This document shows positions 1-64,000 of a stretch of 64,000 nucleotides of DNA, piece after piece. The notes below the pieces were generated by a model. The model did not search any database. It saw only the letters and a list, made by a program, of their open reading frames with translations, and was not told the DNA's origin. Source of the DNA: Methanohalophilus mahii DSM 5219 (lineage in GTDB: Archaea > Halobacteriota > Methanosarcinia > Methanosarcinales > Methanosarcinaceae). The translations under genes and the position numbers were made by a program. The stretch lies in NCBI RefSeq assembly GCF_000025865.1, contig NC_014002.1, positions 124,001-188,000 of the forward strand, in the 5' to 3' direction. How positions within the stretch are numbered: position 1 is the stretch's first letter; each line of letters starts with the position of its first letter.

Positions 1-3000
1 GTATTGCCATCACCAAAATCCCAGTTCCAGGTATCAACCAGACCTGAGGAATTATCGGTAAACTCCACACTCAAAGGTTGTGTGCCACGGGTTACATTGG
101 CCGAGAAATCAGCGATAGGCAGGATTGATACATCGATTACAACATCACCAGTACTGTTCATGTTTCCTGCAGCATCACCAAAGGTACAGTTGTAGGTTAT
201 GGAGCTGACAAGTGTACCTGAATCGCTTGCTGGTATGGAGATGTTGTGTGTATAATTTCCAGAATCTTCCTTCATCTGGTATTCTTCACCATCCACTGTG
301 ATATTGTACATTTCAACTCCGATGTTATCGGTGGCGTTGATTTTGATGGTGATATTGTCTCCAGTATTGGCTGATTGCACTTTGTCGGACCAGTTGTAGG
401 ATGGTTTAATGTTATCTGAAACATTTATCGTCTTGTCACCGCTTGTATTGTAATTACCTGCATCGTCATAGAAAGTTGCATTGAAGACAATGTCCTCCAC
501 TGAATCCATTGGAACATTTAGGGTATAGTTGTACCAGTTATCGTTCTTTGTGAGTTCAGAAGTATCGTTAGTTGAAATGTTGAACTCTGTACTGGTAATT
601 CCAATGTTATCAGAGACATTGAAACCAATCACAGTAGTCTGGCCTGTATTGACATCTTCCTCATAAACGATATACTGGATCACAGGAGCGATGTTATCTG
701 AAACATTTATCGTCTTGTCACCGCTTGCATTGTAATTACCTGCATCATCATAGAAGGTAGCGTTGAATACAATATCTTCCACTGAATCAATTGGGACATT
801 CAGGGTATAGTTGTACCAGTTTCCATTTTCGTTAAGTTCTGCAGTATCGTTAGTTGAAATGTTGAACTCTGTACTAGTAATTTCAATGTTATCTGTTACA
901 TTGAAACTAATCACAGTAGTCTGGCCTGTATTGACATCTTCCTCATAAACGATATACTGGATCACAGGAGGAATGTTATCGGAGACATTGATGGTTTTGT
1001 CACCACTTGCATTCAAGTTACCTGCATCGTCATAGAAGGTAGCGTTGAAGACGATGTCCTCCACTGAATCCACTGGGACATTCAGGGTATAGTTGTACCA
1101 GTTATCGTTCTTTGTGAGTTCAGCAGTATCGTTAGTTGAAATGTTGAACTCTGTACTAGTAATTCCAATGTTATCTGTTACATTGAAACCAATCTCTATA
1201 GTATCACCTGTATTGACGTTTACAGGATGTTCTACAGCATTGATCTCAGGAGAATTACTATCAAATTTGAATACATTGGATACAGAATGGTTGATATTAC
1301 TGGCGTTGTCGGTAGCTCTGATATGTAAATACCAGTCTCCATCGACATCCTCCTTACTCAAAATAGCGTCATTGGTAAACCCTTGCCAGCTACCGGCAGA
1401 TTCTTCTGTTTGGGTCCAGGAATACTCAAGTTTTTCAATACCTGAAAGTGCATCACTTGCACTTACTGTTGTGCTGTGAATGTTAGAATAAGTATTGTTG
1501 CCATTGGTTCCAAAAATAACGATTGCATCAGTAGTATCTATTTTGGAAACATGAACCACACTTATGTTCTCATTACCCGCAGCATCCTGTGCATATACCG
1601 TGTATGACCCATTGCTTGTTACAGTAAAATCATAGGGAGAAGAAATCTCGTTACCATTTGTTGCGAAATGGCTTGCTTCATAATCTCCGCTATCCCATTT
1701 TACCTTTGCAATTTCATTATCGTCATTGAGACTTACATCAATTAGTGCACTGGAATTCTGCCATTGGGTGAAATTGCCGGAAATTTCTATTTCAGGAGGG
1801 AGTGAATCCATGATTACTGAACAGTTTACGCTACTGTTGGAATTGCCGACAGCATCTGTTGCATTGATGTTCAGATCATACTGGCCGTCAATTGTAACAT
1901 CAGCAATAACAGAATTGTTGGTCCAATAGTCATTGTTATTGCTTAAAATGGCCTCATCGATTGTGTTATTTATGCTGGAGACATTGACAACTACCGAGGA
2001 TACAGTAGATGTATCGCTTACCGAAACGTTCAGTTCAAGGAGGCTTCCGGGTCCTATTATTTCTGCTACGGGTGAATTTGGATTTACTTCAGGTGCTTCA
2101 CCATCGGCTGTATATGTTGACCAGTGTTCTGTGCTGAAAGACAGTGTACCATTTTCTGCATCCCATTGAAGACCAGACACCGAACCATTGGATGTCTGTC
2201 CTGTTTGCAGGATGGGCTGGTCGTTGAGCAGTATGCCCGGCTGGCTGTCAAAGGATTCGAGTCCTCGCATTGTAAGATTGCTGGAAACATTCAATCTGCT
2301 CAGGTTTTCAGAATCCAGCGTTGTCTGTGCTGTGGCAAAATTTACATATTCACCGAATTGCTGCAATTTCTGAGCGAACTCAATGTCACAGAGATTTACG
2401 GTTTCCGTAAATTCCATGCTTCCAATTACATTACCATTGCCATCATTTGCTTCAAATGTAAGGTTACTTACATTGGTAAGATCATCGATTGTTGTCCAGT
2501 CAGTAGTGTTTGGATTTGCCAGCCCGGAAATATCTGTTTTCGGGTTGAAGTTTAACATTACAGGGCATATTGTAGAATTCATCTGCCCAGATGAATTTGC
2601 CAGAATGGTGATGTAATATATTCCCGGCTCTGAGTCAGGAAGCGTATGATTGAGAAGAGTAAAAATGCCCTCGCCATGATATTCGAAAGGAATCTGTCCG
2701 GCAGGTTCACCTGGTATAGTCGAAAAGTTCGCGGTTACTGCTGTTACTGAACTGTTATTCAATTGGGTCATGAGACTGACGTTTTCCCCGCTATAGGCAA
2801 AAGTGAAATTCGTATTTACATCCCTATTGGTTCCATCATTATTGATGAAAAAAGCTTCAGGTGTGGAATTGAATATAGATGGAGATGAATCTGTATTACC
2901 TGCGTCTTCTTCAACATCTGAAATTGTTTCATCAATATTTTTAGTCAACCCTATGTAAAATGTATAATCCACCGATTGGCCTGGTGCAAGAGAACTTTTG

Positions 3001-3926
3001 TTAAATGTCAATGCAATGTAGCTGTCAGCCTCTACACTATCGCCTTCTGATGGTGCAGAATCCCAATCAAGGTCTCCATAAGGAGGATTATTTGGTATTA
3101 AACCACTACTTCCGTAGGAAACCCTGGCATCCTCGTCCTGGGTATAATAGAATATGGGTATGCTCGAAATCTGGCCTATGTCTGTACTGAGGTCTCCATC
3201 TTTGAGTTCTGCTTTTACGATTGCCTTGTTACTTGTACCTTGCTGGCTTACGATTGTATTTTTAGTAGCATAATTACAGCCTACATCCACCCCATTATCT
3301 GGATCGAAAGAACGCTGATAGCGTACATTTTCCATCATATCAGGGCCGGCATTTGTTAGAGTAACGTTTACTTTCAGGAATCTTTCTGTGGGTTTGAGTT
3401 CATAAGTTTGGTTGATGACCAGCTTGTCCTCATAGATACTATCGACTGTTATGTGCCCTGTTTTGCTATTGGTAATATTAGTTATTGTTGTTGGAATATT
3501 ATAACCTGCATTCCGTCCATTAGAATCTGAGTACTTGGTTCCATCCTTCATAAAGCCGACAGACCAGCGTTCTTCCGGACTTCCGGGGAGAAAATAGTCG
3601 TAGCGATAGTCGTAAGTATCATTGTAAAATCCATCCAGATCGGCATAAAGCCCAATACCACCACTACGTTCAGAGCCAAAGAAACTTTCTGGAGCATTGG
3701 TATCTGCTCCAAATCCACCGTTGGGCAAAATACCGACTTCAATAAAATCACTTCCCAGGAACATGCATCCATCTTTTTCAGCAGCTCTCACTCCTCCTAT
3801 GGAGGAATCTTCTCCACTGTCAGCCATGGCCATTACAGAAAAAGATAAAATACCTATAATTAGTGAAATTGTTATTAAAAAGGATAGCAAAATAATTTTT
3901 CTTATTTGATTTAGTTTATATTCCAT
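1..3926 (-). CDS. Large secreted surface protein with Ig-like tandem repeats and PKD domain (3' end beyond window)
   Basis: The minus-strand frame is open from an ATG at 3924-3926 to the left edge, about 1308 codons, and is partial at its C-terminus. A GGTGA ribosome site lies 4-5 bases before the ATG. The N-terminus has a basic start and a hydrophobic segment (about residues 12-32) ending near Ala-Met-Ala, a signal peptide or anchor. A unique N-terminal region of about 600 residues follows, then an Ig-like module (about 2070-1810) shared with the genes at 4856 and 43397, then four copies of a 94-residue Ig-like repeat between about 1256 and 128, and finally the start of a PKD domain (WNWDFGDGN) at the edge. 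The protein is rich in Asn, Ser and Thr with many N-glycosylation sequons, so it is probably an envelope or S-layer-associated protein. Its ligand or partner is unknown. A C-terminal sorting signal may lie outside the window. Confidence 0.85.
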   Translation of the reverse strand, partial: MEYKLNQIRKIILLSFLITISLIIGILSFSVMAMADSGEDSSIGGVRAAEKDGCMFLGSDFIEVGILPNGGFGADTNAPESFFGSERSGGIGLYADLDGFYNDTYDYRYDYFLPGSPEERWSVGFMKDGTKYSDSNGRNAGYNIPTTITNITNSKTGHITVDSIYEDKLVINQTYELKPTERFLKVNVTLTNAGPDMMENVRYQRSFDPDNGVDVGCNYATKNTIVSQQGTSNKAIVKAELKDGDLSTDIGQISSIPIFYYTQDEDARVSYGSSGLIPNNPPYGDLDWDSAPSEGDSVEADSYIALTFNKSSLAPGQSVDYTFYIGLTKNIDETISDVEEDAGNTDSSPSIFNSTPEAFFINNDGTNRDVNTNFTFAYSGENVSLMTQLNNSSVTAVTANFSTIPGEPAGQIPFEYHGEGIFTLLNHTLPDSEPGIYYITILANSSGQMNSTICPVMLNFNPKTDISGLANPNTTDWTTIDDLTNVSNLTFEANDGNGNVIGSMEFTETVNLCDIEFAQKLQQFGEYVNFATAQTTLDSENLSRLNVSSNLTMRGLESFDSQPGILLNDQPILQTGQTSNGSVSGLQWDAENGTLSFSTEHWSTYTADGEAPEVNPNSPVAEIIGPGSLLELNVSVSDTSTVSSVVVNVSSINNTIDEAILSNNNDYWTNNSVIADVTIDGQYDLNINATDAVGNSNSSVNCSVIMDSLPPEIEISGNFTQWQNSSALIDVSLNDDNEIAKVKWDSGDYEASHFATNGNEISSPYDFTVTSNGSYTVYAQDAAGNENISVVHVSKIDTTDAIVIFGTNGNNTYSNIHSTTVSASDALSGIEKLEYSWTQTEESAGSWQGFTNDAILSKEDVDGDWYLHIRATDNASNINHSVSNVFKFDSNSPEINAVEHPVNVNTGDTIEIGFNVTDNIGITSTEFNISTNDTAELTKNDNWYNYTLNVPVDSVEDIVFNATFYDDAGNLNASGDKTINVSDNIPPVIQYIVYEEDVNTGQTTVISFNVTDNIEITSTEFNISTNDTAELNENGNWYNYTLNVPIDSVEDIVFNATFYDDAGNYNASGDKTINVSDNIAPVIQYIVYEEDVNTGQTTVIGFNVSDNIGITSTEFNISTNDTSELTKNDNWYNYTLNVPMDSVEDIVFNATFYDDAGNYNTSGDKTINVSDNIKPSYNWSDKVQSANTGDNITIKINATDNIGVEMYNITVDGEEYQMKEDSGNYTHNISIPASDSGTLVSSITYNCTFGDAAGNMNSTGDVVIDVSILPIADFSANVTRGTQPLSVEFTDNSSGLVDTWNWDFGDGN
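128..1256 (-). repeat. Four tandem 282-bp repeats encoding Ig-like domains
   Basis: Copies begin at phase-equivalent points 282 bp apart; the motif GTTATCTGAA or its variant recurs at 411, 693 and 975. The middle copies are nearly identical in DNA, the outer two more diverged. Each encodes 94 residues with an NVTDN motif and a YDDAGN-like end. The repeats stay in frame inside the surface-protein gene and could expand or contract by recombination. Confidence 0.85.
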
Positions 3927-4049
3927 TTACTCACCATTGAATTTATTTGATTGTTCAGGTTGCTTTCTTTTTTCGTATAATATAATAAATCATATTTATA
4001 TATAACAATAACCATCAATTTATAATCTAGGGGTAGTTCACACCAGAGA

Positions 4050-4093
4050 TTCAACTTTTAGATTATAGTTTCCTTCCGTAAGGGAGGGGTAGT
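4050..4093 (+). repeat. Degenerate IS200/IS605-like end motif, copy 1
   Basis: TTCAACTTTTAGATTATAG followed by TTTCCTTCCGT matches copies at 4389-4434 and, inverted, at 15503-15549. It is directly preceded by CTAGGGGTAGTTCAC (4028-4042), which looks like the right end of an IS200/IS605-type element. No transposase or TnpB frame is nearby, so this is read as a relic. The family assignment rests on resemblance only. Confidence 0.45.
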
Positions 4094-4245
4094 TAAATTC
4101 TCCTTTTGTGATCGTGGGAAAAGAATATGAAAATGAGCCGGAAATTTTCATTGATGCAGGGTCTGTGTATAAGGCAATCTTCTGCAGAATAAGAACGGGC
4201 ATGAGATGAAATAATATCAGGAATTAGATTAATATATTAAGGAAA

Positions 4246-4381
4246 TTTTATATATAAAGGCAATCTAATATATTACACAGAAGGGCAGGATAAAAAACGG
4301 ATCCAGACTCGTATCGTACCACCACCACTATACCACTGTCTGTTTTTTTCCAATATCCTGCCCTCACATCATGCTTTTTTT
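4246..4381 (+). ncRNA. Candidate small RNA with long-range hairpin
   Basis: A TATA-like stretch (TTTTATATATA, about 4246-4256) sits about 25 bases before an 11-bp perfect inverted repeat: AGGGCAGGATA (4282-4292) and TATCCTGCCCT (4354-4364). The loop of about 61 bases contains a C/A-rich CCACCACCACTATACCACT stretch. About 10 bases after the right arm is a T-run (4375-4381) that could end transcription. No reading frame of note covers it. The order promoter, stem and T-run suggests a structured RNA of about 100 bases; no known family is recognised. Confidence 0.4.
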
Positions 4382-4388
4382 AGATTTA

Positions 4389-4434
4389 TTCAACTTTTAG
4401 AGTAGAGTTTCCTTCCGTTTACGGTGGGAGAGGA
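4389..4434 (+). repeat. Degenerate IS200/IS605-like end motif, copy 2
   Basis: TTCAACTTTTAGAGTAGAG, then TTTCCTTCCGTTTACGGTGG with a short CCGT/ACGG palindrome, then GAGAGGAA. It is the best-preserved member of the three-copy family (others at 4050 and, inverted, 15503) and lies immediately before a fragment of a protease-gene tail (4466-4576). Confidence 0.5.
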
Positions 4435-4465
4435 ATGTGTTCATTAATCTTGCAGATCGCTTGTC

Positions 4466-4576
4466 GGCAATTCCTCTGAAAACACAACAAAGTCTGCAAA
4501 AACAACTCCTGATCCGGGTGTACTTGCGATTCTGGGAATTATCTGCACAATCTATGTGATGCGAAAAAGGCTGTAA
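4466..4576 (+). pseudogene. Fragment: C-terminal anchor of a PGF-CTERM protease-like protein
   Basis: This 36-codon stretch ending at a TAA reads GNSSENTT then PDPGVLAILGIICTIYV and a basic MRKRL end. It aligns along its whole length with the last 36 residues of the papain-like protein encoded at 15602-18274 (GNPSENTT, PGPGVLAVLGIICILYV, RTRL). Nothing upstream in frame belongs to the rest of that protein. The bases after the stop (4578-4632) also match the bases after 18274. It is therefore the broken-off 3' end of a paralogous gene, left behind by deletion or recombination. Confidence 0.8.
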
Positions 4577-4577
4577 T

Positions 4578-4632
4578 CATCTCGGTTGACGGGCAGGTGG
4601 ATCAGAAAACCAATTGTCGTGGGTGAGTATGC
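4578..4632 (+). repeat. IS200/IS605-like right-end remnant, copy d
   Basis: The TTGACGGG stretch followed by AATTGTCGTGGGTGAGTATG resembles the segments at 18280-18340 and 19447-19501 (GAGTGACGGGG, AGAAAGCCC, CGTGGGGGTATGTCAG). It lies directly behind the protease-tail fragment, just as copy f lies behind the intact protease gene, so gene tail and repeat were duplicated together. Confidence 0.5.
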
Positions 4633-4855
4633 CATTCTTCAAGTGGGCAGTGAGGACGACAATAAGATTTCCGCAAAGCCTGTATTTTGAAGTTCTTCGT
4701 GGAAGATAAGTTGACACAACACAGTCTAAGCCAGGACACTTTTTATATAGTGTAGATATTATTATATAATTTAAGTATTAAATGTTAGAATATGTATTAT
4801 CATATCTTTCTTTAACTTCTATTTTCTCAAATTACTAAAAAAATAAGGCGATCAA
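4633..4855 (+). promoter_or_regulatory. Upstream region and probable promoter of the beta-helix surface gene
   Basis: There is no coding frame of note. A TATA-like ATTATATAATTTAAG at about 4761-4775 would start a message near 4795, giving a leader of about 60 bases. The weak ribosome site AAGGCGATC lies 3-4 bases before the ATG at 4856. Confidence 0.45.
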
Positions 4856-7800
4856 ATGAGAATCCCCCTAATTCTTCTGATTTTAACCATTATGATGGTT
4901 GGTACTGCAGGTGCAAATACATTAAATGTGACTGATGAAAGCACCACTAATAATTATACAACTATACAATACGCTGTAGATAATGCTACATCTGGAGACA
5001 CCATCCATGTCTATCCAGGAACCTATAGTGAGAATGTGGTTGTAAATAAGGAACTGAATATCATTTCTGTAGATGGTGCTTCTGCCACACATGTCATGGC
5101 AGCTGCTTCTTCAGACCATGTATTCAATATTTCTGCTAATAATGTGACAATTGACGGTTTCAATGTGAGTGGTGCTGATGAAAGTGATTTTGGTAAAATG
5201 AGTGCAGGTATCTATCTGCGCAATGTTACTAAATGCACTATTTTCAATAACATCCTATCAAACAATCGATATGGAATTTATCTAGCTGCTTCTAACAATA
5301 ACAATTTGACCGGTAATAACGTGTCAGAAAATTCTGTTGCTGGCATTCATTTAGACTCAAGCCATGGAAATTATCTGGTAAATAATAATATTTCAGATAA
5401 TATTGATCGTGGAATTAACATAGATCTTTCTAATTACAACAATTTGACAAATAACGAAATTACAAAAAATTCATTGCAAGGCATTTCGTTGTATAAATCA
5501 ACAGAAAACTCAATGGTAAGTAATACCATTTCGGGAAATGGTTATACTAATTATGGGGCAGAGGCTGGCATATATTTAGGATCCTCTACTGATAATAACA
5601 TCTACAATAACTGGTTCAACAACTCTGTAAATTTCAAAGTAATGAGCGGTTGCGATTACAATAACTGGAATACCACAAGCACTACAGGACCCAATATAAT
5701 AGGCGGACCACATATCGGAGGTAACTACTGGGCTACCCCGGATGGTGATGGTTTCAGTCAGGTAAATACAGATTCCAATGGTGATGGTTTTTGTGATACA
5801 CCTGAAGATACTTATGTGATACACGAGGTGCAGAACAATTACGATTATCTGCCCCTTGCCGGTGACAATAAAGAACCCTCAGTAGTCCCTATTACTCCTC
5901 CTGCAGATAAAAGAATTGGGCCCGGCCATTTGCTTGAATTAAATGTTTCAGTAACAGACACCTCTGAAATTTCCTCTGTTGTGATCAATGTCTCCAGTAT
6001 AAATAATACAATAAATGAAATTCCCCTCACCAATGTCAGTGGCTACTGGGTAAACAACATAACAGTGGATACAATCGCCGATGGAGTATACAATCTCAGT
6101 ATCAATGCAACCGATGTGTATGGAAATTCCAATACTTCCGTGGACATATCTGTGGAAAGGGATTCCTTTGTCACAGTTGGTGCAGAAGGTAAGGATGATA
6201 CAACCATTCAGAATGCTATCAATAACACCTATGATGGAGACACAATTCAGGTTTTCCCGGGAACTTATGAGGAAAACTTGGTTGTAGATAAAGGATTGAC
6301 TATCCACGCAGCATCAGATGACCCTTCTGAAACTGTAATCAAAGCAGCCACGTCATCACAGGTTATACGGATAAATCCGGAATATGGATCTCAAAGCAAT
6401 TTTACCATCACCGGCTTTACGATAGACGGTAATGATACTTCATATGAAGGCTTAAGTTTATATTCTAATTTGAAAGAAGTTTCACCTGCAAATTATAATT
6501 TCACATTTACAGATAATGTGATCACAAATGTTAGCAGTACAGCCTTGACTGTAAACGGCTTAAATGAAGTCCATATTCTGAACAATAATATTACAGATAT
6601 TGGTTATGCGGGAATCATTGCGAGAAACATAAATGGTCTCGAGATAAACAATAACTCATTAACCAATATTAGTAGCCGTTCTCCTGAGTCTTATAGTCCT
6701 GATTCTGTTGATGTTGCATCAAGAGTTATGTCTGCAGGTATTAGTGTTTCAGGTGTATATGAAATCAATATTAAGGATAACGTTATCCAGAAGTGTGGAT
6801 CAGATGGGATTCATATCTCTCCTATCAACGACATTTATGTTCAAGGACAGGAAACATACCATGAATACGCTCAGTCCATAAGTGTAAGTGGAAATGAAAT
6901 ACATGGTGTTGAGTATAATGGTATTTCAATAGAGGGTGATCGCATTGTCTCTAAAGATATTTCAGAGAATGTTGATTATACTCTTATTATAAATGATAAT
7001 GTTATAAAATCCCGTTATTCAGGTATATATGTTGAAGATACTAAAAGTATAGAATGTATTGATATAACTAATAACGATATCAATAGTAGTAGTAGTTCTA
7101 TTGATACCATATTATCCTCAATAAATCTGCCTTCCGGGATTTTGATAGTAGGAGAAATGGTAGGTGTAGACGTATCTGAAGAATCAACACCTGATACTTC
7201 TATAAAGGAAGTCTCTATAAATAACAATTCTATAAATAGAAGTTTCATCGGAATTTTTGTATTAGGCACATCGTCTCCTCAAATACAAGACAATATTATT
7301 AGTTCCTCTAAGATAGGAATTGCATATGGTTTTAATTCGGAAATAGGCCAACATCCTGTAATTGCAAAAAATCATATATATAACACTTCTTACGGAATTG
7401 ATATTTTTGGAATTACAAATCTTTCCATTTCAGACAATACAATAAATGAATTTACTGAAGTCGGTATTGGCTGTGAATTTACTCAGAATACTTCCCTAAA
7501 TGGCAATATCATAAACGCTGGTACTGAAGGGGAAAAAGGTACAGGAATCCAGGTTTCCCAGAGTGAAAACGCCACAATCAGAGACAATAGTATCGAATCT
7601 GCACGTTATGGCCTATACTTTGAAGATTCAGCAAACAGATACAATTCAATTGCCATGGCAACAGATGCAGAGATTTCCATAACCCGTCCTCCCTCCTTTT
7701 CAACACAGAACTCTACCGTTAGCGGGAACACTATTTCAAACAATGGTGCTGGCGGTATATATTTGGAATATGCAGAGAACAATACTTTCTATAACAATTA

Positions 7801-8728
7801 CCTGAACAATATCAATAACACCGTTTTTGGTGAAGGAGTGGCTAATAACACCTGGAATACTACAGTTACAGCAGGACCCAATATTATAGGTGGGCCCCGC
7901 ATTGGTGGTAACTTCTGGGCAACACCTCAGGGAGATGGATTCGGTCAGGTAAATGTTGATTCCACAAGCAATGGATTTTGTGATAATCCCAGAGGATCGT
8001 ATAATATTTCAGGATCCGGTCAGTATGACTATCTTCCCCTTGCTGCTACAACAGAATCCAAAAAGGTTAGCAGTTCCGGTGGTCGTGTCTATGTGGGTCC
8101 AAGTATGCCTGCAGAAAATGTCCAAAATACAGATTCCGGAATTAAACGCGTGCTTGCAGGATCAAATGTAAAATATGATTTCTCTGAAAATGCAGGTTCT
8201 GTATTTGGAATCAGTTTTGATGCAAAGGACGATAAAGGCAATGTTGTGGCAAAGGTACAGGTACTCAAAGACAAACCTGATGATGTGGATACACCTTCAG
8301 GTAATTCCTATCAGATGATGAGTATCACGGTAGGTAATCAGGATACTATCTCTGAAAATAATGCTGACAATATTCTTATCGAGTTTAAGGTCAGCAAGGA
8401 ATGGACCGAACAAAACAATATTGATCCTACCACAATCCGCATGACCAGATTCCATGACGGAGATTGGCAGGACCTTCCAAGTAACGAGGTTGGTGAGGAT
8501 GACGAATACTTCTATTTCACTGCCGAGACATCTGGATTCTCTGTATTCAGCATTGTCGGGGATGAATACAAAGAAGTGATAGAGGAGCTGGTTGCTGAGG
8601 AATCTGAGGTAGAAGATGTGGAGGAACCTGCATCTGAAAACCAAAACGCTCAGACACCTGGATTTACCGGCATGTTTGCAGTGGCACTGATTGCAGGTGC
8701 AGCGCTTGTAATGCAAAAGAAGGACTGA
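4856..8728 (+). CDS. PGF-CTERM surface protein with parallel beta-helix (NosD-like) repeats
   Basis: 1290 residues. The signal peptide covers about 1-20, ending TAGA. Two right-handed beta-helix blocks (about 30-300 and 440-1000) carry NNxxGIYL-type turns. Each ends with a module containing GPNIIGGP and GGN(Y/F)WATP(D/Q)GDG, so the protein contains an internal duplication. Between them (about 350-435) is an Ig-like module shared with the genes at 1-3926 and 43397. Next comes a PGF-pre-PGF domain (about 1075-1235), an acidic linker and a PGF-CTERM tail (TPGFTGMF, a hydrophobic stretch, QKKD). Such tails are cut and lipid-linked by archaeosortase A, so it should sit on the outer face of the cell. 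Beta-helix proteins of this type often bind or cut polysaccharide, but no catalytic residues are evident. It is probably transcribed alone, with a terminator behind it. Confidence 0.9.
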   Translation: MRIPLILLILTIMMVGTAGANTLNVTDESTTNNYTTIQYAVDNATSGDTIHVYPGTYSENVVVNKELNIISVDGASATHVMAAASSDHVFNISANNVTIDGFNVSGADESDFGKMSAGIYLRNVTKCTIFNNILSNNRYGIYLAASNNNNLTGNNVSENSVAGIHLDSSHGNYLVNNNISDNIDRGINIDLSNYNNLTNNEITKNSLQGISLYKSTENSMVSNTISGNGYTNYGAEAGIYLGSSTDNNIYNNWFNNSVNFKVMSGCDYNNWNTTSTTGPNIIGGPHIGGNYWATPDGDGFSQVNTDSNGDGFCDTPEDTYVIHEVQNNYDYLPLAGDNKEPSVVPITPPADKRIGPGHLLELNVSVTDTSEISSVVINVSSINNTINEIPLTNVSGYWVNNITVDTIADGVYNLSINATDVYGNSNTSVDISVERDSFVTVGAEGKDDTTIQNAINNTYDGDTIQVFPGTYEENLVVDKGLTIHAASDDPSETVIKAATSSQVIRINPEYGSQSNFTITGFTIDGNDTSYEGLSLYSNLKEVSPANYNFTFTDNVITNVSSTALTVNGLNEVHILNNNITDIGYAGIIARNINGLEINNNSLTNISSRSPESYSPDSVDVASRVMSAGISVSGVYEINIKDNVIQKCGSDGIHISPINDIYVQGQETYHEYAQSISVSGNEIHGVEYNGISIEGDRIVSKDISENVDYTLIINDNVIKSRYSGIYVEDTKSIECIDITNNDINSSSSSIDTILSSINLPSGILIVGEMVGVDVSEESTPDTSIKEVSINNNSINRSFIGIFVLGTSSPQIQDNIISSSKIGIAYGFNSEIGQHPVIAKNHIYNTSYGIDIFGITNLSISDNTINEFTEVGIGCEFTQNTSLNGNIINAGTEGEKGTGIQVSQSENATIRDNSIESARYGLYFEDSANRYNSIAMATDAEISITRPPSFSTQNSTVSGNTISNNGAGGIYLEYAENNTFYNNYLNNINNTVFGEGVANNTWNTTVTAGPNIIGGPRIGGNFWATPQGDGFGQVNVDSTSNGFCDNPRGSYNISGSGQYDYLPLAATTESKKVSSSGGRVYVGPSMPAENVQNTDSGIKRVLAGSNVKYDFSENAGSVFGISFDAKDDKGNVVAKVQVLKDKPDDVDTPSGNSYQMMSITVGNQDTISENNADNILIEFKVSKEWTEQNNIDPTTIRMTRFHDGDWQDLPSNEVGEDDEYFYFTAETSGFSVFSIVGDEYKEVIEELVAEESEVEDVEEPASENQNAQTPGFTGMFAVALIAGAALVMQKKD

Positions 8729-8732
8729 AAAA

Positions 8733-8757
8733 GAGTGGGAATCCCCCACTCCTTTCT
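8733..8757 (+). terminator. Hairpin terminator after the beta-helix surface gene
   Basis: GAGTGGG (8733-8739) pairs with CCCACTC (8745-8751) and is followed by T-rich sequence. The possible upstream start of the next gene at 8735 lies inside this hairpin, which argues for the later start at 8798. Confidence 0.7.
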
Positions 8758-8775
8758 TGCTTTTTCTATCAAAGA

Positions 8776-8790
8776 AGTTATATATATTAT
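8776..8790 (+). promoter_or_regulatory. TATA promoter for a near-leaderless subtilisin message
   Basis: AGTTATATATATTATAA lies only about 10-20 bases before the ATG cluster at 8798, 8804 and 8807. Archaeal transcription starts about 25 bases after the TATA box, so the message would begin near 8804-8810. That implies a leaderless start at one of the two later ATGs unless a weaker upstream promoter is used. No ribosome binding site is visible. Confidence 0.5.
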
Positions 8791-8797
8791 AAATCAA

Positions 8798-11700
8798 ATG
8801 AAAATGATGGATTATAGAGTAGTATCAGTAACGATTTTATTTTTGTTATTGTGTTCCTTTTTTACATGTTCTGCAGCATTAGCAAAAAATTCTGATACTC
8901 CCTTTGACCATATTTTTTTAAAAAACGCAACCATCAATCCGGGTCAAACTCCGTTGGTTGGAACTAATACTGTTACAATTTCAAATGATGGCAGTAAAGG
9001 TTATTATCTGGTGCAATTCCAGAATCCGATTTTACCAGATTGGAAAGTCCAAATCGAAAAGATAAGTGAAATTTCTGGATACGTTCCTGAGAATACCTAC
9101 ATCCTTCATCTAAACGGCTCTCAAATAAATCGTATCAAATCGCTTCCTTATTTCAAATGGATGGGTGAATATAAGCCAGAATACAAAGTAGATCCGGACC
9201 TTTATGGCCTAGATGGAGAAACAATTATAGTTATATCTACTTTCAAGTCTAATTCTGCGGAATTAAAAAACTCTCTCCTTGAAATGGATGCCAGCCTTGT
9301 TGCAGAAAACGGCAATCAGATAAGGGTTAAAATAAACGGCTCAGTGATACCTTTGATTGCCCAATGTGCAAATGTCGTCTGGATTGAACCATATAATCCG
9401 CCGGTAATATTGAACGATAAGGCGGGTGAAATAATAGGAGTAGACAGAGTAGCGTCTCCCCATAATCTCACAGGGGCCAATCAAACTATAGCAATTGCTG
9501 ATACAGGGCTGGATACGGGTAATCTCAGTACTCTCCATCCTGATATAGGAGGAAGGGTGGATGCGTTGTATGACTGGTCCGATGGTAATCCTGCAGATAA
9601 TAATGGTCATGGTACCCATGTAGCGGGTTCTGCTCTGGGCAACGGTTATCTTTCTGCAGGACAGTATAAAGGCATGGCACCTGAGGCACATTTATTCTTT
9701 CAGGCATGTGGGGATGGTTCCAAAACTTTGAATATACCTCCCCTCAATCAATTATTCATTGAAGCCTATAACAATGGGTCCAGAATTCACAGCAATAGTT
9801 GGGGTAGCAGTTCATCTTATGCTACAGATGCAAAAGCGCTTGACAATTTCACGTGGCATCATCCTGATATGTTGATATTGTTTGCAGCCGGAAACGATGG
9901 GCCTTCAACAGGGACGATCAACTCCCCGGGCATTGCCAAAAATGCCCTGACCGTAGGTGCTTCGGAAAACTATCGGCCAGAACGCGGGGGTGATTCAGAT
10001 AATCCATCCGACATCGCTGATTTCAGTAGTCGCGGGCCTACCTTTGATGGCAGAATTAAACCTGACATCGTGACACCCGGTACCTCAATATATTCAACAG
10101 CCTCATCTCTTGTTTATCCAGAAGATTATGTGTACATGAGTGGGACAAGCATGGCAACACCCGTCACTGCTGGAAGTGCTGCCCTTATCCGACAATATTT
10201 CATGAACAATATTCCAATTCATCCATCAGCGGCCCTTTTGAAAGCGACACTTATCAATGGTGCTGTAGATCTCAACCATTCATATTATTCACAGGGATGG
10301 GGCCGTCTGGATCTCACAAAATCAATAGATCCTGTCTTTCCTGCACATATCCGCTTGCATGATAATATCAATCTAAGTACTAACACCAGCTGGACTGCAA
10401 AATACTATGTGGATAATACTCAGACTCCCCTTAAAGCCACACTTGTATGGACTGATTATCCGGCCACCGCTTCAGCAAGTAAGGCGCTTGTAAATAATCT
10501 GGATTTAGTTATAACTTCCCCTAATTATTCGAAGTATTATGGTAATGGTGCTCCTGATAATGTTAATAATGTGGAACAGATTCAAATAGATTCACCTGAA
10601 GCAGGATGGTACTCTTTTTCCGTAAACGGTACCAAAGTACCACAAGGCAGTGAACAACCCTTTGCCTTTGTAATTTCGGGAGGCAGCCTGAATAATGAGA
10701 CAGTTGTGAAAAAAGCTACAGTAGAACCAGAATCTATAGGTGCATCCGGCCCGGAAAATGCAATACTCAAAGTGGAATTAAATGAGCATCTTGTAAATTC
10801 GGCAGTTTATGCAGACCTTTCACAATTAGGGCTTCCTTCACAACAAAACCTTACAAATAACAGTGGAATATGGGAGTATGAGCTGAATTCCAAATCAGAG
10901 GGAACTTATTATTTTGGAATCAATGTTACCTACAATGAGTCTTCATATGATAATTCAACGTTTGTCAAATTAAATATTATCGATAACATCCCACCTGCAA
11001 ATGTGACCGATCTGTACCCGGTAAATACCGGTTATTCATGGATAAACTGGTCATGGACAAACCCTAACGATTCGGATTTCAGTAATTCACTTGTTTATAT
11101 TGACGGAATCCAGGAAGCGACTTTGAATAGAACGCATTATAATGCAACCGGTTTATTCCCCAACACTTCACATACAATCAGTATTCGTACCGTTGATAAT
11201 AACGGTAATATTAACCAAAACTGGACAAACAATACTTCCGGCACACAGACAGATGTGATATATCCCCAAATACACGATATAATGGTAAACAACAGTGAAA
11301 ATCTGACTGCAGGTGAACTGTTAGAGATTACAGTCAATTCCACTGATGATTATATGTTAAGTGAAGTTCTGGCAAACGGAAAACAATTGAGTAATCTCGA
11401 GGGTACATTATGGCGGGGAAATTTGGTTATCCTGCCAGGCATGCAGTATATCAACATCTCAGCAATGGATACTTCCGGTAACAAGGTCTGGAATAATTCC
11501 ACCTGTTACAGCGGTCTGATAATGCCACAGGCACATTTCACTTCCAATGTCACATCCGGAAAAGTGCCTCTGTCGGTTCAATTCAATGACACATCGCATA
11601 ATGCTACAGAATGGAACTGGGATATAGACGGGGATTCTTCTATTGATTATGCAATACAAAATCCTTCGCATGTTTACAATAAGACTGGTGCCTATAGTGT

Positions 11701-12460
11701 AACCCTTACTGTAAACAATACTAATGGTACAGACACTTATTCTTTTGAAAATTACATTGAAGTGGAGCCCAGAAACCCTGCAACAAATGGAGGCGGAAGT
11801 GGTGGAGGCGGAGGTTCTACGACAGCAGAAGACTATTCCAATATAATTTTTAAAGATTTTTCCATCAGATCAATAACAGTTGATGAGCCTGTGACCTATG
11901 AATTCAAAGAACCGAAAAATCCTGTCCGCCAGATTGATCTTATTTCTGCAAGAAACGCGGGTCAGGTAAAATTTACGGTGGAACTATTGAAAAACACTTC
12001 ATCTCTTGTAAATAAACCTTCTGCAGGTTTGGTCTATCACAACCTCAATATATGGGCAGAGAACTCCGCATTTTCCGAAAATATTCAGAACTCTTCAGTA
12101 ATTTTCAGGATAGATCAGGATTGGTTTGATCAGGAAAATGTGGATGTAAAGGATATTGTATTGGAAGTGTTTGAAAATGGAACATGGATCGCACTGCCAA
12201 CGGAATATATCAACAAGAGTACCAATTATCTATATTTCAAAGCTGATACCGATCGATATCTCAATGCGCCTTTTGTGATAATGGGAACAGAATATATAAA
12301 AGAGATTGAAGAACCGATTGCTGAAAAACCCGAACTTGAACCGCAATCAGAAAAAGAATCTCAATCTGAAAACCAAGATGCTCAAACACCCGGATTTACT
12401 GGCATGTTTGTAGTGGCACTGATTGCAGGTGCAGCGCTTGTAATGCGGAAAAGAATATAA
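8798..12460 (+). CDS. Subtilisin-like (S8) serine protease with PKD and PGF-CTERM anchor
   Basis: 1220 residues from the ATG at 8798; ATGs at 8804 and 8807 are equally possible. The signal peptide ends near AALA (about residue 29). The S8 triad is Asp235 (ADTGLD), His271 (GHGTHVAG) and Ser451 (SGTSMATP), with the oxyanion Asn in AAGNDG, so it should be an active extracellular endopeptidase. After it come a beta-sandwich, an FN3-like domain (PPANVTDLYP), a PKD domain (WNWDIDGDSS), a Gly-rich linker, a PGF-pre-PGF domain and a PGF-CTERM tail (TPGFTGMF). The last about 28 codons are almost the same DNA as those of the gene before it. Likely substrates are exogenous protein or envelope proteins. 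It converges with the histidine kinase gene, with 15 bases between them. Confidence 0.93.
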   Translation: MKMMDYRVVSVTILFLLLCSFFTCSAALAKNSDTPFDHIFLKNATINPGQTPLVGTNTVTISNDGSKGYYLVQFQNPILPDWKVQIEKISEISGYVPENTYILHLNGSQINRIKSLPYFKWMGEYKPEYKVDPDLYGLDGETIIVISTFKSNSAELKNSLLEMDASLVAENGNQIRVKINGSVIPLIAQCANVVWIEPYNPPVILNDKAGEIIGVDRVASPHNLTGANQTIAIADTGLDTGNLSTLHPDIGGRVDALYDWSDGNPADNNGHGTHVAGSALGNGYLSAGQYKGMAPEAHLFFQACGDGSKTLNIPPLNQLFIEAYNNGSRIHSNSWGSSSSYATDAKALDNFTWHHPDMLILFAAGNDGPSTGTINSPGIAKNALTVGASENYRPERGGDSDNPSDIADFSSRGPTFDGRIKPDIVTPGTSIYSTASSLVYPEDYVYMSGTSMATPVTAGSAALIRQYFMNNIPIHPSAALLKATLINGAVDLNHSYYSQGWGRLDLTKSIDPVFPAHIRLHDNINLSTNTSWTAKYYVDNTQTPLKATLVWTDYPATASASKALVNNLDLVITSPNYSKYYGNGAPDNVNNVEQIQIDSPEAGWYSFSVNGTKVPQGSEQPFAFVISGGSLNNETVVKKATVEPESIGASGPENAILKVELNEHLVNSAVYADLSQLGLPSQQNLTNNSGIWEYELNSKSEGTYYFGINVTYNESSYDNSTFVKLNIIDNIPPANVTDLYPVNTGYSWINWSWTNPNDSDFSNSLVYIDGIQEATLNRTHYNATGLFPNTSHTISIRTVDNNGNINQNWTNNTSGTQTDVIYPQIHDIMVNNSENLTAGELLEITVNSTDDYMLSEVLANGKQLSNLEGTLWRGNLVILPGMQYINISAMDTSGNKVWNNSTCYSGLIMPQAHFTSNVTSGKVPLSVQFNDTSHNATEWNWDIDGDSSIDYAIQNPSHVYNKTGAYSVTLTVNNTNGTDTYSFENYIEVEPRNPATNGGGSGGGGGSTTAEDYSNIIFKDFSIRSITVDEPVTYEFKEPKNPVRQIDLISARNAGQVKFTVELLKNTSSLVNKPSAGLVYHNLNIWAENSAFSENIQNSSVIFRIDQDWFDQENVDVKDIVLEVFENGTWIALPTEYINKSTNYLYFKADTDRYLNAPFVIMGTEYIKEIEEPIAEKPELEPQSEKESQSENQDAQTPGFTGMFVVALIAGAALVMRKRI

Positions 12461-12475
12461 AAATGAGCCGGATGA

Positions 12476-15169
12476 TTACCCCTTTACTTCTTTAACGGAA
12501 AGGGTGAAGGTAAAGGTACTTCCAGCCCCAACCTCACTTTCCACCCATATTTCCCCGTCATGCATCTCCACATATTTTTTAACCAGGGCAAGACCCAATC
12601 CCGTTCCTTCATATTCTCTGCTAGAAGAAGAATTGACCTGTTTGAAAGGGTCAAATATATCTTCAATTTTTTCTGCAGGAATACCAATACCGGTATCTGC
12701 AACTGAGATCTGGGCAGTACCATCATCCGTGCTCAAATAGATCTTCACTTCCCCCTTTTCAGGTGTGAATTTGATTGCATTGCTGAGTAAATTATGCAGG
12801 ATCTGTTTGAATTTAACCCTGTCAACCCAAACTTTAGCAATTGCAGAGTTATTTATAAATCGGATATCAATAGATTTTTTCATTGCCAGGGGTTTGACCA
12901 ATCCAATAATATCATCAATCGTTTCTGGCAAGTTGACCCTTTCAGGTTCATACTCCATCTTACCTGCTTCTACCTTTGAAATATCAAGAATACTATTGAT
13001 CAATTCCAGTAAATGCTCTCCACTGTTGAGAATATTATGTGAATATTTCAATTCCTTCTCATCCAGATTTCCGGAAGGATTTTGATTCAATATCTGAGAA
13101 TAACCAATTATGGAATTAAGGGGTGTTCTTAATTCGTGACTCATATTTGCAAGGAATTCCGATTTGGTACGGTTTGCCTGCTCTGCAAGGACCTTTGACT
13201 GAATTATAGCATTTTCAGCCATTTTGCGATCCGTAATATCAATATGAGTACCCGTCATACGTTTGGGTTTTCCATCCCTGCTCCACTCAACAACACGCCC
13301 GCGGTCTTCTATCCATACCCAGTGACCGTTTTTATGTTTCATACGCAGCTGGCATTCATAATTTTCAGTTTCCCCTGCAAAATGTTTGTTTAATAATTCT
13401 TCAGCCCGTTTGTAGTCTTTGGGATGAGTCAGATCAATCCATGTCTGAATATCAGGTTTAAGTTCATCAGGATTATATCCAACAATTTCAGCCCACCTTT
13501 CATCAAAATATGTCTTTCCCGTCTGCACGTCCCAATCCCAGATTCCTGCCCTGGTACCTTTCAACGCAAGCTCCAGTCGCTCTTCACTTTGCCTAACTTT
13601 TTCTTCCGCCTGTTTGCGCTTTGTTATGTCCTGGACATGGACGAGATAACCATCTATACAATCCGTACACAGGGCAGATATTTTCACATTAACATGGATA
13701 CTACCTGAGCGGTTTGTTTTATACAAGTCAAGTTTTTTGACCAATTCAAAATCAAAAACGGTTTCGTACTCAACCGTTTGGCCTGCAAGTAACTGTGCTC
13801 GTGTATCAGCAGGTAAATTCGGGTCATCAAAAAGATTGAAATCTTTAACTTCTGCAACATCAGATATACCAAAAAGTTTCAAACATGAAGTGTTTGCATT
13901 GGCTAAATGTCCTTCAGAATCGTAAATTTCAATGGGGATAGGAGATTCTGAATAAATTTCCCTGAATCGTTTTTCACTTATTTTTAATTCTTTTTCCATA
14001 TCTTTGCGTTCAGTTATGTCCAGAATACTGACCAGGACATGGGGTTCTTCCTCCTCTATTGAGAGAAGTTCGGTCGAAACAAGCAAGGTCATCTCTTTTT
14101 CATTTCCATCTACCGAAAATGGAAGTGTGGTCTCCATCATATAATGGGGATTGCCTGTTTCAAACGTGTCCAGTACTGTATTTCGCACAATACATTCTCC
14201 ACAGTAAGGACCATATCCACAACCCTTTGGATCATCAAGATGATGCAGACATCTTAAGGCTTCACCTCCCCTCAAGCCTATCAGATTGCTTGCAGAGGAG
14301 TCGGCGAATTTTGATCCATAGTCGTTTATTTTTCTAATTCGCCTCTACTTATCCAATAACATCATAATCATAGGAGCGTTTTTGTATATCGCCGCAAGTT
14401 CATCTTTACTTCTTCTTAAATTTTCTTCCGCAAGTCTGCGTTCAGTTATATCATAGGATATGCCAATTATACCCGTCATCTCTCCATTATCATCTACAAT
14501 TGGAGTATCGGTCACATGGGCTGAAAATTCCGTTCCATCGGTTCTATAGACTCCAAACTCTCCTTCCCATCTTCTCCCTTTGGAAAGTTCAGTCATTATC
14601 TCCCTGGCCTGCTCCCTTGTGGCTGTTGCAGGAGTGACGTTTACAATATTTGATCCTCTAACTTCTTCGAGCCTGCACCCATACAACTCCTCAGCGGCTT
14701 TATTCATATAATCGATATAACCTTGAGGATCGGTGGCAATAACGGCTTCCCCCACAGACTTCAACATATGAGCCTTCCGTTTTACGTCTTCTTCGGCAAG
14801 TTTGCGCTCGGTTATATCTATATGTTGCAATAGGACACTTGTGGGAACAGTTTTTGAAAGAGGTGTGGCTTTCAATAAAAACCAGCGCTGTTTTTCCGGG
14901 CTGTGGCAGGGATATTCCAGTTTAAAAGTTCGCTTTCTGCCATGGATAACGTCCTGTATACCTTCTAATGCGATTCTGGCTTCATTCGAGTATTCACCCG
15001 TTGCTTCTTGGCATACCTTCAGATAATTGATACCTTCACTGCACTCCTGCGGGTCTAAATCATTATCGATTGCGAATTGCTTCCAGCTCTTATTGGCATA
15101 GGATATTATTCCGGCGGGAGATATTATTGCGATATTATCTTCCCATAGATCAAACAATTCTCTTTCCAC
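12476..15169 (-). CDS. Multi-PAS sensor histidine kinase with an in-frame amber (TAG) codon
   Basis: A single minus-strand frame of 898 codons runs from a GTG at 15167-15169 to the TAA at 12476, broken only by TAG at 14345-14347 (codon 275). Before it lie PAS1, PAS2 (GYIDYMNKAAEELYG) and the start of PAS3 (NAPMIMMLLDK). After it the same frame continues PAS3 (RRIRKINDYGSKF, then GGEALRC and CGYGPYCGEC), PAS4, PAS5 (WDWDVQTGKT), HisKA (MSHELRTPLNS, phospho-His) and HATPase (NLLSNAIKFT, DTGIGIP, GTGLGLAL). No membrane segment is seen, so it is a cytoplasmic sensor; its signal is unknown. The downstream part has no ATG or ribosome site near its beginning, only a TTG at 14275, so it is not a separate gene. 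Either TAG is read as pyrrolysine, or this is a nonsense-broken gene. Both flanks look under full coding constraint. Confidence 0.8.
14345..14347 (-). other. In-frame TAG codon inside the third PAS domain
   Basis: Reading the minus strand, the codons are TTG GAT AAG TAG AGG CGA ATT. The preceding and following residues (MMLLDK and RRIRKIND) form one continuous PAS beta-strand/turn without loss or gain of bases, so a single codon, not a frameshift, interrupts the gene. Confidence 0.9.
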
Positions 15170-15434
15170 ATAATCCCGGCTTAATGTTGTTTAGTATGAT
15201 AGAAGTTAAGGTATGTAATCAAAGAATATAATTCCTGAGCCTTTAGAATCACATTGGGGCGAAGATTTAATGAGAATTGAATTTTTTGCAATGAAGCACA
15301 GGAGATGTAAGCACTACCTTTACCCTGGCTTATGTATGTGTCCAATTATATTTTTTTCACTTATAATTCTAATGGTGCTGCAAAAATATCCTTCAAGGGC
15401 ATCTGTCCATTATCCTCTGGTTATTTATATGGAA
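15170..15434. other. Gene-free stretch
   Basis: AT-rich sequence upstream of the kinase gene. It probably contains the kinase promoter on the minus strand, but no clear TATA box or ribosome site was picked out. No reading frame or repeat is apparent before the IS-like remnants that start near 15435. Confidence 0.5.
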
Positions 15435-15478
15435 CGTTGAAGGAAAAGCCAGCCTACTTTAGTAGTGGGAGTATGTCA
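15435..15478 (+). repeat. IS200/IS605-like right-end remnant, copy e
   Basis: GTTGAAGGAAAAGCC, a short spacer, then TTTAGTAGTGGGAGTATGTCAG. It matches the copies at 18280-18340 and 19447-19501. Right ends of IS200/IS605-type elements, and the 3' part of their omega RNA, have this kind of GTGGG(A/G)GTATGTCA finish. No transposase is present. Confidence 0.45.
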
Positions 15479-15480
15479 GT

Positions 15481-15498
15481 TTTGTGAAATATTAGGCG
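15481..15498 (+). repeat. Left member of an inverted repeat flanking the papain-like protease gene
   Basis: TTTGTGAAATATTAGGCG is the inverse complement of CGCCTAATTTCACAAA at 18343-18358 apart from a 2-base gap. Both copies directly follow an IS-like right-end motif, and together they bracket the 2.8-kb protease segment. Confidence 0.6.
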
Positions 15499-15502
15499 CG
15501 TT

Positions 15503-15549
15503 TCTCTCCCACAGTAACGGAAGGAGACTCCTGCTCTAAAAATTGAAAA
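15503..15549 (-). repeat. Degenerate IS200/IS605-like end motif, copy 3 (inverted)
   Basis: On the minus strand: TTCAATTTTTAGAGCAGGAG, then TCTCCTTCCGTTACTGTGG and GAGAGAAA. It matches copy 2 at 4389-4434 at most positions. Its orientation relative to the protease gene is opposite to that of copy 2 relative to the protease-tail fragment. Confidence 0.5.
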
Positions 15550-15570
15550 CCATCACCAATATCAAGTAAG

Positions 15571-15580
15571 TTATATAATA
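15571..15580 (+). promoter_or_regulatory. TATA box of the papain-like protease gene
   Basis: TTATATAATA is centred about 27 bases before the ATG at 15602, so the message should start at or within a few bases of the start codon. No Shine-Dalgarno sequence is present, in keeping with a leaderless message. Confidence 0.6.
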
Positions 15581-15601
15581 AGCAAATCTATTAAAACCAA
15601 C

Positions 15602-18274
15602 ATGCTAAAAAGAATACTTCTCCTAACCATAATCACTCTTCTTCTCTTAAATACAGCAGCCCTGGCCTCAGAAAACAATCCTGAAATAACCTCTGCACCC
15701 TTAAACCCCGACTTTATTGATTATCAATCCAGTTTACAAAAATCGGATGAAAAAACAATGCTGGCATCCTCTGCCCAAACGCCATCCTACTCTTTAGGTC
15801 TGGTACCTTCTCCTGTTGATTTAAGTCATCTGCAACCCAAAAAACCCGGTAACAATCGCCTTTTTACAGCACAATCTCTTCCCGGCTCCTATGACCTGCG
15901 TGAACATAACCGTCTCACACCAGTAAAGGATCAGGGAGATACCGGCTCATGCTGGACATTTGCCACCTATGCCTCCCTTGAATCCTGTACCTATGATGAA
16001 GGCCCTTATAATTTTTCCGAGAACCACATGAAAAACATCCTTTCAAACGAAAGTCCCACTGGTTTTGATTTTGAGCAGGGGGGTAGTTTAGATATGGCCA
16101 CGGCCTATCTGGCACGCTGGAGCGGTCCTGTGAATGAAACCGATGACCCATACAGTGACAATTCCAGTTACAATGATTACACAAATCCCGACAAACCTGT
16201 AACCAGGCATGTGCAGGAGGTGATATATCTGCCTCCCCGAAATAATGTTTCTGCTAACGATCATCTCAAGGAGGCTGTCAGGGAGTATGGAGCTCTTTAT
16301 ACAAGTTTTAAGGTAAACCGTAGTGCTTTTGCCGATAACGCTACAACCTATTACTATAATGGGTCCGAATATGAAGGCGGCCACGCAGTGGCCCTTGTAG
16401 GCTGGAACGACTCTTTCCCAAAGGAAGAATTTATTTATGAGCCACCAGGGGATGGAGCATTTATTGTAAAAAACAGCTGGGGCACAGAATTAGGTGATTC
16501 GGGTTATCTCTATATTTCCTATTATGAAGAAACGTTCAATGCATGGGCTGCAGCCATCTTCTTGTCCGCTGCAAATGTAGATAATCATGACAACATCTAT
16601 CAGTATGATCCTCTGGGTTATACCGATTCCCGTGGGTTTTCTAATTCGACAACAGTCCATGGAGCCAATGTTTTCCAGTCCTCATCTGAAGAATACCTGG
16701 AAGCGGTCAGTTTCTATACCACAGATACAAATGCGGTTTACAACGTGAGTATATACACAAACCTCTCCTCCTCTACCCCTGTGGGGCAAACCCTGGTGGC
16801 ACAAACCAATGGTACCTTTGCACATGCAGGTTATCATACGGTAACCCTTGACACCCCTGTAAATCTGGCAGAAGGACAAAAATTTTCGGTAACCAATAAA
16901 ATATCCAACCCCGAGCATGAATATCCTCTGGCAGCAGAATATCCCGAATCCAATTATTCAAGCCGGGCCTCTGCAAACCCAAATGAGAGTTTTATGAGTT
17001 TCGATGGCTCCAATTGGACGGACGTGGGTAAACTTAACAATACGAGTATATGTATCAAAGCCTTTACTTCTGCACCGCCCTCCAACGTATCCAATCTCAC
17101 AGCAGTCGTAGGATCATACTGGATAAACTGGACCTGGTCCAACCCTGATGATAAGGATTTCAATCATACCGAGATTTACGTCAATGACACATTGATATCC
17201 AATACTTCTGACACATACTACAACCTCACAGGACTGCTGGATGCTACCAATCATTCCATTGGCCTTAGGACCGTGGATACAGACGGTTATGTGAACAGTA
17301 CCTGGATAAACAATACCTCACAAACCCTTGATATTGCTCCTGCAGCCGTAACAGATCTTCACGTAACCTCCTCCACATCTGACTCTATAACCTGGGGCTG
17401 GACCAATCCTGCAAACCATGATTTTGATCACGTTGAAATCTATCTGGACAATGTTTTTCAGGCAAACACCTCTGAATCTGTATACAGGGTCTCCGATCTG
17501 AAATCCGGCCACGCCTATAAAATAGGTCTAAAAACCGTGGATAAAGCCGGCAATATCAATAATACCACAATAAATGATATCGCCTCGACAAAAAGCAAGT
17601 CTTCAGGTAATGCGGTTAAAGGTATAACCACCAGCCGGGAGGGCCGGGAGAATATTGTATCAAAATCCTCTCAGATTCAGAAAGTGGTTGCAGATGAAAA
17701 TGTGTATTATGATTTTGAGGATGGTTCGATATCCTTTATCGAGTTTAAAGGCACCAGCAACGCCGGCCAGATTAAAATACTGATAGAAAACCTGAAAGAT
17801 ACCTCCTCTCTTGTCGATCAGCAGCCACCTGGCAAAGTGTACAGCAATTTCAATGTCTGGGTGGGAGATAACCGGTTTGATACAAATAACCTGGAAGATT
17901 CCATGATTGGTTTTAAGGTCAGCAAAACATGGCTTAATGATATAAATCCGGATTCGGTCGTTCTGCTCCATTATACCAATGCATGGCAGGTTCTGGATAC
18001 CGTTCAGACAGAGGAAGATGCAGATTATTTCTATTTCGAAGCGCAGGCGGATGGTTTCTCTCCGTTTGCCATCTCGGCCGTGGATTCAACAACAGGCACA
18101 GATGAAATTTCAAGACCTGACGATTCCGAACAGTCCGCTTCCGGTTCTGCAGAACCTACCGCCGGTAATCCTTCTGAAAACACAACAGAGCCTGCAGAAA
18201 CCATTCCCGGTCCGGGTGTGCTTGCGGTTCTGGGAATTATCTGCATACTTTATGTAATAAGAACAAGGCTGTAA
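15602..18274 (+). CDS. Papain-family (C1) cysteine protease, surface-anchored
   Basis: 890 residues. The signal peptide ends near ALAS (about residue 22). After a pro-region, the C1 catalytic domain has the oxyanion Gln111 and Cys117 (DQGDTGSCWTFA), His261 (GGHAVALVGW) and Asn291 (VKNSWG), all present, so an active peptidase is expected. A lectin-like beta domain typical of archaeal and bacterial C1 proteins follows (about 325-500). Next come two FN3-like domains (SNLTAVVGSYWINW and VTDLHVTSSTSDSITW), a PGF-pre-PGF domain (about 685-830), an acidic Ser/Thr linker and a C-terminal hydrophobic anchor with PGPGVLAVLG in place of the usual PGF. It probably digests protein outside the cell. The gene is bracketed by IS-like ends and an inverted repeat, and a fragment of a second copy lies at 4466-4576. 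Confidence 0.92.
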   Translation: MLKRILLLTIITLLLLNTAALASENNPEITSAPLNPDFIDYQSSLQKSDEKTMLASSAQTPSYSLGLVPSPVDLSHLQPKKPGNNRLFTAQSLPGSYDLREHNRLTPVKDQGDTGSCWTFATYASLESCTYDEGPYNFSENHMKNILSNESPTGFDFEQGGSLDMATAYLARWSGPVNETDDPYSDNSSYNDYTNPDKPVTRHVQEVIYLPPRNNVSANDHLKEAVREYGALYTSFKVNRSAFADNATTYYYNGSEYEGGHAVALVGWNDSFPKEEFIYEPPGDGAFIVKNSWGTELGDSGYLYISYYEETFNAWAAAIFLSAANVDNHDNIYQYDPLGYTDSRGFSNSTTVHGANVFQSSSEEYLEAVSFYTTDTNAVYNVSIYTNLSSSTPVGQTLVAQTNGTFAHAGYHTVTLDTPVNLAEGQKFSVTNKISNPEHEYPLAAEYPESNYSSRASANPNESFMSFDGSNWTDVGKLNNTSICIKAFTSAPPSNVSNLTAVVGSYWINWTWSNPDDKDFNHTEIYVNDTLISNTSDTYYNLTGLLDATNHSIGLRTVDTDGYVNSTWINNTSQTLDIAPAAVTDLHVTSSTSDSITWGWTNPANHDFDHVEIYLDNVFQANTSESVYRVSDLKSGHAYKIGLKTVDKAGNINNTTINDIASTKSKSSGNAVKGITTSREGRENIVSKSSQIQKVVADENVYYDFEDGSISFIEFKGTSNAGQIKILIENLKDTSSLVDQQPPGKVYSNFNVWVGDNRFDTNNLEDSMIGFKVSKTWLNDINPDSVVLLHYTNAWQVLDTVQTEEDADYFYFEAQADGFSPFAISAVDSTTGTDEISRPDDSEQSASGSAEPTAGNPSENTTEPAETIPGPGVLAVLGIICILYVIRTRL

Positions 18275-18279
18275 GGATT

Positions 18280-18340
18280 ACGAGTGACGGGGAGTGCAGG
18301 GTAGAGAAAGCCCTCGGATTTTAGGCGTGGGGGTATGTCA
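18280..18340 (+). repeat. IS200/IS605-like right-end remnant, copy f
   Basis: CGAGTGACGGGGAGTG, GGTAGAGAAAGCCC, then TTTTAGGCGTGGGGGTATGT. This is the fullest copy of the four-member family (4578, 15435, 18280, 19447). AAGCCC followed by a TTTTAGGCGTGGG stem-like end is characteristic of TnpB-type element termini. It lies six bases after the protease stop codon. Confidence 0.55.
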
Positions 18341-18342
18341 GC

Positions 18343-18358
18343 CGCCTAATTTCACAAA
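18343..18358 (-). repeat. Right member of the inverted repeat flanking the protease gene
   Basis: CGCCTAATTTCACAAA is the inverse complement of 15481-15498 apart from a 2-base gap. Confidence 0.6.
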
Positions 18359-18527
18359 TGAGACAGATTCGCCCTGTACTCCACAAATATAAATTTATTT
18401 TAAATGTAGTGTTGAACAAATCAGGATCACACCGAATATCCCTCTATGGTCTCGGAAAAACCGGATTTGCACTTATGGGCCTTCAAATACATAAAATTAA
18501 TATCCAAACAGCCGCCATCAAACACCT

Positions 18528-19439
18528 ATGCAAACAATCCTCATCACCGGCGGGCTGGGTCAGGTGGGCTCGTATCTGACTGACCGCTTCTGCCGCGAAA
18601 ACAAAGTAATCGTGCTGGACAACACTTTTTCTCCCTGCAGGCATGAAGTACCCGCAGGAGTACAGCTGGTAATCGGCGACATTCAGGGCCCTGAAGCGGT
18701 GCGGCTGGTCGGGCAGGCTGATGTGGTTATTCATACCGCGGCCCAGATCGATGTCAACCGTTCCATGGAGCAGCCAATGTTTGATTGTGAGAATAATATC
18801 CTCGGTACCCTCAACCTGCTCGAAGCGGCCCGCCAGACCAATTTAAAACGCTTCATCTATTTCAGTTCCGCTGCCATTTACGGGGAAACGCTACAGATGC
18901 CAGTCAGTGAAAACCATCCCACACAACCCCTCTCTCCCTACGGGGTCAGCAAACTCACGGGAGAACAATACGCGCTGATGTATCACCGCGCCTTCAACCT
19001 GCCCATTTCAGTGCTGCGTCCCTTCAATATCTACAGTCCCCGTCAGGACCCTTCCAATCCCTATTCCGGTGTGATCACCAAATTCATTGAACGCACAAAG
19101 GCCGGCCAGTCTCCGGTCATCTTCGGTGATGGTGAGCAGACCCGTGACTTCATTTCAGTGCATGATATTGTGGACCTGGTGCAACTGCTGGTTGAAAAAG
19201 AGGACGCTATCGGCAAAGTCTTCAATGCTGGCACCGGCAAACAGACCTCGGTCAACAGGCTGGCCGGGATCGTACAGCACGTCTTTGACAGTGACCTGCC
19301 CCTGGAATACCGGCAGGCCAGGATCGGAGACATCCGCCACAGCGTGGCTGACATCAGTGCTGCGAAAACGCTGGGTTTTGTCCCGAAAGTCTCTCTGGAG
19401 GATGGGCTGGCCGAATTTGTGAAGAAATGTGAATTTTAA
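18528..19439 (+). CDS. NAD-dependent sugar epimerase/dehydratase (UDP-glucose 4-epimerase-like)
   Basis: 303 residues, a full-length extended short-chain dehydrogenase. The NAD-binding motif GGLGQVG is at 8-14, the catalytic Ser at 113-115 (SSA), and the Tyr138/Lys142 pair (YGVSK) is present. It should interconvert or dehydrate a nucleotide sugar (UDP-glucose/galactose or dTDP-glucose type) for envelope glycans. The substrate cannot be told from sequence alone. The gene has visibly higher GC than the flanking surface genes. It sits between two IS-like remnants, and an AT-rich ATAAAATTAAT at about 18491 may be its promoter, which would leave almost no leader. The window also encodes a UTP-glucose-1-phosphate uridylyltransferase and AglB, so a role in N-glycan precursor supply is plausible. 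Confidence 0.88.
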   Translation: MQTILITGGLGQVGSYLTDRFCRENKVIVLDNTFSPCRHEVPAGVQLVIGDIQGPEAVRLVGQADVVIHTAAQIDVNRSMEQPMFDCENNILGTLNLLEAARQTNLKRFIYFSSAAIYGETLQMPVSENHPTQPLSPYGVSKLTGEQYALMYHRAFNLPISVLRPFNIYSPRQDPSNPYSGVITKFIERTKAGQSPVIFGDGEQTRDFISVHDIVDLVQLLVEKEDAIGKVFNAGTGKQTSVNRLAGIVQHVFDSDLPLEYRQARIGDIRHSVADISAAKTLGFVPKVSLEDGLAEFVKKCEF

Positions 19440-19446
19440 AAAAGTT

Positions 19447-19501
19447 ATGAGTGATGGGGTGGGAGGGTAGAGAAAGCCCATTGTCGTGGGAGTACGTCAG
19501 G
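19447..19501 (+). repeat. IS200/IS605-like right-end remnant, copy g
   Basis: GAGTGATGGGGTGGGAG, GGTAGAGAAAGCCC, then TTGTCGTGGGAGTACGTCAG. Like copies d and f it follows a stop codon within a few bases. The rest of the gap (19502-19731) is AT-rich with a probable TATA-like AATATTTAAAC near 19680 and no gene. Confidence 0.5.
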
Positions 19502-19731
19502 ATTGGTGAACCTGCCATGCTTGCATTGGTATTTGACAGAAGAATTGATTTGAAATGAACAGGGATGCCTGCTTAATTTGCTATTTTTTAGGATTTTCTG
19601 CTTCTGTTTCGTTGCATTCAAATTTTGTTTTTCGATTGCAATCCCGGCTAGAACATGAATTATATATTTGCTGACCGAATAATATTTAAACATTGTAACA
19701 ATTGGTTCTGCAATCAATTTGAGGGTACATC

Positions 19732-20616
19732 TTGGCGGATATAAAAAAAATCCCTGTTGACATACGGATTGTTGTAGGCCTGGTACTCCTGACGGGAGTA
19801 TTTATTCTGATACCCCCACTCAGCGATTCAGCCATACGTACCGTTCTGGGCCTGCCCATGGTATTGTTCCTGCCCGGGTATGCACTGATAGCAGCCCTGT
19901 TCCCCAAAAATGATGACCTGGATGGCATTGAACGTGTGGCTTTGAGTTTTGGTCTGAGTATTGCAGTGGTGCCTTTGATAGGTCTGGGTCTGAACTATAC
20001 ACCCTGGGGTATCCGCCTGATGCCTATCCTGATTTCATTATCCATTTTCACAATCGGTATGTGTATCATAGCCGTGATACGCCGCTCCAATCTGGCAGAG
20101 GAGGAAGCATTTTATGTACCCTTCAGGCAATCCTACGAGTCTCTCAAAAACGAATTCCATTCCGAATCCCGGTCCCGCCTGGACAGAGCATTGACAATAA
20201 TCCTGATAATTTCTATTCTGGCTTCGGTAGTGACCCTGGTCTATGTGGTAGTAACCCCCAAACAGGGAGAACAGTTCACCGAATTCTATATCCTGGGAGC
20301 AGGAGGTATGGCAGATGACTATCCGGTCAATTATACTCTCGGAGACAGTGGAAAGGTAATTATCGGAGTGGTAAATCATGAATATGAGAACGTCAATTAT
20401 ACTGTTGACATCCAGCTGGAAAATCAATCCCTGCAAACCATACAACAGGTAAACCTTGAGCATAACCAGACCTGGCAGCAACCTGTCACGGTAACCCCGC
20501 CGTTTAACGGCACGGACATGAAACTACAGTTTTTGCTTTACAAGAACGGTAACTACACAGAATCTTACAGGGACCTGCATCTCTGGATCAATGTATCGGA
20601 GGATACAAATGAGTGA
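19732..20616 (+). CDS. DUF1616 family membrane protein
   Basis: 294 residues from a TTG start at 19732; GAGGG lies 6 bases upstream and no ATG is close. There are four N-terminal membrane helices (about 12-110, including LPMVLFLPGYALIAALFP, typical of DUF1616), a cytoplasmic segment, a fifth helix (about 150-175) and a C-terminal extracytoplasmic beta domain with sequons and an NxT/S-rich surface. DUF1616 proteins are common in methanogen envelope and glycosylation neighbourhoods and have no proven role. It overlaps the following CPBP-protease gene by 8 bases, so the two are almost certainly cotranscribed and may act together in the membrane. Confidence 0.85.
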   Translation: MADIKKIPVDIRIVVGLVLLTGVFILIPPLSDSAIRTVLGLPMVLFLPGYALIAALFPKNDDLDGIERVALSFGLSIAVVPLIGLGLNYTPWGIRLMPILISLSIFTIGMCIIAVIRRSNLAEEEAFYVPFRQSYESLKNEFHSESRSRLDRALTIILIISILASVVTLVYVVVTPKQGEQFTEFYILGAGGMADDYPVNYTLGDSGKVIIGVVNHEYENVNYTVDIQLENQSLQTIQQVNLEHNQTWQQPVTVTPPFNGTDMKLQFLLYKNGNYTESYRDLHLWINVSEDTNE

Positions 20617-21445
20617 ATCTCACCCCTTTAAGAGCATGGATCTGCCCGGGCTGTCAGGTGTACAGCTTAACCGCAACTCAGCTGTAATACTGGTGCCGGT
20701 ATTGCTCATTATGCTGGCAGAAATGTTACTTTTTGTCGAAATGGATTATCTTTCCATCTGTATCCATGTGGCTTTACTTCTCGGCCTGCCTCTGGCGGCC
20801 ATCTTTTTTGATAACAGGGAAATTACAATGGCGTTTCAGGCCCTGATGTTATTGCCCCTGTTGAGGTTAGTAAATATATCTATGCCTATATTCTTCGAAA
20901 CAACCCTCTACGTCTTTGTATTCATTTACGCTCCTCTCATAATTCCTGTATATCTGGTTGCAAAAGAACAGGATTTTACACTTTCTTTAAGGGGGTTTAG
21001 GGATGTAAACAGGATGTGGTTGGTTTATATCTTTCTGGCAATTCTTGTGGCGATTCTGATTGCCCAGGGAGAGTATGCAATCCTGGCAAGTAATTACCTG
21101 ATTCCGGACCTGTCATTTATCAGTTTGCTCAAGATTTCTCTTGTAATGGTGTTTTTTGTGGGGTTTATTGAGGAGCTGATTTTCAGGTTCATACTCCAGA
21201 CCAGACTTGCAGATACCTTTGGAGTATGGCCGGGTCTAATTATAGCCAGTCTTTTGTTTGGTGTTATGCACTCGGGCTATGGTGCCCCTTTAGAAGTGCT
21301 TATGACAGCATTTGCAGGACTTATCCTGGGTTATATGTTCCTCAGGACGAAAAGTATCTCTTTTGTTTCTTTTACCCACGGCTTTGTTAATGTATTCCTG
21401 TTTGGGGTAATCCCTCATCTGGGTCCCGGATTGGGCCTGTTCTGA
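20609..21445 (+). CDS. CPBP-family intramembrane metalloprotease
   Basis: 278 residues. The start at 20609 is chosen over the in-frame ATG at 20591 because GGAGG (20598-20602) lies 6 bases before it. About eight membrane helices are seen. The family motifs are present: Glu188-Glu189...Arg193 (EELIFRF), His221 (GVMHSGYG) and a later THGFVNVF, which form the metal site of type II CAAX prenyl endopeptidase-like (CPBP/Abi) proteins. In archaea the substrates are unknown; maturation of membrane or surface proteins is one possibility. It is translationally coupled to the DUF1616 gene. Confidence 0.88.
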   Translation: MSESHPFKSMDLPGLSGVQLNRNSAVILVPVLLIMLAEMLLFVEMDYLSICIHVALLLGLPLAAIFFDNREITMAFQALMLLPLLRLVNISMPIFFETTLYVFVFIYAPLIIPVYLVAKEQDFTLSLRGFRDVNRMWLVYIFLAILVAILIAQGEYAILASNYLIPDLSFISLLKISLVMVFFVGFIEELIFRFILQTRLADTFGVWPGLIIASLLFGVMHSGYGAPLEVLMTAFAGLILGYMFLRTKSISFVSFTHGFVNVFLFGVIPHLGPGLGLF

Positions 21446-21537
21446 TAACTAAAGATCAGCGGTTCACGGGATAGACTACATTTCAAATCCAGTTCAAAAT
21501 AAGTAATAATTATGTGGAAAAAGAGGTTAGGGTAAAA

Positions 21538-21795
21538 TCACACTATTTCTGCTACCTTGAATACCACTATTGCGACGAAGGCCACAAGCAGAGGCATTAT
21601 TCCCATATTCAGGGATGTATTGAGCGTTTTGTTCCATTTGCTGGAAGCAGATAGTATCTCTTTGGCTGACAATAATAGAATAAGACCGATCACAGCCAGT
21701 ACGCCGTATTCCGGCAATCCGATGCCAGTTGTCATTGATATGGCACCTGCTGCTGAAGAAATTGCACTGGTTGTTGAAATTACACTGGTAAGCAT
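21538..21795 (-). CDS. Small membrane protein, copy A of a tandem duplicate
   Basis: 85 residues with two hydrophobic segments (about 28-45 and 66-83) separated by a short polar loop (SAKEILSASSKW), and an N-terminal Ser/Thr/Ala-rich stretch. It is not recognised as a named family; Methanosarcinales genomes carry similar short membrane proteins. It differs from copy B (22017-22274) by one residue (Lys to Arg in SSKWN(K/R)TLN), although the 3' parts of the two genes differ at about 18 bases in 112. Nearly all changes are therefore silent, which indicates strong selection on the protein. An AGGAAG-type ribosome site lies upstream. Confidence 0.8.
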   Translation of the reverse strand: MLTSVISTTSAISSAAGAISMTTGIGLPEYGVLAVIGLILLLSAKEILSASSKWNKTLNTSLNMGIMPLLVAFVAIVVFKVAEIV

Positions 21796-22016
21796 GATTA
21801 TCTTCTTCCTATCTATGTATATAGAAATATAATTATTTAAGTCTTTGCTTTAATCCAAATGTAGTTATAAATTTAACAAAAAATCTAATTAGTTCTCTAA
21901 TGTGTGGCATTGAGACGCTATGAGGAATTATGCAATAGCTCCAATAACAAAAACATTGTGATGCTTTTATTAGAATCATTTCAAAACAAAAAATTAAAGA
22001 AAAAGAGGAAATAGTT

Positions 22017-22274
22017 TCACACTATTTCTGCGACTTTGAATACCACTATTGCAACGAAGGCAACGAGAAGAGGCATTATACCCATATTAAGTGAAGTGTT
22101 TAATGTCCTGTTCCATTTACTGGACGCAGATAGTATCTCTTTGGCTGACAATAATAGAATAAGACCGATTACAGCCAGTACACCGTATTCCGGCAATCCG
22201 ATGCCAGTTGTCATTGATATGGCACCTGCTGCTGAAGAAATTGCACTGGTTGTTGAAATTACACTGGTAAGCAT
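22017..22274 (-). CDS. Small membrane protein, copy B of a tandem duplicate
   Basis: 85 residues, nearly identical to copy A 220 bp away on the same strand. GAGG lies about 7 bases before the ATG. The first about 146 bases of the two genes differ at only two positions, whereas the rest differs at about 18 of 112, mostly in third codon positions. That pattern fits an old duplication partly homogenised by recent gene conversion. Two membrane helices are predicted. Function is unknown. Confidence 0.8.
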   Translation of the reverse strand: MLTSVISTTSAISSAAGAISMTTGIGLPEYGVLAVIGLILLLSAKEILSASSKWNRTLNTSLNMGIMPLLVAFVAIVVFKVAEIV

Positions 22275-22379
22275 GATTATCCTCGTATGTTTCTACAGTT
22301 TAATTGGGACGTTACTATTAAAAGGTTTTGGATTTTTCCGGAAAATATATGCAGGTAAAAAACCTGCATATCAATTCCT

Positions 22380-24383
22380 TTACAGTTTCCTCCTTCTCAA
22401 AAGGCCTGCTACTGCCAGCAATCCAGCAATGGCAAAGACTGCTTCAAATCCTGGGATTCCCTCTTCTTTTCCAGGTTCGGTTACTTCGATCAGGTCTGTC
22501 TTCTCCACAACATCGACTCCACCTTCGCCTTCAACTGTCAGCACAACAGTGTAGGTTCCCGGTTCTTCATAGGTGTGTGTGGGGTTTTGTTGTGTGGATG
22601 TATTGCCGTCACCGAAGTCCCATTGCCAGGAGTCAATATTATCTGCCTCTGCTGTAAAGGTGACTTCCAATGGACTCTGTCCTTCTACAGGAGTTGCTGT
22701 GAAGTCCGCTTCTGTGTCTGCTGGTTCTGTAACCGGTGCAGAATCCGTATCAGCCACGATTGCGAAACTGGAAAAGCCCGGTGTTTCTGCAGTATAGTAC
22801 ACCTTATCTTCATCTTCTCCTGTCATTGTGGTTGAAAGGGGTGTCCATTGTGTGGTGTATCTTAACAACCTGATGTTTGAAGGGTCCAAATCATTTTCAT
22901 CCAGCCAGGTTTTATCCACGCCGAAGGAAATTGTTGCTTGTTCGATTCCCTCTTCGGTAATTCTGGAACCAATCAAGATGTTAAGATTGCTGTAGATGAG
23001 TCCGGGTGGCTGGGTATCAACCCGTGTGGAGGTATCTTTAAGTACCTCTACCAGCACACTGGTGTAACCTGCATTGATCAGCGGGGTGATTATTATTGAA
23101 TCCACCGGGGTACTGCCTTGAGCGAAATTGTATTCTGCCCGGGTATTCATGGCTATGAATTGACCGTGTGCTTCTCTCTGTTCAACGTTTCGGTAGGGTT
23201 CTGCACTTACAGCAGCTCCACTGTTGCCTCCACCACTGCTGCCTCCGACAGAGTCATCCTCCTCCTCTTCTGCAGATACGGGAGGATACTGGTTGAAGGC
23301 AAGCAGATCTCCTCCTGATCTGACCATTGTAAATAGGATATAATCGCCTTCATCAAGTCCTGTGGTATTCAGATTCAGGATTGCACTGGTCTCAGATGTG
23401 CTTACATTTTCTATGACAACTTTATTATCTCCGGCGCTTGCAGTAATTTTATCCTTAAAATCAGATGATGCTGGATTGGAGAAATCAATTCCTGTCAGAG
23501 ACAGCCCTTCAAGAAGGGGTACGCCGTTTACGGATGCGTTGAGCCCATCTCTGCTTCCGTTGTACTGCATATATCCTTCTGCCCTGTATTCACTTTCTTC
23601 AATGTATTCACTTTCTTCAATGTATATTGCCTCATAGATATAATCTGATTTGTTGGCATTCGGCATACTGACAGTAACTTCTTTTCCGTTTTCAGTGTCT
23701 TTCACTTCTGTAGTGGAATCATGGTCTAAAACCGTGAATGCGGTGGCGGAGAGTAATGGATTTGTGGGATCATCTTCTATGATAACTATTATATAGTCAG
23801 CAGGATCAAGAGATCCATAGTTCACAAAGCAATCCCCCTTCTCGTCAAGGGTTCTATTTTTAGGATTTTTGTCAGAATTCATCAAATTTGCAATATCGTC
23901 TTTCTCTCCATCCATCAGCTTATCAATAGCCGAATACAATCCGGAAGCATTTGTTTTGATCAACGATACTTCCACATCTTTATCGGCAAAAGATTCTGAA
24001 CCATCAAAGGTAAATGATACATCATCACCAGTGACATACATTGGATGTGTTTCGTATGGATAGATGATTTTGTGGTCAGAGTATTCATCCACATTCAGAT
24101 CAATACTGATATTAATCCCCTTTTTTGTGAATGAAGTATTATTTACTCCGTTATAGGTAAAAGACATGGGAGATGGCAACTGGAATGCTTCTCCGCCCTG
24201 TAATTGTATCCAGTTGCCGTCTATATCAGACTCGTGGTTGGCAAAGTTAAACGTGCTGTCATCCACTGTCATTTCCATAATGACATCGTCGTTGGTTGCT
24301 GCTCCTGCAGATCCAGAAATTATCAATGCAGTTGATGCTATAAGTAAAAGTAATACAAAGATGCTATGTTTTAGTTCCCTCAT
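22380..24383 (-). CDS. PGF-CTERM surface protein with TIGR04279-like, PGF-pre-PGF and PKD domains
   Basis: 667 residues. The CGGAGGATT ribosome site lies close to the ATG. A signal peptide covers about 1-28. The N-terminal region (about 30-370) resembles the methanogen extracellular domain TIGR04279, with FDGSESFADKDVEVSLI. It contains an 18-bp direct repeat giving IEESEY twice. A Gly/Ser linker, a PGF-pre-PGF domain (about 400-545), a PKD domain (WQWDFGDGNTS, about 560-635) and a canonical PGF-CTERM tail (IPGFEAVFAIAGLL, RRRKL) follow. It should be an archaeosortase-processed, cell-surface protein of unknown binding role. Confidence 0.88.
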   Translation of the reverse strand: MRELKHSIFVLLLLIASTALIISGSAGAATNDDVIMEMTVDDSTFNFANHESDIDGNWIQLQGGEAFQLPSPMSFTYNGVNNTSFTKKGINISIDLNVDEYSDHKIIYPYETHPMYVTGDDVSFTFDGSESFADKDVEVSLIKTNASGLYSAIDKLMDGEKDDIANLMNSDKNPKNRTLDEKGDCFVNYGSLDPADYIIVIIEDDPTNPLLSATAFTVLDHDSTTEVKDTENGKEVTVSMPNANKSDYIYEAIYIEESEYIEESEYRAEGYMQYNGSRDGLNASVNGVPLLEGLSLTGIDFSNPASSDFKDKITASAGDNKVVIENVSTSETSAILNLNTTGLDEGDYILFTMVRSGGDLLAFNQYPPVSAEEEEDDSVGGSSGGGNSGAAVSAEPYRNVEQREAHGQFIAMNTRAEYNFAQGSTPVDSIIITPLINAGYTSVLVEVLKDTSTRVDTQPPGLIYSNLNILIGSRITEEGIEQATISFGVDKTWLDENDLDPSNIRLLRYTTQWTPLSTTMTGEDEDKVYYTAETPGFSSFAIVADTDSAPVTEPADTEADFTATPVEGQSPLEVTFTAEADNIDSWQWDFGDGNTSTQQNPTHTYEEPGTYTVVLTVEGEGGVDVVEKTDLIEVTEPGKEEGIPGFEAVFAIAGLLAVAGLLRRRKL

Positions 24384-24596
24384 ATATTCTTAATCCTCCG
24401 GTATGGTGTAATGTGTTAGGGTCAAATGACAATTTGCTTTTATTGATACTATGGTTATAAATTTTCAAGTGATAAACCTTGTCCCTAAAAACAAATATTA
24501 ATATAATATTCCTGATCTTAAAACTAATCTCACTTCTTGTATGTAACTACTTTTATATAAGTTTAAAAAAAGAGTATGTCCAATACAGGACATTTC

Positions 24597-25880
24597 TCAT
24601 TGTCTGTTATTCTTCATTTTCCAGATCACCATTGCTACCAGCCCCGCCATAACCCCTGCTATGAGTATCCACTCGGCATTCAGACCCGGTTTGGAATCTG
24701 CTGGTGTTTCAGAGCTGTTCTGTTGTACGTTCTCAACTGTGGTGTTTGTCTGATTACTATCGGTTTGGTTATCAGTATTTGTTGTTTGCCTGGTTTCCCC
24801 TGCAATCGCAAAGGGGGAAAAATGAGTGGCACTTGCCTTGTAAAGGGTATATTGCTCATTCCCTGATATCATATCCGTAGGCAGGCGAGTCCACTGGTCA
24901 GCATCCTCCTCATAATGCATTAAGACAACCGACTCAGGGTTGATATTATTATTATCTATCCAGTCGTTTTCAACCTGAAAATGGATCTTTGCAGACTTGA
25001 TATTTTCGGCAATCGCAAAACCGCGGTTTCCCACCCACATGTTGATGTGCTTATACACATTGCCGGATGGCTCTTTTTTGACCATCACAGACACATCCTT
25101 TAAAACCTCTATTCTTACAGGTACATCCATTACTGTGATAGCGGATGTAAGATTAATTGATTTCACAGGAACTTCAGGATCGGAAAACTGAAAATTTACG
25201 GGCGTATCGCTGAAAACCCTTTGTGTGATGAGTTCTTCTGCATCTACATTATTATTCGAATTGTCCGGAGTGGAACCTCCTCCGCCACCTCCGGAACTAC
25301 CTGAGCCTCCGCTACTGCTGCCTGAAGACTTCAATGTGATGGTTTTTGTCTCCCCTGCCACAGTTACTTTGAATTGTCCTGGGGGAATACCATTTGTGTT
25401 ATATTCTCCTTCAAATTCACCGTTTTCCACGTCTATATTCTGAGAAGCGGTAATTGTGAGATCTACATCATTTGCTCCTGATGCAGCTTTGCCGTCAATT
25501 TGTATATTATAATCTCCGGAAGGGACATTTGATTGGGATACTGTTGCCACACCCGAGGAGGATGCATCTGCACTTTTTGTGATCCAGAATAGGATTTTGA
25601 CCCTGACATTCAGATCCTCGGCCCCCTCGGCCTTTACTGTAAAAGTATTGGATCCCTTCGGAATTTCTACATCATCGATGCGGTATTCGTATTCCCCGTC
25701 TTCTACTGAGACGGTCTTGGTAAATTCCACATTGGCCTTTACCGAATCTGCAGAAGACGTGCCGTTTATTGTAATTCTATCTCCCACGGTCGGATTTTCA
25801 GGAGTAACTTCAAACGCGCCGGCTGCAGACACTCCGAATATCAGGATACTAATCAGTAATAATATGGACAATCGTTTCAA
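24597..25880 (-). CDS. Secreted PGF-pre-PGF domain protein with an unusual C-terminal anchor
   Basis: 427 residues from a TTG at 25878-25880, with AAAGGTG 7 bases upstream and no nearby ATG. A signal peptide covers about 1-22 (AAGAF). Two beta-sandwich domains precede a Gly/Ser-rich linker (about 190-205) and a PGF-pre-PGF domain (about 215-360, ending SPFAIAGE). The tail has an Asn/Thr-rich sequon stretch, then KPGLNAEWILIAGVMAGLV and a basic end. There is a hydrophobic anchor but no PGF motif, so it may stay as an ordinary membrane-anchored protein or use another sorting enzyme. Downstream of it is an AT-rich gap of about 210 bp with nothing recognisable. Confidence 0.85.
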   Translation of the reverse strand: MKRLSILLLISILIFGVSAAGAFEVTPENPTVGDRITINGTSSADSVKANVEFTKTVSVEDGEYEYRIDDVEIPKGSNTFTVKAEGAEDLNVRVKILFWITKSADASSSGVATVSQSNVPSGDYNIQIDGKAASGANDVDLTITASQNIDVENGEFEGEYNTNGIPPGQFKVTVAGETKTITLKSSGSSSGGSGSSGGGGGGSTPDNSNNNVDAEELITQRVFSDTPVNFQFSDPEVPVKSINLTSAITVMDVPVRIEVLKDVSVMVKKEPSGNVYKHINMWVGNRGFAIAENIKSAKIHFQVENDWIDNNNINPESVVLMHYEEDADQWTRLPTDMISGNEQYTLYKASATHFSPFAIAGETRQTTNTDNQTDSNQTNTTVENVQQNSSETPADSKPGLNAEWILIAGVMAGLVAMVIWKMKNNRQ

Positions 25881-26043
25881 TGATGGACACCTTTTATTGA
25901 AATTATTATATACTCATATTTCTACTTCCATTTTACAGTTATGCTTGACAAAAAACTATCGGATATTTGCAATTCACAGACCAAACCCTAATATCAATTG
26001 GAAACATCAAACATAACAGAAAATGATACCCGAGGATACTCAA

Positions 26044-26919
26044 ATGGATGTAAAAAAGGCCGTAATACCGGTGGCGGGACTGGGGACTCGTTTCTTACCG
26101 GTAACAAAATCAATGCCCAAAGAGATGTTGCCGATAATAGATACACCTGTGATTCATTATGTGGTACAGGAAGCCATCGAATCCGGGATCGATGATATCA
26201 TATTTGTAACCGGGCGCAATAAGCGGGCGATCGAGGATTATTTTGACGGTTGCCCGGAACTGGAGATGCATCTTAAGAATCGGGGTAAGTATGATATGCT
26301 GGAGATGGTGCAGGAGATCTCCTCAATGGTGGATATCCATTACATCCGCCAGAAGGAACCCAACGGGCTGGGCGATGCCATCATGACCGCCCGCAAACAT
26401 GTCAGCGGGGATCCTTTTGCAGTGCTTCTGGGTGATGATATTATTGTCAACGAGAAACCCTGTACCCGTCAGTTAATCGACGTCTTCCGGAAATACGGCC
26501 GCTCCACGATCGCGGTGGAGGAAGTGCCACAGGATAAGGTCAGCAGTTACGGGATCATAAGCGGCAGTCCTGTGGATGAATATCTGTATGCCCTGGATGA
26601 TATCGTGGAAAAACCCTCTGTGGAAGAGGCTCCTTCCAATATCGGGGCCATCGGGCGGTACGTTTTCACTCCGGAGATATTCGATTGCATTGAGCAGACA
26701 TCCAAAGGTGTGGGTGGCGAGATCCAGCTGACCGACGGGATACGGCTGCTCAACGATTCACAGAAAGTCTATGCCCACCAGTTCACCGGCAGGAGGTATG
26801 ATTCCGGTAACAAGGTGGAGTATGTGAAGGCAGTTCTGGATTTTGCCATGAAGGATGATGGGATGAGGGAAGAGATCCAGCAGCATTTGCAGAATCTGGG
26901 GCCAATCACCCACGACTGA
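26044..26919 (+). CDS. galU: UTP-glucose-1-phosphate uridylyltransferase
   Basis: 291 residues. The start at 26044 is preferred to the in-frame ATG at 26023 because GAGG (26032-26035) lies 8 bases before it. The nucleotidyl-transferase signature PVAGLGTRFLPVTKSMPKEM is at the N-terminus, followed by EKP-type and GEIQLTDGI sugar-binding motifs and the catalytic Lys in GRRYDSGNK. It makes UDP-glucose from UTP and glucose 1-phosphate in the cytoplasm, feeding glycan synthesis together with the epimerase at 18528. It matches the bacterial/archaeal GalU family in length. Confidence 0.93.
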   Translation: MDVKKAVIPVAGLGTRFLPVTKSMPKEMLPIIDTPVIHYVVQEAIESGIDDIIFVTGRNKRAIEDYFDGCPELEMHLKNRGKYDMLEMVQEISSMVDIHYIRQKEPNGLGDAIMTARKHVSGDPFAVLLGDDIIVNEKPCTRQLIDVFRKYGRSTIAVEEVPQDKVSSYGIISGSPVDEYLYALDDIVEKPSVEEAPSNIGAIGRYVFTPEIFDCIEQTSKGVGGEIQLTDGIRLLNDSQKVYAHQFTGRRYDSGNKVEYVKAVLDFAMKDDGMREEIQQHLQNLGPITHD

Positions 26920-26949
26920 ATATATGGGTTCTGGGTTTTCAGATCCCTT

Positions 26950-27744
26950 TTACATTCTTTTTTGTGAAATCAACAGGTAGCCTTCAGCCAGCAGTAACAA
27001 TCCAATGCAGATGATAGTGGTATTGATAATTACTGGATACTGTCCTGCAAACCCTTCAGGTGAGATGTGTTTTGACAGGATTGCTGCATAAGCCCAGACA
27101 ATAACAAGGCCATAGGCAATATCCCTGTTTTTAAGCATTGTCAAGGCTCCGATAAGAAAGCCAAGAACTATTATAATAACGGTCCATATGGGCTCGGCTA
27201 AACCAAAACCCTGCCAGTTCCAGCTGACAAGAAGGATGGTGGCATTGGCAATGGTGGCCACTGTGATCCAGCCGAAATACACGCTAAACGGCAATCCGAT
27301 AAACAACTTCTCTGTTGCGGAGAGTTGTTCTCTGTTTATTCTTTGGTTTATCAGGATCAGGCATACGAGGATTACAACAATCAGTATCAGGGATAATGGT
27401 ATTATTTGATAGTGCCAGGCAAATATCCAGGCCGCATTGGCAATTGAGGAAATTGAGAAGATGATTCCTATTTTACTTAACAGTCCGGTTTTGACAGAAG
27501 TTGCAGTACCCTGGAAAACTCCGAGTTGATACAGTGTATAACCTGCCAGCAGCAGATAGATGAGTCCCCATATCGCAAAGGCCCAGCCTGCCGGGGCAAA
27601 GAGATTGGGATAGGAATCCGATATCTGACCAGTGGTTATCCCATTGATCGGAAGAATGTTGGCCAGTGCATTGACAATAACCATGATTGAGAAAGTTATT
27701 GCTGTGGCTATTTTTACGGTTGTGAATCTTTGGTTTCTTTCCAT
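26950..27744 (-). CDS. TspO/MBR-like tryptophan-rich membrane protein
   Basis: 264 residues with seven or eight membrane helices. The conserved FAPAGWAFAIWGLIYLLLAGY segment and further Trp-containing helices (NAAWIFAWHYQIIPLSLI) are those of the long TspO-related family. Relatives bind tetrapyrroles or act in membrane stress responses; here the ligand is unknown. The gene is convergent with galU and its own message probably starts at the ATG at 27744 behind a GGGGG stretch. Confidence 0.78.
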   Translation of the reverse strand: MERNQRFTTVKIATAITFSIMVIVNALANILPINGITTGQISDSYPNLFAPAGWAFAIWGLIYLLLAGYTLYQLGVFQGTATSVKTGLLSKIGIIFSISSIANAAWIFAWHYQIIPLSLILIVVILVCLILINQRINREQLSATEKLFIGLPFSVYFGWITVATIANATILLVSWNWQGFGLAEPIWTVIIIVLGFLIGALTMLKNRDIAYGLVIVWAYAAILSKHISPEGFAGQYPVIINTTIICIGLLLLAEGYLLISQKRM

Positions 27745-27823
27745 TTTCCCCCACTCATTGCTAAATGAAATATGCTAAAAATAATCTGAATATGTACCTG
27801 AAACAAATATCAGTGTTTCTGCT

Positions 27824-28951
27824 TTATACTTTCTTCCTTTCAATTGCCTGCCACACATGTACTCCCCTGGACATGTAGACCAGACTTACCAGCAGGTAGA
27901 TCTGATGCCATATGAAAGAAGATATAAGGTTGGATTTCCATTGCCCGGACAGCAGCGCTAATCCAAACAGTACCAATACTCCGATGCCCCAGATTAAATT
28001 GATACTTCCCAGCACTACCGACCAGAGTATCACTGCCAGGAAGAATGAAACAGGGGCTATGAAGAACATAACAAAACGTAAAGGCAGCACAAACAGCCCG
28101 AATTTTCCGTATTCTGGAGATACTAACCCGAGGTTGTGGAGAGTGGCTTCCTGCAATCTGGCCGAGCGCCTGAGTTTCTGGCGGCGCTGCTGGTCCATAT
28201 CACTGGTGATGTATTCGTAGAAACGGGCTGAGGATTCGTAGAGGCAACGGTACCCATTACGGATGATGCGCAGTGCCATCCCTGCATCGGATGCTCCCTT
28301 TGTTTCAGGGATAGGGGAGAAGGCTTTTTTTCTCATCACGATAAGCGGGCCGTTGAAACAGTAGGTGGAATGCAGGCAGCTTTCCCAGCTGCACATCCTG
28401 CCGTAGACATCCCTGTAGGCCTTTTCGGAATGTGTGGTAAAAGAATCCTGCCGGGCAATGGGTTCCAGTTCCCCGCAGACTGCCCCTATTTTCTCATCGC
28501 TGAGCAACCTCCCCAAGGCATTATTGACAGCATCCGGCTCAAAGGTGACATCTGCATCCGTGGTCACCACAAAATCTGTAGTTGCCTCTCCTACTCCCAT
28601 GTTCACCGAAGCATTGGTGCCGGTACGTTTTTCCTTAACGATCACTTCGCCGGAAAGATCATACTTTTTAAAAGCCTCCGCTGCCAGGCCTACTGTATTA
28701 TCTGTGGACTGGTCATCCACTACAATCACATGGATGTTTTCGGTGGGATAATCGATGTCCTTTAAGTTCTTGATACGGTGTTCGATGACCTCACTTTCGT
28801 TGTAGGTGGGAATTACCACTGTGATCGGAGGTTGAGTATCCGGTGTGTGGATTTTTGAGCTGGAAGGTTTAAGGATGGCCAGGATGTAAATAAGATATGT
28901 AATAACCGGGATAAGGGTGAATAGTACTGCTGCAATGAGTAGGTAGTTCAT
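27824..28951 (-). CDS. Family 2 glycosyltransferase, membrane-bound
   Basis: 375 residues. One N-terminal membrane helix (5-27) is followed by a GT-A domain with VVIPTYNESEVIE, VVDDQSTDNT, a TTDADVTF Asp-x-Asp metal site and a Gln-x-x-Arg-Arg motif (DQQRRQKLRR) typical of processive or polyprenyl-linked GT2 enzymes. Three or four C-terminal helices come last. It should add sugar from a nucleotide donor at the cytoplasmic face. It is divergent from aglB across a 190-bp gap, and is a good candidate for lipid-linked oligosaccharide or exopolysaccharide assembly. Confidence 0.88.
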   Translation of the reverse strand: MNYLLIAAVLFTLIPVITYLIYILAILKPSSSKIHTPDTQPPITVVIPTYNESEVIEHRIKNLKDIDYPTENIHVIVVDDQSTDNTVGLAAEAFKKYDLSGEVIVKEKRTGTNASVNMGVGEATTDFVVTTDADVTFEPDAVNNALGRLLSDEKIGAVCGELEPIARQDSFTTHSEKAYRDVYGRMCSWESCLHSTYCFNGPLIVMRKKAFSPIPETKGASDAGMALRIIRNGYRCLYESSARFYEYITSDMDQQRRQKLRRSARLQEATLHNLGLVSPEYGKFGLFVLPLRFVMFFIAPVSFFLAVILWSVVLGSINLIWGIGVLVLFGLALLSGQWKSNLISSFIWHQIYLLVSLVYMSRGVHVWQAIERKKV

Positions 28952-29143
28952 TGTTTTTGATTAGGGTGTGAATTGGATATAATTGTTTGGGATGTCATCT
29001 TGATTGCAATATTATATTTAATTAGATTCCTTCTAATAAAGTTCAAACACTGATTATCTTTACTTCTTCTCAAAACTTTTAAATTGGATTGAACAATACA
29101 ATTGCATCAATCATCTCATCAATCATTTCAAGAAGTGTGGGCT
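28952..29143. promoter_or_regulatory. Divergent promoter region between the glycosyltransferase and aglB genes
   Basis: AT-rich spacer. CTTTTAAATTGG at about 29077-29088 is a plausible TATA box for aglB, placing the message start near 29110. No operator-like repeat is obvious. Confidence 0.4.
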
Positions 29144-31615
29144 ATGACAATAGATTATAAAGACAAACTAAAATCTTCCTTTTTGCCCTTTACGGGAATT
29201 CTTCTGTGTTTCCTGATAGCACTGTACATTAGAACAATCCCTGCAGAAAGCGTATTTATCGGCGAGAACTTCGTGCGTTTCGGTGGTAACGATCCCTGGT
29301 ATCACCTGAGAAATGTGGAATCCATTCTGCATAATTTCCCCTCTATGCTCTGGTTTGATGCCTATACCCAGTATCCTTATGGCACTGATCAGGTCTTTGC
29401 CCCTCTCTTTGACATGTTCCTTGCCACAATTATCTGGATAATTGGCATGGGAAACCCCTCCACTGAACTCACCCATACAATCTGTGCCTATTATCCGTCC
29501 CTGCTGGGTGCTGTGATCGTTATCCCTGTATATTTTGCAGCCAAATGGATTTTTGGTGACAGACGTATCGGTCTGCTTGCCGCTTTCCTTGTTGCCATCG
29601 CACCGGGTCAATTCCTCTCCCGATCCATTATTGGATTCAATGATCATCATGTTGCAGAAGCCCTGCTCAGCACGGTTGTTGCGATGTTTCTGATCTTTGG
29701 CCTGAAACGCAGTGAAGAACATGATTTGAGTCTGGCTTCCCTGAAGGAAAACGGACTGGCACAGATCAAACCTATTCTCCCCTATTTCCTCCTTTCCGGC
29801 TTCTTCCTCGGCGCCTACACCCTCACATGGAAAGGAGCCCTGTTCTTCAGTTTCATAATCGGTGTATACATCACAGCCCAGCACATCATTGACCATATGC
29901 ATGGCCGATCCAGTGAGTATCTGGCCATCGGTGGCATGGCGATCTTTGGTGTGGCACTTATCATGGTACTGCTTGCACCTGAAATTGGTGGTACCAAATC
30001 CCGACAAATATTCGGGTTGGCAGCGGGCCTTGTGGCTTTCCCCCTTCTCTCTGTGCTGTCGTACTACATGAAAGAGAAACAACTCAGTCGCTACTACTAT
30101 CCACTCTCTGTAGCAGCCCTTTTCGGCGGAGGCATCCTGCTGGCCCGCATGTTCTCTGAATCCGCTTATGCTCTGGTTTCCAGCGTCTTCAGTTACTTCA
30201 TGCGCACAGGCGGCGGCCTCACCATCGCCGAAGCCTCCCCACTCCTGATGCGCAGCGGTGAATTCACCTTACAACCCCTCTGGTACAACTTCGGAATCAC
30301 GGCTATAGTCTCCTTCTTTGCCCTGTTGATCCTGGCCTACATTGCCATCTATCGTCGCAACAACCGGGAGCAGACCTTCCTGATCGTCTGGACCGTAATG
30401 ATCATCTGGGCCATGCTGCAGCAGAACCGGTTTGCCTACTACTACTCGGTCAATGCAGCCATCCTTTCGGCATATATCGGGATCAAAGTGCTGGACCTGG
30501 CGGGCTGGAAAGATATCAGGAGTCCTTTTGCTGAAACGACATCCAATATAAGTGGCTGGTTCAAACAGATCAAACCGGTACATGCATTGGCACTTGTACT
30601 GGTGGTGCTTGTACTGGCCTATCCGTCCTACGACCTCTCCATGCAGCAGAATCAGGGCACAGGAGGGCCCAATGGCTACTGGATCGAGGCGACGCAGTGG
30701 ATGAAATACAATACGCCGGATCCCGGTCTGGATTATTATGAAAGCTATGAAAAGCCGCCCGAAGGTCAACTTTTCTCCTATCCCGATGAAGCATACGGTG
30801 TGATGTCCTGGTGGGACTACGGCCACTGGCTTGAAGTGATCGGCCACAGGATTCCCAACGCCAACCCCTTCCAGCAGGGTATCGGTGGCCGACGCAATAG
30901 TATGGATGAAGAGAACAGACCAGGTGCATCCACCTTCTTCACTGCCTCCTCAGAAGCAGAGGCCACAGCAGTACTGGAAGCCGTACACCCCGATCCTGAA
31001 AAGGCAGGGGCACGTTACGTGGTCTCCGATGTGGAGATGGCCACCGGTAAATTCTATGCCATGGCTGCCTGGACCCTGGATACCGATAATTACTATGTGC
31101 AGGCCCAGACCAACCAGGGTACCCAGACTGTACCCGGAGAGCGCTATTTCAACACCATGGAAGCCCGGCTGCACCTCTTTGACGGCGATGGTCTCACACA
31201 GTACCGTATGGTGCATGAGACCCCGGCTGCCAATACCGCAGAGGCCGGTTACAAGCAGGTTTACAATGCCCTCTTTGACGGCAATATCGAAGTGGTTAAT
31301 ACCGGTTATGTGAAGATCTTCGAGTATGTGGACGGTGCCACCATCACCGGACAGGCACCTGAAGGAGAAAAGGTGACCATCACAAATACCATCCGCACGA
31401 CCACCGGCAGGACCTTTGAGTACTCCCGGTCCACCACGGCCACAGATGGGACCTATGAATTTGTGGTGCCCTACTCAACCGAGGGTCCGGTGCAGGGACA
31501 GACCCAATTCGATACCGCACCCACAGGTTCCTACGAGGTTTCCTTCGGGGATACCACTGAATCTGTGCGGGTAAGCGAATCCGCGGTCCTGAATGGTGGG
31601 GAAATAGAGGTTTGA
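29144..31615 (+). CDS. aglB: Archaeal oligosaccharyltransferase (STT3/AglB)
   Basis: 823 residues from the ATG at 29144; an in-frame TTG at 29102 would add 14 unconvincing residues. The membrane domain of about 12 helices carries the first Asp motif (GGNDPWYHLRN) and GFNDHHVAEA. The extracellular domain begins near the invariant WWDYG (SWWDYGHWLEVIGHR) and ends in a small beta domain. It transfers the lipid-linked glycan to Asn in NxS/T sequons, the sites that crowd the surface proteins of this window. It is full-length for the AglB family. A terminator hairpin follows the stop codon. Confidence 0.95.
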   Translation: MTIDYKDKLKSSFLPFTGILLCFLIALYIRTIPAESVFIGENFVRFGGNDPWYHLRNVESILHNFPSMLWFDAYTQYPYGTDQVFAPLFDMFLATIIWIIGMGNPSTELTHTICAYYPSLLGAVIVIPVYFAAKWIFGDRRIGLLAAFLVAIAPGQFLSRSIIGFNDHHVAEALLSTVVAMFLIFGLKRSEEHDLSLASLKENGLAQIKPILPYFLLSGFFLGAYTLTWKGALFFSFIIGVYITAQHIIDHMHGRSSEYLAIGGMAIFGVALIMVLLAPEIGGTKSRQIFGLAAGLVAFPLLSVLSYYMKEKQLSRYYYPLSVAALFGGGILLARMFSESAYALVSSVFSYFMRTGGGLTIAEASPLLMRSGEFTLQPLWYNFGITAIVSFFALLILAYIAIYRRNNREQTFLIVWTVMIIWAMLQQNRFAYYYSVNAAILSAYIGIKVLDLAGWKDIRSPFAETTSNISGWFKQIKPVHALALVLVVLVLAYPSYDLSMQQNQGTGGPNGYWIEATQWMKYNTPDPGLDYYESYEKPPEGQLFSYPDEAYGVMSWWDYGHWLEVIGHRIPNANPFQQGIGGRRNSMDEENRPGASTFFTASSEAEATAVLEAVHPDPEKAGARYVVSDVEMATGKFYAMAAWTLDTDNYYVQAQTNQGTQTVPGERYFNTMEARLHLFDGDGLTQYRMVHETPAANTAEAGYKQVYNALFDGNIEVVNTGYVKIFEYVDGATITGQAPEGEKVTITNTIRTTTGRTFEYSRSTTATDGTYEFVVPYSTEGPVQGQTQFDTAPTGSYEVSFGDTTESVRVSESAVLNGGEIEV

Positions 31616-31631
31616 GGCCTCTATTTTCTCT
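31603..31631 (+). terminator. Hairpin terminator of aglB
   Basis: AATAGAGG (31603-31610) pairs with CCTCTATT (31618-31625), with the stop codon in the loop, followed by TTCTCTCCTTTT. Confidence 0.7.
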
Positions 31632-31701
31632 CCTTTTGAAATCTATTGCTTCTCTATTTTTTAATCGATACCAATTAATAGGTTCAAATACAAACAATCA
31701 A

Positions 31702-32013
31702 ATGCCTATGGCTTCACATAATAATGCAATAGATATTTACAAACACCAGCTTCACAAGATGTTGCCGGAGTTAAAGGAAAAATATAAGGTCGCCTCTCTT
31801 GCTGTATTTGGCTCTTTTGTCAGGGGGGAGCAAACGAACAGCAGTGACCTTGATGTACTGGTTGAATTCAGCGAAACCCCGGGATTGCTCGAGTTCGTTG
31901 AGCTTGAAAACTATCTTTCCGATACTCTGGGGATCAAAGTAGATCTTGTGCACAAAAAGGCTTTGAAACCAAATATTGGGAAAAATATACTTAATGAGGC
32001 CACACCGCTATGA
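31702..32013 (+). CDS. Minimal nucleotidyltransferase (MNT) of an MntA/HepT-type toxin-antitoxin pair
   Basis: 103 residues from the ATG at 31702, or 101 from 31708. The nucleotidyltransferase motif GSFVRGEQTNSSDLDVLVEF has the GSxxRGxxxxxSDxD active-site pattern, and a third acidic residue follows in KVDLVHK. In this family the MNT protein AMPylates and silences a HEPN ribonuclease encoded by the next gene. The next gene here starts with the expected ATGA overlap at 32010 but stops after 15 codons, so the MNT protein appears to be an orphan. Confidence 0.85.
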   Translation: MPMASHNNAIDIYKHQLHKMLPELKEKYKVASLAVFGSFVRGEQTNSSDLDVLVEFSETPGLLEFVELENYLSDTLGIKVDLVHKKALKPNIGKNILNEATPL

Positions 32014-32057
32014 AGAATGAACGTCAAGTCTGCCAGAAGCTCCACTGCATCCAATAA
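32010..32057 (+). pseudogene. Possible stump of a HEPN toxin gene
   Basis: ATG at 32010 overlaps the MNT stop codon and encodes MKNERQV followed by eight codons and TAA (32055-32057). HEPN partners of MNT genes begin at exactly this place and with a similar charged N-terminus. No continuing HEPN frame (RxxxxH motif) was found before the next gene. The identification rests on position and the first seven residues only. Confidence 0.35.
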
Positions 32058-32145
32058 TACCGCAACATTCTGAATCAAATCTCCTATTGCAACTCTTTTT
32101 TCCTCGATAAACAACCTTATATGTCTGCAGGCTCACCTTCAGACC

Positions 32146-32340
32146 ATGAATGCAGGCACTAACAGGAGCAATATCAGGACAGGGCTAAACGTGGGAATCG
32201 TTCTAAAAAAGGATCAAAAGAGCGGCAAGATAACCAAAGGTATTGTCAAAAGAATTCTCACCAAGTCCTCCTCTCACCCACACGGAATAAAAGTACAACT
32301 TGAAGATGGTAGTGTCGGAAGGGTCAAGGAAATTTATTGA
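32146..32340 (+). CDS. YwbE family protein
   Basis: 64 residues, the normal family length, with the signature GLNVGIVLKKDQKSGK, then GIVKRILT and SHPHGIKVQLEDGSVGRV. It is a small SH3/KOW-like beta protein conserved in bacteria and methanogens; its function is unproven. A TATA-like CTTATATG at about 32115-32122 lies about 27 bases upstream, so the message is probably leaderless. Confidence 0.85.
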   Translation: MNAGTNRSNIRTGLNVGIVLKKDQKSGKITKGIVKRILTKSSSHPHGIKVQLEDGSVGRVKEIY

Positions 32341-32493
32341 TACTGGAAGTTTCAGTCCGATTTTCTCATTTTTCTGGTCATAAAATTACCCGTTGAGCTG
32401 GCAAAAATAATATATAGATATGTTTGCGTATTCATTAGTTATCAATTAGTAACAATTGAATATGGTAACATAACAAAAAAGAGGGGATTATTC

Positions 32494-32772
32494 ATGAACA
32501 CAACACCACCATTAAATAAAAAGGGCCGTTCACCTACTTTGAATACCATCAAAATGGTAGAAAATACTCTTCAAAACATGGATGAAAGCATAATATCTGT
32601 TGCCGATCTGAAAAGGAATTTGCCCAAACAGGTCAATCATAATACACTCACGACCATTCTGGAATATCTGGAAGAAAGTAACAAGATTGCAGTGACCATC
32701 AAAGGTATTACGTGGATACATAATGATAATAATGTTCTCAATAAAGCAATATCAAGAGGCATTGAGATATGA
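32494..32772 (+). CDS. Small winged-helix-like protein, probable antitoxin to the broken RelE-like gene
   Basis: 92 residues with a GAGGGG ribosome site 7-8 bases before the ATG. The fold suggested by LNTIKMVENTL, ISVADLKRNLP and NTLTTILEYLEESNKIAV is a winged helix, a DNA-binding shape. The next frame starts at 32769 with an ATGA overlap and encodes the remains of a RelE/ParE-like toxin. That arrangement suggests this gene is the antitoxin and autorepressor of the pair, now without an active toxin. No named family was recognised. Confidence 0.7.
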   Translation: MNTTPPLNKKGRSPTLNTIKMVENTLQNMDESIISVADLKRNLPKQVNHNTLTTILEYLEESNKIAVTIKGITWIHNDNNVLNKAISRGIEI

Positions 32773-33014
32773 AAAAGGCCCGGATTGTCCTTATCGACAA
32801 CGCGGCTAACAAATACCAATAGCTGCAAGAGAAGGCATCCGACTCCAAAGTGGAAATGGCCATTGTGGAAGCAATCCGAAACAAGACCGATATTTTCAAA
32901 AGGAATATACACTAAAAAAAAGATTCAGACAAAAGCGACTCGATTCTTGTGATAATTGTGGATATTGTTGATCATCCCTGCTACAACAAATTATTTGGCT
33001 ATCAGAAGAAATAA
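32769..33014 (+). pseudogene. Degraded RelE/ParE-like toxin gene
   Basis: The same frame reads MKKARIVLIDNAANKYQ, TAG (32820-32822), LQEKASDSKVEMAIVEAI, KRNIH, TAA (32913-32915), then a junction and VDIVDHPCYNKLFGYQKK with a final TAA at 33012. Start and end match archaeal RelE-like toxins, which finish with an LDxxDHxxYNxxFGYKK-like tail. The middle of about 40 residues that should carry the catalytic core is missing. The gene is dead whether or not the TAG is read. Confidence 0.75.
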
Positions 33015-33091
33015 GGCACACATTGCATATCAATCAATAATTCGCTACCTACAAATAATAGATAAAAGGTATCCCTAAGCAGGTGAGAGGA

Positions 33092-33583
33092 TTGGACAAA
33101 GTGATTAAAGGTAAAGCATGGATCTTCGGTGACGATGTGGACACCGATGTTATAATCCCGGGTAAATACCTGCGTACCACCGATATGCAGGTCTTTGCAG
33201 ATCATGCCATGGAAGGCATCGACCCCGATTTTTCAAGCAAAGTATCTCCCGGTGACATCATTGTCGGCGGCAACAATTTCGGCTGTGGCTCCTCCAGAGA
33301 GCAGGCACCCCTGGCACTCAAGCATGCCGGTGTGGGTTGTGTGGTTGCCAGATCCTTCGGACGCATTTTTTTCCGCAATTCCATCAATGTGGGTTTGCCG
33401 CTGATTGAGGCGGATGTGGAGTGTGAGGAAGGTGATGAGGTCGAAGTCAACCTCTCCGAAGGCACTGTGAAAGTGGCAGGCAGGACCTATACAGGCCAGC
33501 AGATCCCCGATTTCCTGCTAGAAATACTGAGTGACGGCGGGCTTGTCGAGCATCGTAAAAAACAACAAAGGCTAAATTCATGA
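33092..33583 (+). CDS. hacB: Homoaconitase / 3-isopropylmalate dehydratase small subunit
   Basis: 163 residues from the TTG at 33092, chosen because AGGTGA (33081-33086) lies 5 bases before it; GTG starts at 33083 and 33101 are alternatives. The swivel domain has [17 protein letters not shown], the active-site loop [13 protein letters not shown] and GLPLIEAD. The YLRT loop is the form seen in methanogen homoaconitase of the 2-oxosuberate (coenzyme B) pathway; the leucine-pathway enzyme usually differs there. The large subunit is not in the window. It overlaps the next gene by 4 bases and heads a three-gene operon with a homoisocitrate/isopropylmalate dehydrogenase, which supports this assignment. 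Confidence 0.85.
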
Positions 33584-34428
33584 TATTTCCTCTTGAGTAC
33601 AAGCACGTGGGTGTAACCCATATCCATCCCGATGAGGATCCAGAGGAGCCCATCTATTTTCTGACCCACTACATGCTTGTGGAGATATGTAATGGAAACA
33701 AATGGCTCTATCAGGTGGAGCACAGCGGTGAAGATCTGTTGCGGAAAGCCGAATCCGTGGAACTGCTGGCAAAACCGGAAAAGATTGTACGTTTTCCTGA
33801 GATACTCAATATAAAAAATCGCTCCCTCCTGATCCAAAAGGCTGCAGCATTGTGTAAAAACGGTATAACCACGGTCATCTTTACGGGTATCGACAACCAT
33901 GTGACCTTTGTGCATGAACCCGATCCTTCAGTAATCCTGGAACTTGAAATACTGGATATCGCTCCGCCCTACCCATCCTGGCTGACCGATGTCGTACGCC
34001 GGCTGGAATCTTCGGGTATATTCGGCGATCTTACAATCACATTCAAAGAAAACACGATCGATCTGACCCGCTTCAGCGGTCCGGATACGGTTTTTCCCTG
34101 CTCTTCCTCGGGTCTTGAAGGCAAATGTCTGGATAATGATATAATCGAAAAACCCGGCTCTTTACTTGTGGGCTGTGAAATATCCCGCTCTCTCTTCGAA
34201 TCCCGCTTCCCGGGGATGGAATATGATTTTATCAGTCTCTGTCCCTTCACCAGTGATATTGTCAAACCTTCCGGACCCTTTATAGCCCGCTGCTGTCGGG
34301 CTGAGAATGCAGGCCAGGTTACCATCAACGGCTTTCCCGGGGCGACCGTACACTGGGGGGCTGCTGAGTTTGATGTGGCAACTACGATCAGGGAACTTGT
34401 GGACAGGCTAAGGAAGGATTGTGCATGA
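33580..34428 (+). CDS. Conserved DUF7714-like protein between homoaconitase and dehydrogenase genes
   Basis: 282 residues, soluble, no signal peptide. The N-terminal part ([19 protein letters not shown]) contains a His/Asp/Glu-rich stretch. The rest has several Cys residues ([25 protein letters not shown]) but no recognised catalytic motif. The gene overlaps its neighbours by 4 bases on both sides (ATGA junctions), so it is made with enzymes of the 2-oxosuberate/leucine pathway. I recall it as an archaeal family of unknown function found in this setting. A structural or regulatory role in coenzyme B synthesis is an inference. Confidence 0.75.
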
Positions 34429-35420
34429 AACTGGCTGTGATTGAAGGCGATGGTGTGGGCAAAGAGGTAATACCTGCTGCATTGCGGGTACTGGATTGTT
34501 TCGATCTGCCGCTGGAAATAATCCCTCTGGAACTGGGTTACGGTAAATGGGAAAAGACCGGTCAGGCAATCACGGATGCAGATCTCGAGATCCTGAAAAA
34601 CTGTGACTGCATCCTGTTCGGAGCGGTTACCACGCCTGCGGATCCCAATTACAAAAGTGTGCTGCTGACCATTCGCCGGGAACTGGATCTCTATGCCAAT
34701 ATACGGCCCTTAAAACCCATAAAGGGAATAGAAGGTGCCACGGGCAACACGGATTTTGATATCCTGGTGGTGCGGGAGAACACCGAAGGATTGTATTCGT
34801 CCATTGAGGAAGTGGGCGAGAATGAAGCCTGGAGCAAGCGCATAATCACCCGTCGGGCTTCTGAACGCATTGCACAAATAGCCTGTGAATATGCTGCCAA
34901 ACGCCACAATCATCTGACCATTGTCCACAAATCCAATGTGATCAAGGCGGATTCCCTGTTCCTCAATACCTGCAGGAATGTTGCTCAAGCCCACAACGTA
35001 ATTCACGATACCATGCTGGTGGATGCCATGGCGTATGATATGGTGCGCTCTCCTGAAAAATATGATGTAGTGGTGGCTCCCAATCTCTACGGGGATATTC
35101 TCAGTGATCTGGGCGGGGCGCTTGTGGGCAGTCTGGGTTTGCTGCCCAGTGCCAACATTGGAGAAAAACAGGCTTTTTTTGAACCGGTGCATGGGAGTGC
35201 TCCCGATATTGCAGGAAAGGGTATAGCCAATCCGATTGCAGCCGTACTTTCAGTGGCCATGCTGCTGGACTGGTTGGATAGACCTGAACAGGCCCGCATA
35301 GTCAGGGAAGCTGTGGAGGCTTCCATTAATGAAGATATAAAGACTGCTGATCTGGGTGGCAATTTTACAACAGAGCAGGTAACAGGTTTTCTGGTGCGCT
35401 ACGTACAATCCCATTCCTGA
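34425..35420 (+). CDS. aksF: Homoisocitrate / 3-isopropylmalate dehydrogenase
   Basis: 331 residues from the ATG at 34425, which overlaps the previous stop; AGGAAGG lies 8 bases before it. The family motifs are complete: EGDGVGKE, LDLYANIRPLKP, RENTEGLYSS, catalytic Lys in VHKSNVIK, the metal Asp residues in LYGDILSDLGGAL and FEPVHGSAPDIAGKG for NAD binding. It carries out oxidative decarboxylation of homoisocitrate (coenzyme B precursor pathway) or of 3-isopropylmalate (leucine). The ENTEG loop and the linked YLRT-type homoaconitase subunit favour the former, but leuB cannot be excluded. Confidence 0.85.
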   Translation: MKLAVIEGDGVGKEVIPAALRVLDCFDLPLEIIPLELGYGKWEKTGQAITDADLEILKNCDCILFGAVTTPADPNYKSVLLTIRRELDLYANIRPLKPIKGIEGATGNTDFDILVVRENTEGLYSSIEEVGENEAWSKRIITRRASERIAQIACEYAAKRHNHLTIVHKSNVIKADSLFLNTCRNVAQAHNVIHDTMLVDAMAYDMVRSPEKYDVVVAPNLYGDILSDLGGALVGSLGLLPSANIGEKQAFFEPVHGSAPDIAGKGIANPIAAVLSVAMLLDWLDRPEQARIVREAVEASINEDIKTADLGGNFTTEQVTGFLVRYVQSHS

Positions 35421-35423
35421 TTT

Positions 35424-35666
35424 TCAGGTCACGCCCAGTAGGGAAGCAATTCCCTTCTCTGTTACCACGGCCCTCCCTCCGCCAATCCACATCTTTATCA
35501 CAAAATTAGTAGCTTCTGCCAGGGGATGCCCTCCGTCCACAACCCGGATCATTAGAGCAGATATAAGGGAATGGATTGCTATGATCAGAAGGATGAGGAG
35601 GGAAAGGGTCTCCAGGCTTTCCACATCCGTATGCAGGATCATCCCGATACTAGTATCAACCATCAT
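35424..35666 (-). CDS. Small conserved membrane protein
   Basis: 80 residues with one strong membrane helix (about 21-42) followed by an amphipathic Gly-rich stretch. It ends three bases from the dehydrogenase gene, in convergent orientation. The composition and codon use look genuine. No known domain was recognised. Confidence 0.6.
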   Translation of the reverse strand: MMVDTSIGMILHTDVESLETLSLLILLIIAIHSLISALMIRVVDGGHPLAEATNFVIKMWIGGGRAVVTEKGIASLLGVT

Positions 35667-35781
35667 GTGATTGCATGAATGAAGTGAACATGTCCTGCAT
35701 AAGTTGACTTTAGGTAGAGAATAGGTTTCTACAGAGCCCTTAAAATACTATTATTTACAAATAATCCAGTTTATTGACAAA

Positions 35782-36486
35782 TCAGCTCTTGATCCGTGTA
35801 CCCACACGTTCTCCTTCGACAGGTTCACTCTTTATTTTTTCCTGCATTACGACTTTGTAAATATCCCCTTCACTGGAACCATCCATAACGATTGTTTCAA
35901 TATTGCATCTCTCGATTATCTTTGCAGCCAGGGGATCTACAGGGGATTTTGAACCGGCTTTCATTTCAGTGGACATTACCACATCAAGCAGCTCTTTGGG
36001 ACTCATCACATCAAATTTTTCAGCATCATTGGATGTTGTCGGGTCTTTTGAATATACGCCGTCCACGGAAGTTGCAATCACCATTAACTCAGCTCCCAGA
36101 TACTCGGCAAGTACTGCGGAGACCGTATCTGTGGTCTGTCCCGGGATTACACCTCCCATTACAATGATTTTGCCGGAGGAAAGGGCAAGTTCTGCATCCC
36201 TGTAACTCTGAGGTGGTTCTGGATATGCATTCTTGCCCAGGGCAGCTATGAGGAGCTGGGCATTGAGACGGGTAACATCGATCCCTATAAAATCACAGGT
36301 GACCTCATTTGCTCCGACCTGTCTGGCAGCTTCTATGTACTGGCGGGCGGCAACACCTCCACCGGTCACGACTACCACGGAATGTTCTTTCGAAAGCTCT
36401 TCCAGCATATCGGCGTATTTTGCGAACCTCTCTGGATCCAGGTCCCTGGCAAGAATGGATCCGCCTATTGATATTACTACTAGCAT
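35782..36486 (-). CDS. pyrH: UMP kinase (archaeal type)
   Basis: 234 residues. A strong CCGGAGGA ribosome site precedes the ATG. The amino-acid-kinase fold shows SIGGSIL, VVTGGGVAARQY, GVIPGQTTDTVSA and a TSVDGVYSKDP nucleotide loop. It phosphorylates UMP to UDP in the cytoplasm. Length and motifs match the short archaeal subfamily, not the bacterial hexamers with GTP control. It stands alone, with an AT-rich stretch downstream. Confidence 0.93.
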   Translation of the reverse strand: MLVVISIGGSILARDLDPERFAKYADMLEELSKEHSVVVVTGGGVAARQYIEAARQVGANEVTCDFIGIDVTRLNAQLLIAALGKNAYPEPPQSYRDAELALSSGKIIVMGGVIPGQTTDTVSAVLAEYLGAELMVIATSVDGVYSKDPTTSNDAEKFDVMSPKELLDVVMSTEMKAGSKSPVDPLAAKIIERCNIETIVMDGSSEGDIYKVVMQEKIKSEPVEGERVGTRIKS

Positions 36487-36766
36487 GAATGGTCCTCCGG
36501 ATATTGTTCAGAAGTATTATGTAAATGTACTATATGCAAAACGGGAATGAGAGATGGATACAGCCCCTTTGTAAAAAAGAATTTTTGAGGCTGCATTTTC
36601 CCGCCTTCATAAATGGTATGCCTGATACAATCGTTCTATGCCCAAATCCCGTGCATCTGAAGAATAGCCGGTAGTTCTATAATTACTGATTATGTAATAG
36701 AATCCCTCTTCAGACATAGGATTGACCCGGCAGAATTGTTCAAAAAAGTAAAGAAAAATGGAATAA
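36487..36766. other. Gene-poor spacer
   Basis: It holds the pyrH promoter region (AGGACCATTC side) and, on the minus strand at about 36607-36757, an open frame reading SEEGFYYIISNYRTTGYSS. That frame looks protein-like but has no start of its own. It may be a gene remnant or the 3' untranslated part of the ferredoxin message. Confidence 0.35.
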
Positions 36767-36943
36767 TTATTCCATTGTGATTGCTTCGGTTGGACAGACG
36801 TCCACGCATACACCACAGTCTACACACTCTTCAGCGTCTACGACTGCAATATTTTCATCGTTCATTGAGATTGCTTCAGATGGACATTCGTCCACGCATG
36901 CTCCGCAACCTACACATTCGTCAACATTGATTACTGCTACCAT
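36767..36943 (-). CDS. Small 2[4Fe-4S] ferredoxin
   Basis: 58 residues, ATG at 36941-36943, TAA at 36767-36769, with GGAGAG about 9 bases before the start. Two CxxCxxCxxxCP clusters are complete ([12 protein letters not shown] and [12 protein letters not shown]), the classic clostridial-type ferredoxin. It is very acidic, as expected for a halophile. It is a cytoplasmic one-electron carrier, likely for methanogenic redox enzymes. It stands alone. Confidence 0.95.
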
Positions 36944-37170
36944 ATATATCGACTCTCCTGTTGATTTTTGATGTCTGATTAGACTTCATCCTATCATTAA
37001 ACAACTAAAATAAAAAGTTATCGATTGGCTCATGCGTTACTAAATTCAACATTCATTTAGATAGGATTATACACATATCGAAAATCTTTTTTATGAAATG
37101 TTACATTACAAATACGAAATCCAAAGTATATTATTATTATTATTAACATTTCATTTCAGGGTAGGATTCA
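36944..37170. promoter_or_regulatory. Divergent promoter region, ferredoxin and pilin-like gene
   Basis: AT-rich spacer with a (TAT)n microsatellite at about 37129-37145 just before the pilin-like gene. Several TATA-like stretches exist (TTTTTTATGAAATG at about 37087), but none stands out. Confidence 0.35.
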
Positions 37171-37716
37171 ATGAAAGATGAAAATGGCATTTCTCCCGTT
37201 GTCGGCATCCTGTTAATGATTGCCATAACCATTGTTCTTGGGGTCAGCCTGGCTTTCTTTGCAATTGGTTTTGAGATGCAGGAACCTGCACCTTTTGTGG
37301 CCCATTCAAGCGGGGAACTGGTACGTAAAGGAGATACAGATGTAGATTTCGGAGATCAAAGAGTATACATATATCATGAGGGGGGTGACGCTGTGAAAAT
37401 GTCTGAAGTTGAAACTATGGTGGATGCTACTGAAGTTTCTGGAATGAAAGCCCGTATTGTAAACTTGCCTGTATCAAAAACAGAATCTCTTGGAAACCAT
37501 ATATTAGGTGATGATGGTCTAATAGATAAGAGTGCTCCTAATTTTGAAAAATGTGGTGGCGCAATCACAAAAGAATATTTTTCTGTAGGAGAAAAGTTGT
37601 GGTTTCGCATTAATAGTGGCGAATGTCCCTTAGAAAAAGGTGACCAGATAACTGTAAAAATCATACATACGCCTACCAACACCATAGTCATAGAAGAAAC
37701 TTTGACCGCTTCCTGA
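37171..37716 (+). CDS. Type IV pilin-like protein with class III signal
   Basis: 181 residues. The N-terminus MKDENGISPVVGILLMIAIT is the archaeal pilin N-terminal signature (charged head, G-I-S-P-V-V, hydrophobic helix about 8-30), which is cut by prepilin peptidase before Ile or Ser. The mature domain is beta-rich with two Cys residues (KCGG and SGECPL) that may form a disulphide. It is probably a pilus subunit or a pilin-like surface protein. No pilus assembly genes are nearby. Confidence 0.82.
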   Translation: MKDENGISPVVGILLMIAITIVLGVSLAFFAIGFEMQEPAPFVAHSSGELVRKGDTDVDFGDQRVYIYHEGGDAVKMSEVETMVDATEVSGMKARIVNLPVSKTESLGNHILGDDGLIDKSAPNFEKCGGAITKEYFSVGEKLWFRINSGECPLEKGDQITVKIIHTPTNTIVIEETLTAS

Positions 37717-37772
37717 GAGGCATAAACTTCCCATCCAATATCTTTTTAATAGGAGGAGCTTTAGGGAAAGCC

Positions 37773-39974
37773 ATGAGCACCCCTGACAATTATATCCAGT
37801 ACTTCCCCCTGGAGCAATGTTATCCCAACCAGAAAGACGCAATGGAGAAAATTCACCGCTCCCTGCTGGAAGAAAATCTGGTGCTTTTTGAAGGGGCCTG
37901 TGGGACCGGGAAGACCCTGAGTGCTCTGGTTCCCTCGCTGCATGTGGGAAAACAATTGGGCAAAACCGTGTTCATTGCCACCAATGTCCATCAACAGATG
38001 TTACAGTTCATAGATGAGGCCCGTCAGATAAAACGTACCCATGATATCAAGGTCCTTGTCTTCAAGGGTAAGATGAGCATGTGTCCCCTGAAACAGGGGT
38101 ATGATGAATGCGAGGCCAAACGGGATAACACCTATGATCTCATGGAGATCGAAAAGGAAATCATTCTCAAAAAACAGGAATCAAAGGCTGCCTGGGATGA
38201 GTATAAATCCTCGGGGGAAGCGGCTCATGCTTCTCTGAGGGATGCAATTGATGAGGAGCGGGAAAAACTCGAGGAAAAAGCAAGTTCCCTGAGAAAACGT
38301 TCATGTGACCCTCTGTATGAGGTTTTAAGGGTAGAGGATGAAAAATTCCAGAAATGGCTTTTCCAGGATGTACGTGATCCCGAAGAGGTCAATGATTACG
38401 CCGCTGAAAACGGGATGTGTGGTTATGAACTACTCAAGCGGGAATTGAAAAATGCCGACCTTGTCATAGCCAATTTCCATCATATCCTCAATGATATGAT
38501 ATTTTCCACAATGCTGCGCTGGATGGACAAAGAACCCGAAGATATCATTGCGATATTTGATGAAGCCCATAATATAGAAAACGCTGCCAGATCCCATTCA
38601 TCCATTACTTTGACCGAACACACCATTGAAAGTGCCCTGGCTGAACTCAATGCCAATGAAAAAAGTGATCTTTTTACCTCCATGCCGGTTGAGGATGTGG
38701 AAGCCGTACTCTCCATCCTGCTGGAAGTGGTTCGGGATACCTATGATAACCGTTTCAAGTTCGGGGAACGTCAGCGTGTGGGGCGCAACTGGTATGACAT
38801 ACGCATAAGTGACCCCTATGAAAGAAATGATGTGGTCCACGCTCGTTTTATGAGGCGAATGAAAGAGACTGGTTATGGGGAGGAAAAACAGGTACAGGAA
38901 TTGCTCGGGATTGCTGCTGAAGTGGGGGGTTTACTGGATAATGCTTATCATGAGCAGTATAAACAGGGCCAGATCCCTATACTGAAACGATCTCACTTAA
39001 AACCCACAGCAGAATTTTTCTCCCAGTACCTTAAACTATCCAACAACGAGAATTATTATCCGGTACTCAATGTCCGCCGGGATCAGGGCGGGGAGATCTA
39101 TGGCAGGCTGGAGTTGTTCACCTGTATCCCGAAAAATGTTACAGGTCCGCTGCTGGATTCGATCTATTCGGCAATCCTGATGTCTGCAACCCTGAGACCC
39201 TTTGATATGATCAAAAGCACCCTGGGTATTACACGGCAGACATGCGATTTGGCCTATGGTCTGACTTTCCCTGAAGAACGCAGATTGACCATTGCAGTAT
39301 CCGTGCCTCCCCAGTATTCGCGTATAAGGGACGATCCCCAGAACCTGCAGATATTAGAACAGGTGTTACAGGACACTATTGAAAATGCCGGAGGCAATGT
39401 CATTATCTTCTTCCCGAATGCTTTTGAGGCAAAACGGTATTTCCGCAAATTCGATGGTGTGCTTGATGTAGAACTGTTCCTTGATGAAACCGGGATATCT
39501 GCCCAGGATATACGCAAGAGTTTCTTCCAGACCGGAGAGCAGGGAGGCAAAGCTGTCCTTTTTACCTATCTCTGGGGTACTCTCAGTGAAGGAGTGGATT
39601 ACAGGAATGGTCGCGGCCGGGTTGTTGTGGTTGTCGGTGTGGGTTATTCGGCATTGAATGACAGGATGCATGCCGTGGAATCTGCCTATGACCATGAGTT
39701 CGGTTATGGTGCCGGCTGGGAATATGCGGTACAGGTTCCCACGATACGTAAGATCAGACAGGCTATGGGCAGAGTGGTACGTTCACCGACCGATTACGGT
39801 GTCAGGATACTGCTGGATGGCAGGTTCATGACCGATTCCGTTACAAGACTGGGAAAATATTCGGTATACTCCTCATTTCCCGAAGATGAGAGAAAAGAAT
39901 TCCTTGATGTGGAACCCGCGAAAGTGAAATATTCCCTGCTCAATTTCTTTTCGGACATGGAAGAGCTGTCCTGA
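37773..39974 (+). CDS. xpd: XPD/Rad3-family DNA helicase
   Basis: 733 residues. Walker A is EGACGTGKT (40-48) and DEAH is at 263-266 (FDEAHNIEN). Four Cys residues in the right interval (Cys104, 113, 178, 216) form the Fe-S domain. Motif V (GTLSEGVDYRN) and motif VI (RQAMGRVVRSPTD) follow. It is a 5'-3' superfamily 2 helicase for nucleotide excision repair. A GGAGGAGC ribosome site lies 12 bases before the ATG, a little far. It heads a run of same-strand genes extending to 43279. Confidence 0.93.
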   Translation: MSTPDNYIQYFPLEQCYPNQKDAMEKIHRSLLEENLVLFEGACGTGKTLSALVPSLHVGKQLGKTVFIATNVHQQMLQFIDEARQIKRTHDIKVLVFKGKMSMCPLKQGYDECEAKRDNTYDLMEIEKEIILKKQESKAAWDEYKSSGEAAHASLRDAIDEEREKLEEKASSLRKRSCDPLYEVLRVEDEKFQKWLFQDVRDPEEVNDYAAENGMCGYELLKRELKNADLVIANFHHILNDMIFSTMLRWMDKEPEDIIAIFDEAHNIENAARSHSSITLTEHTIESALAELNANEKSDLFTSMPVEDVEAVLSILLEVVRDTYDNRFKFGERQRVGRNWYDIRISDPYERNDVVHARFMRRMKETGYGEEKQVQELLGIAAEVGGLLDNAYHEQYKQGQIPILKRSHLKPTAEFFSQYLKLSNNENYYPVLNVRRDQGGEIYGRLELFTCIPKNVTGPLLDSIYSAILMSATLRPFDMIKSTLGITRQTCDLAYGLTFPEERRLTIAVSVPPQYSRIRDDPQNLQILEQVLQDTIENAGGNVIIFFPNAFEAKRYFRKFDGVLDVELFLDETGISAQDIRKSFFQTGEQGGKAVLFTYLWGTLSEGVDYRNGRGRVVVVVGVGYSALNDRMHAVESAYDHEFGYGAGWEYAVQVPTIRKIRQAMGRVVRSPTDYGVRILLDGRFMTDSVTRLGKYSVYSSFPEDERKEFLDVEPAKVKYSLLNFFSDMEELS

Positions 39975-40014
39975 CACATATATATATATGATTGTGAATT
40001 AGTTCCAAGGTACT

Positions 40015-40974
40015 ATGATCGAGATCACATCCCCTTCAAGGCTGCACCTCTCTCTGATTGACCTTAATGCTTCCCTGGGTCGGGTTGATGGGGGAATAGG
40101 GGTTAGTCTGCAATATCCCCACATACATCTTACCGCTGAAAAAAGTGATCATTTGGAGATTACCGGCAATTCGTTACTGTACGACAAAGTGCAATCTGCG
40201 ATTTCTGCCCTGCTGCCTGAAGGAGAAGGAATCAGTATCTATCTTGATGAGGACATGCCTGCCCATGTAGGCCTGGGTTCGGGGACACAGGTGGCTTTGT
40301 GTACCGCGGCTGCGATCAACGAGCTTTTTGAACTGGGATTTTCGATCAGACAGCTGGCACAAAAGGTGGGTAGGGGTGGTACTTCCGGCATCGGTGTGGC
40401 GGCTTTTGAAAAGGGGGGTTTCCTTGTGGATGGCGGGCATCGTTTTTCCGATAAAGGCACTTTTTCCCCCTCCTCTGCCAGTCCGGCCCCGCCAGCTCCG
40501 ATCGTTTTCAGGCATGATTTTCCGGACTGGCCTATAGTGCTGGCTCTTCCTGACAGACAGGGAGCTCATGATGCACAGGAAGTGGATATTTTCAGGCAGG
40601 TCTGCCCGGTACCCCTGGAGGATGTACAGGCGATCTCTCATATCGTTCTGATGCAGATGATTCCGGCTGTGATTGAAAATGATATTGAGAACTTTGGCAT
40701 TGCACTTGACAGCCTGCAGACGCTGGGATTCAAAAAACAAGAGATCTCTCTGCAGAGCCAGCAGGTGCAGGACGTAATTGAACAGATGAGACTGGCCGGT
40801 ACCCATGGTGTCGGGATGAGTTCCTTTGGGCCTGCAATATGTGGTTTTGTTGAAAATGAGACTAAAGGGAAACGTATTGTCCGGGAAATACAAAAATTCC
40901 TGGATGAGAGTATAGGAGGTAAGGTTTTGCTTACAACTCCCAATAACACCGGTGCGGATATCAGGATGGATTAA
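40015..40974 (+). CDS. Beta-ribofuranosylaminobenzene 5'-phosphate synthase
   Basis: 319 residues of the GHMP superfamily, with SPSRLHLSLIDLN at the start, the phosphate loop HVGLGSGTQVAL and a C-terminal GTHGVGMSSFGPAICGF. This is the archaeal first committed enzyme of methanopterin synthesis: it condenses phosphoribosyl pyrophosphate with 4-hydroxybenzoate (or p-aminobenzoate) with loss of CO2. It is full-length for the family and an indicator of a methanogen. Two bases separate it from the NOP5 gene. Confidence 0.9.
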   Translation: MIEITSPSRLHLSLIDLNASLGRVDGGIGVSLQYPHIHLTAEKSDHLEITGNSLLYDKVQSAISALLPEGEGISIYLDEDMPAHVGLGSGTQVALCTAAAINELFELGFSIRQLAQKVGRGGTSGIGVAAFEKGGFLVDGGHRFSDKGTFSPSSASPAPPAPIVFRHDFPDWPIVLALPDRQGAHDAQEVDIFRQVCPVPLEDVQAISHIVLMQMIPAVIENDIENFGIALDSLQTLGFKKQEISLQSQQVQDVIEQMRLAGTHGVGMSSFGPAICGFVENETKGKRIVREIQKFLDESIGGKVLLTTPNNTGADIRMD

Positions 40975-40976
40975 AC

Positions 40977-41930
40977 TTGAATGTGAAAACCTGGTTTGCA
41001 GATATTGAAATCAATGAAGATGGAAGTGTGGCTGAATGCAGTCCCTGTACGCAGGATGTGCAGCAGCTGGCAAAAAGATTGCTTGTCTTTCAGGCAGATC
41101 CCAAACAAATCCCCCTGGCAAGTTTTGATCCCGTTAAAAAAGCCATTGAATGCGGTTTTGTATCTGGGAAAACTGAATATTATTCCCTGTTGCAGCAAAC
41201 CTGTATTGCAGCCACCCGGCTTAAGATAAAGAACTCTTATTCTCCGGATCTGCGAATAATCCATGCTGTGGAAGCACTGGATGATATTGATGAGGCGGCC
41301 AACCTGCTTGCTGAGAGATTGGGCATATGGTACGGCGAACATTTCCCCGAAGCAGGCATGTTAACCGAAAACCTGGCCAAATTCGTAGCAGAGAACGGGC
41401 TCAGGCAGGATCTGCCACAGGATTCACAGTTTCGTGAGACTGCCCTCTCGTCGGTGGGTATGGAAATGGATGCAGAGGACGGGGCTATCATAAAGGCTTT
41501 TGCAGCGGACCTCTCGTCCCTGTATGAGAGGCGTCATGTGATAGAATCCTATATTCGCAAAAATATGGAGCAGCTTGCTCCCAACCTGGAGAAGGTCGCA
41601 GGAGCTAATCTGGGCGCCCGGTTGATCAGTATGGCCGGAGGTTTGCAGTCTCTCTCCCGGATGCCGTCAAGCACCATTCAGGTAATGGGTGCAAACCAGG
41701 CCCTTTTCAAACATCTCAGAGGTAAGGCTACCTCTCCCAAACACGGTATTATTTTCAATCATCCTCTAATCAAGAATTCCCATCCCAAAATCCGGGGCAA
41801 AATGGCCCGTGCTCTTGCTTCAAGCCTGAGTATTGCAAGCAGGGTGGATGCTTTTTCCGGCCGGCTGAATCCTGTAATTAAAGAAAAACTGGATCGTAAG
41901 GTCCTGTCTATCAAGGAGGGGGATAAATGA
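40977..41930 (+). CDS. nop5: NOP5/NOP56 protein of the C/D box RNP
   Basis: 317 residues from a TTG at 40977 (GTG at 40983 possible). A coiled-coil middle and the Nop RNA-binding domain with GANLGARLISMAGGLQSLSR, STIQVMGANQALF and KHGIIFNHPLI are present. It joins box C/D guide RNA, L7Ae and fibrillarin to direct 2'-O-methylation of rRNA and tRNA. The fibrillarin gene follows with a 4-base overlap, the usual archaeal arrangement. Confidence 0.94.
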   Translation: MNVKTWFADIEINEDGSVAECSPCTQDVQQLAKRLLVFQADPKQIPLASFDPVKKAIECGFVSGKTEYYSLLQQTCIAATRLKIKNSYSPDLRIIHAVEALDDIDEAANLLAERLGIWYGEHFPEAGMLTENLAKFVAENGLRQDLPQDSQFRETALSSVGMEMDAEDGAIIKAFAADLSSLYERRHVIESYIRKNMEQLAPNLEKVAGANLGARLISMAGGLQSLSRMPSSTIQVMGANQALFKHLRGKATSPKHGIIFNHPLIKNSHPKIRGKMARALASSLSIASRVDAFSGRLNPVIKEKLDRKVLSIKEGDK

Positions 41931-42610
41931 AGGTCAAAATCTTCCATGAAAACATTTTCACGCTACAGCAGGGCAAGAAAAGGTTCCTTGCTACCAGAAA
42001 TCTTACTCCCGGCTTGGAAGTGTACGGGGAACGCCTGGTGCAGGTTGATGAAGCAGAGTACCGTATCTGGGAGCCCAAAAGGAGTAAACTTGCGGCAATG
42101 CTGCTCAAAAAACTTCCCTCTCCCTTCACAACCACTTCAAAGGTGCTTTACCTGGGCTCGGCCACAGGTACTACTGTCAGTCATGTTTCGGATATTGTGC
42201 AGCAGGGAGTGGTCTATGCAGTGGAATTCTCACCTCGCACAATGCGGGACATGTTGCCTGTCTGCGAAGAAAGGGCAAATATAATTCCCCTGCTTGCCGA
42301 TGCTTCCAAACCGCAATCCTATGCAAATGTTGTGGAGCCTGTTGATGTGATATTCCAGGATGTGGCCCAGCCCAACCAGGCATCCATTGCCCTGTCCAAT
42401 GTGCAGCACTTCCTCAAACCCGGAGGTTACCTGTTGATGAGTATCAAGGCCCGGAGTGTGGATTCCACTGCAAAACCCGATACGGTTTTTAAACAGCAGC
42501 TAAAAACATTATTGGAGCAAGATAATTCAAAATTGGAACTTGTCAAGAAGCAGAAACTTGCACCGTTTCATATCGATCATCTCGGAGTAGTTGTAAAAAA
42601 GACTGAATGA
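41927..42610 (+). CDS. flpA: Fibrillarin-like 2'-O-methyltransferase
   Basis: 227 residues; GGAGGGG lies a few bases before the ATG inside nop5. The SAM-binding motif VLYLGSATGTTVSHV and a PVDVIFQDVAQPNQ acidic strand, with KARSVDST near the end, match archaeal FlpA. It is the catalytic subunit of the C/D RNP. Confidence 0.95.
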   Translation: MKVKIFHENIFTLQQGKKRFLATRNLTPGLEVYGERLVQVDEAEYRIWEPKRSKLAAMLLKKLPSPFTTTSKVLYLGSATGTTVSHVSDIVQQGVVYAVEFSPRTMRDMLPVCEERANIIPLLADASKPQSYANVVEPVDVIFQDVAQPNQASIALSNVQHFLKPGGYLLMSIKARSVDSTAKPDTVFKQQLKTLLEQDNSKLELVKKQKLAPFHIDHLGVVVKKTE

Positions 42611-42619
42611 GGTTTGCAG

Positions 42620-42856
42620 GTGGCAGATCAGGATGAATTGAGGCAGGGTCTGGGCAAATATTTCGGTGTTTGTCCTTCGTATCATCACTCCAAGGCCTGT
42701 TTATGTAAGAATTGCCCGTCCTATCCGGGTGAAGGTTATATGTTCTGTGCTCGGGGTCCTGTATCAGGTGAGATCAGTCAGGAATGTATGTGCAATGACT
42801 GTTATGTATATCACCAGTTTGCTCTTGAAGGGGATTATTTTTGCAGAGAGGAATGA
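42620..42856 (+). CDS. DUF2769 cysteine-rich protein
   Basis: 78 residues from the GTG at 42620, with AGG(T) about 8 bases upstream; the TTG at 42614 is an alternative. Ten Cys residues fall in the pattern CPSYHHSKACLCKNCPSY, FCARG, CMCNDC and YFC, typical of DUF2769, a methanogen family that probably binds zinc or an Fe-S cluster. Its role is unknown. It lies in an apparent operon between flpA and a rhodanese-like lipoprotein. Confidence 0.8.
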   Translation: MADQDELRQGLGKYFGVCPSYHHSKACLCKNCPSYPGEGYMFCARGPVSGEISQECMCNDCYVYHQFALEGDYFCREE

Positions 42857-42859
42857 ATC

Positions 42860-43279
42860 GTGAGCAAAAATACAATTGTTGTGTTAATTTGTGTACTGGG
42901 AACTCTGGCTCTGGGGGGGTGTGTACAGCAGGAGGACGACAACACCGCATCACAACTTGAAAACTGTGAGTATTCTGATGTTTCTGCAGAAGAGGCGTTA
43001 AATCTGATTGAAGAACAGGACGTTTTCATCCTGGATGTGCGTACTCGATCTGAGTATGATGCGGGACATCTGGAGGATTCCTACCTGATCCCTGTTTCTG
43101 AACTGAAAAACCGATTGGATGAGGTGCCAAGAGATACTGCGATTCTTGTTTACTGTCGCAGTGGCAGGCGCAGTGTAACGGCATCGAATATCCTGCTTGA
43201 TGCGGGTTATTGTGATGTTTACAATATGGAAGCCGGCTTTAATGAATGGCGTTCAGCGGGTTATCCCTATATGGGATGA
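42860..43279 (+). CDS. Rhodanese-like lipoprotein
   Basis: 139 residues from a GTG at 42860 with AGAGAGGA 9 bases upstream. A lipoprotein signal (LALGGC) gives a lipid-anchored Cys near 21. One rhodanese domain (about 40-138) carries the active-site loop YCRSGRRS with its Cys intact. It probably moves sulfur or reduces oxidised sulfur compounds at the outer membrane face. Confidence 0.88.
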   Translation: MSKNTIVVLICVLGTLALGGCVQQEDDNTASQLENCEYSDVSAEEALNLIEEQDVFILDVRTRSEYDAGHLEDSYLIPVSELKNRLDEVPRDTAILVYCRSGRRSVTASNILLDAGYCDVYNMEAGFNEWRSAGYPYMG

Positions 43280-43396
43280 TTTTCTTGAATATTTGAAGAG
43301 CATCTGATTCCTGCTGTTTTTGGGTTTTGCTACTTACGAATGGTTAGTACCTAATGTTCTGAAATCTTATATCCATATGACTCTCTATAATATATT

Positions 43397-45130
43397 ATGA
43401 GAGAAAATGTCGATTCACACAGATTCTGGATATTACTGGCCAGTTCAGTAGTATTGGTATTGCTTTCGTCCGTATCCCTGGCTGCTGAGATAACAGTGGA
43501 TGACGATGGGACTGAGGATTACACAACTATTCAGGCTGCTGTAAATGCGGCAGTGGATGATGACACAATTCTTGTTTATCCGGGTACATACAGTGAGAAT
43601 GTGGATGTGGGTAAAGAATTGAACATCACTTCGGTAGGCGGTGTTTCTGTCACACATGTCTATGCAGATAATACAGATAAGGATGTATTCCATATTACTG
43701 CTGATAGTGTGACAATTAATGGATTTAATATGAGTAGAGCTACTGGTACCAGTTGCAGTGGTATACGTATTGAAGGTAATCACTCTACTATAATCAATAA
43801 CATAGTGTCAAATAATAAGCTTGGTATCACTTTATTTATTTCTGACAACAATAATATAACTGGCAATACTGCATCTGGTAACAACTATGCTGGTATTTAT
43901 CTGCAGTTATCTGATAATAACGATTTAAATGATAATATTGTATCAGAAAACAATCAATATGGCATTTATCTAGCTTCTGCTGGCGGTATTTCCAGGAGCA
44001 ATAATTTTATTAATAACACTGTCTCTAAAAATAATAAAGGTATATTCTTACAATCTCCTCAAGACAGTACTTTGACTGACAACACTGTGTTTAACAATAC
44101 TAACGATGGTATTACTCTGGATAGTTTTGGTGATCTTTTCTATGTAGAAAACAATACCCTTATTGGTAACACAGTTTTGAATAACAAGAATGGTATATAT
44201 ATTAAAAAGATTAATGGCAATGCCCTTATTGGTAACATAGCTTTGGATAACAATAATGGAATAAAGATTGATTACTCCTACTACAACAATTTGACCCAAA
44301 ATAATATATCAAATAATACCGACAATGGAGTTCATTTTGTTTCTTCCCACGAAAACAGGCTGGTTAATAACACTATATTGAATAACAAAATTGGACTACG
44401 TTTGGGCGGGTATTACGGATCATCTAATAATTTTGTTGGTAATAATTACTTCAACAATTCCAATAATGCTTATTTCGATGCAGATTCCGACAATCACTGG
44501 AACACCACAAAAACCACCGGCCCCAATATAATAGGTGGTCCTTATATTGGAGGGAACTTCTGGGCAAAATCGGATGGGTCTGGCTGGAGTCAGGAAAAAG
44601 CAGATAACGATGGAGACGGATTCTGTGACAGCATTTACGAACTCAGTGATGGTAACATAGATTATCTTCCCCTTGCCGGTGACAGTACTGGACCTTCAGT
44701 TGTCCCGATTTCTCCGATGGAACAAACAGTTGGACCTGGCGAATTGCTTGAACTGAATGTCTCGGTGACAGATGATTCTGAGATTTCCTCTGTGGTGGTT
44801 AATGTCTCAAGCGTAAACGACACAATAAATGAAGCGGTTCTTAGCAATGTCAATGGTTACTGGGTAAACAACTCTATAACTCTGGACGTAAACCCTCATG
44901 GGATGTACAATCTCAGCATCAATGCAACCGATGAGTTCGGAAATTCCAATACATCCATGAACCTATCTGTTATAGGCGAATCAACTACTCCGGGAGACGG
45001 CAATGAGGAAGACGGTGGCAACTTTGTCTATCATCCGCAGCCATTGTTTGATGTTCCCACAGGCAATCCCTTGTTGTTGGTGGGTGTACTGGGGCTTGTA
45101 GTTATGTTCTTCGTGAGAAGGAGAGAGTAA
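43397..45130 (+). CDS. Beta-helix surface protein with non-PGF C-terminal anchor
   Basis: 577 residues with an unusual N-terminus: about 12 polar residues, then the signal helix (about 13-30, ending SLAAE). A parallel beta-helix block (about 35-390, NNxxGIYL-type turns) closes with GPNIIGGPYIGGNFW. An Ig-like module (about 430-520) shared with the genes at 1 and 4856 follows. The tail is a short linker and GNPLLLVGVLGLVVMFFVRR. That resembles a sorting anchor (hydrophobic stretch plus RRRE) without PGF, so it could be a substrate of a different archaeosortase or a plain membrane anchor. The N-terminal 70 residues closely match those of the 4856 gene. Confidence 0.88.
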   Translation: MRENVDSHRFWILLASSVVLVLLSSVSLAAEITVDDDGTEDYTTIQAAVNAAVDDDTILVYPGTYSENVDVGKELNITSVGGVSVTHVYADNTDKDVFHITADSVTINGFNMSRATGTSCSGIRIEGNHSTIINNIVSNNKLGITLFISDNNNITGNTASGNNYAGIYLQLSDNNDLNDNIVSENNQYGIYLASAGGISRSNNFINNTVSKNNKGIFLQSPQDSTLTDNTVFNNTNDGITLDSFGDLFYVENNTLIGNTVLNNKNGIYIKKINGNALIGNIALDNNNGIKIDYSYYNNLTQNNISNNTDNGVHFVSSHENRLVNNTILNNKIGLRLGGYYGSSNNFVGNNYFNNSNNAYFDADSDNHWNTTKTTGPNIIGGPYIGGNFWAKSDGSGWSQEKADNDGDGFCDSIYELSDGNIDYLPLAGDSTGPSVVPISPMEQTVGPGELLELNVSVTDDSEISSVVVNVSSVNDTINEAVLSNVNGYWVNNSITLDVNPHGMYNLSINATDEFGNSNTSMNLSVIGESTTPGDGNEEDGGNFVYHPQPLFDVPTGNPLLLVGVLGLVVMFFVRRRE

Positions 45131-45165
45131 TTGGAAAGGATTTTTTACTTCTTCTCTCCTTTTCA
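45118..45165 (+). terminator. Terminator of the beta-helix gene
   Basis: AAGGAGAGAG (45118-45127, over the stop codon) can pair with CTTCTCTCCTT (45150-45161), followed by TTTC. The internal loop contains a TTTTTT run. Confidence 0.5.
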
Positions 45166-45170
45166 CATGC

Positions 45171-46007
45171 ATGTTGTATTATGAGATCGATTGGGGCAAC
45201 ATCTGGATCGAGCAGATGAAATTGCATAATGAGGCGGATGAACAGGTTCAACAGCCAGACCGCTGGGGAACGTATGCAAATGCCAAACGTTTCTGGCAAT
45301 CCTCCCGCAAGAGTGGAAAAAGACTGGAAAAGGCCCTGCAGGATATAAAACATGACAGCGATTCCCGGATACTGGATATCGGTGCAGGCCCGGGTTCAAT
45401 GGCAATTCCTCTGGCTCAAAGGGTTTCCCATGTAACCGCAGTGGAGCCGGCCGACGGGATGACCGAGGTCCTGAAGGAAAACATTGCTGATTACAATCTC
45501 GATAATGTCACATGTATCCAGAAGAACTGGGAGGATGTGGCCGTTGAGGAACTGGACGGCATGTATGATGTGATAATCGCTTCCTATTCCCTGCATGTAC
45601 CCGATATCAGGGAGGCACTGGAAAAGATCCAGCAGGTAAGCAATGGCAGGGTCTATATCTACTGGTTTGCAGGTCCGACTTCCTGGGATAAGAATTATTC
45701 ACGCATCTGGCCGCAGTTGCACGGCAGGCAATATTATCCCTCTCCCAAATGCGATGTGCTCTATAATGTACTCTATAGCATGGGAATCTATCCGGACATG
45801 GAAAACTTTGAGTTGACACATTACACCCGTTTTTCTTCCCTGGATGAGGCGGTGGAGCATTACAAACCCCATTATAAGATTGCCAATAAGCAGCAGGAAC
45901 AAATCCTGAGGTCCCATCTGGAAGAAATACTGGAAAAAGAAGGGGACGAGCTGGTCCAGGTGGGCCGCTCGTCAAGGGTAAAAATATCGTGGGATAATTC
46001 CCACTGA
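45171..46007 (+). CDS. Class I SAM-dependent methyltransferase
   Basis: 278 residues from the ATG at 45171 (an internal ATG at 45216 is possible; neither has a clear ribosome site). The SAM motif ILDIGAGPGSMAIPLAQ is followed by acidic AVEPADGM and a DVIIASYSLHVPD strand. The long C-terminal part (GRQYYPSPKCDVLYNVLY) is characteristic of a methanogen subfamily found with metal and corrinoid genes. The substrate is unknown. It converges with purH, leaving 6 bases between the stops. Confidence 0.82.
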   Translation: MLYYEIDWGNIWIEQMKLHNEADEQVQQPDRWGTYANAKRFWQSSRKSGKRLEKALQDIKHDSDSRILDIGAGPGSMAIPLAQRVSHVTAVEPADGMTEVLKENIADYNLDNVTCIQKNWEDVAVEELDGMYDVIIASYSLHVPDIREALEKIQQVSNGRVYIYWFAGPTSWDKNYSRIWPQLHGRQYYPSPKCDVLYNVLYSMGIYPDMENFELTHYTRFSSLDEAVEHYKPHYKIANKQQEQILRSHLEEILEKEGDELVQVGRSSRVKISWDNSH

Positions 46008-46013
46008 ATTTTT

Positions 46014-47630
46014 TCAATGCAAAAAATGCCTCATTCCGGTAAATACCAGAGAGACTCCCAGCCGGTTGGCGGTGTCTATCACTTCATTATCCCTGATTGA
46101 TCCTCCGGGAGAAACAACGTATTTGATATTGTTCTCAGCGGCATGGATGATGCTGTCATCGAAGGGGAAGAAAGCATCAGAGGCCAGGACACATTGTTCA
46201 AAGATACTGTTACAGTACTCCTCAAAGGCAATGTCCGGCTGTTCCCTCTCGTAAATTTCCTTCAGGTTTTCCCGGGCCTTGGTGGCACAGAGTTTGCGGA
46301 TGGAATCCACCCGGTTGGGCTGGCCGGCACCCATGGCAAGCATCATGTAGCATCCCTCATCATATTCCCATGACAGGTTTACAGCATTGGATTTGGTGCA
46401 TTTGCAGGCTGCAATACAGAATTCCGACAGCCCCTTTTTTTCTTCCGGGTAGGGAGTTTCCGTGACACATTCCCATTTATCGTACAGCCCAATATTGCGG
46501 GACTGTTTGAGCATACCGCCTGCAATATACTTGTAGGTAAATTCCGCATCAAAGGATTCATTGAGTTGTGGCAGTTCCAGCAGGCGCAGATTTTTGCTCT
46601 TATTCTTCAAAAAGTCCAGTGCATCATGCTCAAATTCTGGAGCAATTATGATCTCCACGAACTTGCCCTTGAGGAATTTGGCGGATTCGAGATCCATCGG
46701 GACATTGGTGCATATGATACTTCCAAAGGCGGATATTGGATCGCCGTCCCAGGCGGACTGGAGTGCCTGCAGGAGTGTGTTGCCGGTTGCCAGACCGCAG
46801 GGATTATTGTGTTTGACGATGCATACTGCTGGTTTTTCCTGACCCAGTTCCTTGACGGTCTGGAGGGCGTTATCCCCATCCACATAGTTGTTGTAGGAAA
46901 GTTCCTTGCCATGGAGCTGGCGACAGTTTGCAAGGGAGGGTCCCTCAATTTCCGGCTGGGAGAAAAATAATGCTTCCTGGTGCCAGTTCTCTCCATAACG
47001 CAGTTCTCTGCCGCCTGTGAAATTGAGTCTAAGGATGTCTTCTCCAAGCAAGGTGCGGCTTAAGTATGTGTCAATTGTGCTGTCATAGTTTGCCGTGTGG
47101 CGGAAAGCCTTGACTGCCATTTTTTCCCGGGTTTCCCGGGATACCACGCCACTTGAGCGCAGTTCCTTGAGAATATGTCCGTAATCTTCGGGGTCACTAA
47201 GCACTGTAACAGATTTGTAGTTCTTGGCAGCTGACCTGAGCATGGAAGGCCCGCCGATATCAATGTTCTCGATGGCTTCCTCCAGATTAACTCCTTCTCT
47301 GGATATGGTTATCTCGAATGGGTAGAGGTTTACTACCACCATGTCGATAAGTTCAATGGAAAGGTCTTCAGCGTCGCTGACGTGTTCCGGATTTTCCCGC
47401 AGGCAAAGCAGGCCACCGTGTATCTTTGGGTGAAGTGTCTTAACCCTGCCTCCCATCATCTCGGGAAATCCGGTGATCTCTGATACGTCAATGGTTTCTA
47501 TTCCTGCATCCCGGAGCATGCGTGCCGTGCCTCCGGTTGAAATGATCTCTACATCAAGTTGTTTGAGCCCGCGTGCAAAATCCACTATTCCTGTTTTGTC
47601 GGAAACGCTCAGCAATGCTCTTTTTACCAA
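46014..47630 (-). CDS. purH: Bifunctional AICAR transformylase / IMP cyclohydrolase
   Basis: 538 residues from a TTG start at 47628-47630, supported by GGTGAT 4 bases upstream. The cyclohydrolase half begins KRALLSVSDKTGIVDFARGL and includes STGGTA and GFPEMMGGRVKTLHPKIHGG. The transformylase half has YGENWHQEA, IVKHNNPCG, SDAFFPFDD and SPGGSIRD. It performs the last two steps of IMP synthesis. Many archaea use PurP and PurO instead, so a bacterial-type PurH is a lineage feature of some Methanosarcinales. Confidence 0.95.
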   Translation of the reverse strand: MVKRALLSVSDKTGIVDFARGLKQLDVEIISTGGTARMLRDAGIETIDVSEITGFPEMMGGRVKTLHPKIHGGLLCLRENPEHVSDAEDLSIELIDMVVVNLYPFEITISREGVNLEEAIENIDIGGPSMLRSAAKNYKSVTVLSDPEDYGHILKELRSSGVVSRETREKMAVKAFRHTANYDSTIDTYLSRTLLGEDILRLNFTGGRELRYGENWHQEALFFSQPEIEGPSLANCRQLHGKELSYNNYVDGDNALQTVKELGQEKPAVCIVKHNNPCGLATGNTLLQALQSAWDGDPISAFGSIICTNVPMDLESAKFLKGKFVEIIIAPEFEHDALDFLKNKSKNLRLLELPQLNESFDAEFTYKYIAGGMLKQSRNIGLYDKWECVTETPYPEEKKGLSEFCIAACKCTKSNAVNLSWEYDEGCYMMLAMGAGQPNRVDSIRKLCATKARENLKEIYEREQPDIAFEEYCNSIFEQCVLASDAFFPFDDSIIHAAENNIKYVVSPGGSIRDNEVIDTANRLGVSLVFTGMRHFLH

Positions 47631-47956
47631 AAAATCACCAAGTCAGGTTGTAAGATATTACTAATAAAGGTTCTGGTATGTAACAGACAAAGTTCTGAGA
47701 TTATCACATCAGTCATAAATCTACATTCCAATTTAATGCTTTCAAATAATTTTAAATGATGCTGTAATTGAAAAAATCTGCGTTGAGAATTTGAAGAAAA
47801 ATCAAGCATCTAATATATTAATAAAAAATAGATGGGAATGCTGCAATAACTATCATGAAGTTTGTCCGAATAAACATAATCCAATTGTTATCTGAAACAC
47901 TGCAGGAACCTGGGATTAGAGTGTGGGGACTTGTTTTCCTTTGAGAAAATATAAAA
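47631..47956. other. Gene-free stretch
   Basis: AT-rich sequence between divergent messages: the purH upstream region on one side and the end of the methyltransferase unit on the other. TTCTAATATATTAATAAAAAA near 47810 is TATA-like. No frame, repeat or RNA gene was recognised. Confidence 0.5.
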
Positions 47957-47978
47957 CAGAAAAACCCCTGTGAAGGGA
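47957..47978 (-). terminator. Terminator of the methyltransferase gene (minus strand)
   Basis: Read on the minus strand: CCCT TCAC AGGGG followed by TTTTTCTG, 9 bases after the stop codon of the gene at 47986. Confidence 0.65.
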
Positions 47979-47985
47979 GGCGATC

Positions 47986-48558
47986 TCAATTTTTCCCTTT
48001 ACTAAGGACAATTCCATAATGGTATGGCTTAAGGTCATATGTCAAGGGATTTTTGAATCCTGAGGATATTGCCCATTCTATGCATTTTTCTGGTGTAGGC
48101 CGAATTTCCATCGGTGGCCCCCTTGGAGTTGTCGGATCATAATTCCAATGAATGATTACTATTTTCCCCTCTTGTCTCAGAACCCTATAAGTTTCTCTGA
48201 GTAGTTTTTCCGGCTCTTCCACATGCAAAATATTGGCTAGAATAATATAATCTACACTTTCGCCTTCAAGACCACTGCCTTTTGATATAAAATCACGAAG
48301 CAGTAATTCAATATTGCCCAAATTCTCCACTTTTGCCTTCTGTTCTGCAATTTCTATCATTTCTGACTCTATATCGATGGCGTAGACTTTCCCCTTTATT
48401 ATCTTTGCAGCTGGAATTGTAAAAGTTCCATAACCACAACCAAAATCGGCTACATATGCAATTTTATCATTCAAACCCAGTTTTTTAAGGATCTCGTCTA
48501 CTCCAAAAAACCCTTCCCATACATTTTCATCGGGCATTCCGCTTTCTCTTATTTTCAT
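47986..48558 (-). CDS. Class I SAM-dependent methyltransferase
   Basis: 190 residues. The SAM motif is VADFGCGYGTFTIPAAK, followed by YAIDIESEMIEIAEQKA and DYIILANILHVEEP. It resembles small-molecule methyltransferases of the UbiE/arsenite type, but the cysteines of arsenite methyltransferases are absent. Its substrate is unknown. It lies 43 bases downstream of the tRNA-editing-domain gene on the same strand and is probably cotranscribed with it. Confidence 0.82.
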   Translation of the reverse strand: MKIRESGMPDENVWEGFFGVDEILKKLGLNDKIAYVADFGCGYGTFTIPAAKIIKGKVYAIDIESEMIEIAEQKAKVENLGNIELLLRDFISKGSGLEGESVDYIILANILHVEEPEKLLRETYRVLRQEGKIVIIHWNYDPTTPRGPPMEIRPTPEKCIEWAISSGFKNPLTYDLKPYHYGIVLSKGKN

Positions 48559-48601
48559 TTTTGCCGATCCGGAATTTGCTTATAATATATTTTGATGTTT
48601 T

Positions 48602-49012
48602 TCAGATTTCTTTAAATATTTTTGCAAGAGATTCGCCACGAACATGGATAGAAAATTCAGAAAAGTAGCCAAAAGGTGTTGTATGGACCTCAATTCCCTT
48701 GTTGATTAATTTTTCCTTAATTTCAGAAATAATTTCCGCTGCGAATTCAGGAGAAGATGTACTTGATGAGAGGTGGGCAAAAGAATGCAAAACTATTTTT
48801 TCTTTATCTACTTTATTAAGATACCACTTGAAAGTTTTCACAGCATTTTTAACTACCTTGTTTTTCCTCTCTTCATCCTCCAATTCAACATGTATGAAAA
48901 CAACAGCAGTATTTTCTATTTTTTCTTCTTTTTTTATGTCTTCTACATTTTCAAGGGTCTTACTAAAAGTGTCAAACCAAAAATATTCGGTATCAAATAG
49001 TAACATCTTCAT
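48602..49012 (-). CDS. Stand-alone threonyl-tRNA editing domain protein
   Basis: 136 residues, all of it matching the archaeal ThrRS N-terminal editing domain, a D-aminoacyl-tRNA-deacylase-like fold: MLLFDTEYFWFDTF, then HSFAHLSSSTSSPEFA and TTPFGYFSEFSIHVRGESLA. In archaeal ThrRS this domain removes serine wrongly joined to tRNA-Thr. Here it is a separate protein without synthetase or anticodon-binding parts, so it would act in trans on mischarged tRNA. The full-length synthetase is not in the window. Confidence 0.8.
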   Translation of the reverse strand: MKMLLFDTEYFWFDTFSKTLENVEDIKKEEKIENTAVVFIHVELEDEERKNKVVKNAVKTFKWYLNKVDKEKIVLHSFAHLSSSTSSPEFAAEIISEIKEKLINKGIEVHTTPFGYFSEFSIHVRGESLAKIFKEI

Positions 49013-49221
49013 AATTTATCATCCTTTATCAAAAATTACGTATCGTGTACTATGTATTCTGCTCCCTCATTGTTGTTGGATTTTATTGAATGGATGGTAT
49101 ATAGGAATATTGATTATGGCAAAAATCTCCTTGGTATGTCTTATGCTAAGTGAAGAATATAAGATTCTTAAGAAGGATTTGCATAATATGAAGCAGAATG
49201 CTAGAACGGGGACATAATCTG
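49013..49221. other. Gene-poor stretch before the acetolactate synthase leader
   Basis: AT-rich, containing the upstream region of the minus-strand editing-domain gene. A 33-codon plus-strand frame (49116-49217, MAKISLVCLMLSEEYKILKK) ends just before the leader promoter. It has no ribosome site and may be chance. Confidence 0.35.
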
Positions 49222-49236
49222 GCGAAATTATTAAAT
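49222..49236 (+). promoter_or_regulatory. BRE/TATA promoter of the acetolactate synthase leader
   Basis: GGCGAAATTATTAAATAG has a BRE-like CGAAA and a TATA-like ATTATTAAAT centred about 27 bases before the ATG at 49261. The transcript should therefore begin at or next to that ATG, giving a leaderless small reading frame as the first thing transcribed. Confidence 0.55.
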
Positions 49237-49260
49237 AGCATTTTCTCATTTAGATTCTTA

Positions 49261-49332
49261 ATGATAGATACTCCCACAACCTGTGATGTAGTCGTAAATG
49301 ACATAGCAGTAGTGGTAGTACTCGTAGCTTGA
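49261..49332 (+). CDS. Putative valine-rich leader peptide of the acetolactate synthase gene
   Basis: 23 codons, ATG at 49261 and TGA at 49330-49332. Eight are valine codons, with runs GTA GTC GTA (49288-49296) and GTA GTG GTA GTA (49309-49320), followed by CTC GTA; Ile and Leu add three more, so 11 of 23 are branched-chain residues. The next gene makes the precursor of those same amino acids. It sits right at the predicted transcript start. The stop codon lies inside the left arm of a stable hairpin. The composition recalls the E. coli ilvB leader peptide (a string of valines). It is too short to prove coding by statistics alone. Confidence 0.6.
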   Translation: MIDTPTTCDVVVNDIAVVVVLVA

Positions 49333-49381
49333 GCAGGAAATGGAAAACCATTCTGGCTCAAGGAACTATTTCTGGTTTTTT
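49328..49381 (+). promoter_or_regulatory. Hairpin and T-run: candidate attenuator
   Basis: CTTGAGC (49328-49334) pairs with GCTCAAG (49356-49362). Inside, AG pairs with CT, and AATGG (49339-49343) with CCATT (49348-49352) around an AAAA loop: about 14 bp with two small bulges. A T6 run (49376-49381) follows 13 bases later, a signal that ends archaeal transcription. The left arm contains the TGA of the leader peptide, so a ribosome finishing the leader would cover it. Confidence 0.6.
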
Positions 49382-49406
49382 CTGATCATTTATTTTGATC
49401 ATTAAT

Positions 49407-49456
49407 CCATTCTGTAATTTGGGTCCGTTTGGTTTTTCTTTCGTAGATTACGGAGG
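49407..49456 (+). promoter_or_regulatory. Helix that can mask the acetolactate synthase ribosome site
   Basis: TTCTGTAAT (49410-49418) can pair with ATTACGGAG (49447-49455) over nine positions including two G-U pairs, which buries most of the CGGAGG ribosome site (49451-49456) of the gene at 49464. CCATTCTG at 49407-49414 repeats the CCATTCTG of the first hairpin (49348-49355), so the segment CAGGAAATGG (49334-49343) could pair with either copy. That is the layout of a mutually exclusive RNA switch. Confidence 0.5.
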
Positions 49457-49463
49457 AATCAAA

Positions 49464-51185
49464 ATGGAAAAAATGAACGGGGCGCAAGTTCTGGTTAAAT
49501 GTCTGGAGGACCTTGGGGTCAAACACGTTTTTGGTTATACTGGTGCAGCCATTCTTCCGGTATTTCATGCCCTGCATGACAGCGATATCGGAATAACCAT
49601 CAGTTCCAATGAACAATCTGCTGCCTTCAGTGCAGCCGGATACTCAAGATCAGGAGATGAAATAGGTGTTGCCATGGTTACTTCAGGCCCTGCCATAACC
49701 AACACTCTCACAGGAGTTGCCGATGCCTATGGGGACAGCATACCTATGCTTGTATTTGCAGGCCAGGTTCCGGAACACAAAATAGGGACCGACTCCTTCC
49801 AGCATATCAATGTAAGCGGTATTTTCGAGGACGCTGCAAAAAAGGTCATTCAGCTATCCAACAACGATGATATTGAATCGATAGTCAAGGACGCCTATTA
49901 TTTTGCCTGTTCAGGAAAACCCGGTCCCGTAGTCATAGATTTCCCGCTTGATAAACAGCAGAAAAGGCATGAATACAGAGCAAGGGATGTCAGTATATTT
50001 GAGCAAAGCTATCATGACGATCGGCATCTGAGCGACCGGCAATGTGCAGGATTCTATGAATTACTTCTAAACTCTGAAAAACCCCTGCTCTATCTGGGCG
50101 GGGGGCTCAATTCCAGAAGAGGCAGACAGGCTATACATGCCTTTAATGACTATTTCAAAATACCTTCTGTCAATACACTGATGGCAAAGGGAATTGTGGA
50201 CGAGCGGGACGAACTGAACCTGGGAATGCTCGGAATGTTTGGTACACCCTATGCAAACATGATCATCCAGGAAAATGACTTTTTCTTTGCCATCGGTGTC
50301 CGGTGGGATGACCGGATTGCGGAAAAGGTCGGTTTTGGAATCGAAGCGGAAATCGCTTATATAGACATAAATCCCGAGAAAATGCACCAGATCAAGATCG
50401 AACGTTTCCCAAAATTTACATTCATAGGGGATGCTGCCACTGCCCTTGGGGATCTGCTGGCCTATGCCAAAAGATACAATATCAAACTGGATATTGGTCG
50501 CTGGCAAAAACATGCAGCCAAACTTAAACAATCCTGGCCACTGGATTACAACCGTAGTTCAGACAGGATACAGGCAGCTGAGACAATGGGGATGCTGGCT
50601 GGTTTTATTGATGAGACCATGAAGATTACAACAGGGGTCGGCAATCACCAGATGCTTGCGGCCCAGTATCTTCCGATGCAACAGGAGCAGAGTTTCATGT
50701 CCTCAGGGTCATTCGGAACCATGGGATTTGCAGTTCCCACAGCCATTGGTGTACATTATGCCAACCCGAATTCAAAGGTCATTGCCATTGACGGGGACGG
50801 TAGCCTAAAAATGAATCTTGGGGAACTGCATACAATAGCATCTCTGGACCTGCCGGTCAAGATACTGCTATTGAATAATATGAGTGACGGCATGGTTTTG
50901 AACCTTCAGGATGTTGCATACGGTGGAATCCGTACCGGAACCCGGCGAACAAAGGATATTCTCTTTGCAGAAATTGCCCGATCCTTTGGTTTCAATTACT
51001 CAAAAAGGGTTAATAAGAGGAAAGAGCTGCGACAGTCTCTTGAATATTTCCTGGATGCAGAAGGCCCTTCTTTCCTTGAAGTTCTCACAGACAGGGAAGA
51101 GATACTTTATCCAAAGGTTCCTGCAGGTTGTTCGTACAGTGATATGATCATTGGGCCGTATATAAAAAAAGTATCCTCTGATTGA
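49464..51185 (+). CDS. Acetolactate synthase large subunit-like, thiamine-diphosphate enzyme
   Basis: 573 residues from the ATG at 49464, preceded by CGGAGGAATC; an upstream in-frame TTG at 49395 would start inside the leader structures. All three ThDP-enzyme domains are present. The catalytic Glu50 is in SSNEQSAAF, GPAITNTLTGVADAY and PGPVVIDFP follow, and the ThDP/Mg site is GDGSLKMNLGEL to NN. It should condense two pyruvates to acetolactate, the first step to valine and leucine. No regulatory subunit gene (ilvN) is adjacent. Related ThDP decarboxylases cannot be ruled out, since GYTGAAI replaces the usual GYPGGA. An HdrD-like gene follows 69 bases later. Confidence 0.85.
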   Translation: MEKMNGAQVLVKCLEDLGVKHVFGYTGAAILPVFHALHDSDIGITISSNEQSAAFSAAGYSRSGDEIGVAMVTSGPAITNTLTGVADAYGDSIPMLVFAGQVPEHKIGTDSFQHINVSGIFEDAAKKVIQLSNNDDIESIVKDAYYFACSGKPGPVVIDFPLDKQQKRHEYRARDVSIFEQSYHDDRHLSDRQCAGFYELLLNSEKPLLYLGGGLNSRRGRQAIHAFNDYFKIPSVNTLMAKGIVDERDELNLGMLGMFGTPYANMIIQENDFFFAIGVRWDDRIAEKVGFGIEAEIAYIDINPEKMHQIKIERFPKFTFIGDAATALGDLLAYAKRYNIKLDIGRWQKHAAKLKQSWPLDYNRSSDRIQAAETMGMLAGFIDETMKITTGVGNHQMLAAQYLPMQQEQSFMSSGSFGTMGFAVPTAIGVHYANPNSKVIAIDGDGSLKMNLGELHTIASLDLPVKILLLNNMSDGMVLNLQDVAYGGIRTGTRRTKDILFAEIARSFGFNYSKRVNKRKELRQSLEYFLDAEGPSFLEVLTDREEILYPKVPAGCSYSDMIIGPYIKKVSSD

Positions 51186-51254
51186 TATTAGTCCCAAAAT
51201 GTATTAAAGATGGTCTTGATAAAGTATATTCACTCTAGACAAAAAGGTGGACCA

Positions 51255-52358
51255 ATGTATCGTTTTCAGGAAAAGATTGATTCATGTATAGATTGCAAGA
51301 AATGCTGGGAGGTCTGTCCTGCCAACATGGTGACGGAGGGCAACCTTTTTACCCCGCAGAGAAAGATTGGATCCCTTGCAAAGATCGTTGCAGGTGAAGA
51401 ACTGACACAGGATGAGATGGACAATATTTATCTTTCCACACGTTGCGGGGCCTGTGATGATGTCTGCCCGGTCGACATCCCTATTACTGATATTATCCAG
51501 TATGAAAGGGAGTTATTAGCACAGCAGGGCAGAGAGCCTGCCAAGACAACAGCAATATCAAAAAACATTCTTGAGCATAACAGTCCGGGAGCCATGGATC
51601 CTTCAAAGAGATTTGACTGGGTTACCCATGACCTTGAAATAGCCGAAGAATCTGAGATAGCATATATGGCAGGCTGCTGGGTTGCATACAGCCAGCCTGA
51701 TATAGCCAGGTCTACCATTCGTTTGCTCAATCATGCCGGTATCAAGCCGATGCTCTTGAAGGAGGAGAAATGCTGTGGGCTCTTTTTGATTGACAACGGC
51801 CATCTTGAAGAAGCAGCAGAGCATGCCAAAAAATTCGTAGACTATATTGAATCTCTGGGTGTAAAGAAAGTTATCGCATCCTGTCCCGGATGCTACCTGG
51901 TTTTGAGCCGTGAATATCCGGACCTTTACCGTGAATTGAATTTTGAAGTGGAGCATTCACTCAATATTTTCAAAGCTATGATCAACGATGGTACACTCAA
52001 ACCAGAGAAACTGGATTATACGGTTTCTGTAAGGGATGCCTGCCCGGTTAGAAAATCAAAAGATGTACCAAGGGATATACTTTCAAGTATGGGCGTGGAG
52101 ATAAAAGAACTCTTCGATGGCAAACAGGTGTGCTGCGGAGGACCCGCAGGTCTGAAACCCAACTTCCCGGGGATATCATCGGATATTGCCATGCTGTCTG
52201 TTAATGATTACAAAGAGAATGCTGATATGCTGGTTTCATATTGTCCTTTTTGCATGCATCATATCGGCGGTGTATGTAATTCAAAAGATGAAGATTTGGA
52301 TATGAAGGATATTTCAGTATTGCTGGCAGAAAGTGTATTTGGAAGTATGGGAGAATGA
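51255..52358 (+). CDS. HdrD/GlpC-like Fe-S protein with two CCG domains
   Basis: 367 residues from the ATG at 51255, with GGTGG 4 bases upstream; the track of codons back to 51210 lacks a ribosome site. Two [4Fe-4S] ferredoxin clusters (CIDCKKCWEVCP and CGACDDVCPVDIP) precede two cysteine-rich CCG domains (GCW..., EKCCGL, CPGC; DACP, CCGGPAG, CPFC). These match the catalytic heterodisulfide reductase subunit HdrD and related (S)-2-hydroxyacid or disulfide oxidoreductases. It lacks a membrane anchor. A role as an electron-transfer or disulfide reductase unit for the ThDP enzyme before it or the CGGC protein after it is an inference from close spacing (3 bases to the next gene). Confidence 0.87.
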   Translation: MYRFQEKIDSCIDCKKCWEVCPANMVTEGNLFTPQRKIGSLAKIVAGEELTQDEMDNIYLSTRCGACDDVCPVDIPITDIIQYERELLAQQGREPAKTTAISKNILEHNSPGAMDPSKRFDWVTHDLEIAEESEIAYMAGCWVAYSQPDIARSTIRLLNHAGIKPMLLKEEKCCGLFLIDNGHLEEAAEHAKKFVDYIESLGVKKVIASCPGCYLVLSREYPDLYRELNFEVEHSLNIFKAMINDGTLKPEKLDYTVSVRDACPVRKSKDVPRDILSSMGVEIKELFDGKQVCCGGPAGLKPNFPGISSDIAMLSVNDYKENADMLVSYCPFCMHHIGGVCNSKDEDLDMKDISVLLAESVFGSMGE

Positions 52359-52361
52359 ATT

Positions 52362-52694
52362 ATGAAAGTAGGTTTAATCAGATGTATGCAAACAGAGGAT
52401 ATGTGTCCTGCAACAACGGATTTTAAAGTAATGAGGGAGAAAAAACTTGCTTTCAAAGACGTTGAAGGCGAAATTGAAGTGATAGGTGTTGTTTCATGTG
52501 GTGGTTGCCCAGGCAAAAAGGCAGCTACAAGGGCTGCTGAAATGGTCAGACGCGGAGCCGATACAATTGCTCTTGCTTCTTGTATTACAAAAGGTAATCC
52601 AATAGGTTTTGCCTGTCCGCATGCTGAACAGATGAAAGCTGCAATCAGAAAGAAAATAGGTGATTCGATACAATTAATTGATTATACTCATTAA
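52362..52694 (+). CDS. CGGC domain protein
   Basis: 110 residues, the family's usual length, with RCMQTEDMCPATTDF, the namesake CGGCPGKK and ASCITKGNPIGFACPHAE. The ordered Cys and His residues suggest a metal or Fe-S site. CGGC proteins often lie beside redox and corrinoid genes in anaerobes and their function is unknown. It starts 3 bases after the HdrD-like gene and shares its message. Confidence 0.82.
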   Translation: MKVGLIRCMQTEDMCPATTDFKVMREKKLAFKDVEGEIEVIGVVSCGGCPGKKAATRAAEMVRRGADTIALASCITKGNPIGFACPHAEQMKAAIRKKIGDSIQLIDYTH

Positions 52695-52748
52695 TTGTCA
52701 CTCTCCGATTAATATTTTTTATATATTTTAAAACTCATAACTTCGGTC

Positions 52749-53003
52749 TTGATGTTCTTTGTTTTTGTTTTCGTTGTCGAACAAACCGTTGGAAGATATC
52801 TTGGCTTTTCATATCAGGATACTGCCAGATTGAACCTTACAACACTTGCACGTAATTTCCCGATAGTGCTTGCAATCGCACTTACAGCCTTTCCAGAAGA
52901 GCCACTTATTGCATTGGCACTTGTAATAGGGTCTTTGATAGAATTACCTGCACATGGCATCATATCCCATACGTTGTTGTGGATAAGAAAATCTGTCTCT
53001 TGA
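52749..53003 (+). pseudogene. C-terminal fragment of an arsenite/bile-acid-symporter-type permease
   Basis: About 84 codons reading VEQTVGRYLGFSYQDTARL, TTLARNFPIVLAIALTAFP and LALVIGSLIELPAHGI. This matches the last two or three helices of the arsenic resistance (ACR3/BASS-like) permease of methanogens, normally about 300-350 residues. No upstream part is found before the CGGC gene, so it is a 3' remnant. A second, shorter remnant of the same tail is at 54496-54543. Confidence 0.65.
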
Positions 53004-53049
53004 AGCTGTAAAAACGAACACTTCCTTTTACTGTAAATATTGGTGACCA

Positions 53050-53706
53050 TTAATCCAGCAAGATCAACGTATACTGGGAGGGGATTGTATCGTCCATGGG
53101 GAATTTTTGGAAAGGTATGCCCAGTTTCTCCAGTGTTTTATCAAGCCTGACCCCAAGACCCATCAGGCAGGGTCTGCGAATGGTCGGATGATGGCATTCT
53201 CCCTGGGAACTGGCACAGTTGACATCGGTATAATCCTTGTTGGCACACCATGTGCACATGCCCGGAAAAGTGGCAAGAGCAGTATTATATCCCAACTTCC
53301 AGGCAAGTTTCTCAAGTTCTATACTTCCTGGCTGGATTCTTTCCTTGCGCTCCTTCATAACAGTTTTTATATTTTCCTCATGCCGATGTTTAATCTCTTC
53401 TTTATCAGGGGAAGTGACACTGTATTTTATAAAATTCTCACTTATTTCTCTGGAAAACCGGTTGTCTGATTTCCAGTCAACAAGCAGGGCCCACTGATAC
53501 TCCATCAGCATTTGCCTGAATTCATCCACTGTAGGTATAAAAGGAGGGCATACCTGACTACCGTAACCATTGCATCCAAATATACACTTCAGAATTGTCC
53601 GGTTCTCGATTATTATGTTCTCTGCAGGAATTAGCCTGACACTTTTTGCTCCAAGTTCTCCGCCCGTTTGTTTCAGAATTCTGTAATTTTCTTCAGGAAT
53701 GGTCAT
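53050..53706 (-). CDS. DUF2284 predicted metal-binding protein
   Basis: 218 residues with a GGTAGG ribosome site. Cysteines are in CIFGCNGYGSQVCPPF, PGMCTWCANKDYTDVNC and GECHHPTIRRPCLMGLG, the DUF2284 pattern thought to hold a metal or Fe-S cluster. Several DUF2284 genes neighbour corrinoid and radical enzymes in methanogens. Function is unproven. It faces the arsenite-permease remnant tail to tail. Confidence 0.85.
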   Translation of the reverse strand: MTIPEENYRILKQTGGELGAKSVRLIPAENIIIENRTILKCIFGCNGYGSQVCPPFIPTVDEFRQMLMEYQWALLVDWKSDNRFSREISENFIKYSVTSPDKEEIKHRHEENIKTVMKERKERIQPGSIELEKLAWKLGYNTALATFPGMCTWCANKDYTDVNCASSQGECHHPTIRRPCLMGLGVRLDKTLEKLGIPFQKFPMDDTIPSQYTLILLD

Positions 53707-53845
53707 ATTTTAACCTACCTTTTCAGGTCTATATTCGGTTTTTGCTGTATTTACGGTTACTAATTAACCCAATGCTACAAAACTAGTGATTAATCCTACT
53801 GACTATTGCTCTCCAAAAACTTATAAGCTCCGGGCTGGTAAATTA

Positions 53846-54298
53846 ATGTATAAAACACCTTTCAGTTTGCTAATAAGTGGGGGGATTATAATGCTTGGAT
53901 TAACAATGTCCGAACTTCGTATATTTTCAATGATTTTGCAAATAGTAGCTTTATTGCTTATTGTTATAGGCTATATAGCTTTGAAAAAAAGCACATCTAT
54001 GAAGGAAGGAATACCAAAACATGGGAAGATAATCAATGTTGGTTATTCTCTGGCAATAATATCTGTATTGTATATGGCCTATTCTGCTTACCTTTCTATA
54101 ATTGGCACAGGTTCAATCCCGCCATTAGTTCTAGCTCATGGTTCACTGGGTATCATAGCACTGGTGCTAGGAGCTTTGTTTGTCACCAATAGGTGGAGCT
54201 GGAAAACTAAAAAATATATGAGAATTGAACTGGTTCTCTGGTTGGCTGTACTTTTGGGTGGAACGTATCTGTATCTTGCAATAAATGGTGCCATTTGA
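53846..54298 (+). CDS. Four-helix membrane protein of unknown function
   Basis: 150 residues from the ATG at 53846. A TATA-like CTTATAAG (about 53819-53827) lies about 25 bases before it, suggesting a leaderless message and excluding the earlier ATG at 53786. There are four membrane helices (about 6-25, 30-47, 65-88, 98-118) with a fifth near the end (130-148), and charged loops (KHGKIIN, NRWSWKTKK). The His in KHGK and in LAHGSLG are spaced as in DUF420/cytochrome b561-like small membrane proteins, but this is weak. No neighbour explains it. Confidence 0.65.
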   Translation: MYKTPFSLLISGGIIMLGLTMSELRIFSMILQIVALLLIVIGYIALKKSTSMKEGIPKHGKIINVGYSLAIISVLYMAYSAYLSIIGTGSIPPLVLAHGSLGIIALVLGALFVTNRWSWKTKKYMRIELVLWLAVLLGGTYLYLAINGAI

Positions 54299-54322
54299 AT
54301 CTTCATCCATAAAATTAGGCTG

Positions 54323-54445
54323 TTATTCAGAAATATTTTCCACGGGACAGACCTTGATACATTTGCCACAATAGGTGCATTTGTTGCCGATATAAACAAT
54401 TTTCTTTTCAATCCTTATGGCATGTGGCGACATTTGTCGATACAT
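54323..54445 (-). pseudogene. Truncated or frameshifted ferredoxin remnant
   Basis: A 40-codon frame (ATG 54445, or 54433) ends in YIGNKCTYCGKCIKVCPVENISE, one complete [4Fe-4S] motif. The other cluster of a normal two-cluster ferredoxin appears in a different frame just upstream (ACIDKCRHMP), so a frameshift has probably broken the gene. A still shorter relative lies at 60316-60345. Confidence 0.6.
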
Positions 54446-54495
54446 GCCTTATCCCTCATATCCTAGGGCGCTGCGTATTGAGTTTTTCATGTACT

Positions 54496-54543
54496 TGTAT
54501 TATATCCTATACATTGTAGCGGATCAGGAAATCTGTCTCTTGA
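54496..54543 (+). pseudogene. Second remnant of the arsenite-permease gene tail
   Basis: IISYTL, TAG, RIRKSVS and TGA, matching IISHTLLWIRKSVS at the end of 52749-53003. The TAG stands in place of the Trp codon TGG. Similarity continues past the stop codon for about 15 bases (CTGTAAAAAC / CTCTAAAAAC). It is a duplicated and decayed 3' end. Confidence 0.7.
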
Positions 54544-54698
54544 AACTCTAAAAACTGATATGTATTTTTAGAGTGAAGCTGTTGGAAGTAGCTATCGACT
54601 TTATATTTTTCAGATTAGCTAGTTTGGTTATATAGAATTTTGTCCGATATCTAATTAATATAAAGAACGTCGGAGACTGTGCCTATTGATAATTGGTA

Positions 54699-54756
54699 TC
54701 ATTCTTGAAACTGTTTGCTTTTTATAATGTAGTTTACTTAACTTCTTCAAGAATGA
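54699..54756 (+). promoter_or_regulatory. Inverted repeat around the TATA box of the RND operon
   Basis: TCATTCTTGAA (54699-54709) and TTCAAGAATGA (54746-54756) are perfect 11-bp inverse complements. Between them lies TTTTTATAATG (about 54718-54727), a TATA-like box that would place the transcript start near 54750, inside the right arm. A repressor binding both arms could close the promoter; an RNA hairpin is unlikely because the left arm precedes the start. Confidence 0.55.
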
Positions 54757-54786
54757 ATCTGGTGCAATGAATCAATTTTACTTTTA

Positions 54787-54801
54787 AGAGGTGCTATAAT
54801 T
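54787..54801 (+). promoter_or_regulatory. Ribosome site selecting a probable ATT start codon
   Basis: AGAGGTG (54787-54793) is a strong match to the anti-Shine-Dalgarno sequence and sits 5 bases before ATT (54799-54801). No ATG, GTG or TTG occurs in this frame between the stop at 54754 and the ATG at 54913, although the protein clearly extends upstream of 54913. Confidence 0.55.
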
Positions 54802-57066
54802 AAAGATAGGTTTGAGAAATTAGGTTTCTTTATTGAAAAAAGACCTTTAATTATACTCCTTATTGCCTTCTTATTCATTTTTGTTGCTTTTCAGGGAGCA
54901 CAGCAAATAGGAATGAGTACCGGTACAGAAACCTATGTAGATAAAGATACCAAAGTCTATCAGGATTATGAAAATATTTATCTTCGGTATCTGGGCGCTC
55001 ACTCTATAGTGATAATGATATCAGATGAGGATATCAAATCGCCTGAAGTTCTAAAAGCTATTGACAGATTGGATCAGCAGGTTTCCGATATTCCCGGAGT
55101 TGTTGAGACTTTGCACATAGCAGATGCGGTCAAGACTGCAAACTATATGCAGACAGGAAAGATGCAAGTTCCTGAAAATCGAAATGATATTGTAGTGCCC
55201 GAAAACGGGGAAACCGATCTTCTCCTTCCTGACAACACTCATACCCTTTTTCTTATACAGACATCCGGGAACACCCCGGATGTCAGGCTTGAAAAAATTC
55301 TGGGTGAAACAGAAAAATCCGTTCTGTATGCTGATTTCCCTCCGGCGACTTCTGTTGTTGTTACAGGGGAAGAGGCATTTTCAATTGAAATGCAAAATGC
55401 AATCCGACAGGCGATGCCCCCTCTGATTGGTGCATCTGCTCTTCTTATCATAATTGCCCTGTATCTGACATTCAGGGGTGTCAGATGGAGGGTTTTACCG
55501 ATATTTATAGTGGGTATTGGAATTATTTACACATTTGGTGCTATGGGATACATCGGTATTCCCATGACCATGGTCTCTATGGCTGCATTCCCGATTCTTA
55601 TCGGGTTGGGAATCGATTATATGATCCAGTTTCATAATCGGCTGGAGGAGGAATTTTCCTCACAGGATTCTGAAAAAGCTGCAGTTGTAGAAACGGTCAA
55701 ACATACCGCACCTGCCATATTGACAGCATATAGTATCAGTGCACTGGGATTTGTATCCCTGCTAACATCTTCCGTTCCAATGATACGGGATTTTGGAAAA
55801 ATGCTGTTTATCGGTACTTTTCTGTGTTATATAGCAGCCCAGTTTATAGGAGTGCCTGCAATTTATCTCTTGGCCAGAAAACATAAGAAGAGATTATCCG
55901 GCGCTTCTGAGGGTAATGATACAAATTCAAATTCCGGTAAGCCCACGGTCATTGAACGTCTTCTTGATAAAACAACTGTATTTACAGTGAATCATCCGGT
56001 TCCGATACTTATAATCGCTGGAATGCTCTGTATTTTTGGATTGTATGCGGATCAGTCGGTTCCTGTGCAAACAGATGAAAAAGAATTCGTGCCTCAGGAT
56101 ATGGACGCTCTGATACACATAGATAATTTTTACAAGATTACCGAGAGAGGAGAAAGTGTCTATCTGGTGATCCAAACAGGTGATAATACTGATCCTGGGT
56201 TAATTAGATGGATGGATTCTTTCTCTGAATATATCGTTGATTCACATAGCAATGTGTATGGATCAACTAGCATTGTATCTGCTGTGAAGTCTCTGAATTC
56301 AGGCTCAATACCGGATACAAATAGTGAAATTGCAAAAATCTATGATACTATCCCGCAAAATCAGAAGGCTTCGTATTTACATGGAAACAATCTTCTTATG
56401 ATGGAATTAAGTGTAAATAATGATCTGGATGGGGAAGGGTTGGGAAATCTTATTGATTACATACAGGAAGATATTGCATGGTATCAATCTCCTCCGGATA
56501 CGGAGATTACAATTACCGGAAGTAATGTGGTTTTTACCGCTATTATTGGTGCCCTTACAACCGGCAGACTGTTGATGACGCTTCTCGGGGTGATTATGAT
56601 TTTCATCGGACTGCTTTTTGTTTATAGGGACTGGCTGAAAGCTCTCGTACCGGTGGTAACCATGTTCATGGTAATTGGATGGGCAGGGGGAGTCATGTAT
56701 TATTCCGGGCTTTCCTATAGTCCCATGACAGCTACCCTGGGGGCTATGATTCTTGGAATCGGAACGGAATATGCGATTCATATAATGGAGAGATACTATG
56801 AAGAAAAAGAGAAAGGTGCAACATCCATTGAGGCCATGAGGCAGGCCAGCACAAAAATAGGATCTGCTATAGTTACATCCGGACTCACGACAATTTTTGG
56901 TTTCTCTGCTTTGATCGTTTCTCCCTTTTTGATCAACCAGAATTTCGGTCTGATTACAGTAATGATCGTGTTTCTGGCACTGATATCCTCCTTTTTTGTA
57001 TTCCCGGCGACCCTGATTTTGCTGGAAAAGATTCGTGATAGAAGAAAAGGAAGTCATGATATATGA
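54799..57066 (+). CDS. RND-superfamily (MMPL/HAE3-type) transporter
   Basis: 755 residues if it starts at ATT 54799. The codons before the first ATG (54913) encode KRPLIILLIAFLFIFVAF, the first membrane helix found in all RND proteins, so they must be translated. Twelve helices in two halves with two large extracellular loops follow. Each half has the RND-type ILIGLGIDYMIQF / ILGIGTEYAIHIMERY Asp or Glu motif that carries protons. It is full-length for archaeal HAE3 transporters, which export lipids or hydrophobic compounds. It overlaps the next gene (ATGA-type, 57063) and heads a five-gene operon to 60286. Confidence 0.85.
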   Translation: MKDRFEKLGFFIEKRPLIILLIAFLFIFVAFQGAQQIGMSTGTETYVDKDTKVYQDYENIYLRYLGAHSIVIMISDEDIKSPEVLKAIDRLDQQVSDIPGVVETLHIADAVKTANYMQTGKMQVPENRNDIVVPENGETDLLLPDNTHTLFLIQTSGNTPDVRLEKILGETEKSVLYADFPPATSVVVTGEEAFSIEMQNAIRQAMPPLIGASALLIIIALYLTFRGVRWRVLPIFIVGIGIIYTFGAMGYIGIPMTMVSMAAFPILIGLGIDYMIQFHNRLEEEFSSQDSEKAAVVETVKHTAPAILTAYSISALGFVSLLTSSVPMIRDFGKMLFIGTFLCYIAAQFIGVPAIYLLARKHKKRLSGASEGNDTNSNSGKPTVIERLLDKTTVFTVNHPVPILIIAGMLCIFGLYADQSVPVQTDEKEFVPQDMDALIHIDNFYKITERGESVYLVIQTGDNTDPGLIRWMDSFSEYIVDSHSNVYGSTSIVSAVKSLNSGSIPDTNSEIAKIYDTIPQNQKASYLHGNNLLMMELSVNNDLDGEGLGNLIDYIQEDIAWYQSPPDTEITITGSNVVFTAIIGALTTGRLLMTLLGVIMIFIGLLFVYRDWLKALVPVVTMFMVIGWAGGVMYYSGLSYSPMTATLGAMILGIGTEYAIHIMERYYEEKEKGATSIEAMRQASTKIGSAIVTSGLTTIFGFSALIVSPFLINQNFGLITVMIVFLALISSFFVFPATLILLEKIRDRRKGSHDI

Positions 57067-58118
57067 AAAAAATTATTTATGTAACCCTTTTGTTGATGAT
57101 ATTTTCTATTTCCATAGGAGCCTCTGCTGGGGTCACATCAGTACCTCCGCACAATACAATAGATTACTATGAAGTTTCCGGGATGCCGAATATCCGGGGC
57201 TCTTTCCTCTCAAATCCAGAATTTGAAAAAGGCGAAACCCGGGTTATAGAAGTCAATCTTGCAAATAAAGGGGTAATTCAGGCTTTAAGGATCAATGTGG
57301 TTCCACAGGATCCTCCGGACATTGAATTAGCCCAAAATGAAATGGAAAAGGAGAAAATGAGGACTGTGGCACAGGGTGTCAAAGCAGAACTTGGCTCCTC
57401 AACTGATTATATCGAAGTCAGGCCTGAAACGAGTGTGTATACGCTCAAAGCCTTAAAACCCGGTATGATTCTTGAGCATCCCTTACGATATACAATTGAT
57501 ATCGATAATAATGCACCTGCAGGAAATTATTCCCTCAACCTGGCAGTATCTTATTCATATCAGAGTCAGGTCCGGACGGTTACCAACAATGAAATTCTGC
57601 GTGATGTTGCTGAAAATCCCTATGTTTCCTATTATAAGAATGCCAGCACGAGTATAACTTTTCCCGTAGAAATAAAAGAATCTCCAAACTTTGAGATCAC
57701 AGATTCCCGGGGCAATATTTCAGCCGATGAGGGGAGTATCATTAACATCACTTACAAAAATATAGGTGAGAATGTGGCCGAAGATGCATCTGTAAAACTT
57801 GTTGTTATGGATCCTCTGGAAATGGAACATTCCATTGCAACACTTGGTGATGTCAAACCCGATGAAACTGTAACAGCCAGTTTTGAATTTTCGACAGGAA
57901 GGGATGTAATCCCCAAGAATTATTCTATCTCAAGCAGTGTGAAATATTTTGATGATGAGGGTATTCAATATTCAAATGTGTTATCTTCAAAAGTAGAAGT
58001 CTTACCTTCTGATAAATGGATGAGTCTTTCCACTCTTGCTTTACTAATAATCATGCTATTGATCATCTATTTGATAGGTGATACCGTCAAAAATAAGAGA
58101 AACAATAAGGGTGTATGA
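57063..58118 (+). CDS. Extracellular CARDB/NEW3-type domain protein, paralog 1
   Basis: 351 residues. A signal peptide covers about 1-22 (ASA). Two beta-sandwich domains (about 40-200 and 210-320; FEKGETRVIEVNLANKG and ADEGSIINITYKNIGENVA) resemble COG1361 S-layer/CARDB domains. A C-terminal membrane helix (about 325-345) has a basic end. It starts inside the RND gene stop. Together with its paralog at 58120 it probably forms the extracytoplasmic partner of the RND transporter, in the way periplasmic adaptors serve bacterial pumps. That role is inferred from gene order. Confidence 0.82.
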   Translation: MKKIIYVTLLLMIFSISIGASAGVTSVPPHNTIDYYEVSGMPNIRGSFLSNPEFEKGETRVIEVNLANKGVIQALRINVVPQDPPDIELAQNEMEKEKMRTVAQGVKAELGSSTDYIEVRPETSVYTLKALKPGMILEHPLRYTIDIDNNAPAGNYSLNLAVSYSYQSQVRTVTNNEILRDVAENPYVSYYKNASTSITFPVEIKESPNFEITDSRGNISADEGSIINITYKNIGENVAEDASVKLVVMDPLEMEHSIATLGDVKPDETVTASFEFSTGRDVIPKNYSISSSVKYFDDEGIQYSNVLSSKVEVLPSDKWMSLSTLALLIIMLLIIYLIGDTVKNKRNNKGV

Positions 58119-58119
58119 A

Positions 58120-59265
58120 ATGATTGCTAGAAATACTGTATTGCTGACAATTTTATGTTTAATTTTTCTTTCCTCTTCAACAGCCATTGGAACATCTATT
58201 GATTTTAATGTTTCAGAAATTGAAAATGATGACTCAATTTACTGGACTGTCTCTCCCCAACGGTCAGACAATTTCAATTTCGGGGATAATTTCTATACTA
58301 CCTATGGCGGTCCTGACCTGAAAGCACATATACTGGGGAATAATGAATTTTCAAGCGGTGATATTTATAATTTAAATATCAATCTTGCAAATAAGGGTAC
58401 AATTACCGGATTTGAAATAGAAAATGAGGCTGATGATGATCTGGACATAAAACTCCAGGCAATAGAGAAAGGTTATGAGACCGAACGTACAACAGCAATC
58501 GGTATCACCTCTGTCCTCCTTTCACCGCATTCTTTTATCGACGTAAAATCAGGTCCGCAGGAATCGGGTACCCTTCGTTCAGGCGAACAAACCCAATCAT
58601 CTCCGAAATTTATTGTGGACATCGACGATGATGCACCTGCAGGAACCTATTTTCTTGTCTTAAGGACGGTTTATGGTTATCAGGAAAATGTGCAGGTAAG
58701 CGGGGATGAACTTACAGCTGAAGGGAATATCAAAGATGTGGAAATTGGGATGTGGTATGAAGCAAGATCCCAGAATCACACAATTCCCTTAATCATCAAA
58801 AAGGAAGCAAACTTTGAAGTAGTCAATGTAACGTCTGATCTCAGGAGCGGTGAGGGAGGTGTCTTGAAAGTAACTTACAGAAATACCGGCAATCTTCCTG
58901 CAAAAGACGCCACTGCTAAAATTAGCGTGTATACACCCTTCAGTACAACCGATGACCAGGCATTTCTAGGTACCCTTGAAGCCGGAGATACTGCACAGGG
59001 GGTTTTCAGTTTGAATGTTGATGAAACAACTATATCTAAAAACCATTCCATAAATAGTGAAATTCGTTATGAGGACACCGAAAGTAAAACTCAGTTATCA
59101 GACACCATGAAAATATCGGTTCAGACACTGCCTGCAATCTCTCTGAAAGATAAAATCCTTGGTAATACATGGATATTAGTGATACTGGTAATTCTGATGG
59201 TTGCCTCAGCAGGAATGGTAATATACATGAAATTAATCAGGAAAGAAAATAAGATTCGACCATGA
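58120..59265 (+). CDS. Extracellular CARDB/NEW3-type domain protein, paralog 2
   Basis: 381 residues from the ATG at 58120; AAGGGTG lies 6 bases before it and the earlier in-frame ATG at 58078 lies inside the previous gene. It has a signal peptide (about 1-22), two beta-sandwich domains alignable with paralog 1 (NLNINLANKGTITGFE; GGVLKVTYRNTGNLPAKDA; both share IDxDxxAPAGxY), and a C-terminal membrane helix (about 350-372). It overlaps the permease gene by 4 bases. Confidence 0.82.
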   Translation: MIARNTVLLTILCLIFLSSSTAIGTSIDFNVSEIENDDSIYWTVSPQRSDNFNFGDNFYTTYGGPDLKAHILGNNEFSSGDIYNLNINLANKGTITGFEIENEADDDLDIKLQAIEKGYETERTTAIGITSVLLSPHSFIDVKSGPQESGTLRSGEQTQSSPKFIVDIDDDAPAGTYFLVLRTVYGYQENVQVSGDELTAEGNIKDVEIGMWYEARSQNHTIPLIIKKEANFEVVNVTSDLRSGEGGVLKVTYRNTGNLPAKDATAKISVYTPFSTTDDQAFLGTLEAGDTAQGVFSLNVDETTISKNHSINSEIRYEDTESKTQLSDTMKISVQTLPAISLKDKILGNTWILVILVILMVASAGMVIYMKLIRKENKIRP

Positions 59266-59762
59266 ACGCCGCTGTCCTTCTTATAAACGGTATGGCTCTG
59301 GCAGGTATCTTAATTGCTTTTATGGACGACAGGACAAAAGCAATCCTTTCAATCAACATTGCATTTAAAGGATTCATGCAAATTCTGCCTGTGACATTGG
59401 CCATAATCATTGTGATTGCTTTGTTCCTTGGTTTTGTTCCTCCTGAACAGTTATCTGCATTCATCGGTGAGCAGTCCGGGATAAGTGGTGTTCTGTTAAT
59501 CGGGATTGCAGGGGCTATTATGCACATCCCTGCAATACTTTCGTTTCCTCTGGCTGCTTCTCTGCTCGAAAAAGGAATCTCTTATACCGCAGTAGCCGCT
59601 TTGATCACAACTTTGACAATGATTGGTACGGTAACATTACCCCTGGAAATAAGCCAACTCGGAAAAAAATTTGCACTCCTTCGAAATGGAATAAGTTTTG
59701 TTATTGCCATTATTATTGCTTTACTGGTGGGAGTGGCAATGGAGGCAACGTTATGGCATTGA
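59262..59762 (+). CDS. Half-size permease (COG0701/DUF318), first half
   Basis: 166 residues, about five membrane helices, with the family motif GIAGAIMHIPAILSFPLAASLLEKG. COG0701 permeases usually have about 300-340 residues built of two such halves; here the halves are separate genes. It starts at an ATGA overlap with the preceding gene. The relatives include ArsP-type organoarsenical and metal-complex exporters; the substrate here is unknown. Confidence 0.8.
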   Translation: MNAAVLLINGMALAGILIAFMDDRTKAILSINIAFKGFMQILPVTLAIIIVIALFLGFVPPEQLSAFIGEQSGISGVLLIGIAGAIMHIPAILSFPLAASLLEKGISYTAVAALITTLTMIGTVTLPLEISQLGKKFALLRNGISFVIAIIIALLVGVAMEATLWH

Positions 59763-60286
59763 TTTCCCAGATCAGTAATCAGCAGAACCTTAAAGATTGG
59801 ACATTTCTTGGAATTGTATTATTGGTCGCCTTTCTGCTTCTCAACACATATCCTTCCAAAACCGGGAGTGTAACTGAATATTTTTGGCAATATCTGGTGG
59901 AAATGGCTCTCATTCTTCCGGCGGTCATGTTGATAATGGGGCTTTTTTCAGCCTATGTATCAAACAGTATGATCGAAAAATATCTTGGTAAATATGCTGG
60001 AAAAAAGGGCATTTTCCTATCTTTTTTCCTGGGTTCCCTGCCTACCGGTCCTCTGTATGTTGCTTTCCCCATAGCATCTCATCTTCTGGAAAAGGGTGCC
60101 CGCATATCCAATGTCATAATTTTCCTTTCGGCCTGGGCATGCCTGAAGATTCCTCAGGAATTAATGGAATTTCAGTTCCTGGGCTGGAAATTCATGCTTT
60201 TGAGGTTATTCTTTACTGCAATTTTGGTTGTCGTGATGGCCAGATTCATTGAATATCTCTTTGGAATTACCAATGATAAGGTTTAA
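59753..60286 (+). CDS. Half-size permease (COG0701/DUF318), second half
   Basis: 177 residues, about five helices, with GSLPTGPLYVAFPIASHLLEKGARIS, the second-half version of the motif. GGAGG (59741-59745) lies 7 bases before its ATG, within the end of the first-half gene, so it is a true translational start rather than a frameshift product. The overlap of 10 bases couples the two, suggesting equal amounts and a heterodimeric permease. Confidence 0.8.
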   Translation: MALISQISNQQNLKDWTFLGIVLLVAFLLLNTYPSKTGSVTEYFWQYLVEMALILPAVMLIMGLFSAYVSNSMIEKYLGKYAGKKGIFLSFFLGSLPTGPLYVAFPIASHLLEKGARISNVIIFLSAWACLKIPQELMEFQFLGWKFMLLRLFFTAILVVVMARFIEYLFGITNDKV

Positions 60287-60315
60287 TTCGGTTCTTCAGT
60301 CCTGTACAAATTTCA

Positions 60316-60345
60316 CTACGGGCAGACCTCGATACATTTCCCTTG
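60316..60345 (-). pseudogene. Ferredoxin remnant
   Basis: The minus strand reads QGKCIEVCP then TAG, matching GKCIKVCP of the remnant at 54323-54445. The sequence beside it (CGTATGGAATTTTTCGTG) also resembles that next to the other remnant (CGTATTGAGTTTTTCATG), so both derive from one duplicated segment. Confidence 0.45.
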
Positions 60346-60491
60346 ACGTATGGAATTTTTCGTGTTCCTGAGAAGTTTTCCTGTATCGTATTTGGAAGAT
60401 TCCCTGAATTACACGGAACCTGTAGCAAAGACCTGTGCTGTGTCTTTTTCCGGGTAAATCTTGAGTGTTGTTATTAAGCTGAATTAAGAAA

Positions 60492-60523
60492 ACTTTATAT
60501 ATCGTTATGTCCATCCGAACATA
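60492..60523 (+). promoter_or_regulatory. Promoter and candidate operator of the substrate-binding protein gene
   Basis: ACTTTATATATC (about 60492-60503) is a TATA box. TATGT (60506-60510), an 8-base spacer and ACATA (60519-60523) form an inverted repeat at the predicted transcript start, a place where a metal- or cofactor-responsive repressor could bind. Confidence 0.45.
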
Positions 60524-60571
60524 TCGTAATATGTTATGGAAGTAAAATACTTTCACCATAGAGGAACTCTC

Positions 60572-61654
60572 ATGCATAAAAAATTCAGGTATATCCTATT
60601 GATATTTATTATCTTGTTTGCGGTATATACAAGCGCATGCGTAGACCAAAAGGAAGTTTCTGCGCAGAGCACAAGATCGATAACGGATATGGCAGGAAGG
60701 ACAGTTGAAATCCCGGCTGACGTTGACAAGGCAATTACAACCTCTCCTCCTGCAACAATGCTCATTTACATGCTGGCTCCAGAAAAATTGGCAGGCTGGA
60801 ATTTTATGCCACAGGAGTCGGAAACATATCTGAAACCTGAATACCGGGCTGTTCCTGTGATCGGTGGATGGTTTGGTAAGCAGGATGGAAATTATGAAAC
60901 TATTATCTCCATGGGTCCCGATATCATCTTTGAAGGCTACACCAGTTGTGGGGATGTTAATTCTACCATCAATGAAAGACAGAAAAAATTCGGTACAATT
61001 CCGGTTGTAGGTATTGAAGCGACAACTGATGCCACAGCCTATGAAGAACCAATACGATTTATGGGTGAAATTCTCGGGGAAAATGAGCGGGCAGGACTTT
61101 TGATCTCCTTCTATAAAGAAACACTTGACACTGTCACTACAAAAACATCCCGGATACCTGAAGAGGAAAAGAAACGGGTCTATTATGCAGAGGGTCCGGA
61201 TGGGCTGCTTACGGATCCTAAAGGTTCTGCGCACAGTCAGTTGATAGAGGTATGTGGTGGTATCAATGTAGCTCAGTGTCCCATTGAGCAGGGTTATGGA
61301 AGATCAGAGGTATCCATCGAACAGGTATTGCAATGGGATCCCGAAGTTATCATCACAGGCGACCGAAATTTTTACAAAAATGTATATGAAGACCCCCTAT
61401 GGCAGGATATTACTGCGGTAAAAAACGATGAGGTATATCTTTTCCCGGATGCACCATTTTGCTGGTTTGACAGGCCACCTGGTGTTAACAGGATAATCGG
61501 TATTCCTTGGACAGCTAAAGTGCTCTATCCTCAAGAGTTCAGCGATCTTGATCTCAGGGGCAATGTTAAGGAATTCTATTCAGAGTTCTATCATTATGAA
61601 CTGTCGGAAGATGAGATCGATGATTTATTGGATCCAGCTTCTGGAGCAAATTGA
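60572..61654 (+). CDS. Substrate-binding lipoprotein of an iron/cobalamin-type ABC importer
   Basis: 360 residues from the ATG at 60572, which has GAGGA 7 bases upstream; the ATG at 60536 has none. A lipoprotein signal ends YTSAC. The body is a class III (FhuD/BtuF-type) binding protein, with RSITDMAGRTVEIP at the start, MGPDIIFEGY, RVYYAEGPDGLLTDPKGS, CGGINVA and a DPEVIITGD strand. It captures a metal complex (siderophore, haem, corrinoid or molybdate/tungstate-like ligand) outside the cell. No permease or ATPase gene is in the window. It is followed by a methyltransferase and a radical SAM protein carrying a related binding domain. Confidence 0.87.
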   Translation: MHKKFRYILLIFIILFAVYTSACVDQKEVSAQSTRSITDMAGRTVEIPADVDKAITTSPPATMLIYMLAPEKLAGWNFMPQESETYLKPEYRAVPVIGGWFGKQDGNYETIISMGPDIIFEGYTSCGDVNSTINERQKKFGTIPVVGIEATTDATAYEEPIRFMGEILGENERAGLLISFYKETLDTVTTKTSRIPEEEKKRVYYAEGPDGLLTDPKGSAHSQLIEVCGGINVAQCPIEQGYGRSEVSIEQVLQWDPEVIITGDRNFYKNVYEDPLWQDITAVKNDEVYLFPDAPFCWFDRPPGVNRIIGIPWTAKVLYPQEFSDLDLRGNVKEFYSEFYHYELSEDEIDDLLDPASGAN

Positions 61655-61693
61655 ATTTTTCCTGATAGTTTCAGATGAAGAAGGTGAACTTAC

Positions 61694-62347
61694 ATGACAG
61701 AAGAATTAACTGAAAGAGTTGGGTTTCATGATGAATATGCCGAAAATTTCGAAGATGTTGCTGCCAATATCTTTGCTCCTATATATCCGGTTATTTCACA
61801 GCAGATAATCAACAGATGTCAGATCAAGAGCGGGAATTTCATAGATGTGGGCAGCGGACCTGCATCCCTTGCGATAGCCCTGGGTGAAATTGTTGACGGC
61901 AAAGTCTATGCAATGGATTTTTCTGAAAAAATGCTCGCGATTGCAAAGAGGAAGATTGAATCATTTGATCTGAACGAAAATGTGATACCTATTTTCGGTG
62001 ACGTTCATGATATGCCTTTTGAAGATTGTTTTGCTGATCTGATCGTAAGCCGTGGTTCTCTATTCTTCTGGCAGAATGTGCCCGAAGCCTTCAGGGAAAT
62101 ATACCGTGTGCTAAAATCCGGTGGTATGGCCTATATTGGAGGGGGTTTCGGGACGGCTGAACTTAAATCAAAGATCACACAGGCTATGGAAAAAAGGGAT
62201 CCTGAATGGTCAAAATGTGTCGGAAAACGGCTGGACAGGACCAATCTGGAGTCTTTTAAAAAAGCACTTCATGTTGCTGGAATTGATCCTTATACGATCA
62301 TAGATGATGAATCCGGTTTCTGGATCTGTCTCAAAAAGGTGGACTAA
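61694..62347 (+). CDS. Class I SAM-dependent methyltransferase
   Basis: 217 residues with GGTGA 8 bases before the ATG. SAM motif FIDVGSGPASLAIALGE, then YAMDFSEKMLAIAKRK, the DVHDMPFED loop and SRGSLFFWQNVPEAFREIYRVL. It belongs to the UbiE/Methyltransf_11 group. It lies 39 bases after the substrate-binding protein and 3 bases before a radical SAM gene, so it probably modifies the small molecule handled by that set. Confidence 0.85.
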   Translation: MTEELTERVGFHDEYAENFEDVAANIFAPIYPVISQQIINRCQIKSGNFIDVGSGPASLAIALGEIVDGKVYAMDFSEKMLAIAKRKIESFDLNENVIPIFGDVHDMPFEDCFADLIVSRGSLFFWQNVPEAFREIYRVLKSGGMAYIGGGFGTAELKSKITQAMEKRDPEWSKCVGKRLDRTNLESFKKALHVAGIDPYTIIDDESGFWICLKKVD

Positions 62348-62350
62348 CAG

Positions 62351-64000
62351 ATGAAATGCAATATATGTGAGATAGGCTGCGATCTTGCAGAAGGACAGAG
62401 TGGTCAATGTCGAATGTATATCAACAAGGATGATCGGATAATCGAGAGATTTTCAAACAACTACTTTACAATGTTTCCGGTTTCCATTGAGACTGTGCCT
62501 CTGCTTCATTATTATCCGCGGGGGACGTTTCTGCAGGTTTGTACCGTTGGCTGCAATTTCAAATGTGAAGGCTGCATCTCAGAAATCCTGGCATCCCGTC
62601 TTCTTTCAACTAATAAGAAAAGTGGAATTAGCAATGAGAATGTGATCAATAAAGCCCTTCATGAAGACTGCATAGGGATCGTTTTTTGCCTGAACGATCC
62701 GGCTGTCTCCTATTTTACATTCTGCGACCTTGCTAACAAGGCCCGGGAGAACAACCTTTTGATCGGATGCTCCACAAATGGATATTTTACAGAAAACGCA
62801 TTGAAAGAACTGATCCCTTTGATCGATTTCGTAAATATCGGTATAAAGGGTTATTCAGATGAAAGGTATATCTCGTGCGGTGCCAGGGGTTCGGGACCTG
62901 TTTTCAGGAATCTGAAATTACTGAAAGAAAGCGATGTTCATGTTGAGGTCTCTACCATTTATATCAAAGGTTCAGAGGATGAGGTCATAAATACTGCAAA
63001 ATTTGTTTCCTCCCTTTCAAGGGATATATCGTTTCAGGTCATGAGGTTTGTACCTTTTGGAGATGCAGCCCCTCAGATCGAACCAACGATAAGGGAAAGT
63101 GAAGTTCTGTGTGGCAAATTAAAGCAATACCTAAATCATGTGTATCTTTTCAATTCGCCGGGTACCGATCATTTGAATACTGTATGTGCGCAATGCAGTA
63201 ACATCATTTTCCAGAGGGAGTTCTTTGGTCCCATGGGCTCACGTACTTTATCCTACCTGCCTCAAGGAATGTGTGAATGTTCTAATCCGGCCCTTTTCAG
63301 AGGAGAAGTAAGTGAAGTTTCTTATCATGAACCTGGATTTATGGGAGGATACAGGATAACCCGGGCCCTGGAGATGATCCATGCTATTCTTGTCTGTCTT
63401 GGTGTAAAGGATGATCATAAACTTGCTGAAATATGGGCCAATGTCATGGAAACAGGATATTTGGAGGAGTTTCATGCCAGTTCTCAGGACCTTAACTCTT
63501 ATTTTGATGTAATTGAGCATTTTGCCGCCCTTGCAGACAGGAAAAAGGAGGGTATGGAACTTGTGGCTTATATGAGGGAAAAACTGGATTTTATACGGTC
63601 TGTGACAAATGACATTGAAAGGCCACGGGTCTATTATTGTATGGGATATCCCCTTTTTGCACTCAATGGGGAGCGAATTGAGAATAATCTTGTTGAAGCT
63701 GCAGGCGGGGAAAGTGTAAACAAGCTGATCAACCGGGAGGGAAAACCCGGGGTTGGTATTTCTCACAATGAATTTTGCGACATGAACCCCGAGTTCATAT
63801 TCATATCAGGCTTCCTTTCAACCCCGGTTTCCGATTCATATGCCTATTGTAAAAAATATGGTCTGTCTGCAGATGCCATAAAGAACAGGAGGATATACGA
63901 TCTTCGTCCATTATGGGATTTTGGAAGTCCCAGATGGATACTGGGTCTGATGTATATCGCAAATAAGTTACATCCTGAGATTTTTAATTTTGATATTGAT
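62351..64000 (+). CDS. Radical SAM protein fused to a substrate-binding-protein-like domain (3' end beyond window)
   Basis: At least 550 residues, open to the right edge; ATG at 62351 with GGTGG about 9 bases upstream. An N-terminal Cys-rich segment (CNICEIGCDLAEGQSGQC) resembles that of AmmeMemoRadiSam/PFL-activase-like proteins. The radical SAM cluster motif CNFKCEGC lies near residue 75, with the barrel to about residue 280. A further Cys group (CAQCSN) and a helical linker follow. From about 415 on, RPRVYYCMGYPLFALNG, EAAGGESVN and NPEFIFISGF are the hallmarks of a FhuD/BtuF-type binding domain, and match the lipoprotein at 60572. No signal peptide is present, so this domain works in the cytoplasm. 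A synthetic, cutting or metal-inserting role on an imported complex is an inference. Confidence 0.85.
   Translation, partial: MKCNICEIGCDLAEGQSGQCRMYINKDDRIIERFSNNYFTMFPVSIETVPLLHYYPRGTFLQVCTVGCNFKCEGCISEILASRLLSTNKKSGISNENVINKALHEDCIGIVFCLNDPAVSYFTFCDLANKARENNLLIGCSTNGYFTENALKELIPLIDFVNIGIKGYSDERYISCGARGSGPVFRNLKLLKESDVHVEVSTIYIKGSEDEVINTAKFVSSLSRDISFQVMRFVPFGDAAPQIEPTIRESEVLCGKLKQYLNHVYLFNSPGTDHLNTVCAQCSNIIFQREFFGPMGSRTLSYLPQGMCECSNPALFRGEVSEVSYHEPGFMGGYRITRALEMIHAILVCLGVKDDHKLAEIWANVMETGYLEEFHASSQDLNSYFDVIEHFAALADRKKEGMELVAYMREKLDFIRSVTNDIERPRVYYCMGYPLFALNGERIENNLVEAAGGESVNKLINREGKPGVGISHNEFCDMNPEFIFISGFLSTPVSDSYAYCKKYGLSADAIKNRRIYDLRPLWDFGSPRWILGLMYIANKLHPEIFNFDID

Follow-up and report, generated by a model that had tools for sequence, protein, structure and literature searches.

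Does an archaeon use a ribosome that translates a short valine-rich reading frame to set the expression of the acetolactate-synthase-like gene downstream of it? This question is raised by a locus in a 64-kb window of DNA (the whole stretch that was analysed), which is part of an archaeal chromosome of 2,012,424 bases. A preliminary description had proposed control by charged tRNA-Val through a translated leader, and this is what we too infer. We consider it very probable that the synthase is under some form of leader–ribosome control. Our main reading, to which we give a probability of about 0.6, is that a ribosome-operated cis switch ties the synthase to charged tRNA-Val, with starvation as the ON state. 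The gene, its leader and their promoter are as follows.

49228–49237, + strand: TATA box of the leader promoter, TTATTAAATA, matching a TTAAATA-type motif in the orthologous loci
49261–49332, + strand: leader peptide reading frame, MIDTPTTCDVVVNDIAVVVVLVA followed by the stop codon, found in 47/47 orthologues with a frame length that is always a multiple of three
49464–51185, + strand: acetolactate-synthase-like thiamine-diphosphate enzyme of 573 amino acids, assigned by TIGR00118 score, Pfam domains and solved structures

The enzyme has three Pfam TPP-enzyme domains and the solved structures nearest to it are acetolactate synthases; against TIGR00118, which describes the biosynthetic acetolactate synthase large subunit, it scores 492.9 bits, under the curated cut-off of 538.35. 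A second synthase of canonical type, 34% identical to it, is encoded elsewhere in the genome, and no small-subunit gene adjoins the gene at 49464–51185, which is a paralogue, other than canonical ilvB. Tryptophan at the position equivalent to W574 of plant acetolactate synthase favours 2-ketobutyrate. The canonical paralogue has this tryptophan, which is absent from the aligned intact members of the present family; all of these have leucine instead, making it plausible that the enzyme works chiefly towards valine and leucine. Its biosynthetic role is likewise putative. The best-scoring solved structure also has leucine at this position, and leucine at W574 of the plant enzyme is a known herbicide-resistance change. 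Among the relatives examined, the genes 3′ of the synthase are not conserved, so the leader is associated with the synthase alone. In this genome, the synthase is directly followed by genes for an HdrD/TfrB-like iron–sulphur protein (51210–52358, + strand) and a CGGC-domain protein (52362–52694, + strand), which do not adjoin it in the other genera examined. A free-standing archaeal threonyl-tRNA synthetase editing domain (PF08915; 48602–49012, − strand) is encoded divergently from the leader.

The leader runs for 23 codons from ATG 49261 to TGA 49330–49332 and contains, as first described, eight valine codons plus leucine and isoleucine. The valines stand in runs of three, four and one. Among 631 ATG frames of 15–35 codons on both strands of the window, it is alone in having either VVVV or at least eight valines. 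We surveyed 186 Methanosarcinales genomes, with relatives from Methanohalophilus, Methanolobus, Methanococcoides, Methanosarcina and Methanohalobium, and found a close orthologue of the synthase (74–93% identity) in 44; a 393-genome sample of the phylum yielded no further orthologue outside the family. Genome G148, probably that of the genetically tractable Methanosarcina acetivorans, has neither the synthase nor the leader. A valine-rich ATG frame of 22–30 codons, ending 92–131 nt before the synthase, lies upstream of the gene in 44/44. Three more distant orthologues (66–72% identity; L062, L063 and L066) also have a leader (MLNNSTNYIMTLLVVVVVVLIA, MSNKSADYFLNLLVVVVVVAVLVA and MNNITNLQSVLLLLVVVVLLVA), for a total of 47/47. 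The metagenome-assembled contigs of these three are labelled Nanoarchaeota/Woesearchaeota, which could mean that the gene has moved between symbiont and methanogen, or that the contigs were mis-binned. The conservation of valine codons and stems that the preliminary description expected in relatives was thus found, in the leader (47/47) and in the pairings described below.

Each of the 47 leaders has five to nine valine codons. The carboxy-terminal end, V-V-V-L-x-A-stop, is nearly invariant: counted from the stop, valine at −7 and alanine at −2 are present in 47/47 and leucine at −4 in 44/47. Total length and the amino-terminal half vary among orthologues. An in-frame start and stop are retained in all 47 and every indel comes in threes; leader lengths are divisible by three in 47/47, and the lengths of the spacer between leader and synthase fall into all three classes. 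In two loci, the synthase frame is broken and the leader is intact: L044 (G104:C88, a Methanohalobium MAG) has a stop as its second codon and further stops, and L004 (G109:C2, M. profundi) has one TAG. Either recent pseudogenes or sequence errors would account for these. No valine-rich leader was found in 19 regions upstream of the canonical ilvB paralogue. In this genome, no comparable leader upstream of the trpE, leuA-type or hisG genes was convincing, and this kind of leader may therefore be rare.

The TATA box that had been described as spaced for a leaderless start at ATG 49261 is in place, and its spacing is kept in relatives, with a TTAAATA-type box 30–31 nt upstream of the leader ATG in 41/44 orthologous loci. 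The G content between box and ATG is 2%, and a Shine–Dalgarno-like tetramer precedes the leader in 1/44 only, as opposed to 43/44 for the synthase. Transcription would start at the leader ATG or a few bases before it and, given the box-to-ATG spacing and the missing Shine–Dalgarno site, the leader is probably translated leaderless. Between genera, the DNA upstream of the TATA box is 58% identical, against a shuffled baseline of 59%; the segment with the valine run, stop codon and hairpin is 82% identical.

Conservation extends from the leader frame into RNA structure. A structure alignment of 44 leaders gave three pairings, which we call hairpin 0, 2:3 and 3:4, and the 220-nt leader folds at z = −2.9. 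The elements are listed here.

49270–49277, + strand: 5′ arm of hairpin 0 (leader codons 4–6), pairing with 49312–49319
49312–49319, + strand: 3′ arm of hairpin 0, TAGTGGTAG, made of the valine codons GTG GTA GT (control codons)
49328–49334, + strand: region 2, CUUGAGC, containing the leader stop codon and pairing with 49356–49362
49345–49350, + strand: 5′ arm of the outer helix of the 3:4 structure (alignment columns 109–113/201–205)
49355–49362, + strand: region 3, GGCUCAAG, common to both structures, from folding and alignment
49376–49381, + strand: T6 run lying between regions 3 and 4, where pausing or termination could occur, from conservation of the U run
49418–49425, + strand: region 4, UUUGGGUC, pairing with region 3 (8 bp in this genome)
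49428–49442, + strand: U-rich tract directly past the 3:4 core, UUUGGUUUUUCUUUC, from sequence
49430–49435, + strand: 3′ arm of the outer helix of the 3:4 structure (alignment columns 109–113/201–205)
49452–49456, + strand: ribosome-binding site of the synthase, GGAGG, within a local hairpin (49436–49458) in this genome

Hairpin 0 joins CUACCAC with GUGGUAG, and 98.4% of its cells are paired across the 44 sequences, departures being mostly G–U. A codon-position test for coding selection was uninformative, because third positions are constrained by RNA structure. The hairpin at 49328–49362 has, as first reported, 14 bp and the stop codon in its left arm, and its folding energy is −15.4 kcal/mol; its seven core pairs, CUUGAGC with GCUCAAG (2:3), are found in 44/44, where three G–U changes and, in L033, a single compensatory change occur. 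The previously noted T6 run is at 49376–49381. Runs of at least four U lie between regions 3 and 4, 7–9 nt past region 3, in 44/47 sequences (the run is broken in L028 and absent from L062 and L066), and a U4 or longer past region 4 is found in only 10/47.

The 3:4 structure, in which region 4 lies just upstream of the synthase ribosome site, has 92–94% of cells paired in the family and up to ten pairs changed on both sides. With the distant sequences included, the values are 93.9% and ten two-sided pairs, against at most 58% and five in slid controls; the shuffle control on paired cells leaves shared ancestry in, and a stronger argument is that compensatory changes recur in separate genera. 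Such changes occur in the outer helix in Methanohalophilus, Methanococcoides, Methanolobus and Methanohalobium; this helix is paired in 44/44, with both sides changed at three of its five pairs. Because region 3 is common to 2:3 and 3:4, the two cannot coexist. Mutually exclusive hairpins upstream of this acetolactate-synthase-like gene, as first described, are conserved in relatives in the form of 2:3 and 3:4.

The conserved partners differ in part from those first proposed. The repeat CCATTCTG does occur twice, at 49348 and 49407; its second copy, put forward as the alternative switch partner, is confined to the two closest Methanohalophilus sequences and, in a form with one change, to a Methanohalobium sequence, and is deleted in the other relatives. 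The conserved alternative pairing is instead that of GGCUCAAG (region 3) with UUUGGGUC (region 4). A helix of 49410–49418 with 49447–49455, said to hide the synthase ribosome site, can form in isolation but is out-competed in whole-leader folds, and such masking of the ribosome site is limited to this genome and those closest to it. In the whole-leader fold, a hairpin of 9–10 bp (49436–49445/49449–49458) covers the ribosome site. Another candidate for the conserved OFF structure, hairpin 4, in which GUUUCUU pairs with the synthase start, was also discarded: one of its columns is broken in 5/44, and in those five, the outer helix is kept by compensation.

These patterns bear on three explanations that dispense with a ribosome-operated switch. 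Given that TAGTGGTAG is fixed at the nucleotide level (identical in 44/44) and pairs with codons 4–6, and that third codon positions show no rise in changes, the locus could encode a structured RNA whose reading frame has no function, such as a riboswitch or protein-binding leader, with the valine run as a by-product of hairpin 0. We regard this as very unlikely: such an RNA does not account for the in-frame start and stop in 47/47, the indels in threes, the conservation of valine codons beyond hairpin 0 as well or the leaderless type of promoter spacing, and none of 4,227 Rfam families, T-box included, matched up to E = 1. The conserved peptide and its hydrophobic end would also fit a micropeptide with a function in trans, at the membrane for instance, that has no more than its promoter in common with the synthase. 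We give it hardly any credence, as the length and amino-terminal half vary, third codon positions are constrained like the others, conservation runs on into non-coding RNA with covariation, and the leader is always in cis with the synthase alone. Finally, all support for regulation comes from comparative sequence and folding energy, so the region might be a constitutive 5′ leader conserved by descent. This, too, is highly improbable, because the DNA just upstream of the promoter is wholly unconserved and two competing structures are kept, one of them with repeated compensatory change.

Searched alone, the element follows the synthase. A covariance model (R1) built on the segment from the valine run to the synthase start found it in exactly the 44 genomes of the order that have the synthase (E about 1e-24 to 1e-10), and the other matches were three second copies in Methanolobus and two hits with E above 0.1. 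The second copies (G135:C1:3141479-3141607, L112; G136:C15:198717-198842, L032/L114; G137:C4:22683-22769, L113) lie, in three genomes, upstream of one gene for a membrane protein that by eye is DUF4386-like. They are decaying: one has ATA for ATG and another is without regions 3–4.

We propose a scheme in which translation of the leader, the response to valine, its sign and a transcriptional or translational read-out are all predicted parts. Transcription would begin at ATG 49261 or immediately upstream of it, and translation of the leader would do without a Shine–Dalgarno site. When Val-tRNA is short, the ribosome would stall in the valine run, upstream of region 2, leaving region 2 (49328–49334) to pair with region 3 (49355–49362). 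When Val-tRNA is ample, the ribosome would reach the stop codon inside region 2 and mask it, and region 3 would pair with region 4 (49418–49425), a structure that the outer helix extends and that lies immediately upstream of the synthase ribosome site. The 2:3 structure would be the ON state of starvation and 3:4 the OFF state, which might act by ending transcription early at the U-rich tracts, by setting a helix against the ribosome site, or by both.

Folding models in which nucleotides were masked as by a ribosome are consistent with such a choice. With region 2 free and the last tract not yet made, 2:3 prevails in 38/47; once a ribosome occupies the stop codon, where it had been predicted to cover the left hairpin arm, 2:3 is impossible and 3:4 forms. 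In the three most distant sequences, 3:4 is favoured even with region 2 free. In nearly all leaders, the main valine run comes to an end three or four codons upstream of the stop. If its footprint is like that of bacterial ribosomes, a ribosome would therefore leave region 2 free on every valine codon except the last. Taken together, ribosome geometry and masked folds suggest that ribosome position would select between 2:3 and 3:4, with valine shortage favouring the former and sufficiency the latter.

Which of the two states is ON is a separate matter, and we hold with moderate confidence that starvation turns the synthase on. We assign ON to 2:3 and OFF to 3:4 because of the logic of bacterial Val/Ile/Leu/Trp leaders and because of physiology. 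Two observations argue against this sign: U runs of at least four follow region 3 in 44/47 sequences versus region 4 in 10/47, and in 41/47 the synthase ribosome site is about 3.2 kcal/mol costlier to open with 2:3 formed, except when the footprint is taken as far as −26, the position of the outer helix. The main rival to starvation-ON is the opposite sign, in which completed leader translation, with valine ample, is required for expression. Here, 2:3 and the U run would form a terminator, also freeing GUUUCUU to cover the synthase start, and 3:4 would be an antiterminator that opens this start. Such control would repress a valine-pathway enzyme at valine shortage, unlike the characterised bacterial Val/Leu/Ile leaders. 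The U4+ run 7–9 nt past region 3 in 44/47 fits a terminator of this kind, although it is broken in L028 and missing from L062 and L066. It also fits that the ribosome site opens at lower cost when region 2 is masked, although part of this effect is trivial, as more masking leaves less sequence available, and the difference is gone under a longer footprint. In its favour, too, U runs of at least four are an archaeal termination signal bound by aCPSF1 and underlie termination (PMC8716108), and the ribosome may exclude aCPSF1/FttA (PMC8116511, PMC11616081). On balance, we consider the opposite sign unlikely and retain starvation-ON. Covariation of the outer helix, a third result that tempers the assigned sign, would be unnecessary for termination itself; it suggests that the structure of the finished RNA matters, and hence that the read-out is perhaps translational.

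RNA-based control in bacteria has its founding case in attenuation by a translated leader. In Escherichia coli, the ivbL–ilvBN attenuator has a Val/Leu-rich leader peptide before acetohydroxyacid synthase I. The archaeal locus resembles it in having a leader with valine runs directly upstream of an acetolactate synthase gene and alternative hairpins downstream of that leader. It differs in its archaeal host and RNA polymerase, the probably leaderless start, a paralogous synthase without an adjacent small subunit, the lack of sequence kinship, a terminator that is not of clear bacterial form, and control codons that lie in a hairpin with the leader's own start. In the E. coli trp attenuator (trpL), a ribosome that terminates at the stop codon covers region 2, and the choice lies between 2:3 and 3:4. 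The proposed switch would share this arrangement; it differs in the amino acid and the domain of life, in that region 1 is unpaired with region 2, and in that termination is putative.

Among archaeal processes, the U4+ runs between regions 3 and 4 recall U-tract termination by aCPSF1/FttA as a possible read-out, although this is known as 3′-end or promoter-proximal termination and not as amino-acid-sensing attenuation (PMC8716108, PMC11616081). Ribosome profiling of the related archaeon Methanosarcina mazei in 2024 found upstream ORFs in 5′ leaders to be translated, which are like the small ORF described here; that study makes no mention of attenuation, valine or acetolactate synthase (PMC11456600). 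According to a 2021 paper, attenuation-type gene control is not known in archaea (Blombach et al.), and our search of the open-access literature, with papers later than 2021 included and subscription papers outside its scope, found no archaeal leader-peptide attenuator. Devices of this type are familiar from bacteria; one in archaea, with leaderless initiation, would be a novelty. We put at even odds that this is the first amino-acid-sensing leader-peptide attenuator in Archaea, in which a leaderless valine-codon leader and competing RNA structures would set readthrough against aCPSF1/FttA-type termination.

A valine-codon leader with covarying alternative structures, in at least five genera, offers a concrete, small and testable case. 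If the proposal is true, archaeal transcription–translation coupling would be tight enough for gene regulation, and the competition between aCPSF1/FttA and the ribosome would be testable on a natural sequence.
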